A DNA stretch of 64,000 nt from Terriglobus albidus. Its GTDB lineage: Bacteria > Acidobacteriota > Terriglobia > Terriglobales > Acidobacteriaceae. Below the pieces are notes generated by a model, which searched no databases, was not told where the DNA came from, and saw only the letters and a list, made by a program, of their open reading frames with translations. The first letter of the stretch is position 1. The number at the start of each line of letters is the position of its first letter. Both the position numbers and the translations under genes were made by a program. Shown in pieces: positions 1-64,000 of the stretch. The stretch lies in contig NZ_JAGTAS010000027.1 in assembly GCF_025685425.1 (NCBI RefSeq), positions 1 through 64,000 on the forward strand, in the 5' to 3' direction.

Positions 1-183
1 CTCCCGTCCTCGTGACTACTTGAGCCAAACTCGCCCGCAGCCGTGGTTGTGGGAAAGAGGGAAACAGCTTCACCGTTTTCCGCCTTTTCCAACAACCTTT
101 CCTTGACAATCCAGACAGTCGCTGAGCGTTCGGGGTTCCTAGTGAACTTGTTCGCTGGGGTGATTCAGCGAAGACCGCTTGTT

Positions 184-1566
184 TTACTTCGTCGCCAGTT
201 CACCGACGCGCTGCCCGTTGTGCCACACGCCGACAATCTTTTGAGTGTTTTCGATCTGCGTCAGCGGATCGCCATCCAGCACCAGAAGGTCCGCTGTCTT
301 TCCAACCGCGATGGTGCCGGTATCAGCCTGGTGCAGCATAGCCGCCGATTTTGAAGTGGCAATGGTGATGGCCTGCATGGGAGTAAGTCCGGCCTGCACC
401 ATCAGTTGCAACTCACGATGCTCGCTGACTCCGGGAATGCGTACAGGCTGCGCTCCGGCATCGGTACCGAAGCCGATATTCACGCCTGCCTCTGCAACGC
501 GGCGAAGATTCTGCATCGCGATGGCGAGATCCTGCCGCTTGATGATGGTGCCACGGTCAGCAGCGATTTTGCCTTCATAGACTGCGTCAGCAAGGCGAGC
601 CGAAAGCTCCGGACCTGCGGCCAGACGGACAAACGTACCATCCAGAAATTCCGGATGATCCAGATAGGTGAAGGTAGACTCGTCGGCGGCGAGCGTTGGA
701 ATGTACCAGGTGCCCTTGGCCTTCATCGCGTCAATCAACTCCTGGTCTACACCGGTATCACGAACGGAGTGCGCCAGAATATTCACGCCGCTTGCGACCA
801 GATCCTTGGCGTCGGCCAGGTAATAGACATGTGCTGCAACCGGAAGCTGGTGCTGGTGAGCTTCATCGATGACAGCCTTGTAAATCGCGGGATTCATGCT
901 TGGGCGTGAGCCGCGCAGTGAATCGACCCAGACCTTGATGACATCGACCTTCTGCTTCGCCATCGCGCGGACGGCTTCACGCGCTTCTTCCGGATTCTTG
1001 ACGCGATAGATGGCATCGTCTTTTACCGTAAGGGGCGGAGCTCCGCCTTCAATGGCAATGCCGCGGCCGGCGGTGAGCAGACGTGAGCCACCGATCAGGC
1101 CCTGGCGCTGACGTTTGCGCAGATCGTAGACCAGGTCGGGATTCAGGCCGAGGGAGTTGACAGTGGTGACGCCGTAGCGCTGGTACAGATAAAGCTCCCC
1201 CACCACATTGGCCTCGGTGTAGGCGTCGGCTGAGCCTTCCGCCTTGTCGTGCCGCACCAGGCCAAGGTGCGCGTGGCCATCGATCAAGCCGGGAATCACA
1301 GTCTTGCCCTTCCAGTTCAGCTCTTCCGCGTGTCTGGGAGTGCTGATCTGCGCATTGGGGCCTATGGCGACGATCTTCTTTTTGTGGATGACAATCGCCA
1401 TGTCCTCCATGGGCGCGGCGCCTGTGCCATCGATGATGCGCACACCGCGGAGCACGGTGTTATCTGGAATGGGATGGGTGTTGATGTGGTACTTCTCGCC
1501 TGCCAGGGCGGCTGTACTGATGCATCCTAAAGCGGCCAGGGCAAAAAACCGCAGGACTTGCTTCAT
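184..1566 (-). CDS. Secreted metal-dependent amidohydrolase (imidazolonepropionase-like)
   Basis: A 460-residue protein of the amidohydrolase superfamily, which hydrolyses C-N or related bonds with one or two metal ions in a TIM barrel; the substrate cannot be told from sequence. Residues 1-22 form a signal peptide ending ALA, so it is exported, probably to the periplasm. Metal-ligand motifs are present in order: HAH at 98-100, a candidate carboxylated lysine at 211 in VIKVW, His246, His266, and Asp369 in GFGTDAG. Family members with this layout include secreted prolidases and imidazolonepropionase-like proteins. The start is ATG with an AGG-containing ribosome site about 8 bases upstream. 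It stands alone; the gene on the other side is divergent. Confident on family, unsure on substrate. Confidence 0.85.
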   Translation of the reverse strand: MKQVLRFFALAALGCISTAALAGEKYHINTHPIPDNTVLRGVRIIDGTGAAPMEDMAIVIHKKKIVAIGPNAQISTPRHAEELNWKGKTVIPGLIDGHAHLGLVRHDKAEGSADAYTEANVVGELYLYQRYGVTTVNSLGLNPDLVYDLRKRQRQGLIGGSRLLTAGRGIAIEGGAPPLTVKDDAIYRVKNPEEAREAVRAMAKQKVDVIKVWVDSLRGSRPSMNPAIYKAVIDEAHQHQLPVAAHVYYLADAKDLVASGVNILAHSVRDTGVDQELIDAMKAKGTWYIPTLAADESTFTYLDHPEFLDGTFVRLAAGPELSARLADAVYEGKIAADRGTIIKRQDLAIAMQNLRRVAEAGVNIGFGTDAGAQPVRIPGVSEHRELQLMVQAGLTPMQAITIATSKSAAMLHQADTGTIAVGKTADLLVLDGDPLTQIENTQKIVGVWHNGQRVGELATK

Positions 1567-2017
1567 TTCGGACCTCGCTTTGTGTCCCTTCTTGATCTAA
1601 AAACTTCTGATGCTCCATCGGATAGATTGGCCTCAATTAGTTAGGACGCTAGAGCATTTTCCCTGTAGGTGTAGAGTAGGGCTTCCGCATCTATGGGCGT
1701 TTTCCGCAATGAAAACGCCGCTGCACACCCCTTCCGGGATACCCAGCAACAGGGAAAATGCTCTACGCATGGTACCCTTGAAGAAGAGGTTGTGGATGGG
1801 GAGCGCCGCAGGTGCCGTGGCCAGAGACCAGCACAACCGGAGCTGTAGCGCAGTTCTTACTCTGGCTTGGATGGAAGGCAAAGGCCTTCCTCGCCATGTT
1901 GCACAGCACGCGTCCCGCGGACGATGGGTTTCTTACGTAAAACGCAGTGCTGCTCTACCGGTTGGCCCTTTTGTGCCACCGCTGCGTTCAAGACACCACA
2001 CCCGTAAAGGACATTTT
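1567..2017. other. Intergenic region with the helicase leader
   Basis: About 450 bases between the divergent amidohydrolase and helicase genes. It holds repeat copy 1 (1650-1765). The helicase frame is open through this stretch, but the translation there includes the repeat read as protein and lacks domain character, so I treat it as untranslated. I cannot assign promoters with confidence. Confidence 0.5.
1650..1765. repeat. 116-bp inverted-repeat element, copy 1
   Basis: The element begins TAGAGCATTTTCCCTGT and ends with the exact reverse complement (17-bp terminal inverted repeats). An inner hairpin (GGCGTTTT ... AAAACGCC) lies near the middle. Four further full copies occur at 3368, 13155, 34014 and 45482 and a degenerate one at 43555. 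It has no coding capacity; it looks like a non-autonomous MITE or REPIN-type element. It lies in the leader of the helicase gene. Confidence 0.85.
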
Positions 2018-3370
2018 TTGACAACACATTCCACTGACTCAAAACACAAGGTGCACTTCTCCGATTTCGCGATCTCACCTGAGTTAAAACAGCGTCTTGA
2101 TGTAGCAAAATTCATTACTCCCACCCCCGTACAGGCGGGCGCCATTCCTCCAGCTCTGGAAGGCAAAGATGTGCTTGCCACTGCCGCCACCGGCACCGGC
2201 AAGACACTCAGCTTTCTGGTGCCCCTGATTCACCGCATGGAGACACAGCCACCCGCGGCCGGCGTGAAAAAGCCGGTGCGCGCGCTGATCCTGTTGCCTA
2301 CGCGCGAGCTGGCTATGCAGGTGATCGAGAGCTACGCGAAGATCGAGCCGGCGGCCAAGAAGGACTCTGTCCTGGTTGTCGGTGGCCTCAGTGAGGGCCA
2401 GCAGCTCGACCAGCTTCGTCGCGGTCCGCGCCTGGTGGTCGCAACCCCGGGACGTCTGGAAGACTTTCTCAAGCGCGGCGAGGTCAGCCTGAAGCACGTT
2501 GAGATGCTGGTGCTCGATGAGGTCGATCGCATGCTCGACATGGGCTTCCTGCCCTCGATTCGCCGTATCGTCGGTGCGCTTCCGCGTCAGCGCCAGACCA
2601 TGTGCTATTCGGCCACGCTGGATGCCAATATCGAGCACATCCTGTCGGACTATGTGAAGCAGCCGGTCCGCATCAAGATCGGAACGACCAGTAAGCCCAC
2701 TGAACGCGTCACGTTGCGGGCCATTGTCGTGATGCAGGATCAGAAGCAGGCGCTGCTGGATCAGGAACTGAAGGAGCACGAGGGCAGCTTCCTCGTCTTC
2801 TCGCGCACCAAGCATGGGGCCGATCGCATCTCGCGCAAGCTGCAAAAGCTGGGACACGATGCCACTGTGATTCACGGCGACCGTTCGCAGTCGCAGCGTA
2901 CGGCCGCGCTGAAGAGCTTTGCCGATGGCAACCACCGCGTCCTGGTGGCGACCGACGTGGCAGCGCGCGGTATCGACATCTCTCACATTGCACACGTGGT
3001 GAACTACGACCTGCCCAACGCCTCTGACGATTTTGTGCACCGTATCGGCCGCACGGGACGTGCGGGCGCAACGGGCACCGCGACCACCTACGTGATGCCG
3101 CAGGAGCGCCAGGAAGCCCGGAAATTGGAGCGGGAACTGGGATTTGCCTTCAACTGGATCGAGGCCGACCACAAGGCGCTCGAAAAAGAAGAGCGTAATC
3201 GGCCGGTTGATCTGGCGAATCTGGACCTGGGCAACATCGATGCTCTATTGGCTCTGGAGAACCGTAGCTGGAAGAGTGATGGCGCCGCCCCGCCTGCGCC
3301 GGGCGGAAATGGGGGCGGTGGCCGTCGCAAGCGTCCGGGTAACCGTTCTGGCGGTCGTCGTCGCCGCTAG
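2018..3370 (+). CDS. DEAD-box-family ATP-dependent RNA helicase (RhlE-like)
   Basis: ATP-dependent RNA helicase of about 450 residues, of the type acting in ribosome assembly and RNA turnover. All core motifs are visible: the Q motif (Gln39), motif I GTGKT (59-63), PTRELA, motif II, SAT, ATDVAARGID and HRIGRTGRAG. Motif II reads DEVD (about 167-170) rather than DEAD. The C-terminus is an Arg/Gly-rich RNA-binding tail. I choose TTG at 2018 because AAAGGA lies six bases upstream and the recognisable protein begins here; the frame stays open back to 1610, but that extension runs through a repeat element. The stop codon TAG is the first three bases of repeat copy 2. Confidence 0.85.
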   Translation: MTTHSTDSKHKVHFSDFAISPELKQRLDVAKFITPTPVQAGAIPPALEGKDVLATAATGTGKTLSFLVPLIHRMETQPPAAGVKKPVRALILLPTRELAMQVIESYAKIEPAAKKDSVLVVGGLSEGQQLDQLRRGPRLVVATPGRLEDFLKRGEVSLKHVEMLVLDEVDRMLDMGFLPSIRRIVGALPRQRQTMCYSATLDANIEHILSDYVKQPVRIKIGTTSKPTERVTLRAIVVMQDQKQALLDQELKEHEGSFLVFSRTKHGADRISRKLQKLGHDATVIHGDRSQSQRTAALKSFADGNHRVLVATDVAARGIDISHIAHVVNYDLPNASDDFVHRIGRTGRAGATGTATTYVMPQERQEARKLERELGFAFNWIEADHKALEKEERNRPVDLANLDLGNIDALLALENRSWKSDGAAPPAPGGNGGGGRRKRPGNRSGGRRRR

Positions 3371-3481
3371 AGCATTTTCCCTGTAGGTGTAGTGTAGGGT
3401 TTCCGCTTCTATGGGCGTTTTCCGCAATGAAAATGCCGCTGCACACCCTTTCGGGATACCCAGGAACGGGAAAATGCTATA
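3368..3481. repeat. Inverted-repeat element, copy 2
   Basis: Same family as the element at 1650, same orientation, slightly diverged (right terminus ATGCTATA). Its first three bases are the TAG stop codon of the helicase gene. Confidence 0.8.
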
Positions 3482-3494
3482 ACTGCCGCGGATC

Positions 3495-3523
3495 AAAGTG
3501 GGAGGAATTTCCCCCCACTTTTT
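3495..3523 (+). terminator. Possible rho-independent terminator after the helicase gene
   Basis: AAAGTGGG and CCCACTTT form an 8-bp stem around an 11-base loop, followed by a short T run. It sits 30 bases before the chosen scpA start, so it could also fold in the scpA leader. Moderate confidence because the loop is long. Confidence 0.35.
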
Positions 3524-3554
3524 CCGCCGTGGGCAACGACCTAAAATAAAACGA

Positions 3555-4502
3555 ATGCCGGAAGAGACCATCACCGAGGCGACGCAGGCTCCTGCGGCCG
3601 AGACCGCAGGTCAGAACCCTGATCTGGGTCCAGATCAAGGGCCAGCTCAGACAATGGCTGAGCCTGCAGCAGCCGCTCCTGCGAAGGCGGACCCCAAGCG
3701 CCCTGACCCCGCGAAGGAAGAGGCATCGCAGTCGCCGTTCTCCATCCTTGTCGGGCAGGTCTATGAGGGGCCGCTGGATCTGCTTCTGGACCTTATCCGC
3801 AAGCAGTCCATCGATATCTACGACATCCCGATCGCGAAGATCACCCAGCAGTTCCTGGCCTACTGCGAGCACATCAAGCAGACCGACGTGGATGCTGCGG
3901 GCGAGTTCATCTATATGGCTTCGCTGCTGATCCATATCAAGAGCAAGATGCTGTTGCCGCGCGAGGCCGCTGAGGTCGCCGCCGGCGAGGCAGAAGATCC
4001 CCGCCGCGAACTGGTCGAACGCCTGCTGGAGCACGAGAAGTTCAAGGCCGCGGCGCAGATGCTGTTGCAGAAGCAGCAGATCGAAGAGGCGGTCTGGACC
4101 AACCCGGGCCTGCGCGACTTCAAGCAGATCACCGAGGGCGACCGCGAGATCGCGGCCGATACGGTCGATCTGGTGCGTGTCTTCCAGGAGATTCTGGACC
4201 GCATGAAGAAGCGCCCGGTGCTGAACGTGGACGAAGAGTCCGTGACCGTGGCGCAGATGATCGACTATGTGAAGCGCCGCATGGTGATGGAAGACCATCC
4301 GGTCTCGTTGCGCAAGCTGCTGTTAAACACCCACTCGCAGCGCGCGCTTATCTGCATGTTCCTCGCCATGCTGGAGCTGGTGCGTCTGCAGGCGGTGCTG
4401 CTCCGACAGGGCGAAGCCTTCGGCGACATCATGATCAAGAAGGCAGACGACTTCGACAAGGTGATGGAAGAGCAGCAGGCCGTGCGGGACGATTGGCGAT
4501 AG
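3555..4502 (+). CDS. scpA: Segregation and condensation protein A
   Basis: ScpA is the kleisin subunit that bridges SMC heads in the bacterial condensin complex and supports chromosome segregation. The protein of about 315 residues has the typical start of the family (GPLDLLLDLIRKQSIDIYDIPI) after an Ala/Pro-rich N-terminal extension of roughly 55-60 residues that is probably disordered. A winged-helix region at the C-terminus contacts SMC. ATG at 3555 is preferred; the upstream GTG at 3498 would translate a hairpin region and has no ribosome site, although 3555 also has only a weak one. The usual partner scpB is not next to it in this window. Confidence 0.88.
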   Translation: MPEETITEATQAPAAETAGQNPDLGPDQGPAQTMAEPAAAAPAKADPKRPDPAKEEASQSPFSILVGQVYEGPLDLLLDLIRKQSIDIYDIPIAKITQQFLAYCEHIKQTDVDAAGEFIYMASLLIHIKSKMLLPREAAEVAAGEAEDPRRELVERLLEHEKFKAAAQMLLQKQQIEEAVWTNPGLRDFKQITEGDREIAADTVDLVRVFQEILDRMKKRPVLNVDEESVTVAQMIDYVKRRMVMEDHPVSLRKLLLNTHSQRALICMFLAMLELVRLQAVLLRQGEAFGDIMIKKADDFDKVMEEQQAVRDDWR

Positions 4503-4520
4503 CTCTAAGCGGTTTCAATG

Positions 4521-4602
4521 GGTGGGAGCAGCAGGCTTCAGCCTGCTGAACTGCGATGTTTTGAGCCGGATTCACCGTTGGGCTGAAGCCCACGGCTCCC
4601 AC
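4521..4602. repeat. Composite palindromic intergenic repeat (GGTGGGAGC family)
   Basis: Begins GGTGGGAGCAGCAGGCTTCAGC and ends with GGGCTGAAGCC followed by the inverted GGCTCCCAC. The same building blocks recur at 17722, 28111 and 60287. This is the shortest copy, without the central CCCAGGGCT hairpin. It lies between convergent genes. Confidence 0.7.
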
Positions 4603-4711
4603 TAGATTCGAGCTTCGCTCGAACACCCATGTCCTCGAGGGATACCACCCCAGCGAAACAAGTTGGCCTGGGACCTGACATGGGGCGCCGGCTTGACTCA
4701 TCCAATAGCGC

Positions 4712-5434
4712 TCAGAAATGCCGTACCTTCGGCCGTTCCTGTGGCGGCGGTGTTGGGAACGCATCCTGTGGCCCCGTCTTCTCGAGCGAGCGTGAGACCA
4801 TATCGCGCGATCCCAGACCGATGGCGAGCGACATCGTCAATACGATACCGCCGAACAGAATGCCGAAGGCCAGCGCGATGATACTGCCGCCGATCTCCAG
4901 GTGGTCCAGGATCATAGCGGCGGTGAGTACCAGCACCAGCCACTTGATGCCGAGCGAGAGGAAGCGGGCGTACTGCAGGCGCATATTGACCGCGCCGATC
5001 AGCACGGTGCGCGCCAGGAAGCGTGCGGCAAGATTGCCGATGAGGAAGATGACGATGGCGCCTACGGAGTGGGTCACGTAGGGCAGGAAGAAGGTCGTCA
5101 TCTGATCCTTCGAGTCAGCCGAGACATCGAGCGTGGAGATGCCGATGATGCAGCCGAGCACAACGAATCCCCACAGCACGATGCGCGAGACCAGCAGCGT
5201 TGCCGATCGCCGTGGAGCGAAATCTGAGACGCTGGTAGGCGCCCCGGAGCTGATGCGTTCGTCAAACTTGATCGCTATGAGGATGCGGCGCACCACCCAT
5301 GCCAATGCCGCACCGATCAGGGTGCAGATCAGGACCGCCAGCATTAACGCCAGCAGACCGGGCAGCAGGCTGGCCAGCCGCGACAGGACACGGTGGGCGG
5401 AGCCAGAGAGGGCCTCTTGAATCTGTTGCCACAT
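4712..5434 (-). CDS. TM-helix domain membrane protein, mechanosensitive-channel-like
   Basis: A 240-residue inner-membrane protein with about four or five hydrophobic segments: one near the N-terminus (about 22-50), one after the polar loop (about 80-100), and several from about 110 to 215. The repeated pattern of Gly/Ala-rich helices matches the conserved TM-helix family related to small-conductance mechanosensitive channels (CmpX/MscS-like). It lacks the long cytoplasmic beta domain of MscS, so pore activity is unproven. The start has a strong AAGGAG site 8 bases upstream. It is last in a treS-glycosyltransferase-TM gene run, which suggests an osmotic role (inference). Confidence 0.65.
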   Translation of the reverse strand: MWQQIQEALSGSAHRVLSRLASLLPGLLALMLAVLICTLIGAALAWVVRRILIAIKFDERISSGAPTSVSDFAPRRSATLLVSRIVLWGFVVLGCIIGISTLDVSADSKDQMTTFFLPYVTHSVGAIVIFLIGNLAARFLARTVLIGAVNMRLQYARFLSLGIKWLVLVLTAAMILDHLEIGGSIIALAFGILFGGIVLTMSLAIGLGSRDMVSRSLEKTGPQDAFPTPPPQERPKVRHF

Positions 5435-5478
5435 CGCGTTGTCTCCTTTCGGTAACTCGTATCAATAGAAAACGTTGG

Positions 5479-6669
5479 TTATGGGGTGAAGCGGTCGGGC
5501 CAGCGCCAGCGCGAGACCAGGTATGGTTTATCGGAATCAAAGGCTGCGGCTAATGCTTCGATGTGGGCCTCTTTCCGTCCACCCAGGATGTAGCCCGCCA
5601 CCCATGCCAGATACAGCGGCGTCAAAGCGCCCAGAAGGTGTGCGCGGTTGATGGTGCGCAGCCTCCAGGCCAGCAGGAAGTCGTACACAATGCGCACCCA
5701 CAGCGCATCGGGCATGACGAAGTTCTGTTCCTCCAGAACCGAGAGCTTCTTCAGGCCGAGAAGAGAGTTCGGCGGCAACACGAGCGACCAGATCTCGGAA
5801 AGGTTCTTGTAACCGATGCGGAAGGTCTCAATCATGGTGGTGACGTCAGGCTTGTGGGACTCCCCACTGAAGACCAGAGGCTCACTGCCGATTACCGTTG
5901 CCTGTGTCCTTGCACGCTGCCAGTAGGTGGCTCGGGTCTCCACATCGGAGAAGAGTGAGCCGGCCACTATGGTCAGCAACTGGGTAAGATCGGTAACCTC
6001 GGGGACCGGGAACGATCGCGTATCCATCGTGACTTCCTGCGTGTTGTAGCCGGCGGTTGCGGCTTCCCCTACAGGCCATAGCAGGGCATCGTTCTGGTTG
6101 GCTGCGGTGCATCGCTGCGCTGTCGCGGCCAGGCGCTCCGCCATGCGCATGGAGAATGCCAAATCGAGAGGCTGGGGTGTATGTACTTTGATGGAGAACA
6201 ACGCCCGCGTGACCGGCGCCAGGATGATGTTGTTCACCAGGGCATCGTAGGGCGACATCGTGTAGCGCGGAAGCACCAGATCGGTATCATTTTCCATCGC
6301 GACGGTGACCATGGCTCGCAGGTTTTGCGGCGCCAGCGTCCATGATTCCGAGCCCAGCATAAGGCAGCGCGGAGCCTGATACTCGCTCATCATCTTGTAG
6401 GCGTTGAGATACTCCGCGGCCGTGTGGATCCAATGTATGGGAGGAATGGCGGCGGTGGGAGTGACGGCGACGGTCGAAAACGGAAGGTCGGTAGATTCCC
6501 CTCCCCCGGGATACGCAACAAGTACCGGCAGGCCGGCGAGGACAGGGCGCAGATGGCCGAAGGCGGCGCGTAATTGCTCGCTATCAAGCGGCGGCAGTGC
6601 AAGCAGGAGTGCAGGCGCGGTTGCCTGGGAGGCGTTGGTCGAAGGTTGAGGGGCGGCGGTCGTAGACAT
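5479..6669 (-). CDS. Glucosylglycerate-synthase-like glycosyltransferase relative, apparently degenerate
   Basis: A 396-residue protein. From about residue 130 it resembles GT81-type glucosylglycerate synthases, as I remember that family: PRYTMSPYDALVNN (134-147), RALFS, QPLDLAFS (166-173), and a C-terminal stretch with ALTPLYLAW and a KPYL...RW ending. The N-terminal nucleotide-sugar half is eroded: where the family carries a DSD-type metal motif this protein has SES (107-109), and the opening GIPSYN-type strand is replaced by LLALPPLDS. It may be a regulatory or inactive homologue. ATG at 6669 is preferred over the upstream TTG because GAGAG lies five bases before it. It follows treS by 17 bases, so co-transcription is likely. 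Confidence 0.6.
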   Translation of the reverse strand: MSTTAAPQPSTNASQATAPALLLALPPLDSEQLRAAFGHLRPVLAGLPVLVAYPGGGESTDLPFSTVAVTPTAAIPPIHWIHTAAEYLNAYKMMSEYQAPRCLMLGSESWTLAPQNLRAMVTVAMENDTDLVLPRYTMSPYDALVNNIILAPVTRALFSIKVHTPQPLDLAFSMRMAERLAATAQRCTAANQNDALLWPVGEAATAGYNTQEVTMDTRSFPVPEVTDLTQLLTIVAGSLFSDVETRATYWQRARTQATVIGSEPLVFSGESHKPDVTTMIETFRIGYKNLSEIWSLVLPPNSLLGLKKLSVLEEQNFVMPDALWVRIVYDFLLAWRLRTINRAHLLGALTPLYLAWVAGYILGGRKEAHIEALAAAFDSDKPYLVSRWRWPDRFTP

Positions 6670-6686
6670 CGTGCTCTCAAGCAAGT

Positions 6687-8513
6687 TTAGTTGCTGACAC
6701 GACCCGGATCGTTACCTGTTTCGGGAGGTCCCTGCACTTCTTCTACCGGATGTCCTACGGGCTCGGTAATCAGCAGCAGATCGCGGGCCGGTTCGTGCTG
6801 CTGCTGTTGGGTTACCTTCTCCGGCTGTTCCGGCTGTGGAGGCGCCGGCTGCAGCTCCAGCCAGAAAAAGCTGTAGGGCGCCAGCGTCAAGGGGTATGGA
6901 GCATCCGTAATGATGGGAAAGGGAACGTAGCCCACCATCTCGACCGGCATCAGCCCGGCAAAGCGTGACAGGTCCAGAGAGACCGGTTGCGCGAAGCGCG
7001 ACAGGTTGGCGACGCAGAACATGCGCTCGCCATCATACTCCCGGATGTAGGCCAGCACCTTGCGGTTATCCGGAGTAAGAAATTCAAGCGATCCGCGGCC
7101 AAAGACCTGGAAGAGCTTGCGCAATGCCACCATGTTGCGAGTCCAGTGCAACAGGGAAGAGGTGTCCGTCTGCTGGGCCTCCACGTTGATGGTCTGGTAG
7201 CCCCATACCGGGTCCATGATCACGGGCGAATAGAGCTTCTCCGGATTCGCACGGGAAAACCCGGCATTGCGATCTCCCGACCACTGCATCGGGGTGCGGA
7301 CACCATTGCGGTCGCCCAGGTAGATGTTGTCACCCATGCCGAGCTCGTCGCCGTAGTAGATGATGGGTGTTCCCGGAAACGAAAGCAGGATCGAGTTAAG
7401 CAGCTCGATGCGGCGGCGATTGTTGTCCACCAGCGGCGCCAGGCGCCGGCGAATGCCTACATTGATACGCATGCGCGGATCGGCCGAGTACGCCAGGTAC
7501 ATGTAATCGCGTTCGTCATCCGTCACCATCTCCAGCGTCAGCTCATCGTGATTGCGCAGAAACAGGCCCCACTGGCAGTTATCCGGAATGGGAGGCGTGC
7601 GCGTCATGATGTCGGTGATCGGAAGTCTGTCTTCCTGCCGCAACGCCATGTAGATGCGCGGCATCAGGGGAAAGTGGAAGCACATGTGGCACTCGTCGCC
7701 ATCGCCATAAAACGGACGGACATCGTCGGGCCACTGGTTGGCTTCCGCCAGCAAAAAGCGGTTCGTGTATTCGTTATCGATGATCGCGCGGATCCGTTTG
7801 ATGATGACGTGGGTTTCGGGTAGCGCATCACAGCGCGTGCCCTCACGTTCGATGAGATAGGGAATGGCATCCAGACGGAAGCCGTCGACTCCGAGGTCAA
7901 GCCAGAAACGCATGGCTTTGACCACCTCGTCAAAGACGAGCGGATTGTCGAAGTTGAGATCCGGCTGGTGATGGAAGAAGCGGTGCCAATAGAACATGCC
8001 AACTTCGTCATCCCAGGTCCAGTTGGACTTTTCCGTGTCCTTGAAGATGATCGGTACGCCCGGATACTTCTTATCGGTGTGCGACCAGACATAGAAGTCG
8101 CGTTCCACGGAACCCTCCGGAGCTTTGCGTGCACGCTGGAACCACGGATGCTCGTCGCTGGTGTGATTGATGACGAGCTCGATCAGTACCTGGATGCCGC
8201 GCCTGTGCGCCTCACTCAGGAAGAGCTTGAAATCCTCAAGGGTGCCGTATGCCGGATGGACAGCGGTATAGTCTGCGATATCGTAACCGTCATCCCGCAG
8301 CGGGGAAGGGAAAAACGGTAGAAGCCAGATGCAGGTAATACCGAGGTCCTGCAAGTAGTCAAGCTTGGAGACAAGCCCCGGAAAATCGCCGATGCCGTCG
8401 TGGTTGGAGTCGCAGAACGCTTTGACGTGCAACTCATAGATGATGGCGTCTTTGTACCAGAGAGGATCGTTTGCGCTTCCGGCCTTCTTCACTGGGGGTC
8501 GTGCCTCGTTCAT
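6687..8513 (-). CDS. treS: Maltose alpha-D-glucosyltransferase (trehalose synthase)
   Basis: TreS isomerises maltose to trehalose by intramolecular transglucosylation (GH13 family). The 608-residue protein has the usual start (WYKDAIIYELHVKAF), the catalytic nucleophile region DGFRLDAIPYL at about 215-225, the acid/base region LLAEANQWP and the region IV RNHDEL. There is no fused maltokinase domain; instead a Pro/Gln-rich tail of about 50 residues follows the C-terminal beta domain. ATG at 8513 is chosen over GTG at 8522 because GGAG sits 8 bases upstream. It heads a three-gene minus-strand run and is divergent from treY. Confidence 0.93.
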   Translation of the reverse strand: MNEARPPVKKAGSANDPLWYKDAIIYELHVKAFCDSNHDGIGDFPGLVSKLDYLQDLGITCIWLLPFFPSPLRDDGYDIADYTAVHPAYGTLEDFKLFLSEAHRRGIQVLIELVINHTSDEHPWFQRARKAPEGSVERDFYVWSHTDKKYPGVPIIFKDTEKSNWTWDDEVGMFYWHRFFHHQPDLNFDNPLVFDEVVKAMRFWLDLGVDGFRLDAIPYLIEREGTRCDALPETHVIIKRIRAIIDNEYTNRFLLAEANQWPDDVRPFYGDGDECHMCFHFPLMPRIYMALRQEDRLPITDIMTRTPPIPDNCQWGLFLRNHDELTLEMVTDDERDYMYLAYSADPRMRINVGIRRRLAPLVDNNRRRIELLNSILLSFPGTPIIYYGDELGMGDNIYLGDRNGVRTPMQWSGDRNAGFSRANPEKLYSPVIMDPVWGYQTINVEAQQTDTSSLLHWTRNMVALRKLFQVFGRGSLEFLTPDNRKVLAYIREYDGERMFCVANLSRFAQPVSLDLSRFAGLMPVEMVGYVPFPIITDAPYPLTLAPYSFFWLELQPAPPQPEQPEKVTQQQQHEPARDLLLITEPVGHPVEEVQGPPETGNDPGRVSN

Positions 8514-8762
8514 GACGTTCACTCCGTTGGATGCCGTCTGACGTCATCACGTTACGGCGGGTTGCCGGTGCTGCCGGAAGTGCCGGGCAATTGTCCTATA
8601 GATCCATATGCAGGCTGCTGATTTTCCACATTGTCTTCTGTGGTGGGCGGCCTATCCAGTCGTGGAGGCATCCAACCCCGGCAGAGAAATTGGCTTCTTA
8701 AGGAGCAGACCATCAAGTGTGTCCCAAGGACCGAGACATGCCATCACGGAAAGTAGAGAAGA
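8514..8762. promoter_or_regulatory. Divergent intergenic region between treS and treY
   Basis: About 250 bases that must hold promoters for both trehalose transcription units. It contains a purine-rich GTAGAGAAGA just before the treY ATG. I could not identify convincing -35/-10 pairs or operators by eye. Confidence 0.4.
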
Positions 8763-11408
8763 ATGGCCCGCATCCCCACGTCCACTTATCGTCTGCAGTT
8801 GCATGCAGGCTTCGACTTTGACCACGCGTCCGCCATTGCGGACTACCTGCACGATCTAGGTATCAGCCATATTTACTGTTCGCCGTATCTGCAGGCCGCC
8901 CCCGGGTCCATGCACGGCTACGACGTTGTCGATCACCAGACGGTGAACGAGGAGCTCGGAGGTATCGAGGGCCACGGACGCCTGCGCTGGCGTCTGGGCG
9001 AACTTGGCCTCGGGCAGATCCTCGACATCGTGCCAAACCACATGGCGCTTGGGCCGGGAAACCGGCTCTGGTGGGACGTGCTGGAGAATGGACCGGCGTC
9101 ACGCTACTCGACGTGGTTTGACGTCAATTGGCATCCGGATGAGGCCAAGCTGCAGAACAAGGTGCTGGTGCCGATCCTTGGCGACCAGTACGGCAAGGTC
9201 CTTAGCGATCGCCAGATTCAGGTTGCACGCCGGGGTGCGGGCTTTGTCGTGCTCTACATGAAGAACGAGTTTCCCGTGGCGCCGCGCTCGCTCTACGGCC
9301 TGTTGCTGCGCGCCGCGGAGTATGCACGTAGCGATACGCTGAGCTTTATCGCCGACTCGTTTGCCCGCTTGCCTGCACCGGAAGCCACTGACCGCAGTGT
9401 CGCCGTCAACCGTCACCGTGACAAAACGGTCATCTACGCTCTGCTTGAACGCCTATGCGCTGAAGACGGCAACATCTGCCGTTCGATCGATCAGGCCGTA
9501 GCGGATATGAACAACAACATCGATGCCCTGGACGATCTGCTGAACCAGCAGAACTATCGCCTTGCCTACTGGCGTACGGCCGATCAGGAGCTTGGTTACC
9601 GGCGCTTCTTCGATGTGAATACGCTCATCGGCCTGCGTGTCGAGCGCGAACATGTCTTTGAAGAGACCCATGCATTGATCCTGCAATGGTTGAAAGATGG
9701 CGTGCTCGATGGTGTTCGCGTCGATCATCCCGACGGCCTGCGCGATCCCGAGGGATACTTCCGGCGTTTGCGCGAACAGGCTCCCGGTGCGTGGATCATC
9801 GGCGAGAAGATTCTTGAGTCAGGTGAGTGGCTGCGGCAGGAGTGGCCCATTCACGGCACCAGCGGATATGACTTCCTGAATGTGTGTAATGGTTTGCTGG
9901 CGTACGGCCCCGGTCTAGAAGAGATGACCACCATCTACTCGGACTTCACGCATGAACCCGTCGACTTTGACGATGTGGCGCATGAGAAGAAGCACCATGT
10001 CACGCAGGAGGCGCTGGGATCGGACGTTAACAGATTGGCGGCGCTGTTCGTGGAGATCTGTGAGAACAATCGCGATCGCCGCGATACAACCCGCGCCGAG
10101 ATTCGCCGCGTCATTCGCGAGGTGGCAAGCTGCTTCCAGGTCTACCGCACCTATGTCGCTACCGATCGCGACACCATTACCGATGAAGACCGTTATCGCA
10201 TCTGGCAGGCCATTAACCAGGCCAAGCGTCGCCGTCCCGATCTTGACTCGGGTCTCTTCGATTTTGTCGGCGATGTTCTTACGCTGAAGGTGCGCGGCTT
10301 CCGCGAGAATGAGTTCGTCATGCGCTTTCAGCAATTCACCTCGCCGGTCATGGCCAAGGGCGTGGAAGATACAGCCTTCTATACCTATAACCGCATGATC
10401 GGATTGAACGAAGTCGGCGCGGACCCGGCGCACAACGGCTTCAGTGTGGAAGAGTTTCACAGCTACTGTACGACCATGCAGCAGACGCATCCGCAGACCA
10501 TGACGACGCTCTCTACGCACGATACAAAACGAGCTGACGATGTGCGTGCGCGTCTGGCGGTACTGACGGAGATTCCGGCGCGCTGGCGCGCCGCATTGAA
10601 CCGCTGGTCCCGCATGAATATTGATTTCCGCGGTGAGCGCTATCCCGACCGCAATACGGAGTACTTCCTCTATCAGACGATGATCGGTGCGTGGCCGATC
10701 GATAAGGAGCGTCTGACGGCCTACATGGACAAGGCCATGCGTGAGGCCAAGCAGCACACCACCTGGACGAACAATAACCGTGAGTACGAGGATGCACTGC
10801 ATCGCTTCATCGAACGGATTCTCGAGCATCAGCCTTTTCTGAGCGAGCTGGAGCAGATGGTGGAGCGTGTCCGCGAGGCCGGATGGATGAACTCGCTGAC
10901 GCAGACCTTGCTGAAGTACACGGCGCCGGGTGTGCCCGATCTCTATCAGGGAGGAGAGCTTTGGGACTACTCGCTGGTCGACCCCGACAATCGCCGGCCG
11001 GTGGATTACGATCTCCGCCGCCGTCTCCTGCAGGAGGCACAGTCGCTCTCTCCCGAAGAGATGATGGAGCGCAGTGAAGAAGGTCTGCCGAAACTTTGGC
11101 TGATTCACAAGTTGCTATGGCTGCGGAAGGAACACTCGGAGTGGTTCGGACCAACCGCGGCCTACACGCCGCTCGAGGTGCAGGGGCCCAAGGCAGCCCA
11201 TATCATCGCGTATCTGCGGAATCACAGTGTCATCACACTGGCTCCGCGATGGCGCATTAAGCTTGGGGATAGCTGGGCGGGCACAACGGTCGAGGTTCCC
11301 GAGGGCCGCTGGAAGAATGTACTGACCGGCGAGATCGAACATGGCGGACGGCAGAAGACCGCCAGCTTTCTGCAGCGCTTTCCTGTGGCGCTGCTGGTGC
11401 GGGAGTAG
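8763..11408 (+). CDS. treY: Malto-oligosyltrehalose synthase
   Basis: TreY converts the reducing-end alpha-1,4 linkage of malto-oligosaccharides or glycogen chains into alpha-1,1, producing maltooligosyl trehalose. At 881 residues it is of normal length. Family motifs are clear: STYRLQLHAGFDFDHA at the N-terminus, DIVPNHMA, the nucleophile region DGVRVDHPDGL, the acid/base region IIGEKILESGEWL and STHDTKRADDVRARL. It acts in the cytoplasm. The next gene, treZ, starts three bases after its stop, so the two are co-transcribed and probably translationally coupled. Confidence 0.95.
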   Translation: MARIPTSTYRLQLHAGFDFDHASAIADYLHDLGISHIYCSPYLQAAPGSMHGYDVVDHQTVNEELGGIEGHGRLRWRLGELGLGQILDIVPNHMALGPGNRLWWDVLENGPASRYSTWFDVNWHPDEAKLQNKVLVPILGDQYGKVLSDRQIQVARRGAGFVVLYMKNEFPVAPRSLYGLLLRAAEYARSDTLSFIADSFARLPAPEATDRSVAVNRHRDKTVIYALLERLCAEDGNICRSIDQAVADMNNNIDALDDLLNQQNYRLAYWRTADQELGYRRFFDVNTLIGLRVEREHVFEETHALILQWLKDGVLDGVRVDHPDGLRDPEGYFRRLREQAPGAWIIGEKILESGEWLRQEWPIHGTSGYDFLNVCNGLLAYGPGLEEMTTIYSDFTHEPVDFDDVAHEKKHHVTQEALGSDVNRLAALFVEICENNRDRRDTTRAEIRRVIREVASCFQVYRTYVATDRDTITDEDRYRIWQAINQAKRRRPDLDSGLFDFVGDVLTLKVRGFRENEFVMRFQQFTSPVMAKGVEDTAFYTYNRMIGLNEVGADPAHNGFSVEEFHSYCTTMQQTHPQTMTTLSTHDTKRADDVRARLAVLTEIPARWRAALNRWSRMNIDFRGERYPDRNTEYFLYQTMIGAWPIDKERLTAYMDKAMREAKQHTTWTNNNREYEDALHRFIERILEHQPFLSELEQMVERVREAGWMNSLTQTLLKYTAPGVPDLYQGGELWDYSLVDPDNRRPVDYDLRRRLLQEAQSLSPEEMMERSEEGLPKLWLIHKLLWLRKEHSEWFGPTAAYTPLEVQGPKAAHIIAYLRNHSVITLAPRWRIKLGDSWAGTTVEVPEGRWKNVLTGEIEHGGRQKTASFLQRFPVALLVRE

Positions 11409-11411
11409 AGC

Positions 11412-13157
11412 ATGCATCGATTTGAAGTCTGGGCACCGCGCGCCTCACGTGTCCGTCTGCACATTCATAACGAACTTCGCGAGATGCAGCCGCCGGCAAG
11501 TGTGGACGATCATGGCTGGTGGAGGCTGGACGTTTCCGATGCCGGTCCGGGAACCCGATATGGCTTTGCTGTGGGTAATGACGATCAGCCATGGCCTGAC
11601 CCGCGATCGTTGTGGCAGCCGGATGGCGTTCATGGCCTCTCCTGCGTTTATGATCACGCCGCCTTTGCGTGGACTGATAAGGGGTTCCAGGCGCCGCCAC
11701 TCTCAAGCGCCGTCATTTACGAGCTGCATATTGGCACCTTTACATCGGAGGGCACGCTGGACTCTGCAATCGCGCGGCTCGATTACCTGGTCGAGCTGGG
11801 TATTACCCATGTGGAGCTACTGCCTTTGGCTGCGTTCGCAGGCGCCTTTGGCTGGGGATATGACGGTGCAGCGCTGTATGCCGTGCATCAGCCATATGGT
11901 GGACCGGATGCGTTAAAGCGTTTCGTAGATGCGGCTCACGGCAAGGGCCTGGCCGTGCTGCTGGATGTGGTTTACAACCACTTCGGCCCGGTAGGGAATT
12001 ACACCGGAAAATTCGGTCCGTATCTGGTTGACACTCATCACACACCCTGGGGCGGCGCTGTGAACTTTGAGGAATGGGGCGCGGACCAGGTACGTCGCTT
12101 CTTCCTCGACAACGCGCTGATGTGGATGCGCGACTTCCATATGGATGGCTTACGTCTGGACGCCGTCCACGCGTTCGTCGACCGTTCTGCTATCCATGTT
12201 CTGGAACAGCTCGCGACTGAAGTTGAACATCTCAGCTCCGCGATCGGGCGGCAGCTCACGTTGATTGCCGAGAGTGACCTGAATGATCCCCGTGTCGTGA
12301 CTTCGCGCGAAGCAGGCGGTTACGGCATCGATGCGCAGTGGAGCGATGATTTTCACCATGCGCTGTTCACTGCGATTGCTCCACAAGAGACACGTGGTTA
12401 CTACGAAGACTTCGGTGGCCTGGCAAAGCTTGCCAAAGCGCTGGAAGAGACCTTCGTCTACGATGGCATCTACTCGCGTCATCGCAACCGTATCCACGGA
12501 CGACCCGCTGGTGCGCTGGACCGGCATCGTTTTGTGGGCTATATCCAGAACCACGATCAGGTAGGCAATCGCGCCCAGGGCGACCGGGTTGCAGCGATTG
12601 CCGGGATGGATCGTGCACGTGCCGCCGCAGCCCTGGTGTTGCTGGGACCGTTTGTGCCGATGCTCTTTCAGGGGGAGGAATGGGCTGCGTCCACACCCTT
12701 CCTTTACTTTGCCGACCATGAAGATCCTGGGATGGCCCAGGCGGTCAGCGAGGGCCGGCGGCGTGAGTTCTCGGCGTTTGGATGGAAGCCGGAAGATGTA
12801 CCCGATCCTGTCGAACGTGCGAGCTTCGAGCGCAGCCGCCTCCGTTGGGAAGAGACGGAGATTGGGGAACATGCACAGATGCTTGCCTGGTACCGGGATC
12901 TGATCCGGTTACGGCGATCCCTGCCGGAACTCGAGGATGGTGCGCCGGGAGCCTGCCGCGTCGAGTTCGATGACCAACAAGGATGGCTCATGATGCATCG
13001 GGGAAAGGTTACGGTAGCGGTGAATCTGGGTGATCAACAGGTGCGTCTTCCAGCCCCATTGGTTACCGAACAGATTCTCTCGTCCGGCACATGTATCCTC
13101 CAGGGCGGTACACTAACGCTGCACGATGGGGCAACGGCCGTTCTGCGGCGCGATTAG
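11412..13157 (+). CDS. treZ: Malto-oligosyltrehalose trehalohydrolase
   Basis: TreZ releases free trehalose from the TreY product. The 581-residue protein starts with an E-set/CBM48-like domain (FEVWAPRASRVRLHI) followed by a GH13 barrel: DVVYNHFGP, the nucleophile region DGLRLDAVHAFVD, the acid/base region LIAESDLNDPR and QNHDQVGNRAQGDR. It directly follows treY. No debranching enzyme (treX/glgX) is in the window, which the full glycogen-to-trehalose route normally also uses. The TAG stop codon is supplied by the first three bases of repeat copy 3. Confidence 0.95.
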   Translation: MHRFEVWAPRASRVRLHIHNELREMQPPASVDDHGWWRLDVSDAGPGTRYGFAVGNDDQPWPDPRSLWQPDGVHGLSCVYDHAAFAWTDKGFQAPPLSSAVIYELHIGTFTSEGTLDSAIARLDYLVELGITHVELLPLAAFAGAFGWGYDGAALYAVHQPYGGPDALKRFVDAAHGKGLAVLLDVVYNHFGPVGNYTGKFGPYLVDTHHTPWGGAVNFEEWGADQVRRFFLDNALMWMRDFHMDGLRLDAVHAFVDRSAIHVLEQLATEVEHLSSAIGRQLTLIAESDLNDPRVVTSREAGGYGIDAQWSDDFHHALFTAIAPQETRGYYEDFGGLAKLAKALEETFVYDGIYSRHRNRIHGRPAGALDRHRFVGYIQNHDQVGNRAQGDRVAAIAGMDRARAAAALVLLGPFVPMLFQGEEWAASTPFLYFADHEDPGMAQAVSEGRRREFSAFGWKPEDVPDPVERASFERSRLRWEETEIGEHAQMLAWYRDLIRLRRSLPELEDGAPGACRVEFDDQQGWLMMHRGKVTVAVNLGDQQVRLPAPLVTEQILSSGTCILQGGTLTLHDGATAVLRRD

Positions 13158-13272
13158 AGCATTTTCCCTGTGGGTGTGGTATAGGGCTTCCGCATCTGAT
13201 GGGCGTTTTCCGCAACGAAAACACCCCTGCGTGTCCCTTCCGGGATATCCAGCAACAGGAAAACACTCTTAG
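13155..13272. repeat. Inverted-repeat element, copy 3
   Basis: Same family and orientation as the element at 1650, more diverged (right terminus AACACTCTTA). It starts exactly at the treZ stop codon. Together with the following 160 bases it fills the gap to the next gene. Confidence 0.8.
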
Positions 13273-13434
13273 ACGAGCGCTTCCCCGGAGGTTTCAGCGT
13301 AATTTCCCCAGAAATTTCGTGAAACTTCGGCGACGGTTCGACCGTAATCCCTGCAGACTCCCCAACTGCAGTGCGGCACGCAGGATTTTTTGTGCGAAAT
13401 AGCCGACTCTGCGTGGATCGTCGAGGATTTGGCT

Positions 13435-14658
13435 ATGTTCGCAATCAAGAGAGATTTTCTGGCGACCCTGTTCACCGCGACCGCGGTGGTGATGACCGTT
13501 TCGCCCTGCGCTGTCGCGCAGAATGCATCGGCGCTCGGCACCGTAAAGAGTGTCGATGGCAAGACGGTGACGGTGGCGACAGACAAGGGAGCAACGGTGA
13601 CCGTAACCCTTGGTGACACCACCAAGGTGGTGCAGCTTGCTCCTGGAAGCACTGATCTGAAGACCGCCCAGCCGGCCGCAGTTTCGGATATCGCTACCGG
13701 AGATCGCGTGCTTGCCAGCGGCCCTGGTGATGCTTCCGCGATCACAGCTGTTCGTGTGGTTCTCATGAAGTCTGGCGATATCGCCCAGCGCAATGCGGCG
13801 ACCCAGGCGGACTGGGCTCGCCGTGGATCGGGTGGCCTGGTCAACGCGGTGAACGGCAGCTCTATCTCCATCAAGCAGGGCCAGAAGGTTGTCGAGATCA
13901 CAACGACACCGAAGACCATCTTCCGCCGGTACGCGGCCGATTCGGTGAAGTTCGAAGACGCCAAACCCGGCACGCTGGCTGACATCAGGCCAGGCGATCA
14001 GCTTCGCGTACGTGGCGAGAAGAACGAAGACGGCACCACGATTGCAGCCGATGAGGTCGTGAGCGGGGCCTTCCGCAACCTGGCGGGCACGGTGACCAGC
14101 GTGGATGCAGCCGGCGGCAAGATTGTTCTGAAAGATCTCGCCAGCAAGAAGAACGTCACGGTTATGGTGACCTCAAATTCGGATTTCCGGGCATTGCCAC
14201 CACAGATGGCGGCAATGCTTGCAGCGCGTGCTCGTGGAGCGCAGCCCGGTGCTCCGGGTGGCGGCGCCGGTGCAAATGGCGGAGGAGCTCCTGCTGGTGC
14301 ACCTCAAGGTGGTGGTGCTCCGCAGGGAGTGGGGCGGCCGGCGGGCGGTGGTGAAGGCGCCAGCGGTATGGGCCCTGGTGGTGCAGGTGGTGGACGTGGT
14401 TTTGGTGGGCCGGGTGGTGGTGGACCTCGTGGCGACCTGGCATCGATGTTGTCGCGTCTTCCAACGGGTGAGCTGGCAACGGTGAAGAACGGCGATGCAC
14501 TGATGATCGTCGGCACCGGCGCAGCGAATGCGGACACCGTTACGGCGGTGACCATGTTGAGCGGAGTTGAGCCGATCCTTGCCGCGCCGAACGGAGCCAG
14601 TTCCATGAACCTGGCGCCGTGGAGCATGGGCGGCGGAGCAGGCGGGGACGCGCAGTAA
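13435..14658 (+). CDS. Secreted DUF5666 domain protein with a Gly/Pro-rich region
   Basis: A 407-residue exported protein. A signal peptide ends near VSPCAVAQ. Three beta-rich OB-like repeats of DUF5666 type follow (for example GTVKSVDGKTVTV, GGLVNAVNGSSISI and GTVTSVDAAGGKIVL, each with a ...GDRV/GDQLRV segment). After about residue 260 there is a long Gly/Ala/Pro-rich low-complexity tract, then a last short domain. DUF5666 function is unknown. ATG at 13435 has GAGGA about 8 bases upstream. It lies about 70 bases before an Oar-like receptor that also carries a Gly-rich tract, so a shared cell-surface role is plausible (inference). Confidence 0.75.
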   Translation: MFAIKRDFLATLFTATAVVMTVSPCAVAQNASALGTVKSVDGKTVTVATDKGATVTVTLGDTTKVVQLAPGSTDLKTAQPAAVSDIATGDRVLASGPGDASAITAVRVVLMKSGDIAQRNAATQADWARRGSGGLVNAVNGSSISIKQGQKVVEITTTPKTIFRRYAADSVKFEDAKPGTLADIRPGDQLRVRGEKNEDGTTIAADEVVSGAFRNLAGTVTSVDAAGGKIVLKDLASKKNVTVMVTSNSDFRALPPQMAAMLAARARGAQPGAPGGGAGANGGGAPAGAPQGGGAPQGVGRPAGGGEGASGMGPGGAGGGRGFGGPGGGGPRGDLASMLSRLPTGELATVKNGDALMIVGTGAANADTVTAVTMLSGVEPILAAPNGASSMNLAPWSMGGGAGGDAQ

Positions 14659-14726
14659 GTAGAAAAGCAAACGAACGTAGTACGAACTGTTTTTGAGTGG
14701 GGCACTTGTCGTGCCTGGGAGCTGAG

Positions 14727-17624
14727 ATGAAACGCTCATGGTGGAAGTGTGTCTGGCTGCTGGTGGTTCTGGCAGTGAGTGTCGCCGGTCAGGCGCAGCA
14801 GACGGGAACAATTCGCGGTCTGGTGACCGATCCCGATGCGGCGGTGGTGCCTGGAGCGACGATTACCGCGACAGCGGCTAACGGAAGGGCTTTGACTGCA
14901 CAGAGCAAGGGAGACGGCAGCTACTCCATCTCGAATGTGCCGGCAGGCAGCTACTCGATCACGGTGACGATGACGGGCTTCGGTTCATTTGTCCGTCAAG
15001 GCGTGCGCGTCGCTGCGGGGCAGTCGCTCAATCTGGATGTCAAACTGGCGATTGCCGAAGCGAACGCCGAAGTGAACGTCACCACGCAGACCAACCAGGT
15101 CAGCGTGGACTCCGACTCGAATGCCAGCGCTACAGTCATCAAGGACAAGGATCTGGACGCGCTCTCTGATGATCCGGATGAGCTGCAGAACCAGCTCTCC
15201 GCCCTTGCCGGACCTTCGGCGGGCCCGAACGGCGGCCAGATCTACATCGACGGCTTCACCGGTGGCACGCTGCCTCCGAAGTCGTCTATCCGTGAGATCC
15301 GCGTCAATCAGAACCCCTTCTCCGCGCAGTATGAAAAGCTGGGTTTCGGCCGTGTTGAGATCCTTACCAAGCCGGGTACGGACAAGTTCCGCGGCAACAT
15401 CAACGTGCAGGGCAATCAGAAGTGGCTGAACACCAGCAGCCCGTTCGTGAAGAACCAGCCGGACTATCACACCTTCTTTCTTCTGGGTAGCCTGAGCGGC
15501 CCGCTGACCAAGACCTCCTCGTTCAATGTCAGCGGCAGCAATCGCGATATCGAAGACAACAACATCATCGCCAATAACGTGCAGATCTATGCCACGAATC
15601 TGAATGATCTCTCGACGATCTGCGCCCCGGGGACTTCAGGCTGCCTTACTGGTAATTACTCCGGCAGCGCGATTAACCATCCGCAGAAGCGCTGGCAGAT
15701 CAGTCCGCGCCTCGACTTTGCGCTGTCAGATAAGAACACGCTGACCTTCCGTTACGAGCACGAGCAGGGGAATAACAAGAACAACAACATCGGAACGTTC
15801 GTCCTGCCCACACGCGGGCAGAATTCGACCAACCAGGAAGATACGATCCAGATCAGCGACTCGCAGATCATCAGCCCCAAGGTGGTGAATGAAACCCGCT
15901 TTGAGTGGCAGCGTTCGAATTCGACTGCGATGGCCTTGAATCCGAATCTTCCGGGTCTTAATGTCTCGGGTGGCATGAGCACCGGCGGTTCGACCAGCGG
16001 TAACTCGAATGTGACCGATACCCACTTCGAGCTGCAGAACTACACCTCCATCGCACTCCAGAAACACTTCGTGCGATTCGGCGGGCGGCTGCGCACCACC
16101 GACGAGAGCGCCTACTCGACGGCGAACCAGAACGGTACGTTCACCTACGCCACCATCGATGACTACTCGAAGGGTCATGTCAACCAGTACGCCATCTCAA
16201 CGATCAATAAGGCGACGGTATCGTCGCGTGTGACAGACGTTGGCCTTTATCTGGAAGACGATTGGAAGATCCGTCCCAACCTGACGCTCAGCGCGGGCAT
16301 GCGTCTCGAGACACAGAATCAGATCGATTCGAATCACGACATCGCTCCGCGTGTCGCGCTCGCCTGGGGTATCCCGAATAAGCACGGCTCCCCGAAGACA
16401 GTAGTACGCCTCGGGTACGGTATCTTCTATGACCGTTTCGATTTGACACAGGTGATGAACGTGGTTCGCCAGAACGGTACCAATGTTCAGACCACAACGT
16501 TCAGCGCCGCACCAGGCGGATTTCTCGATTGCGGTCCAAGCAACCCGCAAGCTTGCTCCGGGGGTGGCGGCACGCCCGGGAAGAATACGATCTACAGCAT
16601 CGGAGATACTCGCTCGGCCTACATTATGCAGTTCGCCGGCGGTGTCGACCAGCAGGTAGGCAAGGCCTCCATCTCGGTCAACTATCTCAACTCACGTGGC
16701 GTGCACCAGTACCTGAACCGTGCTTTTGCTAACACCAGCGCCGGGACAATCAACTATCGCTACGATTCGGGTGGTGTCTTCAACCAGAATCAGATATTTG
16801 TAAATGGCAACATGCGGCTGAGCAATACCGTCTCTCTCTTCGGCTTCTACTCGCTGAACTTCGTGAACGGCAATGCCTCAGGCGCCACCTTTATCCCATC
16901 ACGAGCGACGGACACGAAAGCCGACTACGGCCGCACTCAGTTCGACGTGCGCAACCGCATGCTGATGGCCGGTAACATTAATTTCAAGCACGGCTTCTCT
17001 GCCAGCCCATTCATGATGGCGAGTTCGGGTACGCCGTACAACGTTTTAGCCGGCAGAGATCTGAACGGAGACTCGGTTTATAACGACCGTCCCGCATGGG
17101 CCAACGCCGGTAGCGCCAACCTCGCCGGCGCATGCACGGCTGCCGCTGCTCTTCAGATCGGGCAGAAATCAAATGCCTGGTACAGCGTAGACCAGAGCGG
17201 AAATTACACCCAGATTCCCATCAACAACTGCACAGGTCCGGCTTCGCTGAACTTCAACCTGCGTTTGAACAAGGTCTTCGGCTTTGGTGAGAAGACCGGC
17301 GCTGCCGCTGGTCCCAACGGTGGGCGCCGTCAGCAGGGCGGCATGATGCCTCCTCCGGGAGGCGGTGGCGGCCGTGATCGGGGTGGTCCGGGAGGTCCGG
17401 GTGGACCGTTCGGCGGCGCCAGCTCCGGTCATAAGTACACCGTCAACTTCGCCGTTCAGGCGAACAACCTCCTGAACGTGGTGAACTACGGACCTCCGGT
17501 CGGTACGGTGAGCTCTCCGCAGTTCGGCCGCTCGAACGCCATCGGTGGCGGCGGCTTCATGGGTCCCGGTGGTTCCAGCAACGCAGTACGCCGCATCACC
17601 CTGCAGATGGGCTTCAACTTCTAA
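14727..17624 (+). CDS. Oar-like TonB-dependent receptor with carboxypeptidase-regulatory-like domain
   Basis: An outer-membrane protein of about 965 residues. Order: signal peptide (to about AGQAQQ), carboxypeptidase-regulatory-like beta-sandwich (GTIRGLVTDPDAAVVPGATI), plug-like region (DGFTGGTLPPKSSIREIRV ... RVEILTKPGTD), then a long beta barrel ending in the aromatic FNF expected for BAM-dependent insertion. A Gly/Pro/Arg-rich insert (about 885-920) sits before the last strands. Such receptors are abundant in Acidobacteriota; the cargo is not known, with peptides or glycans being candidates. ATG at 14727 follows GGGAG and is preferred to the GTG at 14697. Confidence 0.85.
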   Translation: MKRSWWKCVWLLVVLAVSVAGQAQQTGTIRGLVTDPDAAVVPGATITATAANGRALTAQSKGDGSYSISNVPAGSYSITVTMTGFGSFVRQGVRVAAGQSLNLDVKLAIAEANAEVNVTTQTNQVSVDSDSNASATVIKDKDLDALSDDPDELQNQLSALAGPSAGPNGGQIYIDGFTGGTLPPKSSIREIRVNQNPFSAQYEKLGFGRVEILTKPGTDKFRGNINVQGNQKWLNTSSPFVKNQPDYHTFFLLGSLSGPLTKTSSFNVSGSNRDIEDNNIIANNVQIYATNLNDLSTICAPGTSGCLTGNYSGSAINHPQKRWQISPRLDFALSDKNTLTFRYEHEQGNNKNNNIGTFVLPTRGQNSTNQEDTIQISDSQIISPKVVNETRFEWQRSNSTAMALNPNLPGLNVSGGMSTGGSTSGNSNVTDTHFELQNYTSIALQKHFVRFGGRLRTTDESAYSTANQNGTFTYATIDDYSKGHVNQYAISTINKATVSSRVTDVGLYLEDDWKIRPNLTLSAGMRLETQNQIDSNHDIAPRVALAWGIPNKHGSPKTVVRLGYGIFYDRFDLTQVMNVVRQNGTNVQTTTFSAAPGGFLDCGPSNPQACSGGGGTPGKNTIYSIGDTRSAYIMQFAGGVDQQVGKASISVNYLNSRGVHQYLNRAFANTSAGTINYRYDSGGVFNQNQIFVNGNMRLSNTVSLFGFYSLNFVNGNASGATFIPSRATDTKADYGRTQFDVRNRMLMAGNINFKHGFSASPFMMASSGTPYNVLAGRDLNGDSVYNDRPAWANAGSANLAGACTAAAALQIGQKSNAWYSVDQSGNYTQIPINNCTGPASLNFNLRLNKVFGFGEKTGAAAGPNGGRRQQGGMMPPPGGGGGRDRGGPGGPGGPFGGASSGHKYTVNFAVQANNLLNVVNYGPPVGTVSSPQFGRSNAIGGGGFMGPGGSSNAVRRITLQMGFNF

Positions 17625-17640
17625 ACGCAATCTAAATGGA

Positions 17641-17675
17641 GAAAGGCGCGGCTATCAGCCGCGCCTTTCTGTTTG
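17641..17675 (+). terminator. Rho-independent terminator after the Oar-like receptor gene
   Basis: A perfect 13-bp stem, GAAAGGCGCGGCT with its reverse complement, encloses a three-base loop (ATC) and is followed by a T-rich run. It starts 16 bases after the receptor stop codon. Confidence 0.9.
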
Positions 17676-17721
17676 TTGTGAGATGCATAATTTGGCGGAG
17701 TATCGAGCGGAGCTCGATCCT

Positions 17722-17869
17722 GGTGGGAGCCGTGGGCTTTTAGCCCACGGTTTACTAGATACAAGAGAAAGTTGGGCTTCAGCCCTGGGCCTTTGTCTTC
17801 GGAAAAGCCCAGGGCTAAAGCCCAATGTTTATGCATTTAATCAGCGGGCTGAAGCCCGCTGCTCCCACC
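17722..17869. repeat. Composite palindromic intergenic repeat (GGTGGGAGC family), full copy
   Basis: Nested hairpins in order: GGTGGGAGC, GTGGGCTTTTAGCCCAC, GGGCTTCAGCCCTGGGCC, the inverted CCCAGGGCTAAAGCCC, CGGGCTGAAGCCCG and GCTCCCACC. The outer and middle blocks are inverted repeats, so the whole can fold into a branched structure. It fills most of the gap between the terminator and the aldehyde dehydrogenase gene. Confidence 0.8.
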
Positions 17870-17941
17870 GAATACGGGCCAGGGATAGAGCGACTAGGCG
17901 ATTCTGGCTCTTAACGTTAGTGGGACTCGTTTGATGATCTA

Positions 17942-19309
17942 CTACGCCACAACAACGGTCTTCCGATTCATAAACTCGTGCATACCTACGGCTGAAAGCT
18001 CACGGCCGAAGCCGGACTGTTTCACACCGCCGAACGGCAGGCGCGGATCGCTGGCGACCATGGCGTTGATAAAGACGGAGCCGGCCTGCAGATCAGCGAC
18101 AAAGCGCTGCTGCTCGACCGGGTCGTGCGTCCAGGCGGAGGCGCCCAGGCCGAAGGGTGTATCGTTGGCAACCTCAATCGCTTCGTCCACCGAGTGCACA
18201 CGGAAGAGCAGCGCCACCGGACCGAAGATCTCTTCTCGATAAACCGGCGCTGTACGCGACAGCCCGGCAATCACGGTTGGCTCGAAGTAGTTGCCCTGGT
18301 CCACCAGCATGCGCTCGCCGCCGGTAATGAGCAGAGCGCCCGCATCGATACAGGCCTTCACCTGGGCCTCCAGTTCTTCGAGACCCTTCAAGGTCGCGAG
18401 CGGGCCGACGTCGGTCTCATCGAGGAGAGGATCACCTACCTTCAGGTTATCCATACCGACGGAGAAACGCTCCTGGAACTCGTTGTAGATGCTCTCGTGA
18501 ACAATGAAGCGTTTGGCCGCAATACACGACTGGCCGTTGTTGATGGTGCGTGCCTTGATGGCGTTATCGATCGCAACGTTCAGGTCGGCCGAGGGCATTA
18601 CGATGAATGGATCGGAACCACCGAGCTCCAGAACTGCTTTCTTGATCAGCTTGCCTGCCTGTGCGGCTACGGCGGAACCTGCGGGATTGCTGCCGGTCAG
18701 CGTGATGGCGGCGACGCGCGGATCTTCTATGACCTTGGCTACATCAGAGGACTCGATGAGAAGCGCCTGGAAGACACCACGCGGGAAGCCGGCGCGGCGG
18801 GTGAGCGCCTCAATGGTGAGCGCACACTGGGGCACATTCGAGGCGTGTTTCAGAAGTCCGGCGTTTCCTGCCATCAGTGCCGGAGCCAGGAAGCGGAAGA
18901 CCTGCCATAGCGGAAAGTTCCAGGGCATGACGGCGAGAATGACGCCAAGCGGATCGAAGCGGACGTAGCTGCTGGAGGCCTCGGTTGGAACAACTTCGGA
19001 GGTAAGAAATTTGGCCGCATTCTCCGCATAGAAACGGCAGGCGGTGGCACACTTCTGTGCTTCGGCACGGGCGGCACGGATGGGCTTGCCCATCTCCAGC
19101 GTCATCAGGCGTGCGAGCTCTTCCGTCTCATCTTCGATCAGAGAGGCGAGCTTGCGCATACACAGCGCGCGATGCTCCAGCGGCACCTCCTGGTACGCCT
19201 TCCAGGCGGAGGCGGCGAGGGCCAGCTTGGCTTCCAGTTGTTCCTGGGTCAGGGCATCGAAGTGCCGTAGCGTTTTTCCTGTCGAGGGATTGATGGAGAG
19301 AATCGGCAT
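17942..19309 (-). CDS. NAD(P)-dependent aldehyde dehydrogenase, succinate-semialdehyde dehydrogenase-like
   Basis: A 455-residue aldehyde dehydrogenase that oxidises an aldehyde to its acid. Typical family features: the cofactor region MPWNFPLWQ, the general-base glutamate in LELGGSDPF, the catalytic cysteine in NNGQSCIAAKRF, and EEIFGPVALLFRV. The overall pattern fits succinate-semialdehyde dehydrogenases, but substrate specificity is not fixed by these motifs. It is the last gene of the ureide operon, 14 bases after an M20 hydrolase, so it may act on an aldehyde from that pathway or simply be co-regulated (inference). Confidence 0.85.
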   Translation of the reverse strand: MPILSINPSTGKTLRHFDALTQEQLEAKLALAASAWKAYQEVPLEHRALCMRKLASLIEDETEELARLMTLEMGKPIRAARAEAQKCATACRFYAENAAKFLTSEVVPTEASSSYVRFDPLGVILAVMPWNFPLWQVFRFLAPALMAGNAGLLKHASNVPQCALTIEALTRRAGFPRGVFQALLIESSDVAKVIEDPRVAAITLTGSNPAGSAVAAQAGKLIKKAVLELGGSDPFIVMPSADLNVAIDNAIKARTINNGQSCIAAKRFIVHESIYNEFQERFSVGMDNLKVGDPLLDETDVGPLATLKGLEELEAQVKACIDAGALLITGGERMLVDQGNYFEPTVIAGLSRTAPVYREEIFGPVALLFRVHSVDEAIEVANDTPFGLGASAWTHDPVEQQRFVADLQAGSVFINAMVASDPRLPFGGVKQSGFGRELSAVGMHEFMNRKTVVVA

Positions 19310-19323
19310 GCGCGTCTGTGTTC

Positions 19324-20577
19324 CTATTGTGCCGCAAGCCGTGCCATAGCGGCTGCCAGGACGCTGACACCGGCGCCGATCGCCTCCGGGGAGGCGTATT
19401 CGTCCGGGCGATGCGAGACGCCGTTGCGGCAGGGAATGAAGATCATCGCGATGGGCGAGATGCGCGCCATGAAGAGCGAGTCGTGGTAGGCGCGGCTCAC
19501 CATCTTCTTGTACGGAATCTTGGCATCGCGACAGACCTCTTCGAGCGTGGCTACGATCATGGCATCGCTGGTTGCCGGCGGGTCGGCGTTAACCAGCTCT
19601 TCGCGGATGGTGACACCACGTTTCGCCTGGATGGCGGCAACATCGCGGCGGACGGCTTCGATGACAGACTCGCGGCGCACCGGATCGATGTCGCGCAGAT
19701 CGAGTTCCAGCGTGACACGGCTGGGTACGGAGTTCACCGCGCCGGGGTGAATCTGCGCTGTGCCCACGGTGCCGACGGTATCGATTGCGCCGGTGGCCAG
19801 GGTATTGCGCTCGACCGAGAGGATCAGTTCGGCAGCGGCGCAGAGCGCGTCCTTACGGTCAGGCATCAGCAGAGCTCCGGCATGGCCGCCGAAGCCTTCC
19901 AGGTGAAACTTATAGCTCGCAGGCGCAGCAATGGCGGTGACGATGCCGATGGGCAGGCCCTCTCGCTCGAGCAGCGGGCCTTGTTCGATATGTAGCTCCA
20001 GCCAGTGGCTGTAGTAGCCGGCGGGCAGCTTCACGGTATCGAGACCGCCGGAGAATCCGGCAGCCGTGCGAACCTCCGCCAGCGTCCGCTCATGTTTGTC
20101 GATGAAGGCATCGGCCTTCTCTGGTGCCAGAGTGCCTGAGAGCAGACGAGAGCCAAGGCAGCCGATGCCGAAACGTGTCGGCTCCTCGGAGGTAAACATC
20201 AGCAGCTCGATGGAGCGTTTGGGCTGGAAGCCCGTCTCCTTCAGTGCGCGGATCGCTTCCAAACCGCCGAGCACGCCGACCGTGCCGTCATACATGCCGG
20301 CATGAGGAATCGCGTCCGTATGCGAGCCGGTACCGATGGGAGCGAGTGACGGGTCAGAGCCTTCCCAGCGGAAGAAGAGATTGCCGACCGCGTCGCGACG
20401 AAGGCTAAGGCCGGCCTTCTCAGCCAGTGTCTCCAAGAAGGTGCGCGCTTCCAGATCGGTGCTGGTAAAGACGACGCGCGTGACTGCAGTGCCATCGTCG
20501 GAAGGTGGAGCATCGGAGAAGCTGGCGAGATCTTCCAGCTCCGACGAGAGACGGTCGAGGTTAACGGCGATCTTCAT
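19324..20577 (-). CDS. M20-family ureide amidohydrolase (candidate ureidoglycolate amidohydrolase)
   Basis: A 417-residue metallohydrolase of the allantoate amidohydrolase/N-carbamoyl-amino-acid hydrolase group. Metal ligands appear in GSHTDAIPHAG, DGTVGVLG and TSEEPTRFG, with the dimerisation region LHIEQGPLLE and a late His in SRAYHDSLFMA. It is the second of two distinct M20 paralogues in the operon. The first (21301-22500) is the better allantoate amidohydrolase candidate, so this one could release glyoxylate from ureidoglycolate, completing the pathway; the assignment could be the reverse. The ATG overlaps the preceding stop as ATGA, which fixes the start and implies translational coupling. 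Confidence 0.7.
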   Translation of the reverse strand: MKIAVNLDRLSSELEDLASFSDAPPSDDGTAVTRVVFTSTDLEARTFLETLAEKAGLSLRRDAVGNLFFRWEGSDPSLAPIGTGSHTDAIPHAGMYDGTVGVLGGLEAIRALKETGFQPKRSIELLMFTSEEPTRFGIGCLGSRLLSGTLAPEKADAFIDKHERTLAEVRTAAGFSGGLDTVKLPAGYYSHWLELHIEQGPLLEREGLPIGIVTAIAAPASYKFHLEGFGGHAGALLMPDRKDALCAAAELILSVERNTLATGAIDTVGTVGTAQIHPGAVNSVPSRVTLELDLRDIDPVRRESVIEAVRRDVAAIQAKRGVTIREELVNADPPATSDAMIVATLEEVCRDAKIPYKKMVSRAYHDSLFMARISPIAMIFIPCRNGVSHRPDEYASPEAIGAGVSVLAAAMARLAAQ

Positions 20578-21308
20578 GCGAGCGGGTGCCGGTTCCAGTC
20601 TTTGTAGATGAGGTATTTCGCTGGTTCTTTGCCAAGCGCTCCGAACCACTGCGGGCAGTACGGAGCCATATAGATGAAGTCGCCCGCAGTCACCGGATAC
20701 CACTGATCGGCAAGTTTATAGATGCCTCCGCCGGTCAGCATCAGCAGGCCGTGTTCCATGACATGAATCTCAGTCTGCGAAAGCGCCGCGCCCGGCTTGT
20801 AGCTCATGGTATTGACGGCGAAGTCGAAGGCCGTATCGCTGGGCAGCAGCGGCCGCACCTGCAGATCTTCATCGCCGTTCAGCGCAGCGGAGGCAACTTT
20901 GGTCTCATCGCCGATCAGAAGCGCGGGTGCTTCCACACCGTCGAGTACCTGATACTTCTTCTCGATGACGGCGAGCCTTGCCGGCTGTGCGCTGGTAATG
21001 CTGTGTTCCAGATCTTCGGGAATGTAGGCGTATCCGTTCGCATTCAGTGTGTACCGTTGGCCTTCGGCTGTCAGAGAGATGCTGCCTCCGAGGACGTACA
21101 GAAAGCGTTGTGCGGCTGCGTGACCAAGTACGCCGTTGGCGGCCAGCTCCGCTGTGTACTGGGTAAACCCGGCGCCTGCTGCCGGTGAGACGTGCACGAT
21201 GGCGACCGCATTGCGCATTCCCGGAAAGGGGGAGCGGATGAAGGTGTCCGGCGTGAGCAGGAAGTGGTCGCCGGCGGTGCGGCTGCGGGAGTGTCCCAGG
21301 TTAAACAT
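20574..21308 (-). CDS. allE: (S)-ureidoglycine aminohydrolase
   Basis: A bicupin enzyme of 244 residues that releases ammonia from ureidoglycine to give (S)-ureidoglycolate, usually manganese-dependent. The C-terminal cupin holds the metal-site pattern EIHVMEHGLLMLTG followed by AGDFIYMAPYCPQWFGA; the N-terminal cupin has RFLYVLGGSISL and ends at PEDLEH. ATG at 21308 is preferred to the upstream TTG; it overlaps the end of the preceding M20 gene by eight bases. Its own stop overlaps the next M20 gene by four. The tight overlap with both amidohydrolases agrees with consecutive pathway steps. Confidence 0.9.
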   Translation of the reverse strand: MFNLGHSRSRTAGDHFLLTPDTFIRSPFPGMRNAVAIVHVSPAAGAGFTQYTAELAANGVLGHAAAQRFLYVLGGSISLTAEGQRYTLNANGYAYIPEDLEHSITSAQPARLAVIEKKYQVLDGVEAPALLIGDETKVASAALNGDEDLQVRPLLPSDTAFDFAVNTMSYKPGAALSQTEIHVMEHGLLMLTGGGIYKLADQWYPVTAGDFIYMAPYCPQWFGALGKEPAKYLIYKDWNRHPLA

Positions 21309-22500
21309 CAGCGATGCGCTCCAGAAACCGGAGTCCGGTTTCAAAGGCTAACTGTACATCGTCCGGGCGCACGGTTTCATCAGGATGGTGGGAAAGACCG
21401 TTTGGTGTCCGTAAAAAAAGCATAGCTGCCGGCAGGTGGGGAGCGACGATCATGGCATCGTGCCCGGCTCCGCTGGTCATGAAAAGCGGATGGCATGGCG
21501 CGGCCGCTTCGGTGAGCAGGGTGGTCAGCTTCGCGTCCATGGGAACAGCCGGCTGATCGAGGTTTGCCGCGAAGGAGACGACGATGCCGCGTGCCTGGGC
21601 GATGGCGTGGGCGGTTTTCAGCAGATTCTCCACACTGTCATGGCGTATGGCATCGTTTGCATGGCGTACATCGAGCGAGAGCACTGCCTCGCCGGGAATG
21701 ACGTTGCCCACACCCGGATGCGGCGAGAGCTGACCGACGGTTGCCACCAGGCCCGGAGTTCCGCGGGCCAGCTTCTCGGCGGCAAGGACAAATTCGGCAG
21801 CGGCCGCCAAGGCATCGTGACGCAGATGCATCGGCGTTGTGCCCGCATGGTTGGCTTTGCCGGTAAAGACAAGCTGAAGCCGCGACTGGCCGATGATGGC
21901 CGTAACAATCCCAAGCGAGTGGTCCTCGTGTTCGAGAACAGGACCCTGCTCAATATGAAATTCCAGATAGCCGAAGTGCCCGCTGTGTAATCGCGCCTTG
22001 CTGCGCTCGTCTGGGTTCAGGCCATAGGCGGTAATGGCCTGGCGCACGGATGTGCCCTTGCCATCGATGCGCTTCAGCAGATCGTCCGTGAGTTCGCCAG
22101 CCAGCGCCCTGCTGCCGATAAAAGGGAAACCGAAGCGAACGCCTTCCTCTTCACTGAAGGCAATGAGCTCTAGGTGAAAGGGTAACGGCGGAGCCTCTTC
22201 CAACAGCGCAAGGCCAAGCACGATACCGAGCGGACCATCGAAGGCTCCGGCATTGGGAACGGTATCGAGATGCGATGCAAGGATGAAGGTGCGTTCGGTT
22301 TCGATGGCGGCAGCACGCACAATACGCAGATTCCCCGCAGCGTCATAGCGTGTGGCGAAGCTTTTCGCCGCAGCCCAGGCCATCAACTGTTCATTCGCAC
22401 GCCGCATCGCCGGCGAAAGATACGTGCGCGTGGTCTCACCGGGAATATCGGTGATGGCGGCGAGTTCGCGGCAGCGGGAAAGGATGCGATCAGCGTTCAT
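21301..22500 (-). CDS. allC: Allantoate amidohydrolase (M20 family)
   Basis: A 399-residue metal-dependent amidohydrolase that hydrolyses allantoate to ureidoglycine, CO2 and ammonia. Motifs: ASHLDTVPNAGAFDG (metal ligands), FSEEEGVRFGFPF, LEFHIEQGPVLE, the dimer-interface region NHAGTTPM, and the late SGAGHDAMIVA. These are the classic features of the AllC/HyuC group. It lies upstream of and overlaps allE, as expected for successive steps. The alternative, a carbamoyl-amino-acid hydrolase, is less likely given the neighbours. The gap of 223 bases to the uricase gene contains a long inverted repeat. Confidence 0.85.
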   Translation of the reverse strand: MNADRILSRCRELAAITDIPGETTRTYLSPAMRRANEQLMAWAAAKSFATRYDAAGNLRIVRAAAIETERTFILASHLDTVPNAGAFDGPLGIVLGLALLEEAPPLPFHLELIAFSEEEGVRFGFPFIGSRALAGELTDDLLKRIDGKGTSVRQAITAYGLNPDERSKARLHSGHFGYLEFHIEQGPVLEHEDHSLGIVTAIIGQSRLQLVFTGKANHAGTTPMHLRHDALAAAAEFVLAAEKLARGTPGLVATVGQLSPHPGVGNVIPGEAVLSLDVRHANDAIRHDSVENLLKTAHAIAQARGIVVSFAANLDQPAVPMDAKLTTLLTEAAAPCHPLFMTSGAGHDAMIVAPHLPAAMLFLRTPNGLSHHPDETVRPDDVQLAFETGLRFLERIADV

Positions 22501-22503
22501 TGC

Positions 22504-22709
22504 AGTTGCTAGTTGCTGGTTCCTGGTTGCTAGTTGTTCGAGCCATCATTGAAGTCTAGAAGTCCGCTTTTCCCGGGTGCCCCACCCTCGGGGTCCCCGG
22601 CGAACTTTGTTCGCTGGGGTGAAGCCTCGCAACGCTGGGGTGGGAGGATAACCACCACAGTCGATCTGCCGACATCAACTAGCAACCCAGGAACCAGCAA
22701 CTAGCAACT
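22504..22709. repeat. Long inverted repeat (33/34-nt arms) inside the ureide operon
   Basis: The arms at 22504-22536 and 22676-22709 are exact reverse complements except for one extra C in the right arm. They are built from AGTTGCTAGTTGCTGGTTCC-type repeats. The interior holds a second hairpin family (GGGTGCCCCACC, GGGGTCCCCGGCGAAC, GTTCGCTGGGG). In the transcript this would fold between uricase and allC. Confidence 0.85.
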
Positions 22710-22712
22710 AGA

Positions 22713-22739
22713 GCTTGTTCGCGCTAAACGCGAACAAGC
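22713..22739 (-). promoter_or_regulatory. Stable hairpin overlapping the uricase stop codon
   Basis: An 11-bp perfect stem (GCTTGTTCGCG and its complement) with a 5-base loop. The uricase stop codon lies in the loop/stem junction. No T run follows, so it is not a standard terminator; it may stabilise or punctuate the mRNA. Confidence 0.6.
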
Positions 22740-23578
22740 GTAGCCTGTATCGTCCCATGGGGTTCGTCTGTCGGGACGAAGATTTCGTTATTGTTCTTCA
22801 CGCCGAAGCGATCGAGATCCACCAGCAGAGCGTGCTTATTGGGCATGGTGAGTGTGATCTCTCTGATCTCCGGCACCGCTTCCAGTACCGCTTCACCCAT
22901 GGCATAGAGCGTCTGCTGCACTGATTTCGAGTGATGGGCGGCAAAGGTGTGCAGCATGGTCTCGCGGGCGCGCTCGCGCAACTGGTTGAAATGCAGTGGA
23001 GCGGCGTGGGTGTACTTCCAGGTCGCCGTGCAGGCCGTGGCGAAGATGCGGTCGCTGGTTGGCTTCAGCGTCGTGAGCTCATCGACGATGTAATCTTCAA
23101 ATCCCGACTTTGCCGTCTTCATGATGACCAGGTTGCTAAGGCCGGAGGTGATCTGGAATCCACCAGGCTCATGACGGACGACGTGGGTGGTCTGTTGCTC
23201 ATCACTGCCGCGGATGAAGGCCGTGGGATGCAGGCTGCCATCAACCTTCATATGCTTCCACAGCGCGGAGTGAACCGTAACCTCAGCGGCAAGGACTTGC
23301 GGATTGCGCGAGAGCAGGAAGTCGATCAGCTCTTCGGCGAACTGCTCCATGGAGGTGGCGTTGGACCGATGCGCCATGTAGTAGACGGTGTTCTTCATCG
23401 TGTCCGTCGGCAGAATCTTCGAGTTGTCGCCTTCAACGTGTGCGCTGACGAAATCCCCCTGTAGCAGCACCTCCACCGTCCACTCATCGATGTGGTGATG
23501 CCCTTCATGCCGCGTGACCTTCAACAGGCGGACGCGGGATTTGCCATAACGGTTTTCAGCGAGCTTGACCATAGGCAT
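22724..23578 (-). CDS. uaZ: Urate oxidase (cofactor-free uricase)
   Basis: Uricase oxidises urate to 5-hydroxyisourate and hydrogen peroxide without cofactor. The 284-residue protein has the two T-fold halves and key residues: the YGKSRVR lysine segment, the Thr-Asp pair in ILPTDTMKNTVY, SGLSNLVIMKTAKSGF, AHHSKSVQQTLY and the late His in MPNKHALLVDL. Length is normal (about 290-310 in the family). It sits between the HIU hydrolase gene (gap 111 bases) and allC, exactly where the pathway predicts. No xanthine dehydrogenase genes are present here. Confidence 0.95.
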   Translation of the reverse strand: MPMVKLAENRYGKSRVRLLKVTRHEGHHHIDEWTVEVLLQGDFVSAHVEGDNSKILPTDTMKNTVYYMAHRSNATSMEQFAEELIDFLLSRNPQVLAAEVTVHSALWKHMKVDGSLHPTAFIRGSDEQQTTHVVRHEPGGFQITSGLSNLVIMKTAKSGFEDYIVDELTTLKPTSDRIFATACTATWKYTHAAPLHFNQLRERARETMLHTFAAHHSKSVQQTLYAMGEAVLEAVPEIREITLTMPNKHALLVDLDRFGVKNNNEIFVPTDEPHGTIQATLVRV

Positions 23579-23689
23579 CTAAGGTACAGCCTTACAGTCC
23601 GCTGCGGTAGGTAGTAAATAATCCTCCCGGTGATGACACGGTAGAGAAGCGATTTCTCCGCTTCTTTGGGAGCTAAGAAATGACAAAAA

Positions 23690-24028
23690 TTATGTGCCGC
23701 GGTAGGTGGTGAAGCCGTTCGCAGCCAGCAGCAGAGGAATGTGGTAGTGCTGCTCGCCGGGGCGAACTTCAAAGGTAATCTCGATCACGGGATAGAGCGT
23801 CTGCTGTCCGCGGGCGGCGAAGTACTCACCGGTAGAAAAGGTGACACGGTAGAGACCAGCGGTAAGCTGCGTCTCGGGCGGAAGCAGAGCGCGGACGCGG
23901 CCATCATTGTCGGTGCACGCGTCAGAGAGGGGCTTCCAGGTGTTGTTTTCAAAGCGAAGCAGGCTGACGGCAACGTGAATGGCCGGACGGCCTGCCGATG
24001 TATCGAGGATGTGGGTCGAGATAGACAT
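23690..24028 (-). CDS. uraH: 5-hydroxyisourate hydrolase (transthyretin-like)
   Basis: A protein of about 112 residues that hydrolyses 5-hydroxyisourate to OHCU. It shows the family start STHILDTSAGRPA, the YHIPLLLAANGF segment and the C-terminal YRGT close to the hallmark YRGS. ATG at 24028 gives the usual length; the frame also has an earlier start at 24061 that would overlap the upstream gene. It follows uraD by 14 bases, so both are in one transcript. Confidence 0.93.
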   Translation of the reverse strand: MSISTHILDTSAGRPAIHVAVSLLRFENNTWKPLSDACTDNDGRVRALLPPETQLTAGLYRVTFSTGEYFAARGQQTLYPVIEITFEVRPGEQHYHIPLLLAANGFTTYRGT

Positions 24029-24042
24029 GGTGATGGAACTCT

Positions 24043-24552
24043 TCAATTGCCTGCGAGCCATTTGCGCAGGCGAAGCTGGGTGATCTGGCGCTGTTGCTCG
24101 GAGGCTTCGTCGAACTCGGTCTCGTCGTCATTGTCAAGACGCTGACGCAGGATGTCGAGCATCTGCTGCTGCGTCTTGCCAGTGGCACAGACGATGAAGA
24201 TGCGGCCGAACTTCTCTTCGTACTGTTGATTGGCCTCGGCCAGTTCCTGCTTCAGGCGCTCATCGTCGGTAAGTGTCTGTTCCTGCGAAGACCACGCCAA
24301 GGACTTCTCTGTCGCCTCTCTGGCGGCGTGCCGCTGACCGATGCGTGGATGCGAGTCGAAGGCCTGCTGCCGGGCATTGGCATCGAGGTGATACCAGACA
24401 TGATCAGCGACCTCGAAGAGCGTCTGCTCATTCGGATACGGGCGGTGCGAGGCCATCTGTTCAGCCCATTCGTGTGAACCATTAGCGGGCAGAATTTCCG
24501 CCTTGGCCTGGTCTGCGGGCAGCGTGTTCCAGTGATCAAGAACAGGATTCAT
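24043..24552 (-). CDS. uraD: 2-oxo-4-hydroxy-4-carboxy-5-ureidoimidazoline (OHCU) decarboxylase
   Basis: Decarboxylates OHCU to (S)-allantoin. The 169-residue protein is of normal length and carries the catalytic-His segment FDSHPRIG and the FGRIFIVCATGKT motif near the C-terminal part. It is the first gene of the minus-strand operon uraD-uraH-uricase-allC-allE-M20-aldehyde dehydrogenase. The promoter should lie between 24553 and 24826, which is crowded with repeats. Confidence 0.93.
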   Translation of the reverse strand: MNPVLDHWNTLPADQAKAEILPANGSHEWAEQMASHRPYPNEQTLFEVADHVWYHLDANARQQAFDSHPRIGQRHAAREATEKSLAWSSQEQTLTDDERLKQELAEANQQYEEKFGRIFIVCATGKTQQQMLDILRQRLDNDDETEFDEASEQQRQITQLRLRKWLAGN

Positions 24553-24612
24553 TGGTGGAAGTCATTTTCGCAGAGATCGAGTGTGTGGGGCGGAAGATAT
24601 CGCTTCGATAAG

Positions 24613-24814
24613 AGTTAAAAGTTGAAAGTTAAAAGTTAAAGCGTTAACGCTGTGGTGGGAACTGGGTGCCCCATATCTCGGCGCAGCCGAGATGTGGGAG
24701 ATTCGAGCGGAGCTCGAATTGTTTTTGAGTCTGTCATCCTGAGCAACGCGAAGGACCCGCTTGTTGTTGCCCAGTAAGCTGAAAGCAGGTCCTTCGCTGC
24801 GCTCAGGATGACAG
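24613..24814. repeat. Repeat-rich gap: AGTTAAA tandem and a CATCCTGAGC palindrome
   Basis: 24613-24640 is a short tandem of AGTTAAAA/AGTTGAA units. 24667-24710 contains GGTGCCCCATATCTCGG with its partial inverse. 24732-24814 begins TGTCATCCTGAGCAACGCGA and ends with the inverted TCGCTGCGCTCAGGATGACA, a family seen also at 28841, 34278, 41201, 43513, 48644 and 50481. The rest of the gap between allB and uraD shows nothing else I recognise. Confidence 0.7.
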
Positions 24815-24826
24815 CAGAAAACCTGG

Positions 24827-26188
24827 CTATGCCGACAGATCCCGTCCCCGGGCCACAAACGAAAATTCGTTTGCCGCAAATACAGGCTCCCCACGCAGAT
24901 ACGTCGCAATCACTTCACCCTTCAACGTACGTCCCAGATAGGGTGAGATCGGATGGCGATAGTGCAGGCGGTGCTCGGTCACCGTCCAGATACTCTCCGG
25001 TGCAAAGACTGTAAAGTTTGCCGGCCGTCCCGCCGTCAACTCTCCATGCGTCGCGCTAAGTCCGCACAGCTTTGCAGGTTCGGTAGAAAACCACCGCGCC
25101 AGATCCTGCAGCCCAAAGCCGCGTTTGTGAGCTTCATTCCAGATGACAGGAAACGCCGTGGAGAGCGATGCGATGCCGCCCCATGCCTTATCGAACGGTC
25201 CGGCAGGCTTCATCTCCGGCGGACACGGCGAATGGTCGGTGGCGATCAGGTCGATGACACCGTCGCGCAACGCCTCCCATAGCCCCTCCTGGTTGGCCTT
25301 ACTGCGGATGGGCGGGGCGCACTTGTACTGGGTGGCTCCATCGGCAATCTCTTCCGCGCTGATGCAGAGATAATGCGGACAGGTCTCTACCGTGATGGGC
25401 AGACCTTCGGCCTTGGCTGCGGCAAGCATTGGCACTGCCTGTGCGGTGGCGAGATGAACAATGTGTAGCCGGAAGCGGAACTCGCGCACCAGCTCAATCA
25501 GTGCGCGGATGGCGGTGAGCTCTGCCTGATCCGGCCGTGACGCAAGATAGGTCGCATACTTCGACCAGTCGGCGTGCTCGGCATAGAGAGCCTTGCTCGC
25601 TTCCAGGATCGGACCTTCCAACTCAGCGTGCACGAGCAACGGCTTGCCCAGACGCGCGAGTGTCGGGGCAGCTCGGCGAAGCTGCGCCAGCGAGAGATGC
25701 GTCAGCCCCTCGCATCCGGGATAGATCAGGAAGCACTTGAAGCCTGCGGCGCCGGCATCAACCAGCGGCTCCAGGTCATCGAGGTTTGAGGTGGAGTCGT
25801 CCCCCGGGCCGACCAGGCCTCCCCAGGGAAGCCAGTCGATGTAGGCCAGCCCTTTTGCCGCGATGCGCTTCTGTTCCAGGGCCTCGACGGAGGTGGTTTC
25901 GGGCAGGCAGTTCAGCGGCATATCGACGATCGTGACAAAGCCGCCTGCGGCTGCGGCGCGTGTAGCCGTCTCAAAGCCTTCCCACTCGGTGCGCCCTGGC
26001 TGGTTGATATGCGTGTGCACATCGACCAGGCCGGGAAGTAGAGCGTGGTCGCCAAAGTCGACGACCTCAATCTCTGGCGGAACGGCGTCGTGAGCGACGA
26101 TCCGAGTGATGATGCCATCGTCCACAATCAACGTCGCCGGCTGCGGTTGAGGGAGCAGAACGCGGTTCGATCGGAAGGCCTGTGCCAT
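24827..26188 (-). CDS. allB: Allantoinase
   Basis: A 453-residue cyclic amidohydrolase that opens allantoin to allantoate with a binuclear metal site. Motifs: DVHTHIN (HxH), the carboxylated lysine in AGFKCFLIYPG, LLVHAE, LHIVHLATA and ATDHSPCPPEMK. The dihydroorotase/hydantoinase family is the alternative, but the neighbouring uricase, uraH, uraD and allC genes strongly favour allantoinase. It is transcribed away from guaD and is separated from uraD by about 270 bases of repeats, so it may be its own unit. Confidence 0.92.
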   Translation of the reverse strand: MAQAFRSNRVLLPQPQPATLIVDDGIITRIVAHDAVPPEIEVVDFGDHALLPGLVDVHTHINQPGRTEWEGFETATRAAAAGGFVTIVDMPLNCLPETTSVEALEQKRIAAKGLAYIDWLPWGGLVGPGDDSTSNLDDLEPLVDAGAAGFKCFLIYPGCEGLTHLSLAQLRRAAPTLARLGKPLLVHAELEGPILEASKALYAEHADWSKYATYLASRPDQAELTAIRALIELVREFRFRLHIVHLATAQAVPMLAAAKAEGLPITVETCPHYLCISAEEIADGATQYKCAPPIRSKANQEGLWEALRDGVIDLIATDHSPCPPEMKPAGPFDKAWGGIASLSTAFPVIWNEAHKRGFGLQDLARWFSTEPAKLCGLSATHGELTAGRPANFTVFAPESIWTVTEHRLHYRHPISPYLGRTLKGEVIATYLRGEPVFAANEFSFVARGRDLSA

Positions 26189-26248
26189 AATCAGATTATG
26201 CCGTGATTTTGCGCGTCAATCGTGCATTTTCAAGCATTTGTAAACGAC

Positions 26249-26722
26249 ATGAACGGTCACGAAAGATTCATGCAGCGCGCGATCGCGCTGGCAACCGAGA
26301 ACGTTCGCACTGGGCGCGGCGGTCCATTCGGATGTGTGGTGGTGAAGGATGGTGAGATCGTCGCCGAGGGCATGAATCTCGTCACCAGCACCAACGATCC
26401 CACAGCGCACGGCGAGGTGGTAGCCATTCGCCGCGCCTGCGAGAAGCTGGGGACGTTCTCGCTCGAAGGCTGCGAGGTCTACACCAGTTGCGAGCCCTGC
26501 CCCATGTGCCTGGCGGCGCTCTACTGGTCGCGATGCTCGGCGATCTACTACGGCAACACCGCGGCCGATGCGGCCGCAGTCGGATTTGACGACAGTTTTC
26601 TGTACGACGAGGTGAAGAAGCCGCTCGACCAGCGCGCTATTCCCATCCGTCAACTGCTGCACCATGAGGCGCTAGAAAGCTTCCGCGCCTGGACCGCAAG
26701 TGAAAAGAAGATCGACTACTAG
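26249..26722 (+). CDS. guaD: Guanine deaminase (cytidine-deaminase fold)
   Basis: Deaminates guanine to xanthine, feeding the urate pathway. The protein of about 157 residues is closely similar to the Bacillus GuaD type: NDPTAHGEVVAI (zinc His and catalytic Glu; HGE instead of the commoner HAE), TSCEPCPMC (zinc Cys pair), GFDDSFLYDE and the C-terminal SFRAW segment. ATG at 26249 matches the family start; a GTG at 26222 is the alternative. Neither has a clear ribosome site. It is divergent from allB, about 60 bases apart, so the two may share a control region. Confidence 0.88.
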   Translation: MNGHERFMQRAIALATENVRTGRGGPFGCVVVKDGEIVAEGMNLVTSTNDPTAHGEVVAIRRACEKLGTFSLEGCEVYTSCEPCPMCLAALYWSRCSAIYYGNTAADAAAVGFDDSFLYDEVKKPLDQRAIPIRQLLHHEALESFRAWTASEKKIDY

Positions 26723-26742
26723 TGACAGACTGACGAGAGAGT

Positions 26743-28014
26743 ATGGCGAAGACGAAGGTAGCAATTCTGGGATTCGGTACGGTGGGCGGCGGTGTAGCCG
26801 ATGTTCTGGCGGCGCGGCGGTTCTCGGACGTTGAAGTCACGCACGTCTACAACCGCGACTACGCGCGCAAGCTCTCGCGTCCGCAGGCGAAGAAGCTGCC
26901 CAAGACTGTGATCTGGACTGACGACATCAATGTCATCCTGAAGAGCGATGTCGATGTCGTTGTGGAGCTGATCGGCGGTCTGGAACCGATCGAAGGCTGG
27001 CTGAAGAAGGCCATCGCTGCCGGTAAGAGCGTGGTGACGGCCAATAAGCAGTTGATCGCCTATCGCGGCGCTGCGTTGGAGAAGCTGGCGGCGAAGAAGG
27101 GCGTCTCCTTGTTGTATGGCGCTGCCGTAGCCGGTGGCGTGCCTGTTATCCCGGGCGCGCTGCAGGGCATTGGCGGTGATGAGATCGTCAGGATCAGCGG
27201 CATTGTGAACGGCACCTGCAACTTCATCCTCAGTCACATGGAGCAGGGCGCCGAGTACGCCGAGGTGCTGGCCCAGGCGCAGAAGCTTGGTTATGCCGAA
27301 GCGAATCCGTCGGCCGATGTGGACGGCTATGACGCTCGCGCCAAGCTTTGCATTCTGTCGCGCGTTGCGATGCATGCCGAACTGAATCCCGATGAGGTGC
27401 CGACGCAGTCCATCAGCAAGGTCTCGGCGGTCGACTTCCACTATGCGAAGGAGCTTGGCTGCACCATCCGCCAGGTAAGCCGTGCCCAGGTCCAGGATGG
27501 CGTGGTGCACGCGCGTGTCGGCCCCATGGTGGTTCCGACCGAGTCGCCGATTGCGTGGAGCCACGGCACCCAGAATATGGTGGTGACCAGCGGCCGCTTC
27601 GGTGGCGATGTGGTCTTCAGCGGCCATGGCGCCGGAGCGCATCCTACGGCGGTTGCTGTCGTCAGTGATCTGCTTGCTGTCGCGCAGCAGTGCGATGTGG
27701 TGCATCAGCCGGTGCGGAAGCGCGCAGTGGTAGGCGAGTTCCTGGCCCCGCACTACCTGCGCTTCGTGGTGAGCGATAAGCCAGGCATTGTCTCCGCGAT
27801 TGCCGGAGCTCTGGCCAAGGTAGGCGCGAACATCGACTCCATCCTGCAACGCCCGGGTTATCCGAAAGATCGTCTGCCCTTTGTTGTAACCACCGAGCCC
27901 TGCCTGACGTCGGTGGTTGAGAGAGCGCTGCGTTCTATTGCCAAGATGGACTGCATGCTCGAAAAGCCGCTCTGCCTGCAGATGCTTCGCATCGAAGACA
28001 AAGCGGAAGACTAA
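26743..28014 (+). CDS. hom: Homoserine dehydrogenase
   Basis: NAD(P)-dependent reduction of aspartate semialdehyde to homoserine, for threonine and methionine synthesis. The 423-residue monofunctional enzyme has the Rossmann start GFGTVGGG, VELIGGLEP, VTANKQL, NGTCNFIL, a catalytic domain with ANPSADVDGYDARAK, and a C-terminal ACT domain (from about 340, RFVVSDKPGIVSAIAGAL) for feedback control by threonine. It starts 20 bases after guaD, so some read-through is possible, but no functional link is evident. Confidence 0.95.
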   Translation: MAKTKVAILGFGTVGGGVADVLAARRFSDVEVTHVYNRDYARKLSRPQAKKLPKTVIWTDDINVILKSDVDVVVELIGGLEPIEGWLKKAIAAGKSVVTANKQLIAYRGAALEKLAAKKGVSLLYGAAVAGGVPVIPGALQGIGGDEIVRISGIVNGTCNFILSHMEQGAEYAEVLAQAQKLGYAEANPSADVDGYDARAKLCILSRVAMHAELNPDEVPTQSISKVSAVDFHYAKELGCTIRQVSRAQVQDGVVHARVGPMVVPTESPIAWSHGTQNMVVTSGRFGGDVVFSGHGAGAHPTAVAVVSDLLAVAQQCDVVHQPVRKRAVVGEFLAPHYLRFVVSDKPGIVSAIAGALAKVGANIDSILQRPGYPKDRLPFVVTTEPCLTSVVERALRSIAKMDCMLEKPLCLQMLRIEDKAED

Positions 28015-28110
28015 CGACCTAGGCGTAGGGAATCGGTAAATGTGCCGATGTTCCGGGTGCCCCATATCTCGGCTGAGCCGAGATGTGGGCATTCGCGCAA
28101 CGCACGAATC

Positions 28111-28265
28111 GGTGGGAGCCGCAGGCTTCAGCCTGCGGATTTATAGGGCTTAAAAGAATTGGGCTTCAGCCCTGGGCCTTCTGTTTTGTTTACAGGAAAG
28201 CCCAGGGCTAAAGCCCGAAGGTTTATCTATCGCATACCAGCGGGCTGAAGCCCGCTGCTCCCACC
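28111..28265. repeat. Composite palindromic intergenic repeat (GGTGGGAGC family), full copy
   Basis: Same order of hairpin blocks as 17722-17869: GGTGGGAGCCGCAGGCTTCAGC, GGGCTTCAGCCCTGGGCC, the inverted CCCAGGGCTAAAGCCC, CGGGCTGAAGCCCG, GCTCCCACC. It is preceded by GGTGCCCCATATCTCGG with its inverse (28057-28090). It fills the gap between convergent hom and the DsrE-like gene. Confidence 0.8.
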
Positions 28266-28285
28266 CAAGTGGGACGACAGAGACC

Positions 28286-28738
28286 CTACTTCAACGACTT
28301 ATCATCCATCACCGTCCAACCCTCAGCCTTGCGCGCTGCAATCTCGCGTCCGCCGGAGGGAACGGTGCCAACACCTGTTTGCAACTGATCATCCGCCATC
28401 TTGTTGGAGCGCATCGACGCATGGCAGGCCACGAAGCTGACATCTTTCCCAACGGCGCTGGTCACGTCATTGCCCAGCGCACTCTTCTTATCCACCAGCT
28501 TCAGCCCATCACCGGTAGCCAGAATCTCGACGCGCGTGTCATAGGGCTTGGGGCTCGAAGCCATTAGATCGTTAGCCTTCTTCAGAGCAGCCTGCCAGTC
28601 CTCATGCTTGTCGGAGTGCACATGGATCAGAACACGCTGTGTCGGCTGGTTCTGAGGCGTGGCGGGTTGCTGTGCGATGAGACCTGCGGGAACGAGCAAC
28701 AGCGAAGAGAGACGGACGATCCAGCTACGGCGTGTCAT
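28286..28738 (-). CDS. Exported DsrE-like protein
   Basis: A 150-residue protein with a signal peptide (RRSWIVRLSSLLLVPAGLIA; the twin arginines could also suggest Tat). The mature part has the DsrE/DsrF-like fold pattern: RVLIHVHSD, VEILATGDGLKL, VSFVACHASM with one Cys, GVGTVPSGGREIAARKAEGW. Homologues are linked to sulfur-relay-type folds, but exported versions have no established role. ATG at 28738 has a GAGGG site; the TTG 15 bases upstream is less likely. It stands alone. Confidence 0.75.
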   Translation of the reverse strand: MTRRSWIVRLSSLLLVPAGLIAQQPATPQNQPTQRVLIHVHSDKHEDWQAALKKANDLMASSPKPYDTRVEILATGDGLKLVDKKSALGNDVTSAVGKDVSFVACHASMRSNKMADDQLQTGVGTVPSGGREIAARKAEGWTVMDDKSLK

Positions 28739-29040
28739 GGCAATTTCCCTCAATGATCAAAATTCGTGTGCCCCGAGTGTAGCCGAGACCCTGATTGAAT
28801 TGCTCGACCGCAACCATCGGTTTCTCTATCGAAGGCCTGGGTAGAGAAGCAGATCCCTTCGGGATGACAAAAAAACGAGGGCCACATTTGTGTTTCCTCT
28901 GTCATCCCGTCGCATCGCGGAGGAATCTGCGTTTCTCTTTCAGCAAGCCGTGAAACTCACCGGGGCCAATCAAACAATTCAACCAACCGAAACCATTCAA
29001 CTATTCAACCATTCCACCATTCAACTATCCTTTCCCTGCC
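28739..29040. other. Intergenic region with a palindromic repeat and a CATTCAAC tandem
   Basis: 28841-28940 holds an inverted pair of the GAAGCAGATCCCTTCGGGATGACA family. 28967-29030 is a degenerate short tandem of (A)TTCAAC(C/T)A units ending about ten bases before the GH92 start codon. No recognisable ribosome site lies before that start. Confidence 0.55.
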
Positions 29041-31302
29041 ATGAAATACCTCGCAGTCGCTCTTCTTGCCGTCTCCCCTCTCTTGTTCGCTCAGGCCAAG
29101 CCCTCCCCAACCGACGTGGTGCAATACGTCGATCCGTTGATCGGTAGTGAGAAGACTCCGGAGGGCTATGGCCGTACGCTGCCGCTGGTGGAGCCTCCCT
29201 TCGCCATGACCGGCTGGATTCCGCAGACGCGGCAGAACAAGATCAGTGTGCTCTCATATGAATGGCATGACACCACCATGTCGGGCTTCATGGGGACACA
29301 TCAGCCGGCGATGTGGATGGGCGACTTCGGCTATGTCACGGTCATTCCGCAAGTAGGCGGCGAGCTGCGCACCACGCCCGAAGCGCGTGCCATGAAGTTC
29401 CGCCATGAGGACGAGCAGTCGCATCCGGATATCTATCGCGTCACCCTCGATGCCGGCGAAGGCCAGACCCTCAAGGCCGAGATGACCGCGACAGAACACT
29501 GCGGCATGATGCACTTCCGTTTCCCGGCGAAAGGTGCAGCCCGCATCCTGGTCGAGGCTTCACGGCCCAACATCAACGGCTGGGCTGCGGTGGATGTCGC
29601 GAAGGGCGAGATCACGGGCTGGAACCCCCACCGCATGGACGCCCACCTGGGGCCGGGCAGCATGCCCAATGCCGGCGCTGCCGCGCTGCCCAACTTCAAA
29701 GGCTACTTCGTGGTGCAGTTCCGCAAGCTGCCCAAGGCGGGCGAGACCTACGGTAAGGATGCGAAGGACTATCGCGGCGCTTACGTTGAGTTCGCTCCCG
29801 GCGAGTTGGTCGAGCTGCGCGTAGGCACCTCGTTCATCAGCCTGGATCAGGCGCGTGCCAACCTGAAGGCCGAGATGCCGGATTGGAACTTCGAAGCACT
29901 GCAGCGGAAGCTGCACGCCACCTGGCAGGAGAAGCTGGGACATCTACAGGTGACGGGCGCGACGGACTCCGACAAGATCCGTCTCTACACTGCCTTCTAT
30001 CGCTCGCAGCTCTTCCCGCGCAACATGACGGAGGGTGGCCGCTACTACTCCGGTTTTGATGACAAAGTGCACGAAGGCACCAGTTACACGGCCTATTCGA
30101 TCTGGGATACCTTCCGCGCCGAGTGGAGCTGGCTCACCCTCACCTCTCCGGAACATATCGACGGTATGGTCACAGCCTTGCTGAACGACTACAAAGAGGG
30201 CGGCTGGATGCCCAAGTGGCCCAATCCCAGCTACACCAACATCATGATCGGCACCCACGCTGACTCGCTCGTCGCCGAGGCGATGCGCAAAGGCTTCCAC
30301 GGCTTCGACAAGCAGACCGCGTGGCAGGCCGCATGGAAAGACGCGACCGTGCCTCCGGATGGAGACACGACCCGCCGCTGGCTCGACCGCGAAGTCAAGA
30401 CTCCGTATGAGGCGCGTGCCGGCCTGACCTACTACAAGACGCTCGGCTATATCCCGGTCGACAAGATCGACGAAGCCGCCAGCCGCACCATTGAAGACAG
30501 CTACGACGACTGGTGCGTCGCGCAGATCGCCAAGATGCTCGGCAAAGACGCCGAGTACAAGGAACTGATGCAGCGCTCCCTCAATGCGCGCCATCTCTAC
30601 AACCCTGCCCGTCACCTGATGAATGGCAAGCGCAGCGACGGAAGCTGGGCGCCGATCAACGGCGGCGAAGGCGGCGACACGAATGCGAATCGTTCCATCG
30701 CCGGCTGGACTGAGGGCGATGCCTGGGTCTACACCTGGGGAGCCTTCCACGACCAGGCAGGCCTGATGGACCTGATGGGCGGCGCCGAGAACTACGCAAA
30801 GTATCTCGACCAGCACTTCGCCGGCGGCCACAACGACCATAACAACGAGCCCAGCCACCACTACGGCTATCTTTACGACTTCGCCGGCCAGCCCTGGAAG
30901 ACGCAGGAGCGCGTCCGCCAGATTGCCGCTGCCCACTACAAGACCGGGCCCGCGGGCCTGATCGGCGATGACGACTGTGGCCAGATGTCCGCCTGGTTCA
31001 TCTTCACCGCCATGGGGTTCTACCCCGTCAACGCCGCCAGCGGAGAGTACATGATCGGCTCACCGCTCTACCGCCAGATGAGCCTGAAGCTGGCCAATGG
31101 AAAGACCTTCACGGTACAGGCAGAAAACAACTCGGCAGAGAACCAGTACATCCAGTCCGCGACGATCGACGGCAAGCCGCTGACCGAACCGGTGCTGACG
31201 TGGGAACAGATTCAGGCAGGTGCGACGGTGAAGTTCGTGATGGGGCCGAAGCCATCACAATGGGGAAGCGCGTATCGGCCGAAGGCTGTGGCGGCGATGT
31301 GA
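29041..31302 (+). CDS. Exported GH92 alpha-mannosidase
   Basis: A 753-residue calcium-dependent exo-alpha-mannosidase (mostly alpha-1,2) for breakdown of N-glycan or fungal mannan. Signal peptide 1-17 (LLFAQA). Family features: VDPLIGS at the start, GFMGTHQPAMWMGDFG, WDTFRAEWSWLTL, GAENYAKYLDQHF, NNEPSHHYGYLYDFAG, and GDDDCGQMSAWFIFTAMGFYPV with the catalytic acid/base segment. Acts in the periplasm or outside. No glycan receptor or other glycoside hydrolase lies directly beside it. Confidence 0.93.
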   Translation: MKYLAVALLAVSPLLFAQAKPSPTDVVQYVDPLIGSEKTPEGYGRTLPLVEPPFAMTGWIPQTRQNKISVLSYEWHDTTMSGFMGTHQPAMWMGDFGYVTVIPQVGGELRTTPEARAMKFRHEDEQSHPDIYRVTLDAGEGQTLKAEMTATEHCGMMHFRFPAKGAARILVEASRPNINGWAAVDVAKGEITGWNPHRMDAHLGPGSMPNAGAAALPNFKGYFVVQFRKLPKAGETYGKDAKDYRGAYVEFAPGELVELRVGTSFISLDQARANLKAEMPDWNFEALQRKLHATWQEKLGHLQVTGATDSDKIRLYTAFYRSQLFPRNMTEGGRYYSGFDDKVHEGTSYTAYSIWDTFRAEWSWLTLTSPEHIDGMVTALLNDYKEGGWMPKWPNPSYTNIMIGTHADSLVAEAMRKGFHGFDKQTAWQAAWKDATVPPDGDTTRRWLDREVKTPYEARAGLTYYKTLGYIPVDKIDEAASRTIEDSYDDWCVAQIAKMLGKDAEYKELMQRSLNARHLYNPARHLMNGKRSDGSWAPINGGEGGDTNANRSIAGWTEGDAWVYTWGAFHDQAGLMDLMGGAENYAKYLDQHFAGGHNDHNNEPSHHYGYLYDFAGQPWKTQERVRQIAAAHYKTGPAGLIGDDDCGQMSAWFIFTAMGFYPVNAASGEYMIGSPLYRQMSLKLANGKTFTVQAENNSAENQYIQSATIDGKPLTEPVLTWEQIQAGATVKFVMGPKPSQWGSAYRPKAVAAM

Positions 31303-31355
31303 ACAACCTGCATGCTCCAACGGTCAGCCTTCGTTGGGGCATCCATATAACGGCC

Positions 31356-32288
31356 CTATTGCGTCTCCAGGGGCGTGTGATTTCGAACAGCATTTACAAC
31401 GTCTTTGATCGCCTGAATTACAAGATCGGGTCGATCGATCATGATGTAGTGTCCACTCTCAGGCGCGACTCGGGCTTGGCTATTGGAAGACATTGCAAGC
31501 AGTTGCTCTTCTGGAGTAATGAGTGGGCGTGGTGTTCGCAGAACGATGATGGGCTGCGCTTTCATCGGGAGAGGATCGTTCCCGGCCATTGCCTGTATCT
31601 CTGAGGTGCAGGCCTGGACGATTTCCATAGATTTGGTGGCGATCTCTGCTCCGCCAAGGCTTGCAGCCCATTGATGCAGTTCATAGTCTTTCCTGTCGAG
31701 CTTCTCGAAATGCCCTCTCCCTATGGTGGCACCCTCCGGGATCACATGAGGCGCTGGTGCGTTCTGCGGCGGTCCAAAGAGAGATGGGGGACCTGGAGGA
31801 AGGGATCTATGAACGATAAAAAATGCATGGTCCACCGTGACGATCCCGGCGACCTCCTGAGGGTATGTCCGCTCGAAGTAACGGGATACCAGTGCCCCCA
31901 GTGATTGCCCGACCATAACGTAAGGCCCGTGAATGTGGAGCGCCTTGAGCGCCTCGTGGACTTCGTTCACCCGTGTTGCACAGCTATCGACAGGCCCCCC
32001 TGCAGGTAAATGATCACTCCATGCGATGCCTGCGTGATCGTAGGTGCAGACCTGCGTAAACGAGGCAATGGCGGGCTGTACCAGGCCCCAATCGGACGAG
32101 TAGCCAGCTCCGGTGATGATGACTGCAGGTGAGCCTTTGCCGGTGCAGTAGACGTGCACGCGATATCCTCCGACATCTACGAGACGACCGAGAGGCGGTG
32201 GAGAGGGCAGCCGATCCATCGCCGGAGTGAGAGTGCAACAGAGGAATGCGAATAAAAGGGAATAAACGAAACGGAAGTCGCGGATCAT
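31356..32288 (-). CDS. Exported alpha/beta hydrolase
   Basis: A 310-residue alpha/beta-fold hydrolase. A signal peptide covers about residues 1-23. The oxyanion region is IITGAGYSS, the nucleophile elbow GQSLGA, an acid is expected before the late His in ESGHYIMID. Substrate unknown; esterase or lipase-like activity is the usual guess for this family. It is convergent with the GH92 gene, 50 bases away, and is followed upstream by a lactate permease gene on the same strand. Confidence 0.8.
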   Translation of the reverse strand: MIRDFRFVYSLLFAFLCCTLTPAMDRLPSPPPLGRLVDVGGYRVHVYCTGKGSPAVIITGAGYSSDWGLVQPAIASFTQVCTYDHAGIAWSDHLPAGGPVDSCATRVNEVHEALKALHIHGPYVMVGQSLGALVSRYFERTYPQEVAGIVTVDHAFFIVHRSLPPGPPSLFGPPQNAPAPHVIPEGATIGRGHFEKLDRKDYELHQWAASLGGAEIATKSMEIVQACTSEIQAMAGNDPLPMKAQPIIVLRTPRPLITPEEQLLAMSSNSQARVAPESGHYIMIDRPDLVIQAIKDVVNAVRNHTPLETQ

Positions 32289-32330
32289 CGGTAGCTCCGA
32301 ATACCACAGTATGGTTCTAGTTGGAAACCA

Positions 32331-33965
32331 CTACAGCCACCGCACGTGAAAGACATACACATACAACAGAGCCAGCAAGCCGATGACAGCCGCGAGCAGG
32401 ACGCTATGCCTCAACGTAAACCGGAAGAGCTTTGACTGGTCGTGCAGCGACATATTCGTTGCCGCGGCAGCGACGGCGATGGTCTGCAGGCTGATCATCT
32501 TGCCCATCACGCCGCCGGCGGAGTTGGCTGCGGCCATCAGCACGGCGTCGAGGCCGAGGCGGTTGGCTGTGACCTCCTGCAGGCTGCCGAAGAGGGCGTT
32601 GGCTGAGGTGTCCGAACCCGTAAGGAAGACGCCGAGCCAGCCCAGCAGTGCGCTGAAGAAGGGGAACAACACTCCGGTTGCTGCGAAGGCCAGGCCCAAT
32701 GTGGCGGTGGCTCCGCAGTAGTTCATCAGAAAGGCCATCGCCAGCACTGAGGTGACGGTTACGGTAGGCAGCGCAAGTGTGCGTACGACCGAGACGATAA
32801 TGCGGAGGAACTCCATCGGCCGCACCCGCAGCAGCAGGGCAGAGAGCACCGTTGCCGTCATGCAGGAGGTGCCGGAGGCGGAGAACCAGTTCAGGTTGAA
32901 GACCGCCGGATACGGTGCGGCCTTCGCAACCAGCGGCGGCATGCGTAGCACCATGTTGTGCAGATAGGGCCAGGGGATCAGGATGCTGCCGCGGTTCAGC
33001 AGCTTCTGAAAGGGCTGATAGCCCCAGAGCAGCACGCAGAGCACCAGCAGGCCGTAGGGCATCCAGGCAACGAAGATCTGGCTGGCGGTGTAGCCGTTTG
33101 TGGTCGTCGTATCCGCGATGTCACCAGGGTGCAGATAGGAGGTGTCCTGCTCCGTGCGGCGGAAGCGAATCACAACGATAAGGGCAAGGATCGCCGTCAG
33201 CGACGCGAGGATGTCGGTGAGCTGCGGTCCGATGTAGTGCGAGACGCTCCATTGCACTGATGCGAACGCGACTCCACCGGCGAGGCATGGCAGCCAGACT
33301 CCTGCAAAACCGACGCGGCCCCACATGGAGAGGATCAGGTAGGCGGGCAGGATGAACGAGACAGGTGCGCAGAAGCTGCCGACCGCTCCGCTGAGCTTGT
33401 CGAGGGGCAGGCCGGTGATGCCGGCAAGCGTGACCACCGGAATGCCAATCGATCCGAAGGCGACCGGTCCCGTATTGGCCAGCAGGCAGATGGCGGCTGC
33501 GGTGAAGGCGGAGAAGCCCAGGCCGGTCAACATGGTCGCCGCGATGGCTACCGGGGCTCCAAAGCCGGCGGCGCCTTCGAGAAAGGCTCCGAAGGCGAAG
33601 GCGATCAGCAGGGCCTGCAGCCGCAGGTCAGGGGTCAGGCGGCTGATGGAATCCTTAATGATGTCGAACTTGCCGGTCGACTCCGTAATGCGAAAGAGGG
33701 CAATCGCCCAGAAGATGATCCACGAGATGGGGAAGAGGCCGAAGGCCGCTCCGTGTGCCGCGGCGCTGAGGGCTTGCAGCGCGGGCATGTGATATCCCCC
33801 GATGGCCAGCACGAAGGTCACGGTCAGTCCCGACAGACCCGCCATCCACGATGGTTTGCGCAGAACGCCCAGCAGAAGCAACAAGGTGAAGATCGGGAGA
33901 GCAGCGAGAGCGGCCGACCAGCCGAGTCCCAGGTGATAGAGCAGATAGTCCTGCGGCCACGGCAT
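32331..33965 (-). CDS. lctP: L-lactate permease family transporter
   Basis: A 544-residue inner-membrane protein with about 12-14 hydrophobic segments, of the LctP/LldP family that imports L-lactate and related hydroxyacids with protons. The conserved stretch FGAFLEGAAGFGAPVAIAA and NTGPVAFGSIGIPV are diagnostic, as is the late GVFLTGSDTSANALFG. The usual partner lactate dehydrogenase genes (lldEFG) are not in the window. Starts at an ATG with no close upstream gene; repeat copy 4 lies 48 bases upstream. Confidence 0.93.
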   Translation of the reverse strand: MPWPQDYLLYHLGLGWSAALAALPIFTLLLLLGVLRKPSWMAGLSGLTVTFVLAIGGYHMPALQALSAAAHGAAFGLFPISWIIFWAIALFRITESTGKFDIIKDSISRLTPDLRLQALLIAFAFGAFLEGAAGFGAPVAIAATMLTGLGFSAFTAAAICLLANTGPVAFGSIGIPVVTLAGITGLPLDKLSGAVGSFCAPVSFILPAYLILSMWGRVGFAGVWLPCLAGGVAFASVQWSVSHYIGPQLTDILASLTAILALIVVIRFRRTEQDTSYLHPGDIADTTTTNGYTASQIFVAWMPYGLLVLCVLLWGYQPFQKLLNRGSILIPWPYLHNMVLRMPPLVAKAAPYPAVFNLNWFSASGTSCMTATVLSALLLRVRPMEFLRIIVSVVRTLALPTVTVTSVLAMAFLMNYCGATATLGLAFAATGVLFPFFSALLGWLGVFLTGSDTSANALFGSLQEVTANRLGLDAVLMAAANSAGGVMGKMISLQTIAVAAAATNMSLHDQSKLFRFTLRHSVLLAAVIGLLALLYVYVFHVRWL

Positions 33966-34013
33966 GCGAGTGTCGGCTCACGAAGTGGAGTATGGAACGC
34001 TTCCGCGCCATGG

Positions 34014-34129
34014 TAGAGCATTTTCCCTGTTGTTGGGTATCCCGGAAGGGATGTGCAGCGGCGTTTTCATTGCGGAAAACGCCCATAGATGCGGAAGCCC
34101 TACTCTACACCTACAGGGAAAATGCTCTA
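34014..34129. repeat. Inverted-repeat element, copy 4 (opposite orientation)
   Basis: A 116-bp copy of the element at 1650 in reverse orientation, with intact 17-bp termini and the inner hairpin (GGCGTTTTC ... GAAAACGCC). It lies upstream of the lactate permease gene. Confidence 0.85.
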
Positions 34130-34483
34130 CGGGGAGGCGTTTGGAGTGGTCAAACGGATGGGAGGGAAAGTGATCTGGGTGCCCCACATACCGGGGTCCC
34201 CAACGAACTCTGTTCGTTGGGGTAGATACGCGACGCTTATGTGGGTTGTTCGAGCGAAGCTCGAATTGTCTTTTTGTTTGTCATTTCGTAGCGACCGAAG
34301 GGAGCGGAGAAATCTGCTTCTCTACCGAAGATCTCTGGCGGGACGATAAAAGCAGGTCCTTCACTTTGTTCAGGATGACAAGCGAAGGACGGTTCGCGCG
34401 GAGCGCGAATGCCCAAATCTCGGCGTCGCCGAGATTTGGGGCACCCAGTGTCGTCTCACCGGACCTTCTTACCCGGCGTCTTC

Positions 34484-34525
34484 TTAAATAAAAAGCGGAT
34501 GTGCCGGTAAGCACATCCGCTTTTT
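34484..34525 (-). terminator. Rho-independent terminator of the second Oar-like receptor gene
   Basis: A perfect 15-bp stem (AAAAAGCGGATGTGC and its reverse complement) around a 6-base loop, with T runs on both sides. It lies 15 bases past the receptor stop on the minus strand. Confidence 0.9.
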
Positions 34526-34540
34526 GGTTCAGGATTGTTG

Positions 34541-37500
34541 TTAGAAGGTAACCTTCAGGCCGCCCTGCATCACGCGCGGCTTGACCGGTCCGGTTGCCGT
34601 GATACGTCCGTAGGTACCGCTGGACGGATTGGCGTCGGGCTGGCCGAAGGTGATGCGGTTGAAGGCGTTGAAGAGCTCCCAGCGGAACTGGATCTTGTAC
34701 CGCTCCTGGATCGTCCAGTTCTTCATCACCGCCGCATCGCTGTAGTTGGTGCCCGGCCCCTTCAGGATGTTGCGTCCGGAGTTGCCGAAGGTGCCTACCG
34801 CATTTTGCGTAAAGCCGGCTGTGGTGAAGTACTGCCGCACCCAGTCCTGCTTGCTGCCCTGGTGCGTCTGTACGACAACGCCCGGAACGCGGTCTGCCCG
34901 GTCGCCATAGACCAGCGCGCCGGAGTTGTTGTTGCCGTTGCCTCCACTCACGCTGAACGGGCGGCCGGACTGCATGGTGTAGATACCGCTGATCTCCCAC
35001 TCGCCCAGCACATTGCGGGCGATCGGGTTCCATCCCTTCAGCTTCGGGGTGGAGTAGACCAGGTTAGTCACCGAGACGAACGGGAAGTTCAGGTCGGAGA
35101 GCCCACGGTTGAAGCGCAGGTCATATGGGTTCGCCAGTCCGCCGGTGAACGATGCATTGCCGGTGGCGGCGATGTCGATGTTCTTCGACCAGGTGAAGCT
35201 GCTCTGCGCCTGGAAGCTGTGCGAGAAGCGCTTCTCAAACTGCGCCTGCAGCGAGTGATAGCTGCTGGTGCCGTTGCTGTTGATGGTGAGGAGCTGGCCG
35301 TAGTTCGTCAGCGCGCGTGTTCCACGTACGGCTGCCGCAGTCTGGCCGGGGTTGGCCTCGATGATCAGCGTCTGGTGATACGACTGGCTGCCCACGTAGG
35401 CGAGGTGCATCACCAGATCTCCGCTGAATTGCTGCTCGACCGACGCGTTCCAGCTCTGCGTCATGCCGAGTTTGAAGTTCGGACGGAAGGCCGCCGGTAC
35501 CGTGGTCTGCGCCGGGAAGACATAGTTCGACGAAGGCCGCACGTTGTCATAGGCGAAGGGCGGGAAGGGGCTGGTGAAGTTCGTCGACGAGAAGTTCGCC
35601 CACGGGTTGGAGAAGTTGATGGGGTTTGAAGCGCTGCCGTTCAGTGTGAACGTCGGGCTGAACGGGCTTACGTCAGCCACGTGGTTGTAGGCCGAGTAAG
35701 GCAGCGGCGCGGTGAACATACCGAAGCCGGCACGGAAGGCTGTCTTCGAGCTGGCCTGGTAGGCGAACGCGATGCGAGGCTCCCAGTAGCCGTAGGTGTT
35801 CTGCGCCAAGCTGTTGGGCACGCCACGGTCGCCTGGGAAGACAAGGCCATTCGGAGCGTTGGGGAAGACGGTGCTCTGCTGCCCCGGGTTGTAGACGGCG
35901 CCACGGCCATCCTTGGAGGCGGGGGCGAGGTTCGGATCCCAGCGCAGGCCGAGTGTGACCGTCAGGTTCGGACGCAGACGGAACTGGTCCTGTCCGAATG
36001 CTCCCAGCAGGTTGCCGGAGACATCGGCGATCTCGCCGGCGCCCTGAGTAAAGGTGCCGACGCGGCCGAGCAGAAAGTCCGCCAGGCCGGAGCCGGTGGA
36101 GTATCCGTTGAAGCCGATGATCGGGGCAGCAGGATAGTAGGTGAACTCACGCGCGCGCTGATGCCACAGGTCTACACCGAACGAGACGGTGTGGTTGCCG
36201 ATGATCTTGGTGACGGAGTCGGAGAAGCCCCACGACCGGCGCATCTCTCCCGTGTACTCGGAGTACGGCGTACCGAAGCCGCCGTTGGCGTTCAGGCCTT
36301 CGGAGTAGCAGGCGCCTGCGGGATCGTTGACGTTGATGTACTTCGAAAGACAGAAGGCGTTGCCGGAGCTGTCGCGCTGCGTGCCTGCGTTGTAGACGTG
36401 CTCCTGGTTCCAGAAGAGCGACAGAGCGTTGACCATGCTGGGCGAGATGGTCCAGTTGTGGTTGAGCACCTCGTTAAAGAGCTTGCCCTGCTTGCCAGGA
36501 ACGATGGCCAGGATGTTGCCGGGCGTGGATGCCTCGGCGCGGTTGTAGTACTGGATAAAGCTGCGCAAGGTGAGGCGCTGTCTGTCATTGATGGAGTAGT
36601 CCAGACGGCCGGTGCCTTCGTCGAACTTCTCCACCGACGCGGGGGCAGTGTAGTAAACCAGGCCGCTGGCCGGGTCCTGTCCGCGCGGCAGCGCCGTGTT
36701 GGCGATACGTACGGCTGCTGGGTTATACAGGCTGGGATCGATGCGGTTGTTGACGAAGCCGCCGCCGAGTGTCTTCGGATACGCCGAGAAGTCGCCGTTC
36801 AACATGGCGGCGGTGGGCGTGTTGGTGCTGTTCGAGGTGGCGGTGGTGGACTGGCGCGTGCCCTGGTAGTTCGCGAAGAAGAAGAGCTTGTTCTTCTTGA
36901 TCGGGCCGCCGAGGAATCCGCCGAACTGGTTGCGGCGCAGCGGATCGACCTTCTTTGAGAAGTAGTCGGCTGCGTTCAGCGCGCTGTTGCGCAGGAACTC
37001 GAAGGCCCCGCCGTGGAAGGCATTCGTGCCGCTCTTGGTTTCGATGCTGACGACTGCCCCCGGAGAGAAGCCATAGTGGGCGTCGAAGTTGTTGGAGATG
37101 ACACGGAACTCGGCAGTGGCGTCCGCGTTCGGTGAAGGCGCCGCAAGCGCCATATAGGTGTCCATGTTGGGCACGCCATCCAGCAGATAGAGCGTGCTGC
37201 CCTGGCGTCCGCCGCCGGCGGAGGCGCCGGTTTCATTGGGGAAGGTGGTCTCGCCCTGCAGGGTGCCTGCGCCGGTGTTGAGCACGTTCACGGTTCCGGG
37301 CGAAAGCAGTACCAGGCTGGAAGGATCGCGTCCGTTGAGCGGAAGCTCGCGGATCGCCTGTTCGCCGACGGTATTGCTGACCTCGGCGTTGGTGGTGTTG
37401 ATCAGGGCAGCGCCGGCGGTGACGTTGACGGTTTCGCTCTCGCTGCCGACCTGCAGACCGATATCGAGCGTAGCCTGTTGGCTGACGGTGAGCAGCACGC

Positions 37501-37789
37501 CGGTCTGCTGAAACTTCTGGAAGCCGGAGACCTCAGCCGCGATGGTGTAGTGGCCCGGCGGGATTGTGGGGAAACGATAGAGACCGGAGGAATTGCTCTC
37601 TGAGGTGAGCACCAGGTTGGTCTCAGTGTTTGTAGCAGTTACACGTGCATTGGGAACGGCGGCGCCTGAGGGATCCGTAACGGTCCCGCTCAGTACGGCA
37701 CTTCCGCCTTGTGCGTACACGCTCGACGACATGGCAAAGCACAACGCGAGCACGCAGAACAAAAGCCTTAAGAGCTTTTGGGTATTCAT
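34541..37789 (-). CDS. Oar-like TonB-dependent receptor with carboxypeptidase-regulatory-like domain
   Basis: A 1082-residue outer-membrane protein. Signal peptide to about SSVYAQ, then the carboxypeptidase-regulatory-like domain (VLSGTVTDPSGAAVPNARV), a plug region (EQAIRELPLNGRDPSSLVLLSPG, VSIETKSGTNAFHGGAFEFLRNSALNA) and a beta barrel ending KVTF. Conserved barrel phrases of the family include WSLFN-type FNAFNRITFG near the end. Cargo unknown. ATG at 37789; a TTG lies one codon upstream. It differs clearly from the receptor at 14727 and has no Gly-rich insert. Confidence 0.87.
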   Translation of the reverse strand: MNTQKLLRLLFCVLALCFAMSSSVYAQGGSAVLSGTVTDPSGAAVPNARVTATNTETNLVLTSESNSSGLYRFPTIPPGHYTIAAEVSGFQKFQQTGVLLTVSQQATLDIGLQVGSESETVNVTAGAALINTTNAEVSNTVGEQAIRELPLNGRDPSSLVLLSPGTVNVLNTGAGTLQGETTFPNETGASAGGGRQGSTLYLLDGVPNMDTYMALAAPSPNADATAEFRVISNNFDAHYGFSPGAVVSIETKSGTNAFHGGAFEFLRNSALNAADYFSKKVDPLRRNQFGGFLGGPIKKNKLFFFANYQGTRQSTTATSNSTNTPTAAMLNGDFSAYPKTLGGGFVNNRIDPSLYNPAAVRIANTALPRGQDPASGLVYYTAPASVEKFDEGTGRLDYSINDRQRLTLRSFIQYYNRAEASTPGNILAIVPGKQGKLFNEVLNHNWTISPSMVNALSLFWNQEHVYNAGTQRDSSGNAFCLSKYINVNDPAGACYSEGLNANGGFGTPYSEYTGEMRRSWGFSDSVTKIIGNHTVSFGVDLWHQRAREFTYYPAAPIIGFNGYSTGSGLADFLLGRVGTFTQGAGEIADVSGNLLGAFGQDQFRLRPNLTVTLGLRWDPNLAPASKDGRGAVYNPGQQSTVFPNAPNGLVFPGDRGVPNSLAQNTYGYWEPRIAFAYQASSKTAFRAGFGMFTAPLPYSAYNHVADVSPFSPTFTLNGSASNPINFSNPWANFSSTNFTSPFPPFAYDNVRPSSNYVFPAQTTVPAAFRPNFKLGMTQSWNASVEQQFSGDLVMHLAYVGSQSYHQTLIIEANPGQTAAAVRGTRALTNYGQLLTINSNGTSSYHSLQAQFEKRFSHSFQAQSSFTWSKNIDIAATGNASFTGGLANPYDLRFNRGLSDLNFPFVSVTNLVYSTPKLKGWNPIARNVLGEWEISGIYTMQSGRPFSVSGGNGNNNSGALVYGDRADRVPGVVVQTHQGSKQDWVRQYFTTAGFTQNAVGTFGNSGRNILKGPGTNYSDAAVMKNWTIQERYKIQFRWELFNAFNRITFGQPDANPSSGTYGRITATGPVKPRVMQGGLKVTF

Positions 37790-37987
37790 CAAATTTGGGC
37801 CTCAATTTTGGGGATTAGAGGGGGTTCGAAATCGTGTGCTTACTGCACATCTGCACGAATCAATTTCTTTTGGGCAAGACAGGACGGGGGAAGCAACGAA
37901 TTAGTAAATCGATTGAAAGAATATTGGACCCCGATCACGACTGTCTACGCGAGGTACCAGATCAGGTAACGCCATTTGCGGCGCCAT

Positions 37988-38962
37988 CTACGGCTTCAGC
38001 GCAACGCGCTCTATCCAGAAGCTGTTCGGCCACACATTCTTTCCATCGAGCGTAGGCGCGTAGATCTTCAGCTGCGCCGGCATGCGGGTGTAGCTGTCTT
38101 TCCATCCCGGAATGGCGGTTTCAAGCTCGTTCCAGTAGCCGTCTTGAAGTGCGCTTGCGGACCACACGACGCGGAAGGCCTGGTTGAAGGCGAGAAATGC
38201 CTCCAGCATGTACTGTTCCCCCCAGAAGCAGAGATTGGTCATCACGAACTTCTGCGGATAGTCCAGGGGCGTAAAGATGTCATGAAGGTGAACCAGGACA
38301 CCTTCGCGGAGCTCCGGCAGGATGCGCAGGCACTCGTAGAGCACATCGCTATCGACCGAGACGACATGGGTGGAATCGATAAAGAGGATGTCGTTGGCTT
38401 CGAGCTGATGAAAGAACTCAAGCGGAACCTGTTGTACCGGTTTTTCGATCAACTGATTCAGGCCATCGATGCCATGTTTGAGGTACGGCGCCGGGTGTGG
38501 CTCAATGCTGATCAACTCGCCCGGGAAGCCCTCTTTTTTGTTGGCACCCAATGCGGCGGCCAGCACCATGGTGGTGTTTCCACTGCCGATCTCGATAATG
38601 CGGCGGGGCTTATTGCGACGCACGAAGGCGTACGCGATCTCTGCATCCACATGCTCGAAGAAGCCATTGTTGAAGTGGAACGTGCGATGCCCATTGTTGG
38701 AGATCGGGCTTTCGGGGAACTTACATTCGGCGAGATAGGGCGCCAGATCGTGCTGCAACCGGTATATCTGCTCGTCGAAATGGAAGTCGATGCCGCTACA
38801 GGGACGGCGTTCCTTCCAGTCCTTGCCTCGAAAGGAGTTCAGGTCCGGCACGGGGAAGTAGAAGTGTGAGGGAGTGATGCTAACGTGCAGACCGCTCTGA
38901 AGGGCGTGAAATAACGACGAAAGTGTCGTTCGCACAGACGGGCTGCGCATGATGCGATTCAC
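37988..38962 (-). CDS. Class I SAM-dependent methyltransferase-like protein
   Basis: A 324-residue protein with the SAM-binding motif I RIIEIGSGNTTMVLAAAL at about 140-157, an acidic post-I position (ELISIEPHPA), and NDILFIDSTHVV followed by VLVHLHDIFTP, the pattern of the methyltransferase-24-like group often found with polysaccharide or rhamnosyl modification genes. Substrate unknown. A GTG at 38962 has a strong GGAGG site 8 bases upstream, which decides the start over the ATG at 38950. It is not closely linked to its neighbours. Confidence 0.7.
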   Translation of the reverse strand: MNRIMRSPSVRTTLSSLFHALQSGLHVSITPSHFYFPVPDLNSFRGKDWKERRPCSGIDFHFDEQIYRLQHDLAPYLAECKFPESPISNNGHRTFHFNNGFFEHVDAEIAYAFVRRNKPRRIIEIGSGNTTMVLAAALGANKKEGFPGELISIEPHPAPYLKHGIDGLNQLIEKPVQQVPLEFFHQLEANDILFIDSTHVVSVDSDVLYECLRILPELREGVLVHLHDIFTPLDYPQKFVMTNLCFWGEQYMLEAFLAFNQAFRVVWSASALQDGYWNELETAIPGWKDSYTRMPAQLKIYAPTLDGKNVWPNSFWIERVALKP

Positions 38963-39206
38963 CGGAAGATCCTCCGCTGCGTGGTGATCCCGTCGCTGAT
39001 GCTCAGTGTGCGCGCGGCGCGGTATCCATCGACTAATGCTTGGTTGCTCTGGATGCTTCCAGGTTTCCTTCGGGTTGTCCCGGAGGAACGATCTCGCTAT
39101 AAAACATTGTTGTAGAAGGAGAAATCCATACGCGCATCGTGTGGGGCTGATGAAGGTATGTCGACCCTTGGGCTGTTACTTTGCTGAAGATTCAGGCTTG
39201 GAGCGT

Positions 39207-39833
39207 ATGGCGAAAAACGTCACTGGTTTGTTGATCGTATTGTGTTTTACCGGCTTGAGCCTATTTGCTCAACAGCGTGCCTGGCAGAATGAGCCGAAGA
39301 CCTGGAAAGAGTATGACGGCCGGTTAGTGGAGACTGTACCGGCGGGCACCGACTACTGGCGCATCGTCCACTATGGCTTTATCCGGGATAACGGGCCGTT
39401 TCGGTACCAGGAACAGTCAGGGGATTTCGAGGCAAAGGTACGGGTTAGGGGGCACTATCATGAGCTCTACCACCAGGCGGGCCTCATGATCCGGATCGAT
39501 GAAAAGAACTGGATCAAAACCGGCATCGAGTTCGTGAACGGAAAGCAGAACATCAGCGCGGTGGTGACGCGAGACTTTTCCGACTGGTCTGTGATCCCCA
39601 GGCGGGATAGCCCCGCGTTTTTATGGCTCCGGTTGCAGCGTCAGAATGATGCAGTGAAGATCGAGTTCTCCCTGGATGACAAAAACTGGTCCATGCTGCG
39701 CATGGCGTACTTCCCTCCGCGCGTACCGGTCAAAATTGGCATGGTCGCGGCTGCTCCGGGTAAGCAGGAGTTTGAGGTGACCTTTGACCACTTCACGGTG
39801 GGTCCGATTACGAGCACAACCAAAGAAGAATAA
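39207..39833 (+). CDS. Exported DUF1349-like (concanavalin-type) protein
   Basis: A 208-residue protein with a signal peptide (GLLIVLCFTGLSLFA). The body matches the DUF1349 jelly-roll pattern: DYWRIVHYGFIRDNG, YHQAGLMIRIDEKNWIKTGIE, SDWSVI, and VKIEFSLDDKNWSMLRMAYF. The domain resembles carbohydrate-binding lectin folds; no catalytic role is established. ATG at 39207 is preceded closely by GGAG. Frame is open further upstream to 39006 but that extension has no signal-peptide character. Confidence 0.7.
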   Translation: MAKNVTGLLIVLCFTGLSLFAQQRAWQNEPKTWKEYDGRLVETVPAGTDYWRIVHYGFIRDNGPFRYQEQSGDFEAKVRVRGHYHELYHQAGLMIRIDEKNWIKTGIEFVNGKQNISAVVTRDFSDWSVIPRRDSPAFLWLRLQRQNDAVKIEFSLDDKNWSMLRMAYFPPRVPVKIGMVAAAPGKQEFEVTFDHFTVGPITSTTKEE

Positions 39834-39875
39834 TGGTTCAAAGAACAAAGGTTCAGAGAACAGAACTCGCGCAAG

Positions 39876-39925
39876 AAAAAACTCCCGATACAGAGCCCGG
39901 GATACATAAGGCTCTGAATCGGGAG
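39876..39925 (-). terminator. Rho-independent terminator of the cysteine operon
   Basis: An interrupted stem (CTCCCGAT and AGAGCC with their complements) ends in a six-T run on the minus strand. It starts about 17 bases after the stop of the adenylyltransferase/rhodanese gene. Confidence 0.85.
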
Positions 39926-39941
39926 CTTCTATGAGCAGGAC

Positions 39942-41165
39942 TTAGTACTTCGGCATGGTCGGGTCGATCTTCTCGGCCCAGGCCAGGATGCCCCCGGCTA
40001 CGTTCTTCACGTTGGAGAAGCCTGCAGCCTTCAGCTCGAGTGCGGCCTTCTGGCTGCGCGCGCCGGAACGGCAGTGGAGCAACACTTCCTTGTCCTTGTA
40101 CTGCGCCAGCTCGTTGAGTTTGGAACCGATCTCGCCCAGCGGATACAGCGGAGCTCCGAGGTTGGCGATGCGGTACTCGTGCGGCTCACGAACGTCGATC
40201 AGCACAAAATCGTCACCGCGGTCGCGCTTGGCCTTCAGCTCTTCCACGGTGATCTGCGGAATGCCGTCCTGGACAGGAACGTCACCTACGGCTGCGTGCT
40301 GCGCTACCTCCAGCGGGCCGGTGGTAGTCGGCGGAGCAATGCCGCAGAACTGGTCGTAATCGATCAGCTCTTTGATCTCGTGCGTTCCGCACATCGGGCA
40401 CTTCGGATTCTTGCGCAGCTTCAGCGTGCGGAAGCTCATTGACAGAGAATCCACGAGCAGCAGGCGGCCGACGAGGGGCTCGCCAATACCGAGGATCAGC
40501 TTGATGACCTCGGTGGCCTGAATCACGCCGACCAGACCGGGCAGAATGCCCAGCACGCCGCCCTCGGCGCAGGACGGAACCAGTCCCGGCGGTGGCGGCT
40601 CCGGATAGAGGCAACGGTAGCAGGGGCCTTCCTCCGTGGCGAAGACCGAAGCCTGGCCCTCGAAGCGGAAGATGGAGCCGTAGGCGTTGGGCTTGTTCAG
40701 CAGCACGCAGGCATCGTTGACCAGGTAGCGGGTCTGGAAGTTGTCGGTGCCGTCAGCGATGATGTCGTAGTCCTTGAAGATCTCAAGGGCGTTGTCGCTG
40801 CGCAGCATGACGTTGTGCTTCACCACGTTCATGTACGGGTTCAGATCTTTGAGCTTCTTCTCGGCGGAGTCGACCTTCAGCTGGCCGACGGTCGAGGTCG
40901 AATGGATGATCTGGCGCTGTAGATTGCTGGCGTCGACGACGTCGAAGTCCACCAGACCAAGCGTGCCGATGCCGGCAGCGGCGAGGTAGTAGGCAAGCGG
41001 AGCGCCCAGGCCGCCGGTGCCGACGCACAGGACCTTGGCGGCCTTCAGCTTCTGCTGGCCTTCAAAGCCCACCTCGGGCAGGATCAGGTGGCGCGAGTAG
41101 CGCGAGATTTCATCGTTCGACAGTTCCGGGAGTGCGACTTCTTTCAAATCAGGCATGGTAGGCAT
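39942..41165 (-). CDS. moeZ: MoeZ-like adenylyltransferase with C-terminal rhodanese domain
   Basis: A 407-residue E1-like enzyme that adenylates the C-terminal glycine of a ubiquitin-like sulfur carrier and then passes sulfur to it. Residues about 20-265: ThiF/MoeB fold with GTGGLGAPLAYYLAAAGIG, DASNLQRQ, DGTDNFQTRY and two zinc-binding Cys pairs (CYRCLYPE, CPMCGTHE). Residues about 300-400: rhodanese domain with the active-site loop CRSGARS. In mycobacteria MoeZ serves the CysO carrier. It is the last gene of the cysM-mec-carrier operon; the 97-base gap before it contains a repeat fragment (41201-41241). Confidence 0.9.
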   Translation of the reverse strand: MPTMPDLKEVALPELSNDEISRYSRHLILPEVGFEGQQKLKAAKVLCVGTGGLGAPLAYYLAAAGIGTLGLVDFDVVDASNLQRQIIHSTSTVGQLKVDSAEKKLKDLNPYMNVVKHNVMLRSDNALEIFKDYDIIADGTDNFQTRYLVNDACVLLNKPNAYGSIFRFEGQASVFATEEGPCYRCLYPEPPPPGLVPSCAEGGVLGILPGLVGVIQATEVIKLILGIGEPLVGRLLLVDSLSMSFRTLKLRKNPKCPMCGTHEIKELIDYDQFCGIAPPTTTGPLEVAQHAAVGDVPVQDGIPQITVEELKAKRDRGDDFVLIDVREPHEYRIANLGAPLYPLGEIGSKLNELAQYKDKEVLLHCRSGARSQKAALELKAAGFSNVKNVAGGILAWAEKIDPTMPKY

Positions 41166-41262
41166 GGTGTGGTCCTTCGGCTGACTGAGCCGTAAGGCGA
41201 AGAAGCAGATCCTTCGCTTCGCTCAGGATGACAAAAAAAGGAAATGTCAGAAGGGATGCTGT

Positions 41263-41583
41263 CTAGCGACAACAAAGAGCGCGCGAAGCGCTTACGCCTG
41301 GACGGCCAGTCCTGCCGCCGGCGATGGAAGGAATAATGGTGAGCTCGTCATCGGCGCTGACTGCGGAGGCCTCGGCGGCGGGCAGATAGCGGACGTCGTC
41401 ATCGTTCAGGTAGACGTTGACGAAGCTGCGCAGCTTGCCGTCCGGGGTGAAGAGGTGGTTCTTCAGCTCGGGGTGGGCGGCGACCAGTGCATCGAGCCCG
41501 GCCTGAACCGTGGCGCCGTTTACCTCCACGGTGGCTTGCTTGTCCGTGAACGCCCGGAGCGGTGTCGGGATGTTGATCTTCAT
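41263..41583 (-). CDS. MoaD/ThiS-family sulfur carrier (CysO-like) with residues beyond the Gly-Gly
   Basis: A ubiquitin-like sulfur carrier for cysteine synthesis, 106 residues. The beta-grasp body starts MKINIPTPLRAFTDKQATVEV and reaches the usual end TIIPSIAGG at residues 82-90. Mature carriers end at this Gly-Gly, where a thiocarboxylate is formed. Here 16 more residues follow (RTGRPGVSASRALCCR), so the protein would need cleavage before use. The next gene upstream encodes a JAMM protease, and the two overlap by four bases (ATGA). Alternatively the extension results from a lost native stop codon. Confidence 0.85.
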   Translation of the reverse strand: MKINIPTPLRAFTDKQATVEVNGATVQAGLDALVAAHPELKNHLFTPDGKLRSFVNVYLNDDDVRYLPAAEASAVSADDELTIIPSIAGGRTGRPGVSASRALCCR

Positions 41584-42035
41584 GCGTTTTCTCCAACTGC
41601 TTCTGTGATCAGAATCTCTTCCTGCTGAAAAGCTTTGTCATCTTCGGTGGTGCCGCTGAGGTGAAAGGCATTGGTCAGGTTGGCCTTACCCTTGTCGACG
41701 CTGGTGATGACGTAACAGCAGCCGAACCAGTGAGCCTCGGCGAAGTCGGTCGAAGACCACATCGCCGGATGGTCCGGATGCGAGTGGTAGAAGCCCACGA
41801 TGTCCAGGCCCTGTTTGCGGCCTTCGCGCTGAATCTTAATGAGTTCTATCGGGCTGATGTTGTAACGATTGTGCGCGCTGTCGGTACGGGTATTGCCGGC
41901 GCGGACGATCGCGGCGACGTGATTGCCGTCGTCTTTGGCGTGGCCCAGCATGACGCCGCAGCACTCATGGGGATACGTCTCCTCGCCATGGGCGCGGAGG
42001 GCATCGTAATCGGCTTGTGTGATGTGGAGTTTCAT
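41580..42035 (-). CDS. mec: JAMM/MPN-family metallopeptidase (Mec-like)
   Basis: A 151-residue zinc peptidase of the JAB1/MPN+ type. The catalytic set is complete: Glu24, then His84-x-His86-Pro with Ser94 and Asp97 (HSHPDHPAMWSSTD). The mycobacterial homologue Mec cuts newly made cysteine off the CysO carrier; related proteins also remove C-terminal residues from sulfur-carrier precursors. It overlaps both neighbours by four bases, between cysM and the carrier gene, which makes coupled translation likely. Confidence 0.9.
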   Translation of the reverse strand: MKLHITQADYDALRAHGEETYPHECCGVMLGHAKDDGNHVAAIVRAGNTRTDSAHNRYNISPIELIKIQREGRKQGLDIVGFYHSHPDHPAMWSSTDFAEAHWFGCCYVITSVDKGKANLTNAFHLSGTTEDDKAFQQEEILITEAVGENA

Positions 42036-43033
42036 TCCTGCCAGAACCGTTCGCTGAGATATTTGTCTGCGGAGTCGCAGAAGATAGTAACGATGATGGC
42101 CTCGCGTCCGGCGGAAACCTCTTCCTCGGCAATGTGCAGCGCCGTGGCGACGTTGGCGGCTGAGGAGATGCCCATCAGGATGCCCTCTTCGCGGGCAATG
42201 CGCTTTGCCATCACGTAAGCCTCTTCGGTGGAGGCCTCAACCAGACGGTCCGCAAGCTTGGGATCGTAGATCGGCGGCACGATCGCCGTCGGCATGTGCT
42301 TCAGGCCTTCGAGTCCGTTGAAGGGCGAGTCCGGCTGCATCGAGATGCACTGGATCTTTGGGTTCAGCTCGCGGAGGCGGCGCGTGGTGCCCATGAAGGT
42401 GCCGGAGGTGCCAAGGCCCGCGACAAAGTGCGTCAGGCGCCCATCGGTCTGCTGCCAGATCTCGTTGGCGGTGGTCTTGTAGTGTGCCAGCCAGTTGTTA
42501 TTGTTCGAGTACTGATCGGCGTAGAAGTACTTGTCAGGCTCAGCGGCGGCCAGCTCACGCGCCTTGCGGATAGCACCGTCGGAGCCATCTGCCGGATCGG
42601 TCAGAACAATGTTTGCGCCATACGCAGCGAGGATCTTCTTACGCTCCGGCGAGGCATTTGACGGGAGGCAGAGCGTGACCGGGAAGCCCATGGCCGCGCC
42701 CAGCATGGCATAGGCGATACCGGTGTTACCGCTGGTAGCGTCAAGCAGGTGCTTTCCGGGTGTCAGCTTGCCTTCGCGCTGCGCGGCGAGAACGATGTGC
42801 GAGGCGGGACGATCCTTCACGCTGCCGCCGGGATTCGCCCACTCCGCTTTGCCCAACAGGACGATGCCGGGCAGCTTGGCTGTCAGGCGGTCCAGACGGA
42901 CGAGCGGTGTATTTCCAACCCGATCGAGCACTGAGGTGCCAAGGGTAGAGGCGTTGGCGCCGGAGATTTGGGTTTCCGTCAGCAAAACTGTGATTTCCGT
43001 TCCTGTCGCGGGCGGCCTCGAGGCGGGCAGCAA
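42032..43033 (-). CDS. cysM: Cysteine synthase, CysM-like (sulfur-carrier dependent)
   Basis: A PLP enzyme that forms cysteine from an activated serine and a sulfur donor. Motifs: VLDRVGNTPLVRL, the PLP lysine in GSVKDRPA, the ATSGNTG phosphate/substrate loop, and HFVAGLGTSGTFMGTTRRL, which is closest in my memory to mycobacterial CysM that uses CysO thiocarboxylate. Operon context supports this. The start is uncertain: 43033 is a TTG only 31 bases from a divergent gene, a second TTG lies at 42985, and a GTG opens the conserved region. No strong ribosome site decides it. Confidence 0.88.
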   Translation of the reverse strand: MLPASRPPATGTEITVLLTETQISGANASTLGTSVLDRVGNTPLVRLDRLTAKLPGIVLLGKAEWANPGGSVKDRPASHIVLAAQREGKLTPGKHLLDATSGNTGIAYAMLGAAMGFPVTLCLPSNASPERKKILAAYGANIVLTDPADGSDGAIRKARELAAAEPDKYFYADQYSNNNNWLAHYKTTANEIWQQTDGRLTHFVAGLGTSGTFMGTTRRLRELNPKIQCISMQPDSPFNGLEGLKHMPTAIVPPIYDPKLADRLVEASTEEAYVMAKRIAREEGILMGISSAANVATALHIAEEEVSAGREAIIVTIFCDSADKYLSERFWQE

Positions 43034-43064
43034 TATGCGACACTATTGTTGAGTTTATCCGCTT

Positions 43065-43463
43065 ATGGCCAGAAAGACACAGCAGCAGCCCAGGTTCGAC
43101 ACCGTGTTGTCCACGCTGGGGAACCACAAGTTTGATGTTTCCGCCGGCGCCAACGGTGCAAAGCGGATCTCCAAGTACGGTTGCGCGGCCGAGATCCGTG
43201 CGGCAGCCGACGGAACAGCCGAGATTACGGTTCGTCCGGGCTGGCTGCTCAAGGGCGATATCGCCCGCCTGGTCGACAAGGGCTACCAGAAGTTCCTGAA
43301 GGCCGGCCATGCCGAGATTCCTGCTACGGCTGACAATCTGCGCGATCTGCACCGCTTCAGCGAGGAGCTGAAGGAGGCGATGGGCGCCCTGGTGCTGTAC
43401 AACGAAGCCTTGGGAACTACCAGCGACCGTTATGTCTACGATCGGGTTTTGGGTCGTCCTTAG
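43065..43463 (+). CDS. Hypothetical protein, 132 aa
   Basis: A soluble, basic protein of 132 residues that I do not recognise. It is predicted alpha/beta in the first half (RPGWLLKGDIARLVDKGYQK) and helical in the second (DLHRFSEELKEAMGALVLYNEALG). No signal peptide or membrane segment. Codon use looks like its neighbours. It is divergent from cysM with about 30 bases between, so the two may share control, but no function can be inferred from that. Confidence 0.65.
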   Translation: MARKTQQQPRFDTVLSTLGNHKFDVSAGANGAKRISKYGCAAEIRAAADGTAEITVRPGWLLKGDIARLVDKGYQKFLKAGHAEIPATADNLRDLHRFSEELKEAMGALVLYNEALGTTSDRYVYDRVLGRP

Positions 43464-43867
43464 GGGCTGCCTCGGAGTGGTCACCTAGGCATATCGACAT
43501 ATAGGGTTCGTTTTTTGTTTGTCATTTCTCCGCTACGCTCCGAAATGACGAAAATAGGGGCTTCCGCATCTATAGGGCGCGATGAAACGCCGCTGCACGC
43601 CCCTTCTCGGATACCAGCAACAGAGAAAATGCTCTAAACGGCTGCCTGGAGTACACCCACGCGCCTGCTGTGCTTTCCTGTCGCCCAGGCAGCCGTCGCG
43701 AAGTCATTTTGAGCAAAAAAACGGCCCTCCGGGAGGAGGGCCAATCTGCCTTGGTTCTCTCTGGTTAGGAGAGCTTGGTGTGGACGCGCTCTTGATTGGC
43801 AGCGTTCCAACGATCCTGATGGTTCGCGGCGGGCTTTAGGAGCCCCGCCGCGCTCTGGGGGAGAGAC
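43464..43867. other. Gap with repeat remnants and a terminator
   Basis: 43513-43553 is a TTGTCATTTCTCCGCTACG palindrome. 43555-43636 is a degenerate copy of the 116-bp element lacking its left terminus but keeping the right end (AGAAAATGCTCTA). The terminator of the OmpA-like gene follows. No gene seen. Confidence 0.6.
43715..43742 (-). terminator. Rho-independent terminator, OmpA-like gene
   Basis: An 8-bp stem GGCCCTCC/GGAGGGCC with a 4-base loop followed by a seven-T run on the minus strand. It is about 125 bases past the stop codon, leaving a long 3' untranslated region. Confidence 0.8.
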
Positions 43868-44749
43868 TTAGCGGTTCGAAGTGTCCGGCGTCGAGGATCC
43901 CGTAACCGGTGCTGCGGGAGCGGCGGTCGCCGACTTCGAATCCATGCTGGCGATGCTGTTGTGCAGCAGCGATACGTACACGCCGTTGCGGATGGGCTTC
44001 TCCTGACCCTCTTCAGCCTTGGCGGTGTTGCGGCCGAGGCCACTTCTATAGATGCGGTAAACCGGGACCTGATGCTCGGTGACCAGATAACGGACGACCG
44101 AATCAGCCATTGCCTGCGAGTTGGCTACGCCAGAACCGCTGTAACCCTGCACTTCTATGATGTAGCCCTTCTCGGTAGCGAGTTTCTCGGCCATCGCGTC
44201 AAGTTCTGCCTTGCCCTTCGGTCCGAGCTTCGTGCTGCCCTTGGCGAATGGAATGGCGGAGTCGCTTACCTTGTTGAACTGGTCCAGATTCTGGACCGTG
44301 CCATGCAGTGCATCCGTACGGGTGCTGGCGTTGGAGGCAATCTGGTTGGCCTTATCGGCACGGTTGCCGGCGTCCTGCGCGTGCTGGTCGGCCAGGTCGG
44401 CAGCAGACTGGGCCTTGTTGATGCCTGCTGTTGCGCGGGCATCTACGTCTCGGATGTCATTGGCGTTCTTGGCCTGGAGCTGATCAAGCTCATTGACACG
44501 GTCCTTAACCGGGTCAACCTGGCGATGTACCCACTTCTTGCGGGCGAAGGGATTCATATGTCCCCAAAAGCCCTCTTTCGACTCTGTCTGCAGCGGCTGA
44601 CCGGTGGCGTACGTTGTGTTATCCGTTGCATCCTGCTTTTGACCTTGAGCTGGGGAAGCGGCGCTGTTCTGCTGAGCGTAAGCCGGAAAAGCAAGAGCGC
44701 CGGTCAAAACGACGGCAGACAAACCGGAAAAGGCACGAGCGTATTTCAT
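43868..44749 (-). CDS. Exported OmpA-like protein with a long coiled coil
   Basis: A 293-residue envelope protein. Signal peptide 1-25 (ending AYAQ). Residues about 82-160 form an Asp/Ala-rich heptad pattern (VDARATAGINKAQSAADLAD), resembling the coiled coil of Lpp. Residues about 160-263 match an OmpA C-terminal domain (IPFAKGSTKLGPKGKAELDAMAEKL ... YRIYRSGLGR), but the usual diaminopimelate-binding residues are missing: GYSGSG replaces the GHTDxxG aspartate, and the LSxxRA arginine is replaced. A low-complexity Ala/Pro tail ends it. A near-consensus sigma-54 site lies upstream. Confidence 0.75.
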   Translation of the reverse strand: MKYARAFSGLSAVVLTGALAFPAYAQQNSAASPAQGQKQDATDNTTYATGQPLQTESKEGFWGHMNPFARKKWVHRQVDPVKDRVNELDQLQAKNANDIRDVDARATAGINKAQSAADLADQHAQDAGNRADKANQIASNASTRTDALHGTVQNLDQFNKVSDSAIPFAKGSTKLGPKGKAELDAMAEKLATEKGYIIEVQGYSGSGVANSQAMADSVVRYLVTEHQVPVYRIYRSGLGRNTAKAEEGQEKPIRNGVYVSLLHNSIASMDSKSATAAPAAPVTGSSTPDTSNR

Positions 44750-44825
44750 ATCGATAGCTCCTTTTAGAGTCGCGGCGGTTCTACTAAAACAAACACCGTC
44801 ACAACGCTTTCGTACACTTCTTAGA

Positions 44826-44843
44826 GCAGCTATCGTGCCAAAA
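44826..44843 (-). promoter_or_regulatory. Candidate sigma-54 (-24/-12) promoter of the OmpA-like gene
   Basis: On the minus strand TTTTGGCACG-ATAG-CTGC reads against the consensus YTGGCACG-N4-TTGC with one mismatch (C for T in TTGC). GG (44838-44839) and GC (44826-44827) are ten bases apart, the obligatory spacing. Transcription would begin near 44814, about 65 bases before the start codon. Confidence 0.55.
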
Positions 44844-44954
44844 TGGTGGCCTTTTTAGAATCTATAATTTACGGGAAAATGACGCCAATTTGTCCGCGCC
44901 GCGAACAATTACGATGGGAAAAATATTCCCTATGCTGCAGTAAATTCACGGGGT

Positions 44955-45470
44955 TTACCTGGATTGCACACCCGTAATGTGCAGCTCCGGCTGCTGCTGG
45001 TTCCAGCTTTGGGGGAGTCCCTCGAAGATCAGCCGGAATTCGGCCGTCGCGCCGGGAACAATGGGTGCGACCGAGATGGGCTGCGTGTCCACATAGGGAA
45101 TCCGGGTGCGGATCAGCATCAGGGGGAGGGTCTGGAGTGAGACCGTCTGCCCGTCGTCCGAGCGGAAGATCGTCTGCACCGTTACTCCGGTGATGGTCCG
45201 GGTGCCCGTGTTGGTGATCTTGCCATCGATATAAGTTGAGCGTCCGCCGGCGAAGGGCGACGTCGCCTCAGACATCTCGATCCCGCTTAGCGGAAGATTG
45301 GCAGCGTAGCTGTCCAACGGAGCTACTGTGGTCGGCGCCTGCACCTTGTGGTGGCCGAAGATGAGCATCAGCACAACGGCCAACAGCACGACACCGCCAC
45401 CGATCAGCAGCGGCGTACGCATGGAGCTGCGAGGTTCGGTCGGAGGTGTGAAGAGCGCGTCGTCAGCCAT
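44955..45470 (-). CDS. Single-pass membrane protein, DUF2393-like
   Basis: A 171-residue protein with a short cytoplasmic N-terminus, one transmembrane helix (about 21-42, LLIGGGVVLLAVVLMLIF) and an outer immunoglobulin-like beta domain: STYIDGKITNTGTRTITGVTVQTIFRS ... PGATAEFRLIFEGLP. This matches the DUF2393/FxLYD-type pattern, whose function is unknown. It precedes the OmpA-like gene on the same strand by 205 bases, but that gene has its own candidate promoter. Repeat copy 5 lies just upstream of its start. Confidence 0.65.
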   Translation of the reverse strand: MADDALFTPPTEPRSSMRTPLLIGGGVVLLAVVLMLIFGHHKVQAPTTVAPLDSYAANLPLSGIEMSEATSPFAGGRSTYIDGKITNTGTRTITGVTVQTIFRSDDGQTVSLQTLPLMLIRTRIPYVDTQPISVAPIVPGATAEFRLIFEGLPQSWNQQQPELHITGVQSR

Positions 45471-45481
45471 GGCACCGATTT

Positions 45482-45599
45482 TAGAGCGTTTTCCCTGTTA
45501 CTGGGTATCCCGGAAGGAGCGTACAGCGGCGTTTTCATTGCGGAAAACGCCCATAGGATGCGGAGGGCTCTGGACTACATCTACAGGGAAAACGCTCCA
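45482..45599. repeat. Inverted-repeat element, copy 5 (opposite orientation)
   Basis: A 118-bp copy of the element at 1650 in reverse orientation. Both termini carry a matched change (GCGTTTTCCC / GGGAAAACGC), a compensatory pair that keeps the terminal stem. It lies upstream of the DUF2393-like gene. Confidence 0.85.
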
Positions 45600-45823
45600 G
45601 GTTATTCGCTTGGTTATTCGTTTGGGGCATATCGACAAATTCGCGATGACCCATGGTTTGGTCACGCGGTCACGCGCGTGAGACGCGCCCTGGGTACCTT
45701 CGGAAATTCTCACGAAATTTTTGCAAAGCAAGCGCATCTAAAAGAGGGAAGATTGCGTTCAAAGAAATATAGAGAGCGCACGTTCAGCTTTCCCCCATTT
45801 GCAATTTTTTCAGGAGCGCAGAG
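45600..45823. other. Upstream region of the small membrane protein gene
   Basis: 224 bases with no recognised repeat apart from short GGTTATTCG/TGGTTATTCG duplication at the left end. The last 80 bases are A/T-rich compared with the surroundings (AAAGAAATATAGAGAG), which suits a promoter, but I cannot fix its boxes. Confidence 0.35.
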
Positions 45824-45928
45824 ATGCAGACCGAGACGACCCGCAGACAGCGCGTGGACGAGGCGATTTATCGCACCGTCGCCATCGCGGCCGCGGTATT
45901 GATTGTGATTGGAGTTCTGGTAGCCTAG
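45824..45928 (+). CDS. Small single-pass membrane protein, 34 aa (predicted)
   Basis: A short open frame encoding a polar N-terminus (MQTETTRRQRVDEAIYRTV) followed by a hydrophobic helix (AIAAAVLIVIGVLVA) up to the stop. AGGAG lies seven bases before the ATG, better than most start sites in this window. I find no family. It is convergent with the DnaC-like gene. The strong ribosome site, the clean membrane helix and the A/T-rich upstream region support it, but the short length leaves doubt. Confidence 0.5.
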   Translation: MQTETTRRQRVDEAIYRTVAIAAAVLIVIGVLVA

Positions 45929-45993
45929 CCGTCCTAACCGCCTTGTGTCCCCACAGCAAGCTGGACACTCTTTTGAGCACGCCCGAACAATTG

Positions 45994-46755
45994 TTAAGCC
46001 AGCGTGGCCCGCTTGATCTTCTGGCGGAAGTCTTCGCCCTGCATCTCCACGATGACGCACATCTCCTGCAAGCGGCTGCGCATGCGTTCGCCGATGCGGT
46101 CGCCCAGAGTCTCGTCGCGCATTACGTTGCGTGGGTTACTTGCCTCTACGCCGAGCGGAGCCTGATTGGCGTAGTTGGTCGTGATGATGGTGGTGCGCTT
46201 GTCGTTGTAGCGCGTGTTCAGGATGTGCGCGACCGTATCCCAGACCCAGTCCGTGGGCTTGGAGGCGCCAAGCTCGTCCAGAACCAGGATCTCGGCGTCG
46301 AAGACCGGCTTCAGGATCTCCAGCTCCGTGGCTGCAACCTTCGGGTTGTAACTGTGCTGCACTTCCTTCAGCAGCTCACGGTAGTCGTAGAAGAGTCCGG
46401 TCGCTCCGCGCTCCATGATGAGCGACTGCAGAATGCCGACGGCCAGATGGGTTTTCCCCACACCGATTGCCCCGGTGATCAGAAGGCCGGAACCGTCAGT
46501 TTCGATCGGATATCCCTCGACGAACTTTTTGGCCGCGAGGTGAGCCTTGAGCAACGACCGGTGTGAGCTGGGAAAGCTGGTTTCGTAGTTGTCGAGTGTG
46601 CAGTGCTCGTAACGGCGGGGGATACGGGCACGTTCGAGATTCGCAAAGGCGCGGCGCTGCGTCTGGCAACTGCAGGCGGTGGCGTACTGCTCCCCGTCCG
46701 GCCGGGTAAGGATGCGGAGACCGGCTCCTTCGCAGATGGGGCAAACGACACTCAT
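45994..46755 (-). CDS. DnaC/IstB-like AAA+ ATPase with an N-terminal Cys motif
   Basis: A 253-residue AAA+ protein of the helicase-loader type. An N-terminal zinc-finger-like part (CPICEGAGLRI ... ACSCQT) precedes the ATPase: Walker A GAIGVGKTH, Walker B EILVLDELG, sensor I IITTNY and a late Arg-rich segment (RIGERMRSRL). Family members load DnaB at origins or act in IS21-type transposition; no transposase lies nearby, so a chromosomal helicase loader role is more likely. ATG at 46755 starts directly at the Cys motif. Confidence 0.82.
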   Translation of the reverse strand: MSVVCPICEGAGLRILTRPDGEQYATACSCQTQRRAFANLERARIPRRYEHCTLDNYETSFPSSHRSLLKAHLAAKKFVEGYPIETDGSGLLITGAIGVGKTHLAVGILQSLIMERGATGLFYDYRELLKEVQHSYNPKVAATELEILKPVFDAEILVLDELGASKPTDWVWDTVAHILNTRYNDKRTTIITTNYANQAPLGVEASNPRNVMRDETLGDRIGERMRSRLQEMCVIVEMQGEDFRQKIKRATLA

Positions 46756-47046
46756 ACCTATGAGATGAGTATGCTTGTCCGCCGGGCTTAGGAAAACCCC
46801 CATCGATCTAGGAAAACTTCCGAACAGCGAGATGTTCCAGATTCGAAAAGGCTTTGTTCCCACTGCACCACCCGTGGTGCAGCCCCGGTTTTGCCCGGGT
46901 TATACTTAACAAAGCGCCCGTAGTCGACAGGCACATCGATGTTGCGTGATCTTTGCCGCAGCAAGCGAACCGCCCCCGGGAGCTGGACAAAAACAAGCCG
47001 GTTTATCGCAATACAGCCCGGCCACACAAGAAAAGGATTATTAGCA

Positions 47047-47268
47047 ATGCCCAAGCAGGGAATTCACCCCAACTACACTGACATGAACGTAAAGTGCGCC
47101 TGCGGAAACACCTTCGTGACCCGCTCGACGCACAAGGGCGACCTGACGGTCGAAATCTGCGCCAACTGCCACCCCTTCTTCACCGGCAAGCAGAAGCTGA
47201 TCGACACGGCCGGACGCGTGGAGCGCTTCCGCCGCAAGTTCGAGAAGTCCGGCGCGGCCGCCAAGTAA
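47047..47268 (+). CDS. rpmE: 50S ribosomal protein L31, zinc-binding type
   Basis: A 73-residue ribosomal protein. The zinc ligands CAC (17-19) and CANC (37-40 region) are all present, so this is the C+ form; a zinc-free paralogue is not in the window. Typical start [10 protein letters not shown] and [15 protein letters not shown] -10-like box at 46901 would give a leader of about 135 bases, but the -35 box is poor. A terminator follows and dus starts 66 bases after the stop. Confidence 0.96.
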
Positions 47269-47290
47269 GTACAAACGAGCATCAAGGCCG

Positions 47291-47322
47291 AGGCCCTTGC
47301 TACGGCGAGGGCCTTTGGTTTT
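47291..47322 (+). terminator. Rho-independent terminator after rpmE
   Basis: A 10-bp stem AGGCCCTTGC/GCGAGGGCCT with one G-U pair and a 4-base loop, followed by TTGGTTTT. It lies just before the dus start. Confidence 0.7.
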
Positions 47323-47334
47323 GCGCGAACAACG

Positions 47335-48579
47335 ATGAAGAAGAACTGGGACAACCCGACCGAGTACGTCATGCCCGACAATGGCGTCGCCGTTCCTGCC
47401 GAGTTCGCCATCGGTAAGGTCCGGGTGGCTCCGGCGACGGTGCTTGCCCCTATGGCCGGGGTGACCGATACGGTCTTCCGCCGCTTCATCCGCAACGCCA
47501 GCATGTTTACGCCGGACTCCTCCGGCGACGTGAACCAGACGGTCACCAACCAGCAGTCGGGCTGTGGCCTGATCATGACCGAATTCACCTCGGCGGACGG
47601 TCTGGCCCGCATGCGCGAAACCAAACGCAAGCGCTATCTGACCTACTACGAGGACGAGCACCCGATCTCAGCGCAGCTCTTCGGATCGAATCCAGTTACG
47701 CTGGCCGAGTCTGCCCGCATCGTGGAAGACGCCGGCTTCGACATCGTCGACCTCAACCTGGGTTGCCCGGCGAAGCGTGTAACCTCCTGCAACGGTGGCA
47801 GCGGCTTGCTGCGCGATCTGCCGTTGATCGGTGAGATCTTCCAGGCGATCCGTTCCGCGGTCACCATTCCGTTCACAGTGAAGTTCCGGATGGGGTGGAA
47901 CGACGCCAATATCGTGTGTGTTCCGCTGGCGAAGATGGCCGAAGACTGCGGTCTAAATGCCGTCGCACTTCACGCCCGCACGCGCGAGCAGGGTTACAGC
48001 GGACAGGCGCGCTGGGAGTGGATCGCGCAGGTGAAGGACGCGGTGAAGATTCCTGTCATCGGCAACGGTGATATCCGTACGCCCGAGGATGCTGCCGCCA
48101 TGGTGGCGGCAACTGGCTGCGATGCGGTGATGATCGGCCGGGCCGCTCCGGCCAATCCATGGCTCTTCCGCCAGATCGCACAGTACACCGCGACCGGCCG
48201 CTACGATCAGCCGACCGAGATGGATCGCTACCGCATGATCCGGACCTACTTCGAGATGCTGCTCGAAGAGATCGAGCAGGAGCATCCGGAGATCGAGTTC
48301 GCAACGCCCGGCCGTGCCGAGACTGACGAAGAGAAGCGCCGCAAGCGCGACCGCGAGTCAGCGCGCCGCGACGCCATCGGCAAGATGAAGCAGTTCGCAA
48401 GCTGGTTCACGCATGGCGTAGCCGGCGGAGCCGCACTGCGCAGAGCGATCTACGAGGCCAAGGTGGGCGAAGACGTGATGATCGCGGTCGAGGATTTCTT
48501 TGACGGCAAGATGAAGCCGGTCACGGAAGACGTCGCCGAAGAGCCAACACTGGAAGCCCTCGGCGCCGGCTGCGACTAG
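47335..48579 (+). CDS. dus: tRNA-dihydrouridine synthase (DusB-like)
   Basis: A flavin enzyme that reduces uridine to dihydrouridine in tRNA. At 414 residues it is about 80-90 longer than usual for the family. Motifs: LAPMAGVTD, the catalytic Cys in [42 protein letters not shown] and [13 protein letters not shown]. Two inserts stand out: about 25 residues after FRRFIRN ([15 protein letters not shown] region) and a charged Glu/Arg/Lys-rich stretch (about 310-345) in the C-terminal helical domain. Confidence 0.92.
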
Positions 48580-48643
48580 CTACCACATTGGGTGCCCCGG
48601 GTCCCTAAAGGGACCTGCGCAACGCGCGAACCGGTTTTTGTTT

Positions 48644-48734
48644 TGTCATCCTGAGCGTAGCGAAGGACCTGCTTTCCGGGGTCGCGAGGAACCGTTTTCT
48701 GCCATACAAGAAGCAGATCCCTTCGGGATAACAA
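48644..48734. repeat. Palindromic intergenic repeat (TGTCATCCTGAGC family)
   Basis: Begins TGTCATCCTGAGCGTAGCGA and ends with GAAGCAGATCCCTTCGGGATAACA, the inverted partner block. Same family as 24732, 28841 and 34278. It lies between convergent dus and the amine oxidase gene. Confidence 0.7.
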
Positions 48735-48747
48735 ATTACCTACCTCT

Positions 48748-50301
48748 TCATCCCGCAGCAATCCTCGCGATTGCGCGATGCCCCGAAAGCGCCGCGCCCT
48801 CCTGCCATCCCACGAGATGCGACAGATAATCTCCCGCGAAGATCGTGCGGCCCTCCGGTTTATCAAGCTGGCTGTAGGCAGCCTCAGTCCCATCGAGATG
48901 ATTGTTGGCGAAGCAGCCAAGCGAGTGCGGAATGTTCTCCCAGCTCACATAGATCGGTTTCGTAAGTAGAGAAGACCTGCCCGGATGCAGCTTTTCCACG
49001 GCGGCACGGGAGGCATCGAGCTTGCCCTGGCGTGAGAGCGCACCAAAGGGCGTAAACTGGCGCGTGACATCGTCGCGTTCTACGTTGAAGCCGCCGATGA
49101 TGATGCCGGTCTTCGAGAAGAGTTTGTCGGAGGGATACCACACCAGGTCAACTGTCTGGCGGGGGAAACTGATGCCGCCGTAAATGCGGTTTTCTTTCTC
49201 CCAGAAACGCGGCGACTCCCAGGCAATCTTGTAGTTGGATGTCATGGGAATGCCCGTGAAGGCCTTCTGCGTGGCGGCGGTGAAGTTATTCTTCGTCTTC
49301 GCCAGCACAGGGAGAGGCATGGTGCAGACACACCAATCGGCCGTGAGGGTCTGCGCTGCACCGTTCCTGGTGTAGGCCACGGTGACGGAGTTCGCGCCGG
49401 TCGTGATCTCCGTCACTGGAGCTTCGTAGACGATGATGTCTCCGAGTGCCTTCGCAAACCCATAGCCGATGCGGTCCATACCGCCGACCGGCTGGAACAT
49501 GGTCGCCTGCCAGTCGATCTGCTCTTCGTACAAAACGCCCTTGGAGAGATCGGCGGCGAGCAGCTCGCTGAGCTTGAGAGGATCGTGCAGCTTCGCAACA
49601 GCAGGTCCGGCGCCGCGCGGTGTGACAAAGCCGGCGCGGGTCGTGCCGGTGTACTTGCTTTGCCTGTCGAGGTCGCCGAAGCCGCGCAGGAAATAACACA
49701 TGCGCTCGGCTTCATCCTTCGTCAGCTCCTGGTCGAGTGCATGCCTGTTGATGGCCTTCGAGAGCAGCTCGGCAATGTAGCCGCGGGTATCATGCACCAC
49801 TTGCCGTTCTTCCACTGCCTTCCCGCCGTTCAATACATCCGACTGCATCAGCGCAGAACGGGAAAAGTTGATTTCCACTTCGAGCGGCACATCGAGTTCG
49901 TGGCAGTAGTCGAGGATGTGCGTGTGGTGCGAGGGAATACGTGCAGGCCCGGCATTGAGGTAATGGCCTTCTTCCCAGGTACACTCCTGCTTCGTGCCGT
50001 CGAGGAACTCAACGGTGGTGCCTTTGCGGACAGACCATGAGCGTCCGCCGGGGCGATGACGAGCCTCCAGCACCGTGACGCTGAAGCCAGCTTTGCGCAG
50101 CTCATACGCCGTCACCAGCCCCGAGATTCCGGCGCCGAGGATGACGACCTTTTTGCCTTTGCCGAAGTCCGCGGGGAGCTCCGGCAGCGCGGAAGCGCCG
50201 GAGGCAGGCATCAGGCCGAGAAGATGCATTGTGGAATAAGCAGCGGAGTAGCCTCCGAGCTGCGCCATCCGTTGGATAAAGACACGACGGGTAAGGCTCA
50301 T
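48748..50301 (-). CDS. Flavin-containing amine oxidase with a Tat-like signal
   Basis: A 517-residue FAD enzyme of the monoamine/L-amino-acid oxidase family. The N-terminus (LTRRVFIQ followed by a hydrophobic stretch to about residue 40) fits a twin-arginine signal, so it is probably exported folded. The FAD site is VVILGAGISGLVTAYELRKAG with the GGR pair (RPGGRSW); the C-terminal FAD segment is IFAGDYLSHLVGWQEGA. L-amino-acid oxidases of bacteria share the NAGPARIP segment seen here, which favours an amino acid over an amine substrate. It is a single gene. Confidence 0.85.
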   Translation of the reverse strand: MSLTRRVFIQRMAQLGGYSAAYSTMHLLGLMPASGASALPELPADFGKGKKVVILGAGISGLVTAYELRKAGFSVTVLEARHRPGGRSWSVRKGTTVEFLDGTKQECTWEEGHYLNAGPARIPSHHTHILDYCHELDVPLEVEINFSRSALMQSDVLNGGKAVEERQVVHDTRGYIAELLSKAINRHALDQELTKDEAERMCYFLRGFGDLDRQSKYTGTTRAGFVTPRGAGPAVAKLHDPLKLSELLAADLSKGVLYEEQIDWQATMFQPVGGMDRIGYGFAKALGDIIVYEAPVTEITTGANSVTVAYTRNGAAQTLTADWCVCTMPLPVLAKTKNNFTAATQKAFTGIPMTSNYKIAWESPRFWEKENRIYGGISFPRQTVDLVWYPSDKLFSKTGIIIGGFNVERDDVTRQFTPFGALSRQGKLDASRAAVEKLHPGRSSLLTKPIYVSWENIPHSLGCFANNHLDGTEAAYSQLDKPEGRTIFAGDYLSHLVGWQEGAALSGHRAIARIAAG

Positions 50302-50777
50302 GGCAATGGGCTCTTTCTTACGTCTGGACTGTAAAACGGAGAACGGCTGAGCCCATTATCAGGTGCAGCGGAGCACGTTACAAGGGGATGAATCCGCCAT
50401 TTTTACGATGGCATTCATCGGCATATGCGATAACCCTGAAGGTGGGGCGTCTCAGGTGCGCGAAGCGCACTTATTTGGTTTGTCATTTCGTAACGACCGA
50501 AGGGAGTGGAGAATCTGCTTCTACCAGGGAGATTGATGTACAAGAAGCAGATTTCTCCGCTGTGCTACGAAATGCCAAACTATTCATGGTTCATCAACCC
50601 ATGCACCGGGTATCCTATCCATCGCCTTGCGATGGGTAGGATATTCGAGCGAAGCTCGAATCGCGGAGTTATAGAGCGGGCCTTCAGCCCTTTGGTTTCA
50701 ATGGGCCGGAGAGACCTGGGACGTTGCCCCAGGCTGATATAGAACGCCCTTCAGCGCTCAGAGTCATGGCACGCTGC
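50302..50777. other. Intergenic region with palindromic repeats
   Basis: 476 bases between two minus-strand genes. 50481-50577 holds TGTCATTTCGTAACGACCGA and its inverted partner. 50580-50650 has hairpin pieces CCTATCCATCGC/GCGATGGGTAGG. 50671-50760 has remnants of the GGGCTTCAGCCC type. Near the left edge lies the upstream region of the amine oxidase gene. No gene seen. Confidence 0.6.
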
Positions 50778-53444
50778 TTACTTCTTCTTACCCCGCTTTG
50801 CCTTCTTCTCTCGCTGAATCGACTTCTTCGAGCGCTTCTTCCCGGCGCCCTTCGGAGGCTTGTACGAATGGGCTCCGCGCTTCGCCGGACGCTCTCCGTC
50901 CGCTGGCGTGACGGGGCCGCTCTCTTCTTCCAAAATGGCAAACTGCAGCCGGCGATTCACGCGATCGACGCGATCGAGTAGGACCCGCACCTTCTGTCCC
51001 ATGGCATAGCAGCGCCCGTTGCGGTCGCCGCAGATGCGGCGTGAGCTTTCGTTGAAGTAGTAGCGATCGTCGCGCAGCGAGTCGATCGGGACCAGGCCTT
51101 CCACGAAAAGACCATCGAGCTCGACGAAGAGTCCGTATTTTGTAGCCGACAGGATCATCGCGTCGAAGTCTTCGCCCACGCGGTCCTGCATGAACTTGAT
51201 CTTCTTCCACTCGATCAGCTCGCGCTCGGCATCTTCGGAGCCGCGTTCGCGCTCGCTCGACTCCTGTGCAATGGCGGCCAGCTCGCTGGCCATGATTGGG
51301 CCTTCCAGATCGGTTGCTTGCTTCGTAAAGCGGGGATTCGCCCACGGCGACGGCTTATCGCTCAGGACGGCGCCACCCATCGGATTGGCTCCGCTGTGCA
51401 GCAGGTCTTTGACGATGCGATGCACGATCAGGTCCGGATAACGGCGGATCGGCGAGGTGAAGTGCGTATAGGTCGGTGACGCCAGAGCGAAGTGGCCTTC
51501 GTTCTGTTCGGAATATACCGCCTGTTTCAGAGAGCGCAGCATGAGGTAGGCGAGGATGCGCTCCTCCGGCTTGCCCGCGATGCGCTCGGTCAGCTTCTGA
51601 TACATGCGGGGCGTCACCGGAATCTCTTCCGTGACCTCATGTGTCTTTGCCGCGCGTCCGCTGCCGCGCGCATCGCGACGGTCACCGCGTGTCTGGACCT
51701 TGCGCACCGGCAGATTGCCGATCCCGAGCGAGTAGCCGAAGCCGGCCGCCGTCTCTTCGAACTCGACAACGCGCCGTGCATCAGGAGGTTCGTGGATACG
51801 ATAGATGCCGGGAACGCCCTGCGACTCAATCCAGGTAGCCACGCATTCATTGGCAGAGAGCATAAATTCTTCGATCAGGCGATGCGCCCAGATGCGTTCA
51901 GACCGCACGATGCCCTGCATCTCACCGGCCTCGTTGAACTGCACGACGGGTTCGGGGAGATCGAAGTCGATAGAGCCGCGCCGTACGCGCTTGCGATTCA
52001 GCAGCCGTGAGAGTGCCTCCATGCGCTTGAACTCGGGTACCAGGTCGGCGAACTCCCGCAGTGCGTTGGCGTCATCATCGAGCACACGCTGCACGTTGGT
52101 GTAGGTCATGCGCTGCGTGGAGCGGATGATGCCTTCCATTACCTGGTAGCGCAGCACTTCGCCGCGCTGGTCAATCTCCATCACGCAGGAGAGGACCAAC
52201 CGGTTCTCGTGCGGACGCAGCGAGCACATATCGCTGGAAAGCTCCTGCGGCAGCATCGGAATGGCGCGGTCGGGGAAGTAAACGCTGGTGCCGCGTAGCC
52301 GAGCTTCCAGATCGAGTGCGCTTCCAGGCAGGACATACTCAGCGACATCAGCGATGTGAACCTGCAGCTCCCAGTTGCCGCTGGGCAGAAGGCGGGCGTG
52401 GACGGCATCGTCGAAGTCCTTGGCGGTTTCGCCGTCGATGGTGACGATCGGGAAGCTACGGAAGTCGATGCGGCCGCTCTCACCGGGACGTGTTCCGAAT
52501 CCATTCCACGGCGTCGATTCGAGCTCGTGGATGTACTCTCCGTTGAGCTCCGCCGCCTGCGCGCGAGCCTCTTCGAGTACGTTGTCCGGGAAAATGTGCG
52601 GCAGATGATGCTTGCGGATAATGATCTCGACGTCGACACCGAAGGCGTCTTTGTCGCCCAGAACCTCGATGACCCGCCCTGTTGCCGGACGGGCAGTGGT
52701 GGGGAAGTCGGTGATCTCAACATCGACGGCCATGCCTTCGAGGTTGCGCCAGTCCTCCTCAAGCTGTGCCCGGGCCTCCTCGCCCAGTACACGATGTGGG
52801 GAACCCTCCCTCTGTAGAGGGACCTCCAACCCTTCGGGGATGAGGATTGGCTGCGTCATGCGCTCGTCGAGCGGTGTGACGTAGTTGCCGCGCACCAACG
52901 GCGAGTCATTCCGCTTCTGCGGACGGGCGTAGTGAAAGATGCCGACGACCGTCGGGTTCTTGTGGTTGAGTACACGGGCGATGCGTCCGGACCGGCGGCC
53001 GTCGCGCTGCGGTGGGCCAACCTCCACCAGCACCTGGTCGCCCTGCATGGCTCCGTTGATGTCCGGCGGAGGAATGAAGATGTCATCCTCGCCCGGAACG
53101 CGAACAAAACCGAAGCCGTCACGATGCAGGTCGAGTTTGCCGGAGACGAGGTTGTCGCGATTGAACGATGCCGCCGTGGGGTATCTGCCACGCCTGGTGG
53201 AGCTCGTCTTACCCTGTTGCCCACGGTCATTTGGCTTCGGTACCGCCCACTGATCGTGATTGACTTTTTGTAGCGCCCCGCTGGCAGTCATGCGGGCAAG
53301 GTGCTCGAGCAGCAACCGTCGCTCGCGACCTCCGCCGAGGCCGAGCTCGCGGATGAGTTGTTTGTAGCCTGCGCGTCCGCCGGGAGAACGTTCAATCAGC
53401 CGAAGGAGCTCGCGGTCGGTCTGGGGATAGTTTCGGCCTGCCAT
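50778..53444 (-). CDS. rnr: Ribonuclease R
   Basis: A processive 3'-5' exoribonuclease of about 888 residues. Domains in order: N-terminal winged helix (about 5-70), cold-shock/OB domains (from about 105, SGKLDLHRDGFGFVRV), the RNB catalytic domain (about 285-620) with the acidic cluster DGETAKDFDDAV, an S1 domain (about 690-790, KYGLFVELDGLFVEGLV) and a Lys-rich tail. Signature RYPDLIVHR is present. ATG at 53444 follows GAGGGG; an in-frame ATG lies 15 bases earlier. Confidence 0.94.
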   Translation of the reverse strand: MAGRNYPQTDRELLRLIERSPGGRAGYKQLIRELGLGGGRERRLLLEHLARMTASGALQKVNHDQWAVPKPNDRGQQGKTSSTRRGRYPTAASFNRDNLVSGKLDLHRDGFGFVRVPGEDDIFIPPPDINGAMQGDQVLVEVGPPQRDGRRSGRIARVLNHKNPTVVGIFHYARPQKRNDSPLVRGNYVTPLDERMTQPILIPEGLEVPLQREGSPHRVLGEEARAQLEEDWRNLEGMAVDVEITDFPTTARPATGRVIEVLGDKDAFGVDVEIIIRKHHLPHIFPDNVLEEARAQAAELNGEYIHELESTPWNGFGTRPGESGRIDFRSFPIVTIDGETAKDFDDAVHARLLPSGNWELQVHIADVAEYVLPGSALDLEARLRGTSVYFPDRAIPMLPQELSSDMCSLRPHENRLVLSCVMEIDQRGEVLRYQVMEGIIRSTQRMTYTNVQRVLDDDANALREFADLVPEFKRMEALSRLLNRKRVRRGSIDFDLPEPVVQFNEAGEMQGIVRSERIWAHRLIEEFMLSANECVATWIESQGVPGIYRIHEPPDARRVVEFEETAAGFGYSLGIGNLPVRKVQTRGDRRDARGSGRAAKTHEVTEEIPVTPRMYQKLTERIAGKPEERILAYLMLRSLKQAVYSEQNEGHFALASPTYTHFTSPIRRYPDLIVHRIVKDLLHSGANPMGGAVLSDKPSPWANPRFTKQATDLEGPIMASELAAIAQESSERERGSEDAERELIEWKKIKFMQDRVGEDFDAMILSATKYGLFVELDGLFVEGLVPIDSLRDDRYYFNESSRRICGDRNGRCYAMGQKVRVLLDRVDRVNRRLQFAILEEESGPVTPADGERPAKRGAHSYKPPKGAGKKRSKKSIQREKKAKRGKKK

Positions 53445-53458
53445 CGTCCCCTCAAGCA

Positions 53459-53486
53459 TAAAGGGCGCGGAGGTGACCGCGCCCTT
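53459..53486 (-). terminator. Hairpin between the secreted unknown and rnr
   Basis: A perfect 10-bp stem AAGGGCGCGG/CCGCGCCCTT with a 6-base loop, followed by TTTAT on the minus strand. It may end part of the transcription from the upstream gene before rnr. The T run is short. Confidence 0.5.
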
Positions 53487-53509
53487 GTCGAGTGAGCGGT
53501 GTTTTTTTC

Positions 53510-54340
53510 TTACCGCCGCGCGAGCGTATCTGGTGGCTGCGATTTCAGTTCAGCGGCAGCCTCCTGCAGTGTCATGGCGTCGGGCGTAAGACGGAAGCCG
53601 GACTTAACCTCGTCTTCCTGCTCAGAGATGGTCTTGAAGAGCAGCGCCTTCCCTTCAATGTGGATGTGAGTCTCGACGATGAGCCATACGCCGGGCTTGA
53701 CCTCCTTACGCTCTACCGAGAAGGTGCCGCCTTTCCGCATGCGGCCGAAAAGACCCCATCCGAAGGTGACGTCATTGGTGAGGCTCCCATGCATCAGTTT
53801 CAGACGATGCTGGGCTTTATCCACGACAATCTCGCCGGACATGGCGGCGAAGACGCGGGCTTCCATCGAGGGTGGAGTGAAGTTGGGGTTGGGAGCAAAA
53901 GCCAGGGTGACCGTCTCCGGGCCTTCGGACTTGATCGACCAGTAGAAGGCATCCGGCATCATGCGCAGCATGTCCGCGGCACGTTTGTCATCTTCGCGGC
54001 TGCTTTTGCGCTGCTTCTCCTGTTCACTGGGGCTGGCGACGAATTCGGTGATCTTACGATCTTCTTCGGCGAGTTCCGCAGGGGTAAGGGGGCGGCCATC
54101 GGTACGAATCTTCTTCTTCACTGCTCCGCCGTCCGTCTCAATGACGTAGAAGAGCGCATCCTCGCCGGGCTTCTGATAGTGCGAGCGGTATTGCCACCGG
54201 GTCTGGTCGTTGCGGTCGGCCTCGAGCTCCGTCTGCATGACCTTGCGCGCCAGGTTCTGGGCGGCGGTGTCCTGTTGTGAAAGAGCAGGAAGAGCAAAAA
54301 CAATCAGTGCTGCAACGGCGGCGATCGATCGGGTCCCCAT
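53510..54340 (-). CDS. Exported protein of unknown function, 276 aa
   Basis: A 276-residue protein with a clear signal peptide (AAVAALIVFALPALSQ). The mature part has a charged helical region (EEDRKITEFVASPSEQEKQRK) and beta-rich C-terminal half (VTLAFAPNPNF, GGTFSVERKEV, WLIVETHIHIEGKALLFKTI) reminiscent of lipoprotein-carrier-like folds, which I cannot confirm. No catalytic motif seen. It lies between tyrS and rnr on the same strand; the gap to tyrS is 164 bases. Confidence 0.65.
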   Translation of the reverse strand: MGTRSIAAVAALIVFALPALSQQDTAAQNLARKVMQTELEADRNDQTRWQYRSHYQKPGEDALFYVIETDGGAVKKKIRTDGRPLTPAELAEEDRKITEFVASPSEQEKQRKSSREDDKRAADMLRMMPDAFYWSIKSEGPETVTLAFAPNPNFTPPSMEARVFAAMSGEIVVDKAQHRLKLMHGSLTNDVTFGWGLFGRMRKGGTFSVERKEVKPGVWLIVETHIHIEGKALLFKTISEQEDEVKSGFRLTPDAMTLQEAAAELKSQPPDTLARR

Positions 54341-54504
54341 CAGTACGGGTTCCTCCTTGGACTTCCTGACCCGGTTGGATGCATCTTTGTCGCGGCTGGT
54401 TTACGGCATTGTAGTAAGTGATTGATTTGATTGATAATTGTAGGGGCGGCAAAGCAACCCGGGATCCGTCAAAGCAGGCATCCCGAGTTGCTGAATAGCC
54501 ACAC

Positions 54505-55740
54505 TCAGGCGATCACTGCGAGCTTCGCGCGTTTTCCGAGGCGCACGGGAATGCGAGCAGGCAATTGGGCGACCGTCAGGAAGGCATCCTTATGGACATT
54601 GCCGTCGATCCGCACGGCGCCCTCAGCTACTTTTCGCGTCGCTTCTCCTGCGGAGGCAGCGAGACCGAGAGCGACGAGAAGCTTTGCGACACGCACGCTG
54701 GAATCCGTGATGGCGAGCGCCTCCTGAGAGATCGCCACCTCCTCCAGGTCATCGGAGATGGCCTTCTGCTGGAAGGTGCGGGCCCAGTTCTCCTCGGCGT
54801 GCGCCGCTTCCGCTTCGGAGTGGAAGCCGGCTGTAATGGTGCGCGCGAGGTTCTTCTTTGCCTGCATGGGATGCAGCGCCCCTGAGGCAACATCGGTCCG
54901 CATCTGGTCGATGGCAGACTGAGGCAGGTCGGTGAGGAAGACCCAGTAACGCCACATCAGCTCATCGGAGATGCTCATCAGCTTGCCGTACATCTCTCCC
55001 GGCGGCTCCTTGATGCCGATGGCATTGCCCAGCGACTTCGACATCTTCTGCACGCCGTCGAGACCTTCGAGGATGGGCGTCATCAGGATGATCTGCGGAG
55101 CCTGTCCGTGAGTACGCTGCAGGTCACGGCCCCGCATCAGGTTGAACTTCTGATCCGTGCCTCCCAGCTCCACATCGCACTTCAGCGCGACGGAGTCGTA
55201 GCCCTGCGCCATGGGGTACAGCAGCTCGTGGACATGGATGGGCTGCTCTTCCTGGAAGCGTTTGTGGAAGTCTTCCCGCTCCAGCATCTGCGAGACGGTG
55301 AATTGTGCCGTCAGCTTGATGATGCCGGCGTAGCCGAGCTGATCGAGCCATTCGGAGTTGTAGCGGACCTCGGTTTTTTCCGGATCGAGAATCCTGAAGA
55401 CCTGTTCTTTATAGGTCTCGGCGTTGACGTCGATCTCTTCACGCGTGAGCGGCTTGCGTGTCTGGCTCTTGCCGGTGGGGTCACCGATCAGGGCAGTCGA
55501 GTCGCCGATCAGGAAGATAACGGTGTGGCCCAGGGTCTGGAAGTGCTTCAGTTTACGCATCAGCACGGTGTGGCCAAGGTGCAGATCGGGCGCCGTGGGA
55601 TCGAAGCCGGCTTTGATGCGCATGGGGGTGCCGGTCGCGATCGACTTCTCGATGCGTTTGGCGAGGTCCTCCAGCGGAATGATCTCCGCCGCGCCCTTGG
55701 TGATGAGGTCAAGCTGTTCCTGCAGTGATGGAAAGGTCAT
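54505..55740 (-). CDS. tyrS: Tyrosine-tRNA ligase
   Basis: Charges tRNA-Tyr with tyrosine. The 411-residue class I synthetase has [15 protein letters not shown] (HIGH-type motif HLGH at about 54-57), KMSKS (about 235), GGTDQKFN, and a C-terminal S4-like RNA-binding domain (from about 345, [23 protein letters not shown]). Normal length. No T-box leader expected outside Firmicutes and none seen. Start ATG at 55740. Confidence 0.96.
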
Positions 55741-55788
55741 GATGTCGCACCTTCAAGTATAGAAGGCGGGCGTGGGATACTTGCGGGC

Positions 55789-56163
55789 ATGGATGTCGAA
55801 GGTGTTCGCAAGTTCCTGCGCTCCCTGCCTCATGTGGCGGAGACCCGCCAGTGGGGCGACAACCTGGTCTTCTGGGTAGGCGATAAGGCCAAAGGCGGCA
55901 AGATGTTCGCCCTCATCAATCTGGACGACGAGTCCCGCCTGGGGCGCCAGCCGGTGGTCTTCAGCTTCGCGGCCGATCCGGAGCGGTTTCACGAGCTGCT
56001 GGAGATAGAAGGTGTGTTGCCCGCGCCTTACCTGGCGCGGGCGAAATGGATTGCGCTGACGGGTTGGAATATCTTCCGCAAAGCGGAATTGGAAGAACTG
56101 CTGCGCCAGGCGCATACCCGCGTCTTCGAGAAGCTGCCAAAGAAGGTGAAAGCAGCTCTGTGA
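55789..56163 (+). CDS. MmcQ/YjbR family protein
   Basis: A 124-residue protein of the YjbR/CyaY-like double-wing fold, sometimes annotated DNA-binding; the cellular role is not established. Typical features: [34 protein letters not shown], and the closing WIALTGWNI and [16 protein letters not shown]. Starts 49 bases from the divergent tyrS. Confidence 0.85.
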
Positions 56164-56188
56164 TCTACGACGCCACGAACGCCTTCGC

Positions 56189-56356
56189 AACCCATACACT
56201 GGGTGTCCCATCCATCGCCACTCACCCCAGCGAAGTTCGCCGGGGACTCCGATACGCGATGGATGGGATGTTCGAGCAAACACCAAACGGATTCGCGCAA
56301 CGCGCGAATCTCCCACCCATTGCTTCGCAATGGATGGGGCACCCAGTGTATGGGTT
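56189..56356. repeat. Long inverted repeat (30-nt arms) between convergent genes
   Basis: The arms 56189-56218 and 56327-56356 are reverse complements with two mismatches (AACCCATACACTGGGTG type). The interior contains a further CCCATCCATCGC/GCGATGGATGGG pair and a CAGCGAAGTTCGCCGGGG block. It could act as a two-way transcription barrier between the YjbR and P-type ATPase genes. Confidence 0.8.
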
Positions 56357-56376
56357 CTTAACCTGTCGATAAGCCT

Positions 56377-58830
56377 CTAAATCTTCGTCGCTCTAAGCCG
56401 CAACGCATTCGCAATCACCGACACCGAACTGAAGCTCATAGCGGCCGCGGCGATCATCGGGCTGAGTACGATGCCGAAGACGGGATACAGCGCTCCCGCG
56501 GCAACCGGCACGCCCAGTGCGTTGTAGATAAAGGCGAAGAAGAGGTTCTGCTTGATATTGCTCATGGTCGCTTCGCTGAGCCGGTAGGCGCGCAGAATAC
56601 CGTTGAGGTCGCCCTTCACCAGTGTGACTCCTGCGGTCTGCATGGCCACGTCAGTGCCGGTCCCCATGGCGATGCCGACATTGGCCTTTGCCAGAGCAAT
56701 GGCATCATTCACGCCGTCGCCTGCCATGGCGACGACATGTCCAGCCTGCTGCAGCTTCTCGATTGCTTGACGTTTGCCGTCCGGCAGGACCTCGGCGATG
56801 ACCTGATCGATTGCGAGCTGCGAGGCCACAGCTTCCGCTGTCGTGCGGCTGTCACCGGTCAGCATCACAATTGCAAGACCCTGGTTGTGGAGTTTGCGTA
56901 AGGCTTCGCGAGCTGTGGCTTTGATGGGATCGGCGACAGCGAGAATGCCAAGCAGGGCGTTGTCCTGCGCCAGGAAGACGACGGTCTGTCCTTCGTGGCG
57001 TAGCTTGTCGGCTTCTGTGGAGGAGGTATCGATTCCCAGCTCCTGCATCAGAGCGTTGTTACCGAGTGCGATGGTGGCACCGTCGATTTGGCCGCGGACA
57101 CCTTTGCCCGTGATGGAGGAGAAGTTCGTGACCGGCATCAGGCCCAGGCTACGTTCCTTGGCCGCAGCAACAATCGCGGCGGCAAGCGGATGCTCGCTGG
57201 CGTTCTCCAGACTGGCTGCCAGCCGCAGCAGGTGAGCTTCCTCAATGCCATAGGACTTGATGGCTGTAATGCGAGGTTTGCCTTCAGTGAGTGTGCCGGT
57301 CTTGTCGAGAACCAGGGTGTCGACCTTACGCAATGTCTCAATGGCTTCAGCATTGCGAAAGAGCACACCGATGTGTGCAGCCTTACCGCTGGAGACCATA
57401 ATCGACATCGGTGTTGCCAGACCCAGGGCGCAGGGGCAGGCGATCATCACAACAGCGACGGCCGAGACGAGGGCATGCGCCAGCCGCGGTTGTGGTCCGA
57501 CGAGAGCCCACGCGATGGCAGCGAGTGCGGCCGCAAGGATAACTGCGGGAACAAAGTAGCCTGCAACCTGATCGGCAAGGCGCTGAATCGGTGCGCGGCT
57601 GCGCTGTGCCTGGGCGACCATCTGCACAATCTGGGAGAGCAGGCTCTCGCGGCCGACACGGTCGGCACGCAGCACCAGCGTTCCCGTGCCGTTGACTGTC
57701 GCTCCGGTCACGCGGTCTCCGGCATGTTTTTCGACCGGGATGGGCTCGCCGGTCATCATCGACTCGTCGACAGAGCTGGCGCCTTCTGTGACCACGCCAT
57801 CGGCAGGAATCTTTTCGCCGGGGCGAACGCGGAGGAGATCGCCGGCATGAACCAGCTCGAGGGGAATATCCTCTTCGGTTCCATCTGCCTTAATGCGCCG
57901 CGCCGATTTCGCCGCGAGACCAAGCAGGCTGCGGATCGCCCCTCCGGTGCGAGCGCGCGCCTTCAGCTCGAGCACCTGACCCAGCAGCACCAGGACCACG
58001 ATGACGGCGGCAGCCTCGAAGTACACCGGAGCCTCTCCCATCTCATCGCGAAAGGCAGCAGGGAAGAGGCCAGGAAAGAAGAGCGCGGCCACGCTGTAAC
58101 CATAAGCGGCGGCAACACCGAGGCCGATGAGAGTAAACATGTTCAGGTTGCGTGTGCGGACGGACTGTACGGCACGCTCGAAGAAGGGCCATCCTCCCCA
58201 CAGCACGACCGGCGTGCTGAGCGCCATCTCCAGCCAGTGAAGCGTGCGCCCGCCGAGGAGATGTTCCGCCCACATGCCGCTCATGGCGGCGATAAAGACT
58301 GGAGCCGTGAGGATGGCGCAGATCCAGAAGCGACGGCGCATGTCGGTCAGTTCGGGGTTCTCCTGCTCTGCAACGTCGACCGTCCGGGGTTCTAACGCCA
58401 TACCGCACTTGGGGCAGTTCCCGGGATCATCGCTGACAACCTCCGGGTGCATCGGGCAGGTGTATTCGGTGCGTGTGAGAGCTGGTGGGGCTGCAGGCTC
58501 AAGCGCCATGCCGCACTTCGGGCAATTTCCGGGTCCCTTCTGACGGACTTCGGGATCCATGGGGCAGGTGTATTCGGCGGCAGCTTCTGCTGCGGTCGGT
58601 GGCGCTGCAGGTTTTGGGTTCAGATACTTTTCCGGATTGGCCTTGAACTTAGTTGCGCAGCCAGCGCAGCAGAAGTAATAGGTCTTGCCCTGATATTCGG
58701 CTTTCGCAGGAGCGGTTTCCGGATTCACCATCATGCCGCAGACGGGATCTTTCTGCGGAGGCCGGCTGACGATGTTGAAAAGGGAAGGCTTCGCGCCCTG
58801 GTGACTGCTGCTGTGGTGTTCGTGCTCCAT
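56377..58830 (-). CDS. Copper-type heavy-metal P1B-ATPase with YHS and metal-binding domains
   Basis: An 817-residue inner-membrane pump that exports Cu+ (or a similar soft metal). Order: His-rich start ([11 protein letters not shown]), YHS domain (about 25-70, DPVCGM ... YYFCCAGC), two heavy-metal-binding domains with YTCPM...CPKCGMAL, eight TM segments, the CPC metal site in [13 protein letters not shown], the phosphorylation site [11 protein letters not shown], and [16 protein letters not shown]. It lacks an HMA domain. ATG at 58830 is chosen because GAGGAG lies six bases before it; the frame is open far upstream. No copper chaperone or regulator is adjacent. Confidence 0.92.
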
Positions 58831-58974
58831 CGCCATCTCCTCGATTATGCGACGTCCCGCCGCATGGGGTGATGCATGGGAGAACGCATGGCCGAAGAAG
58901 GCATTACACCGCAGAGCTGCCGTGGAGGGTAGTAAGCAAGCTGTAGCTTTGGCGTGATAGAGTCGCGATGCCCG

Positions 58975-60282
58975 ATGAAAACTGAAAACAGCAATGCTGC
59001 GTCGTATCGCTGGACCGTTGGAGTGCTGCTTGGCGTCGGCGTCCTGGTGAACTACTTTGACCGCGTCAATCTTTCGGTCTCGCACGACGCGCTGGTGCAG
59101 ACCTTCGGAATTACACCCTCGGTCTTTGGCCAGCTCTCCGCGGCGTATTCGTGGACCTATGCAGCGTGTCAGCTACCAACCGGTGTCGTGCTCGATGCTT
59201 TCGGTGTGCGTAAGGTCTCGCTCTACTCGATTGCGATCTGGGGCATTGCGTCGATTGCCGCAGCGTTTGCACCCGGCGTGCTGCTGTTCTTTGCGGCACG
59301 GCTGCTGCTTGGTATCGGAGAAGCTCCGACCTTTCCGGCGAATGCGAAGGCTGTCGGCGCATGGTTCCCACAACATGAACGGTCGCTGGCGACGGCGATC
59401 TTTGACAGTGCGGCGAAATTAGCCAATGGAATCGGTGTGCCGTTGCTCGGGCTGTTGCTGTTGCGCGTCGGGTGGCGGATGTCTTTTGGCTTCACGGCTG
59501 CCCTTTCGTTTGCGTATCTCGGTCTATTTGCGTTGCTCTATCGCGAGCCCGATCGCTTCACCATGCGCAACGTAATCCATCCAACCTCAGAGACGACAGA
59601 GGATGCGGCTGCGATCCTGGCTCCGCCGATTCCGCTGGCCCGGCTATTACGCGAGCGCAAGGTGATCGGTCTGGCGATCGGTGCAGGAGCATACAACTAC
59701 GTCTTCTATCTGCTATTGACGTGGCTGCCGACCTATCTTGCAGAGACACTGCACATCTCGCTGCGGCAGTCGTTTCTCTTTACCTCTATGCCGTGGCTGG
59801 TGGCAACTGCCTGCGGCTTCTTCATCGGTGGCGTGCTGGTCGACTTTCTAATTCGTCGCGGCAAAGATGCGAGCACGGTGCGACGTTCGGTGCTGCTCAT
59901 TGGGACCACCTGCGGCCTGGGGTTGGTGGGTGCGGCCTTTGCGCATGATGTTGTTTCGGCGCTGGTGCCGATCTCAATTGCGATCGGTGGTCTCTCCGCG
60001 GCATCGCCCATCTGCTGGAGTCTGCCCTCGCTGCTGGTGCCGAATACCAGCACCGGCAAGGTGGGCGGCATCATGAACTTCTCCAACCAGCTCTCCGCCA
60101 TCGCGGCGCCGATCCTGACTGGCTATACGGTGCAGGCGACACACAACTTTACCTGGGCGTTTGGTATCGCTGCGGCGTATCTGGTAATCGGTGTGTTGTC
60201 GTATGCCTTCCTGCTTGGACGGATTCAGCCGATTGATGTGCGGCGGGCGTTAGAGACTAGCGCGTCGATGCATTCGATCTGA
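58975..60282 (+). CDS. MFS transporter, anion:cation symporter type
   Basis: A 435-residue, 12-TM major facilitator of the ACS type that moves organic acids or sugar acids such as hexuronates. Features: [17 protein letters not shown] in TM1-2, [27 protein letters not shown], and [18 protein letters not shown]. It begins about 145 bases from the divergent metal pump. The following SDR and alcohol dehydrogenase are convergent; a shared sugar-acid pathway is only a guess. Confidence 0.85.
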
Positions 60283-60286
60283 GACT

Positions 60287-60441
60287 GGTGGGAGCAGCGG
60301 GCTTCAGCCCGCTGACAAGGGATCAAAAAATAATGGGCTTCAGCCCTGGGCCTTTTCCTGACAGACAGAGAAAACCCAGGGCTGAAGCCCATTATTTTTT
60401 TCAGCTGATAGACCGTGGGCTAAAAGCCCACGGCTCCCACC
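60287..60441. repeat. Composite palindromic intergenic repeat (GGTGGGAGC family), full copy
   Basis: Same block order as at 17722: GGTGGGAGCAGCGGGCTTCAGC, GGGCTTCAGCCCTGGGCC, the inverted CCCAGGGCTGAAGCCC, GTGGGCTAAAAGCCCAC and GGCTCCCACC. The halves are swapped relative to 17722, that is, this copy is in inverted orientation. It separates convergent genes. Confidence 0.8.
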
Positions 60442-60498
60442 GATTCGAGCTCCGCTCGGAGATCCCGTCCAGCGCTTCACGATGGATGGGGGTACGTC

Positions 60499-61290
60499 CT
60501 AGCTCTTCTTCACCAGCGCTCTCGTTGCGCCAACTGAGATACCGCCGTCGATCAAAATCGTCTGCCCCGTGACGTAGCGGGAAGCTTCGCTTGCCAGAAA
60601 GACTACAGCGCCGTCCAGATCGTTAGGAGCTCCCGGCCGCTTCAGCGGGATGCGCTCGACCAGATACTGTACCCAGCCCTCGTCTTCGTACATCACGCGG
60701 TTCTGGTTGGTCTTGAACCATCCAGGAGCAAGCACGTTGACCGTCACGCCATGTGGTCCCCAGTCATCCGCAAGGCTCATCGTCAGCTGCTTAATGCCAC
60801 CGCGGCTGGCCCCATACGGCCCCAACCCTGCAGACCCGCGCACGCTGGTGACTGAACCGACGTTAATGATGCGGCCGTAGCCGCGGGTGATCATGCCGCG
60901 CGCGATGGTCTGTGCGACGAAGAAGGCTCCGCGCAGATTGGTGTCGAGGATGGTGTTCCAGTCCTCCCACGTGACCTCGAGTGCAGGCTTACGGATATTG
61001 CATCCGGCGTTGTTTACCAGGATGTCGACCTTGCCGTAGACGGCATCGGCAGCCGGACCGAAGGCTGTGATGCTCTTCTCGTCGCGCACATCGAGCGTCA
61101 ACGCATGAGCGGTGATGCCCATGCCGGCGAGCTCTTCCACGAAAGCGTCGCAGTCGCCGGCCTTGCGGCTGGTGACGATCAGTTTTGCGCCCGCACGGCC
61201 GAGTGCGCGAGAGAAGTACTGTCCCAGGCCGCGCGATGCTCCGGTAACAACGGCTACCTGTCCTGTCAGATCGAAGAGGTTCTCGCTCAA
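60499..61290 (-). CDS. SDR-family oxidoreductase (gluconate 5-dehydrogenase/KduD-like), catalytic Lys replaced
   Basis: A 263-residue short-chain dehydrogenase. Motifs: TGASRGLGQ (17-24 region), DVRDEKS, NNAGCN (93-98), Asn118, Ser146, and Tyr159. The fourth tetrad residue, normally Lys in YxxxK, is Arg163 (YGASR; codon CGC at 60802-60804). It resembles gluconate 5-dehydrogenase-type enzymes acting on sugar acids. The start is TTG, supported by an AAGGAG site 8 bases upstream that lies around the end of the next gene upstream. Two bases separate it from the alcohol dehydrogenase, so the pair is co-translated. Confidence 0.85.
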   Translation of the reverse strand: MSENLFDLTGQVAVVTGASRGLGQYFSRALGRAGAKLIVTSRKAGDCDAFVEELAGMGITAHALTLDVRDEKSITAFGPAADAVYGKVDILVNNAGCNIRKPALEVTWEDWNTILDTNLRGAFFVAQTIARGMITRGYGRIINVGSVTSVRGSAGLGPYGASRGGIKQLTMSLADDWGPHGVTVNVLAPGWFKTNQNRVMYEDEGWVQYLVERIPLKRPGAPNDLDGAVVFLASEASRYVTGQTILIDGGISVGATRALVKKS

Positions 61291-61292
61291 CG

Positions 61293-62336
61293 CTAATTCT
61301 CCTTCCCGGGTGCAACAACGACCTTGAGCAAGCCTGCCTCGCGCGCATGCAGACGAGAAAACCAGTTAGCAGCCTCTTCCAGAGTGCTGACCGCTGAGAT
61401 CAGCGGCTTTACGGTGATGGCTCCTTCTGACATCAGGCGAATTGCTTCGACGTACTCTCCGGCAGAGGAGCAAGAGCCCTGCAGGCGGACCTCGCGGGTG
61501 ACCACGCGCTGCAGCGGCAGTGGAACCTCGGGCTGAATATTGCCGATCAGGCCGACCGTGCCGCCACGGCGTACACATTCGATCGAAGCAACGACGGTCT
61601 CCGCCCGGCCAACTGCCTCGAGGACGACGTCCACACCAAGGTTGCCGGTACGGCGCAGGATCTCGGCGACCAGGTCGTTGCCCGAAAGATGCAGCGTGTC
61701 CGGAATCCCGACATCAACCGCCATCTGCAGGCGAGCAGCATCGACGTCGGCGATGGTGACGGAGCGTGCTCCGGCAGCGCGTGCGGCCTGGGCGGTCAGC
61801 AGGCCGATCATCCCCGCGCCAATCACCAGGGCAGAATTGCCGGGCTTCAGTTGGGAGACGCGGACACCGTGCAGTGCAACGGCGACGGCTTCCAGCATGG
61901 CGGCTTCTTCGAAGGGAAAGTTTTCCGGCAGCTTGTACAGGATGCGTTCGGGCACGGCAACGAACTCGGCAAAGGCGCCGTGACGGCGGTAGTCGCCGCA
62001 GGAGACGCCCATCACCTGGCGGTTGTCGCAGAGGTTGACCTCGCCCCGTTTGCAGAACTCGCACTTGCCGCAGTAGACGGTGGAGTCGAAGGTGACGCGG
62101 TCGCCTGCCTTATAGCCCTGCACCTCGGAGCCGACTGCGGCGATAATGCCGGCAGCCTCGTGACCCATGACGATGGGGGGAATGCGGCGGCCGGAACCGC
62201 CATCGTAGCCGTGAACGTCGCTTCCGCAGATGCCGCAGGCCGCAACCTTGATCAGAACCTCGTCGGCGGCAACGGCCGGGACGGGCATGTCGATGACCTG
62301 CAGATGTTCATACGCCTCAAGCATTAGGGCTTTCAT
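61293..62336 (-). CDS. Zinc-dependent alcohol dehydrogenase (sorbitol/threonine dehydrogenase-like)
   Basis: A 347-residue MDR enzyme that oxidises a polyol or sugar alcohol with NAD(P). Catalytic zinc site: CGICGSDVHGYD and GHEAAG; structural zinc site: CGKCEFCKRGEVNLC; cofactor loop VIGAGMIGLL. The polyol dehydrogenase branch is most likely. ATG at 62336 gives a complete family start (MKALMLEAYEHLQV); an AGGAG lies about 12 bases upstream. Operon with the SDR gene suggests a two-step sugar alcohol or sugar acid interconversion (inference). Confidence 0.88.
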   Translation of the reverse strand: MKALMLEAYEHLQVIDMPVPAVAADEVLIKVAACGICGSDVHGYDGGSGRRIPPIVMGHEAAGIIAAVGSEVQGYKAGDRVTFDSTVYCGKCEFCKRGEVNLCDNRQVMGVSCGDYRRHGAFAEFVAVPERILYKLPENFPFEEAAMLEAVAVALHGVRVSQLKPGNSALVIGAGMIGLLTAQAARAAGARSVTIADVDAARLQMAVDVGIPDTLHLSGNDLVAEILRRTGNLGVDVVLEAVGRAETVVASIECVRRGGTVGLIGNIQPEVPLPLQRVVTREVRLQGSCSSAGEYVEAIRLMSEGAITVKPLISAVSTLEEAANWFSRLHAREAGLLKVVVAPGKEN

Positions 62337-62398
62337 GCGTTGTGCTTTCTCCTGTTGGGGATAAGCATACGGGGTGCTCCGTATGCCTGTCCTCTTGA

Positions 62399-62427
62399 TT
62401 GCCGGGAGACCGGAAGTACGGTATTCT
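62399..62427 (+). promoter_or_regulatory. Candidate sigma-70-type promoter for rpmB
   Basis: TTGCCG and TATTCT are separated by 17 bases; each matches four of six consensus positions. It lies about 130 bases before the rpmB start codon in otherwise gene-free sequence. Only visual evidence. Confidence 0.35.
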
Positions 62428-62558
62428 TTAACTTCCGCAGCAAGCCCGCGGCCCCGTTCTGGAGGCCTGGCGGCCCAAAGCGAGGCGAAAACGCCCTCCC
62501 ACTGCGCGAAAACACCTTCGTCCAACCTGATTGTCGGGAGACGACCTGGAGATTTGTC

Positions 62559-62747
62559 ATGGCACAGACCTGTGAGTTTTGCGGCAAGGGACCGCAGTTC
62601 GGCAACAACATTTCGCACGCGCACAACGTTACCCGCCGCCGCTGGAACGTAAACCTGCAGGCCGTGAAGGCCGTTGTGAACGGCGCCAGCAAGCGCATCC
62701 GCGTCTGCACCAGCTGCATCAAGTCCGGTAAGGTCGTTAAGGCCTAA
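62559..62747 (+). CDS. rpmB: 50S ribosomal protein L28, zinc-binding type
   Basis: A 62-residue L28. Zinc-binding pairs CEFCGKG and CTSCIKSG are both present, so this is the C+ form, like L31 in this window. Typical NISHAHNVTRRRW segment. ATG at 62559; the upstream open frame is not coding. A strong terminator follows 30 bases after the stop, so it is a single-gene unit. Confidence 0.96.
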   Translation: MAQTCEFCGKGPQFGNNISHAHNVTRRRWNVNLQAVKAVVNGASKRIRVCTSCIKSGKVVKA

Positions 62748-62776
62748 GCCTTTTTATAAGAACAACTTCTCAGTCG

Positions 62777-62807
62777 CCCGGCAAGCGCGCAGCTTGCCGG
62801 GCTTTCT
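62777..62807 (+). terminator. Rho-independent terminator after rpmB
   Basis: A perfect 10-bp stem CCCGGCAAGC/GCTTGCCGGG with a 5-base loop, followed by CTTTCT. It lies 29 bases past the stop codon. Confidence 0.8.
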
Positions 62808-62844
62808 GCGTTAAGCACATAAAAGCTGCACTGGAAATGGTGCA

Positions 62845-64000
62845 CTAGGGCATGGTTTCGGTCGGCGCCTTCCGGCGCTTCTCAGCGCTCTGGAACAGAT
62901 ACACTCCCAGAATCATGATGAGCGGTTCGAAGACATGCCGGAACCGCGCCTGTACGGTGACAAAGTAGTAGGGCAGCGGCAGTAGCAGGAAGGCTGCTGC
63001 AAAGAGCCAGGCTCCCTTGATTTTTCGTTTTAATGCCAAAGCCAGGCCAAGCAGACCGGCGACGCTGCCGAAGGCGAAGTTGATCTCGCGTCCGTACTCG
63101 ACATACTCCTTGTGGGGAACAATTGGCTGCGGCACACCGGCCCAGAACATGTAGGTCCGAAGCGCAGCCAGTTGGAAGTAGCGAGAGCGATGGGTAGCAA
63201 TCCATTGCTTTGCGGCATCACCGCGTACCTTCACGAAGGCGATCTCACCGGCGGTGGCATACTCCTGCTGCAGCTTGTTCTGGCCATACCAGATCAGGCC
63301 GCCCCACGGAAACCCTACAGACCAGTCAGAGTTGCCCATGTAGTTCTCGGCGCCGAAGTTGTCACGCATGGGAATAAAGGTGTGAAAGATCCTGTAGTTG
63401 CGTACGACCCAGGGCATCGTAAACGCGATGACGATCAGCGTTGCGGCGACCGCCTTTTGCAGCGCAGGGAAGAATCGTGCCTTTGCCTTCAGGTAGACCC
63501 AGATTACACAGACAGGCAACATCATCAGCGGTGTTGGTTGCGTGAGAGCGATCAGCCCACCCAGCGCGCCGAAGACTGTCCATTGTCGCCAGCTTCCTCC
63601 ACCGTTCTCCGCCATGCGCAGTGTCATGACGATCAACCATGAAAACAGGAGGCAGGTGAGCGTCATCTCCCACACCCAGCGAACCGCAAACTGCATCGCC
63701 GCTGGATACAGCGCCCACAACCAGGCAGACCAGATCGCAACCTTCGGATTGAAGCAACGATAGGCGATCTCAAAGATCGCCAGGGCAGTAAGCGCCGAAA
63801 AGACACTATTGAGCGTCAGAATCGACCAGGCGGCCATAGGGGAATAAACGCCAAAGATCTTGAACGCGGCAGCGATGATGAAGGTGTACAAAGGCGGCAG
63901 CCATGCCGTGGGTCCGGTGTGGCCGAAGAATGGGTCAGCGTAGCCATACCCGTTGACCAGTGCACGCGCGATGCGGCCGGCCTCCCATCCGAACTGAAAG
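62845..64000 (-). CDS. GT39/ArnT-like membrane glycosyltransferase, N-terminus beyond window
   Basis: A multi-pass GT-C-type membrane protein. The frame stays open to the end of the window; the part upstream of 63891 translates as ADPFFGHTGPTAWLPPLYTF, the conserved first-loop pattern of this family, so the true start lies outside. At least eight hydrophobic segments follow, and a conserved TMPWVVRNYRIF segment is at the boundary of a soluble C-terminal part. These enzymes use polyprenyl-phosphate sugars to modify lipids, glycans or proteins. Substrate unknown. Confidence 0.8.
   Translation of the reverse strand, partial: FQFGWEAGRIARALVNGYGYADPFFGHTGPTAWLPPLYTFIIAAAFKIFGVYSPMAAWSILTLNSVFSALTALAIFEIAYRCFNPKVAIWSAWLWALYPAAMQFAVRWVWEMTLTCLLFSWLIVMTLRMAENGGGSWRQWTVFGALGGLIALTQPTPLMMLPVCVIWVYLKAKARFFPALQKAVAATLIVIAFTMPWVVRNYRIFHTFIPMRDNFGAENYMGNSDWSVGFPWGGLIWYGQNKLQQEYATAGEIAFVKVRGDAAKQWIATHRSRYFQLAALRTYMFWAGVPQPIVPHKEYVEYGREINFAFGSVAGLLGLALALKRKIKGAWLFAAAFLLLPLPYYFVTVQARFRHVFEPLIMILGVYLFQSAEKRRKAPTETMP

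Follow-up and report, generated by a model that had tools for sequence, protein, structure and literature searches.

The window, by which we mean the whole 64,000-nucleotide stretch of Terriglobus albidus DNA that was analysed, carries on its minus strand a set of genes in the order cysteine synthase, JAMM metalloprotease and sulfur carrier, with an E1 enzyme 97 nt downstream of the carrier. The first three genes overlap by four bases each, synthase with JAMM at 42032-42035 and JAMM with carrier at 41580-41583, as the earlier note had described. The features of the set are:

42032..43033, minus strand: CysM/CysK-type cysteine synthase (PALP), which opens the set (PALP E 2.9e-69)
41580..42035, minus strand: JAMM metalloprotease, Mec/desampylase-like (Prok-JAB E 1.5e-22; complete HxHx7SxxD)
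41263-41583, minus strand: sulfur carrier of the ThiS/MoaD fold, 106 aa (ThiS family, Pfam E 3.5e-10)
41314..41583, minus strand: carrier core, residues 1-90, ending in SIAGG (ThiS E 3.5e-10)
41266..41313, minus strand: carrier tail, residues 91-106, RTGRPGVSASRALCCR (recurs in 5/5 genomes of the nearest clade)
41269..41274, minus strand: two consecutive Cys codons, TGT TGT, then CGC and the stop codon TAG; proposed to sense cysteine (TGT is preferred in tails)
41257..41274, minus strand: imperfect inverted repeat TGTTGTC-GCTA-GACAGCA around the carrier stop codon (read from the sequence)
41166..41262, minus strand: 97-nt gap from carrier to E1 (site of a separate poly-Cys short ORF in relatives of another clade)
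39942..41165, minus strand: MoeZ/MoeB-like E1 with rhodanese (ThiF E 2.5e-81, rhodanese E 1.5e-13)

The synthase, for which the TTG start codon is uncertain, matches cysteine synthases generally; the nearest solved structure is 2bhs, named 'cysteine synthase B', 3dki was also matched, and the NCBIfam cysM and cysKM matches lie below the cut-off. The JAMM protein has the full active site that the earlier note had reported, HSHPDHPAMWSSTD, which reads as HxHx7SxxD. Its closest solved structure is 2kcq (E 1.7e-27), it matches the NCBIfam model desamp_Halo below the cut-off (E 2.1e-24), and the genome has no other JAMM match at E <= 0.001. The carrier matches the NCBIfam model SAMP1 below the cut-off; its nearest solved chains, 4n6e_B and 3dwg_C (the latter being CysO of M. 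tuberculosis), both have their C-terminus at Gly-Gly. The E1 scores above the cut-off of the NCBIfam MoeB models, and the next match in the genome is only 33% identical to it over the E1 part; we infer that it is the E1 of the set that activates the carrier.

In the CysO-CysM-Mec cysteine pathway of mycobacteria, a ThiS/MoaD-type carrier works with a CysM-like synthase, a JAMM protease and a MoeZ-like E1, and CysM uses O-phosphoserine and the thiocarboxylated carrier. The window contains the same four protein types, including a ThiS-fold carrier with Gly-Gly and a complete JAMM motif, the likeness of its synthase to CysM consisting of PALP homology only. It differs in two respects: the solved CysO chain ends at Gly-Gly, whereas each of the 160 relatives carries residues or an E1 beyond it, and the E1 is here a member of the gene set and is preceded by Cys codons. 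The operon type itself (ThiS/MoaD, JAB, E1-rhodanese and cysteine synthase) is listed with an acidobacterium in row 4c of Iyer et al. 2006 (PMC1779556), where release of fused ThiS/MoaD by JAB proteins was already suggested.

The translation confirms that the carrier passes its SIAGG end, at residue 90, by the 16 residues that had been pointed out before, including the Cys-Cys pair; the tail RTGRPGVSASRALCCR ends in LCCR. The residue directly after Gly-Gly is an arginine, and the Cys pair begins 14 residues on. Recurrence of the tail in related acidobacteria, which the earlier note had put forward as a check, is indeed found: in the nearest clade of five genomes (L001-L005) the tails are 16, 15, 12, 12 and 12 residues long and every one ends in LCCR*, so that CCR is kept in 5/5 close genomes despite in-frame changes in length. 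A local loss of the stop codon in the window is rejected, since tails recur throughout the related loci described below, and the presence of the tail in all five close genomes does not support a frameshift or an assembly error as its origin. The inverted repeat around the stop codon is perfect in L003 and L004 and imperfect in the window; in L002, a palindromic stretch of about 110 bases is inserted beside the carrier stop and splits the repeat. In the carrier-E1 gap of the window, positions 41205-41233 read TGTCATCCTGAGCGAAGCGAAGGATCTGC on the minus strand. Near copies follow the carriers of L003 and L004, and from its sequence the stretch looks like a dispersed repeat.

Relatives were gathered by searching 61 genomes, 250 family genomes and a set of named genomes (80 loci), which together with 80 further fetched stretches gave 216 loci. 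In the family search, at least 178 of the 250 genomes matched at E <= 1e-15; 26 new loci were taken from it and the 80 stretches were added. After leaving out L023 (early stop, no Gly-Gly in frame) and 43 loci of other groups, 172 loci were kept, corresponding to 160 unique Acidobacteria-type loci, 144 with an unfused carrier and 16 with a carrier-E1 fusion. The fusion count is a lower bound, since it leaves out seven carriers of the family listing whose open frames span 495-531 aa and which are probably fusions, others further down that listing, and several of the same kind from the 61-genome search. A quick tree was calculated with 147 rows, the other 13 of the 160 loci having too short an E1. 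We call a tail poly-Cys when it has at least three Cys in eight residues, and a separate short open reading frame (sORF) strong when it has at least four in eight.

Residues after Gly-Gly are the rule in these loci. None of the 160 carriers ends at Gly-Gly: a tail of at least one residue follows in 144 and the E1 continues the chain in 16, while the Gly-Gly itself is present in 160/160, all 16 fusions included. Among the 43 loci from other groups, an exact Gly-Gly end was found in five (L062, L079, L096, L102 and L107). In L006-L011, L013, L015, L017, L019, L021, L027, L046/L125, L059, L060 and L066 the carrier runs in frame into the N-terminus of its own E1, and the linkers of these fusions showed no Cys. 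On the starred branches of the quick tree, the fused state requires at least four changes (gains or losses). Conservation of Gly-Gly at an internal fusion junction is most sensibly explained if the junction is cut.

A candidate protease is nearly always encoded. A JAMM gene was found in 60/61 related genomes, the missing case being a genome that is 73% complete, and in 19/20 further genomes chosen from the 32 loci without a JAMM gene in the fetched stretch, in some of them within a few kilobases; the missing case is here 69% complete. The HxHx7SxxD motif is present in 127 of the 128 JAMM matches read; the one that lacks it is a partial match. Within the fetched stretch, JAMM accompanies 18/22 loci with a poly-Cys tail and 7/19 with a short ORF. 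The universal presence of residues after Gly-Gly, the Gly-Gly kept in fusions and the near-universal JAMM gene make trimming by JAMM the likely maturation step of the carrier, and judging from these sequences, removal of the residues after Gly-Gly seems general in these loci.

There are precedents for such maturation. QbsE is a carrier made with a blocking C-terminal sequence and matured by the JAMM protein QbsD. The loci studied here resemble QbsE/QbsD, as well as the MoaD-MoaE fusion cut by DRJAMM, in having a C-terminal block on the carrier, a JAMM gene nearby or in the genome and Gly-Gly at the junction; they differ in that the block is a Cys-run tail or an E1 and in that cleavage is predicted from sequence. 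Deinococcus DRJAMM cleaves the MoaD-MoaE fusion and leaves a C-terminal Gly (PMC8832034). Literature searches for QbsE/QbsD and for HcyS/HcyD gave no relevant description among the matches listed.

The earlier note had proposed that the carrier is a pro-protein, and on the evidence of the 160 loci it was probably right in that the residues after Gly-Gly must go. In its plainest form the proposal says that the tail just blocks the carrier until JAMM trims it, the tail sequence being unimportant. The absence of carriers ending at Gly-Gly, the Gly-Gly retained in 16/16 fusions, the JAMM gene in 60/61 genomes and the DRJAMM precedent (PMC8832034) all agree with it. It leaves unexplained why 17.1% of tail residues are Cys, encoded with TGT, and why separate poly-Cys sORFs have the same signature (see below), and we hold this plain form, as a complete account, to be rather doubtful. 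The part of the earlier proposal that is not supported is the tail as a mere pro-peptide, because in relatives runs of Cys also occur in independent short ORFs, with the TGT signature.

Other carriers with residues after Gly-Gly were noticed. The second ThiS/MoaD-like carrier of the window's genome (contig C22, L262:1661-1942), which follows a gene that resembles threonine synthase as judged by eye, also passes Gly-Gly, ending in SIAGG-CV; as the genome has a sole JAMM match, one protease might serve both carriers. In L072, L073, L075, L077 and L083, from SAR324 and related bacteria, the gene order is carrier-E1-JAMM and the tails start with Cys (GG-C, GG-CSTVKNS and similar) and have no Cys run. 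L093, a Desulfovibrio metagenome-assembled genome, has a 69-residue tail after Gly-Gly which contains three Cys and overlaps the E1 start.

The composition of the tails is unusual. Cys makes up 17.1% of 1,097 tail residues, while the carrier cores contain none in 12,827 residues. The tails differ greatly in length and in the sequence of their middle part. In many of them Cys residues lie near the stop codon, as CCR, CCCR or CCCNL and, in other genera, as CCCPACCC, RCCCPACCCR, CCCRSSCCCLR or ACSCCCCR. A poly-Cys tail is found in 22/144 unfused loci, to which the window, with two Cys, does not belong. Among 647 other ORFs of at least 150 aa in the same loci, a few of which may be over-extended carriers, only four have at least three Cys in eight residues near the C-terminus (0/44 in the window). 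The remaining unfused tails contain one Cys in 46/144 loci, two in 14 (window included) and, at looser spacing, three in two and four in two; neither a tail Cys nor a strong sORF is found in 39/144. A scan of whole loci, which missed clusters close to the stop codon, gave 48 clusters of Cys codons on the forward and 43 on the reverse strand, and the forward excess is confined to the tail and the gap. A genome-wide pattern count of Cys codon runs was uninformative, as TGCTGCTGC encodes Leu/Ala repeats in other frames.

In L037, L117 and L119 a convergent gene, which we take to be GH27 alpha-galactosidase-like, separates carrier and E1; L117 and L119 keep poly-Cys tails despite this, while the L037 tail has one Cys only. 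A gap of at least 80 nt is present in 91/101 loci with any tail Cys compared with 18/36 without (raw Fisher p 1.7e-6), and the association is also seen at two or more Cys (raw Fisher p 0.0012). On independent pairs, no association of gap length with two or more Cys was found (median p 1), and gap length was set aside as support.

The variability of the tails raises the alternative of neutral drift, in which trimming of the carrier end makes loss of the stop codon free, random DNA is read as tail and the CCR of the window is a functionless leftover. The highly variable length and middle sequence, the many Cys-free tails and the repeat-like stretch in the window gap favour this view, and drift may indeed explain the Cys-free tails. 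It does not account for poly-Cys near the stop in 22/144 tails against 4/647 control ORFs, nor for the CCR kept through in-frame length changes in 5/5 close genomes; further points on either side come from the sORFs and the codons used.

A separate poly-Cys sORF lies between carrier and E1 in 19/144 unfused loci, in which the tails hold no Cys; examples are MPRYSACCCCCCPSCCCR, MDRFPMNATCHTRRCCCCCR, MKFLVTSRCCCCSSCCLL and MKPSFTSRCCCCPRCR. A poly-Cys tail and a separate sORF occur together in 0/144 loci. In the same gaps, the opposite strand has no sORF with at least four Cys in eight (0/144), the forward scan having also included 60 nt before the carrier stop; at the looser threshold of at least three in eight, 20 were found forward and five in reverse. 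Shuffled gaps gave a mean of 0.16 sORFs per round and a maximum of two in 100 rounds. In 12/19 sORFs the longest frame starts between -4 and +14 nt from the carrier stop codon, which means that the same ribosomes could read the tail form or the sORF form.

All 19 sORF loci fall in one starred clade of 37 rows, intermixed with five poly-Cys tails, and the window lies outside it. In the tree's other half, which has 88 rows and includes the window, there are 13 poly-Cys tails and no strong sORF; the element is therefore known there as a tail only, a point in favour of drift as far as the window is concerned. The tail of L197, placed among sORF neighbours, has internal Met codons ahead of RCCCPACCCR and, from its sequence, resembles the short ORF of a neighbour translated in the carrier frame.

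Tails and sORFs also share a codon signature. TGT:TGC is 139:49 in tails (74% TGT) and 83:32 in sORFs (72%), compared with 204:1706 (11%) in matched stretches of the operon's genes, while other NNY codons shift only mildly (T 36%, 28% and 23%). With 49 spaced representatives, one per lineage (43 unfused), and the residue next to Gly-Gly excluded, the ratios are 40:11 and 80:549, with 15 loci up and two down. Such a bias is another feature that drift leaves unaccounted for, and overall we judge drift unlikely as the origin of the window tail.

A third alternative is that the tail Cys act at the protein level, as a metal or redox site or, directly after Gly-Gly, by mimicking the CysO-Cys adduct recognised by Mec-type JAMM proteins. 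Cys is the commonest residue after Gly-Gly (37/160), and Gly-Gly-Cys is also seen where the tail starts in several SAR324-type carriers and in the second carrier encoded by the window's genome. Unlike the Cys of runs, a lone Cys directly after Gly-Gly is mostly encoded by TGC (16/22), suggesting that Gly-Gly-Cys may be a separate, protein-level matter that reflects the protease or the CysO-Cys adduct. The window has Arg at this position, with the Cys pair well beyond it, 19 loci encode poly-Cys as a separate peptide, and the codon signature that tail and sORF share in these sequences is not what a pure protein-level role would predict, making such a role for the tail Cys quite improbable.

Runs of Cys that occur in a tail or in an independent sORF, with their own TGT signature, look like a leader-peptide element. 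By analogy with published cases, Cys codon runs near the stop and ahead of a cysteine-metabolism gene characterise cysteine attenuation, whether proposed or demonstrated. Cys-run leader peptides with Cys near the stop precede mycobacterial cys operons, for which no terminator was found either (PMC1262725). Polycysteine ORFs have been reported to adjust translation to the cysteine supply (Canestrari 2020, as described in PMC9031893 and cited in PMC9094748 and PMC13236596). For the uORFC-8-2 element, a UGC-dominated tandem-Cys uORF before cysS, a mechanism based on a pair of adjacent Cys codons has been proposed (PMC8632094). The loci described here share with the mycobacterial cys leaders and uORFC-8-2 the Cys codons in a row before a cysteine-metabolism gene; they differ in that the element lies inside an operon, between carrier and E1, alternates with the carrier's own C-terminus and is dominated by TGT. 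The literature search for such a cysteine leader yielded none on Acidobacteria or on a sulfur-carrier tail among the matches listed, and the available parts of surveys that name Acidobacteria contained no cysteine leader there.

In the window, tandem Cys codons are found near the stop ahead of a cysteine-pathway gene, as in an attenuator, and they lie in the carrier frame instead of in a separate short leader ORF. With TGT TGT CGC TAG, the window has a short form of the element, with two tandem Cys codons as in uORFC-8-2 (PMC8632094).

Signals at the RNA level were also sought. In six hand-picked Granulicella-type leaders, the Cys codons lie within a hairpin formed with the sequence just after the stop codon, and a second hairpin has three compensated pairs, each change occurring in one sequence; the total covariation term of the six-row fold is slightly unfavourable (+0.47), and a wider alignment of 17 Granulicella-type rows did not yield a consensus fold. 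Alifold energies are low compared with column-shuffled alignments, a control that probably overstates the difference, in 6/7 hand-made groups. Conserved hairpins and inverted repeats around the stop codon are thus suggestive only, with the six-row structure as weak evidence, and a hairpin around the stop as a general feature was rejected, being equally common in loci without Cys. No conserved terminator was found in these loci; around the window genes there are two terminator-like sites, with 2.0 expected by chance, one of them a stem within the tail codons immediately ahead of the two Cys codons. The search for sigma-70-like promoters around the window genes gave none, and Rfam gave 0 matches at the gathering score in 12 loci.

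We propose that the tail is a leader element which senses cysteine and, lying in the carrier frame, is translated as an extension of the carrier's C-terminus that can be removed. From the tail, the gene overlaps, the recurrence, the alternation of sORF and tail, the TGT bias and the fusions that keep Gly-Gly, all of them read in sequences, we infer the stalling, the direction of regulation, the cleavage site, the role of JAMM and a working two-codon form in the window. Ribosomes nearing the end of the carrier would come upon Cys codons, for the most part TGT, shortly before the E1 gene. With charged tRNA-Cys scarce they would slow there, which could alter RNA folding or the coupling of ribosome and RNA polymerase in the gap and raise E1 expression; more E1 would then lead to more thiocarboxylation of the carrier and more cysteine synthesis, and with plentiful cysteine E1 would be attenuated. 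The carrier must end in Gly-Gly for activation, so the tail would be removed by JAMM, and in relatives something would have to remove the short ends or the E1 partner. Since the protease must trim the carrier anyway, a sensor in its tail would be tolerable. The sORF form would be an ordinary leader and the tail form a sensor merged into the carrier.

Several observations count against this leader reading of the tail. The window has only two Cys codons, in CCR, many loci have one Cys or none, and in L117 and L119 the tail is still poly-Cys with another gene lying between it and E1; the window could be a decayed case of the element. Since the clade that contains every sORF does not include the window, we slightly lowered our confidence in the reading of the tail as a sensing element, and now regard it as evenly poised. 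The fuller statement, that the carrier gene has absorbed a leader peptide, its sensing codons forming a C-terminal pro-peptide, with cutting by JAMM allowing the merger and with the element free or as a tail in relatives, is put forward more tentatively, at somewhat below even likelihood.

Reading the tail as a leader peptide goes beyond the interpretation in the earlier note, from which it was absent. Judging from the sequences, the parts are known ones and the arrangement new, the carrier tail probably being an in-frame version of a poly-Cys leader. The tail may then be more than packaging, a possible built-in gauge of the cell's cysteine supply. If this is true, a regulatory element can live within the C-terminus of a protein because a protease removes that element.
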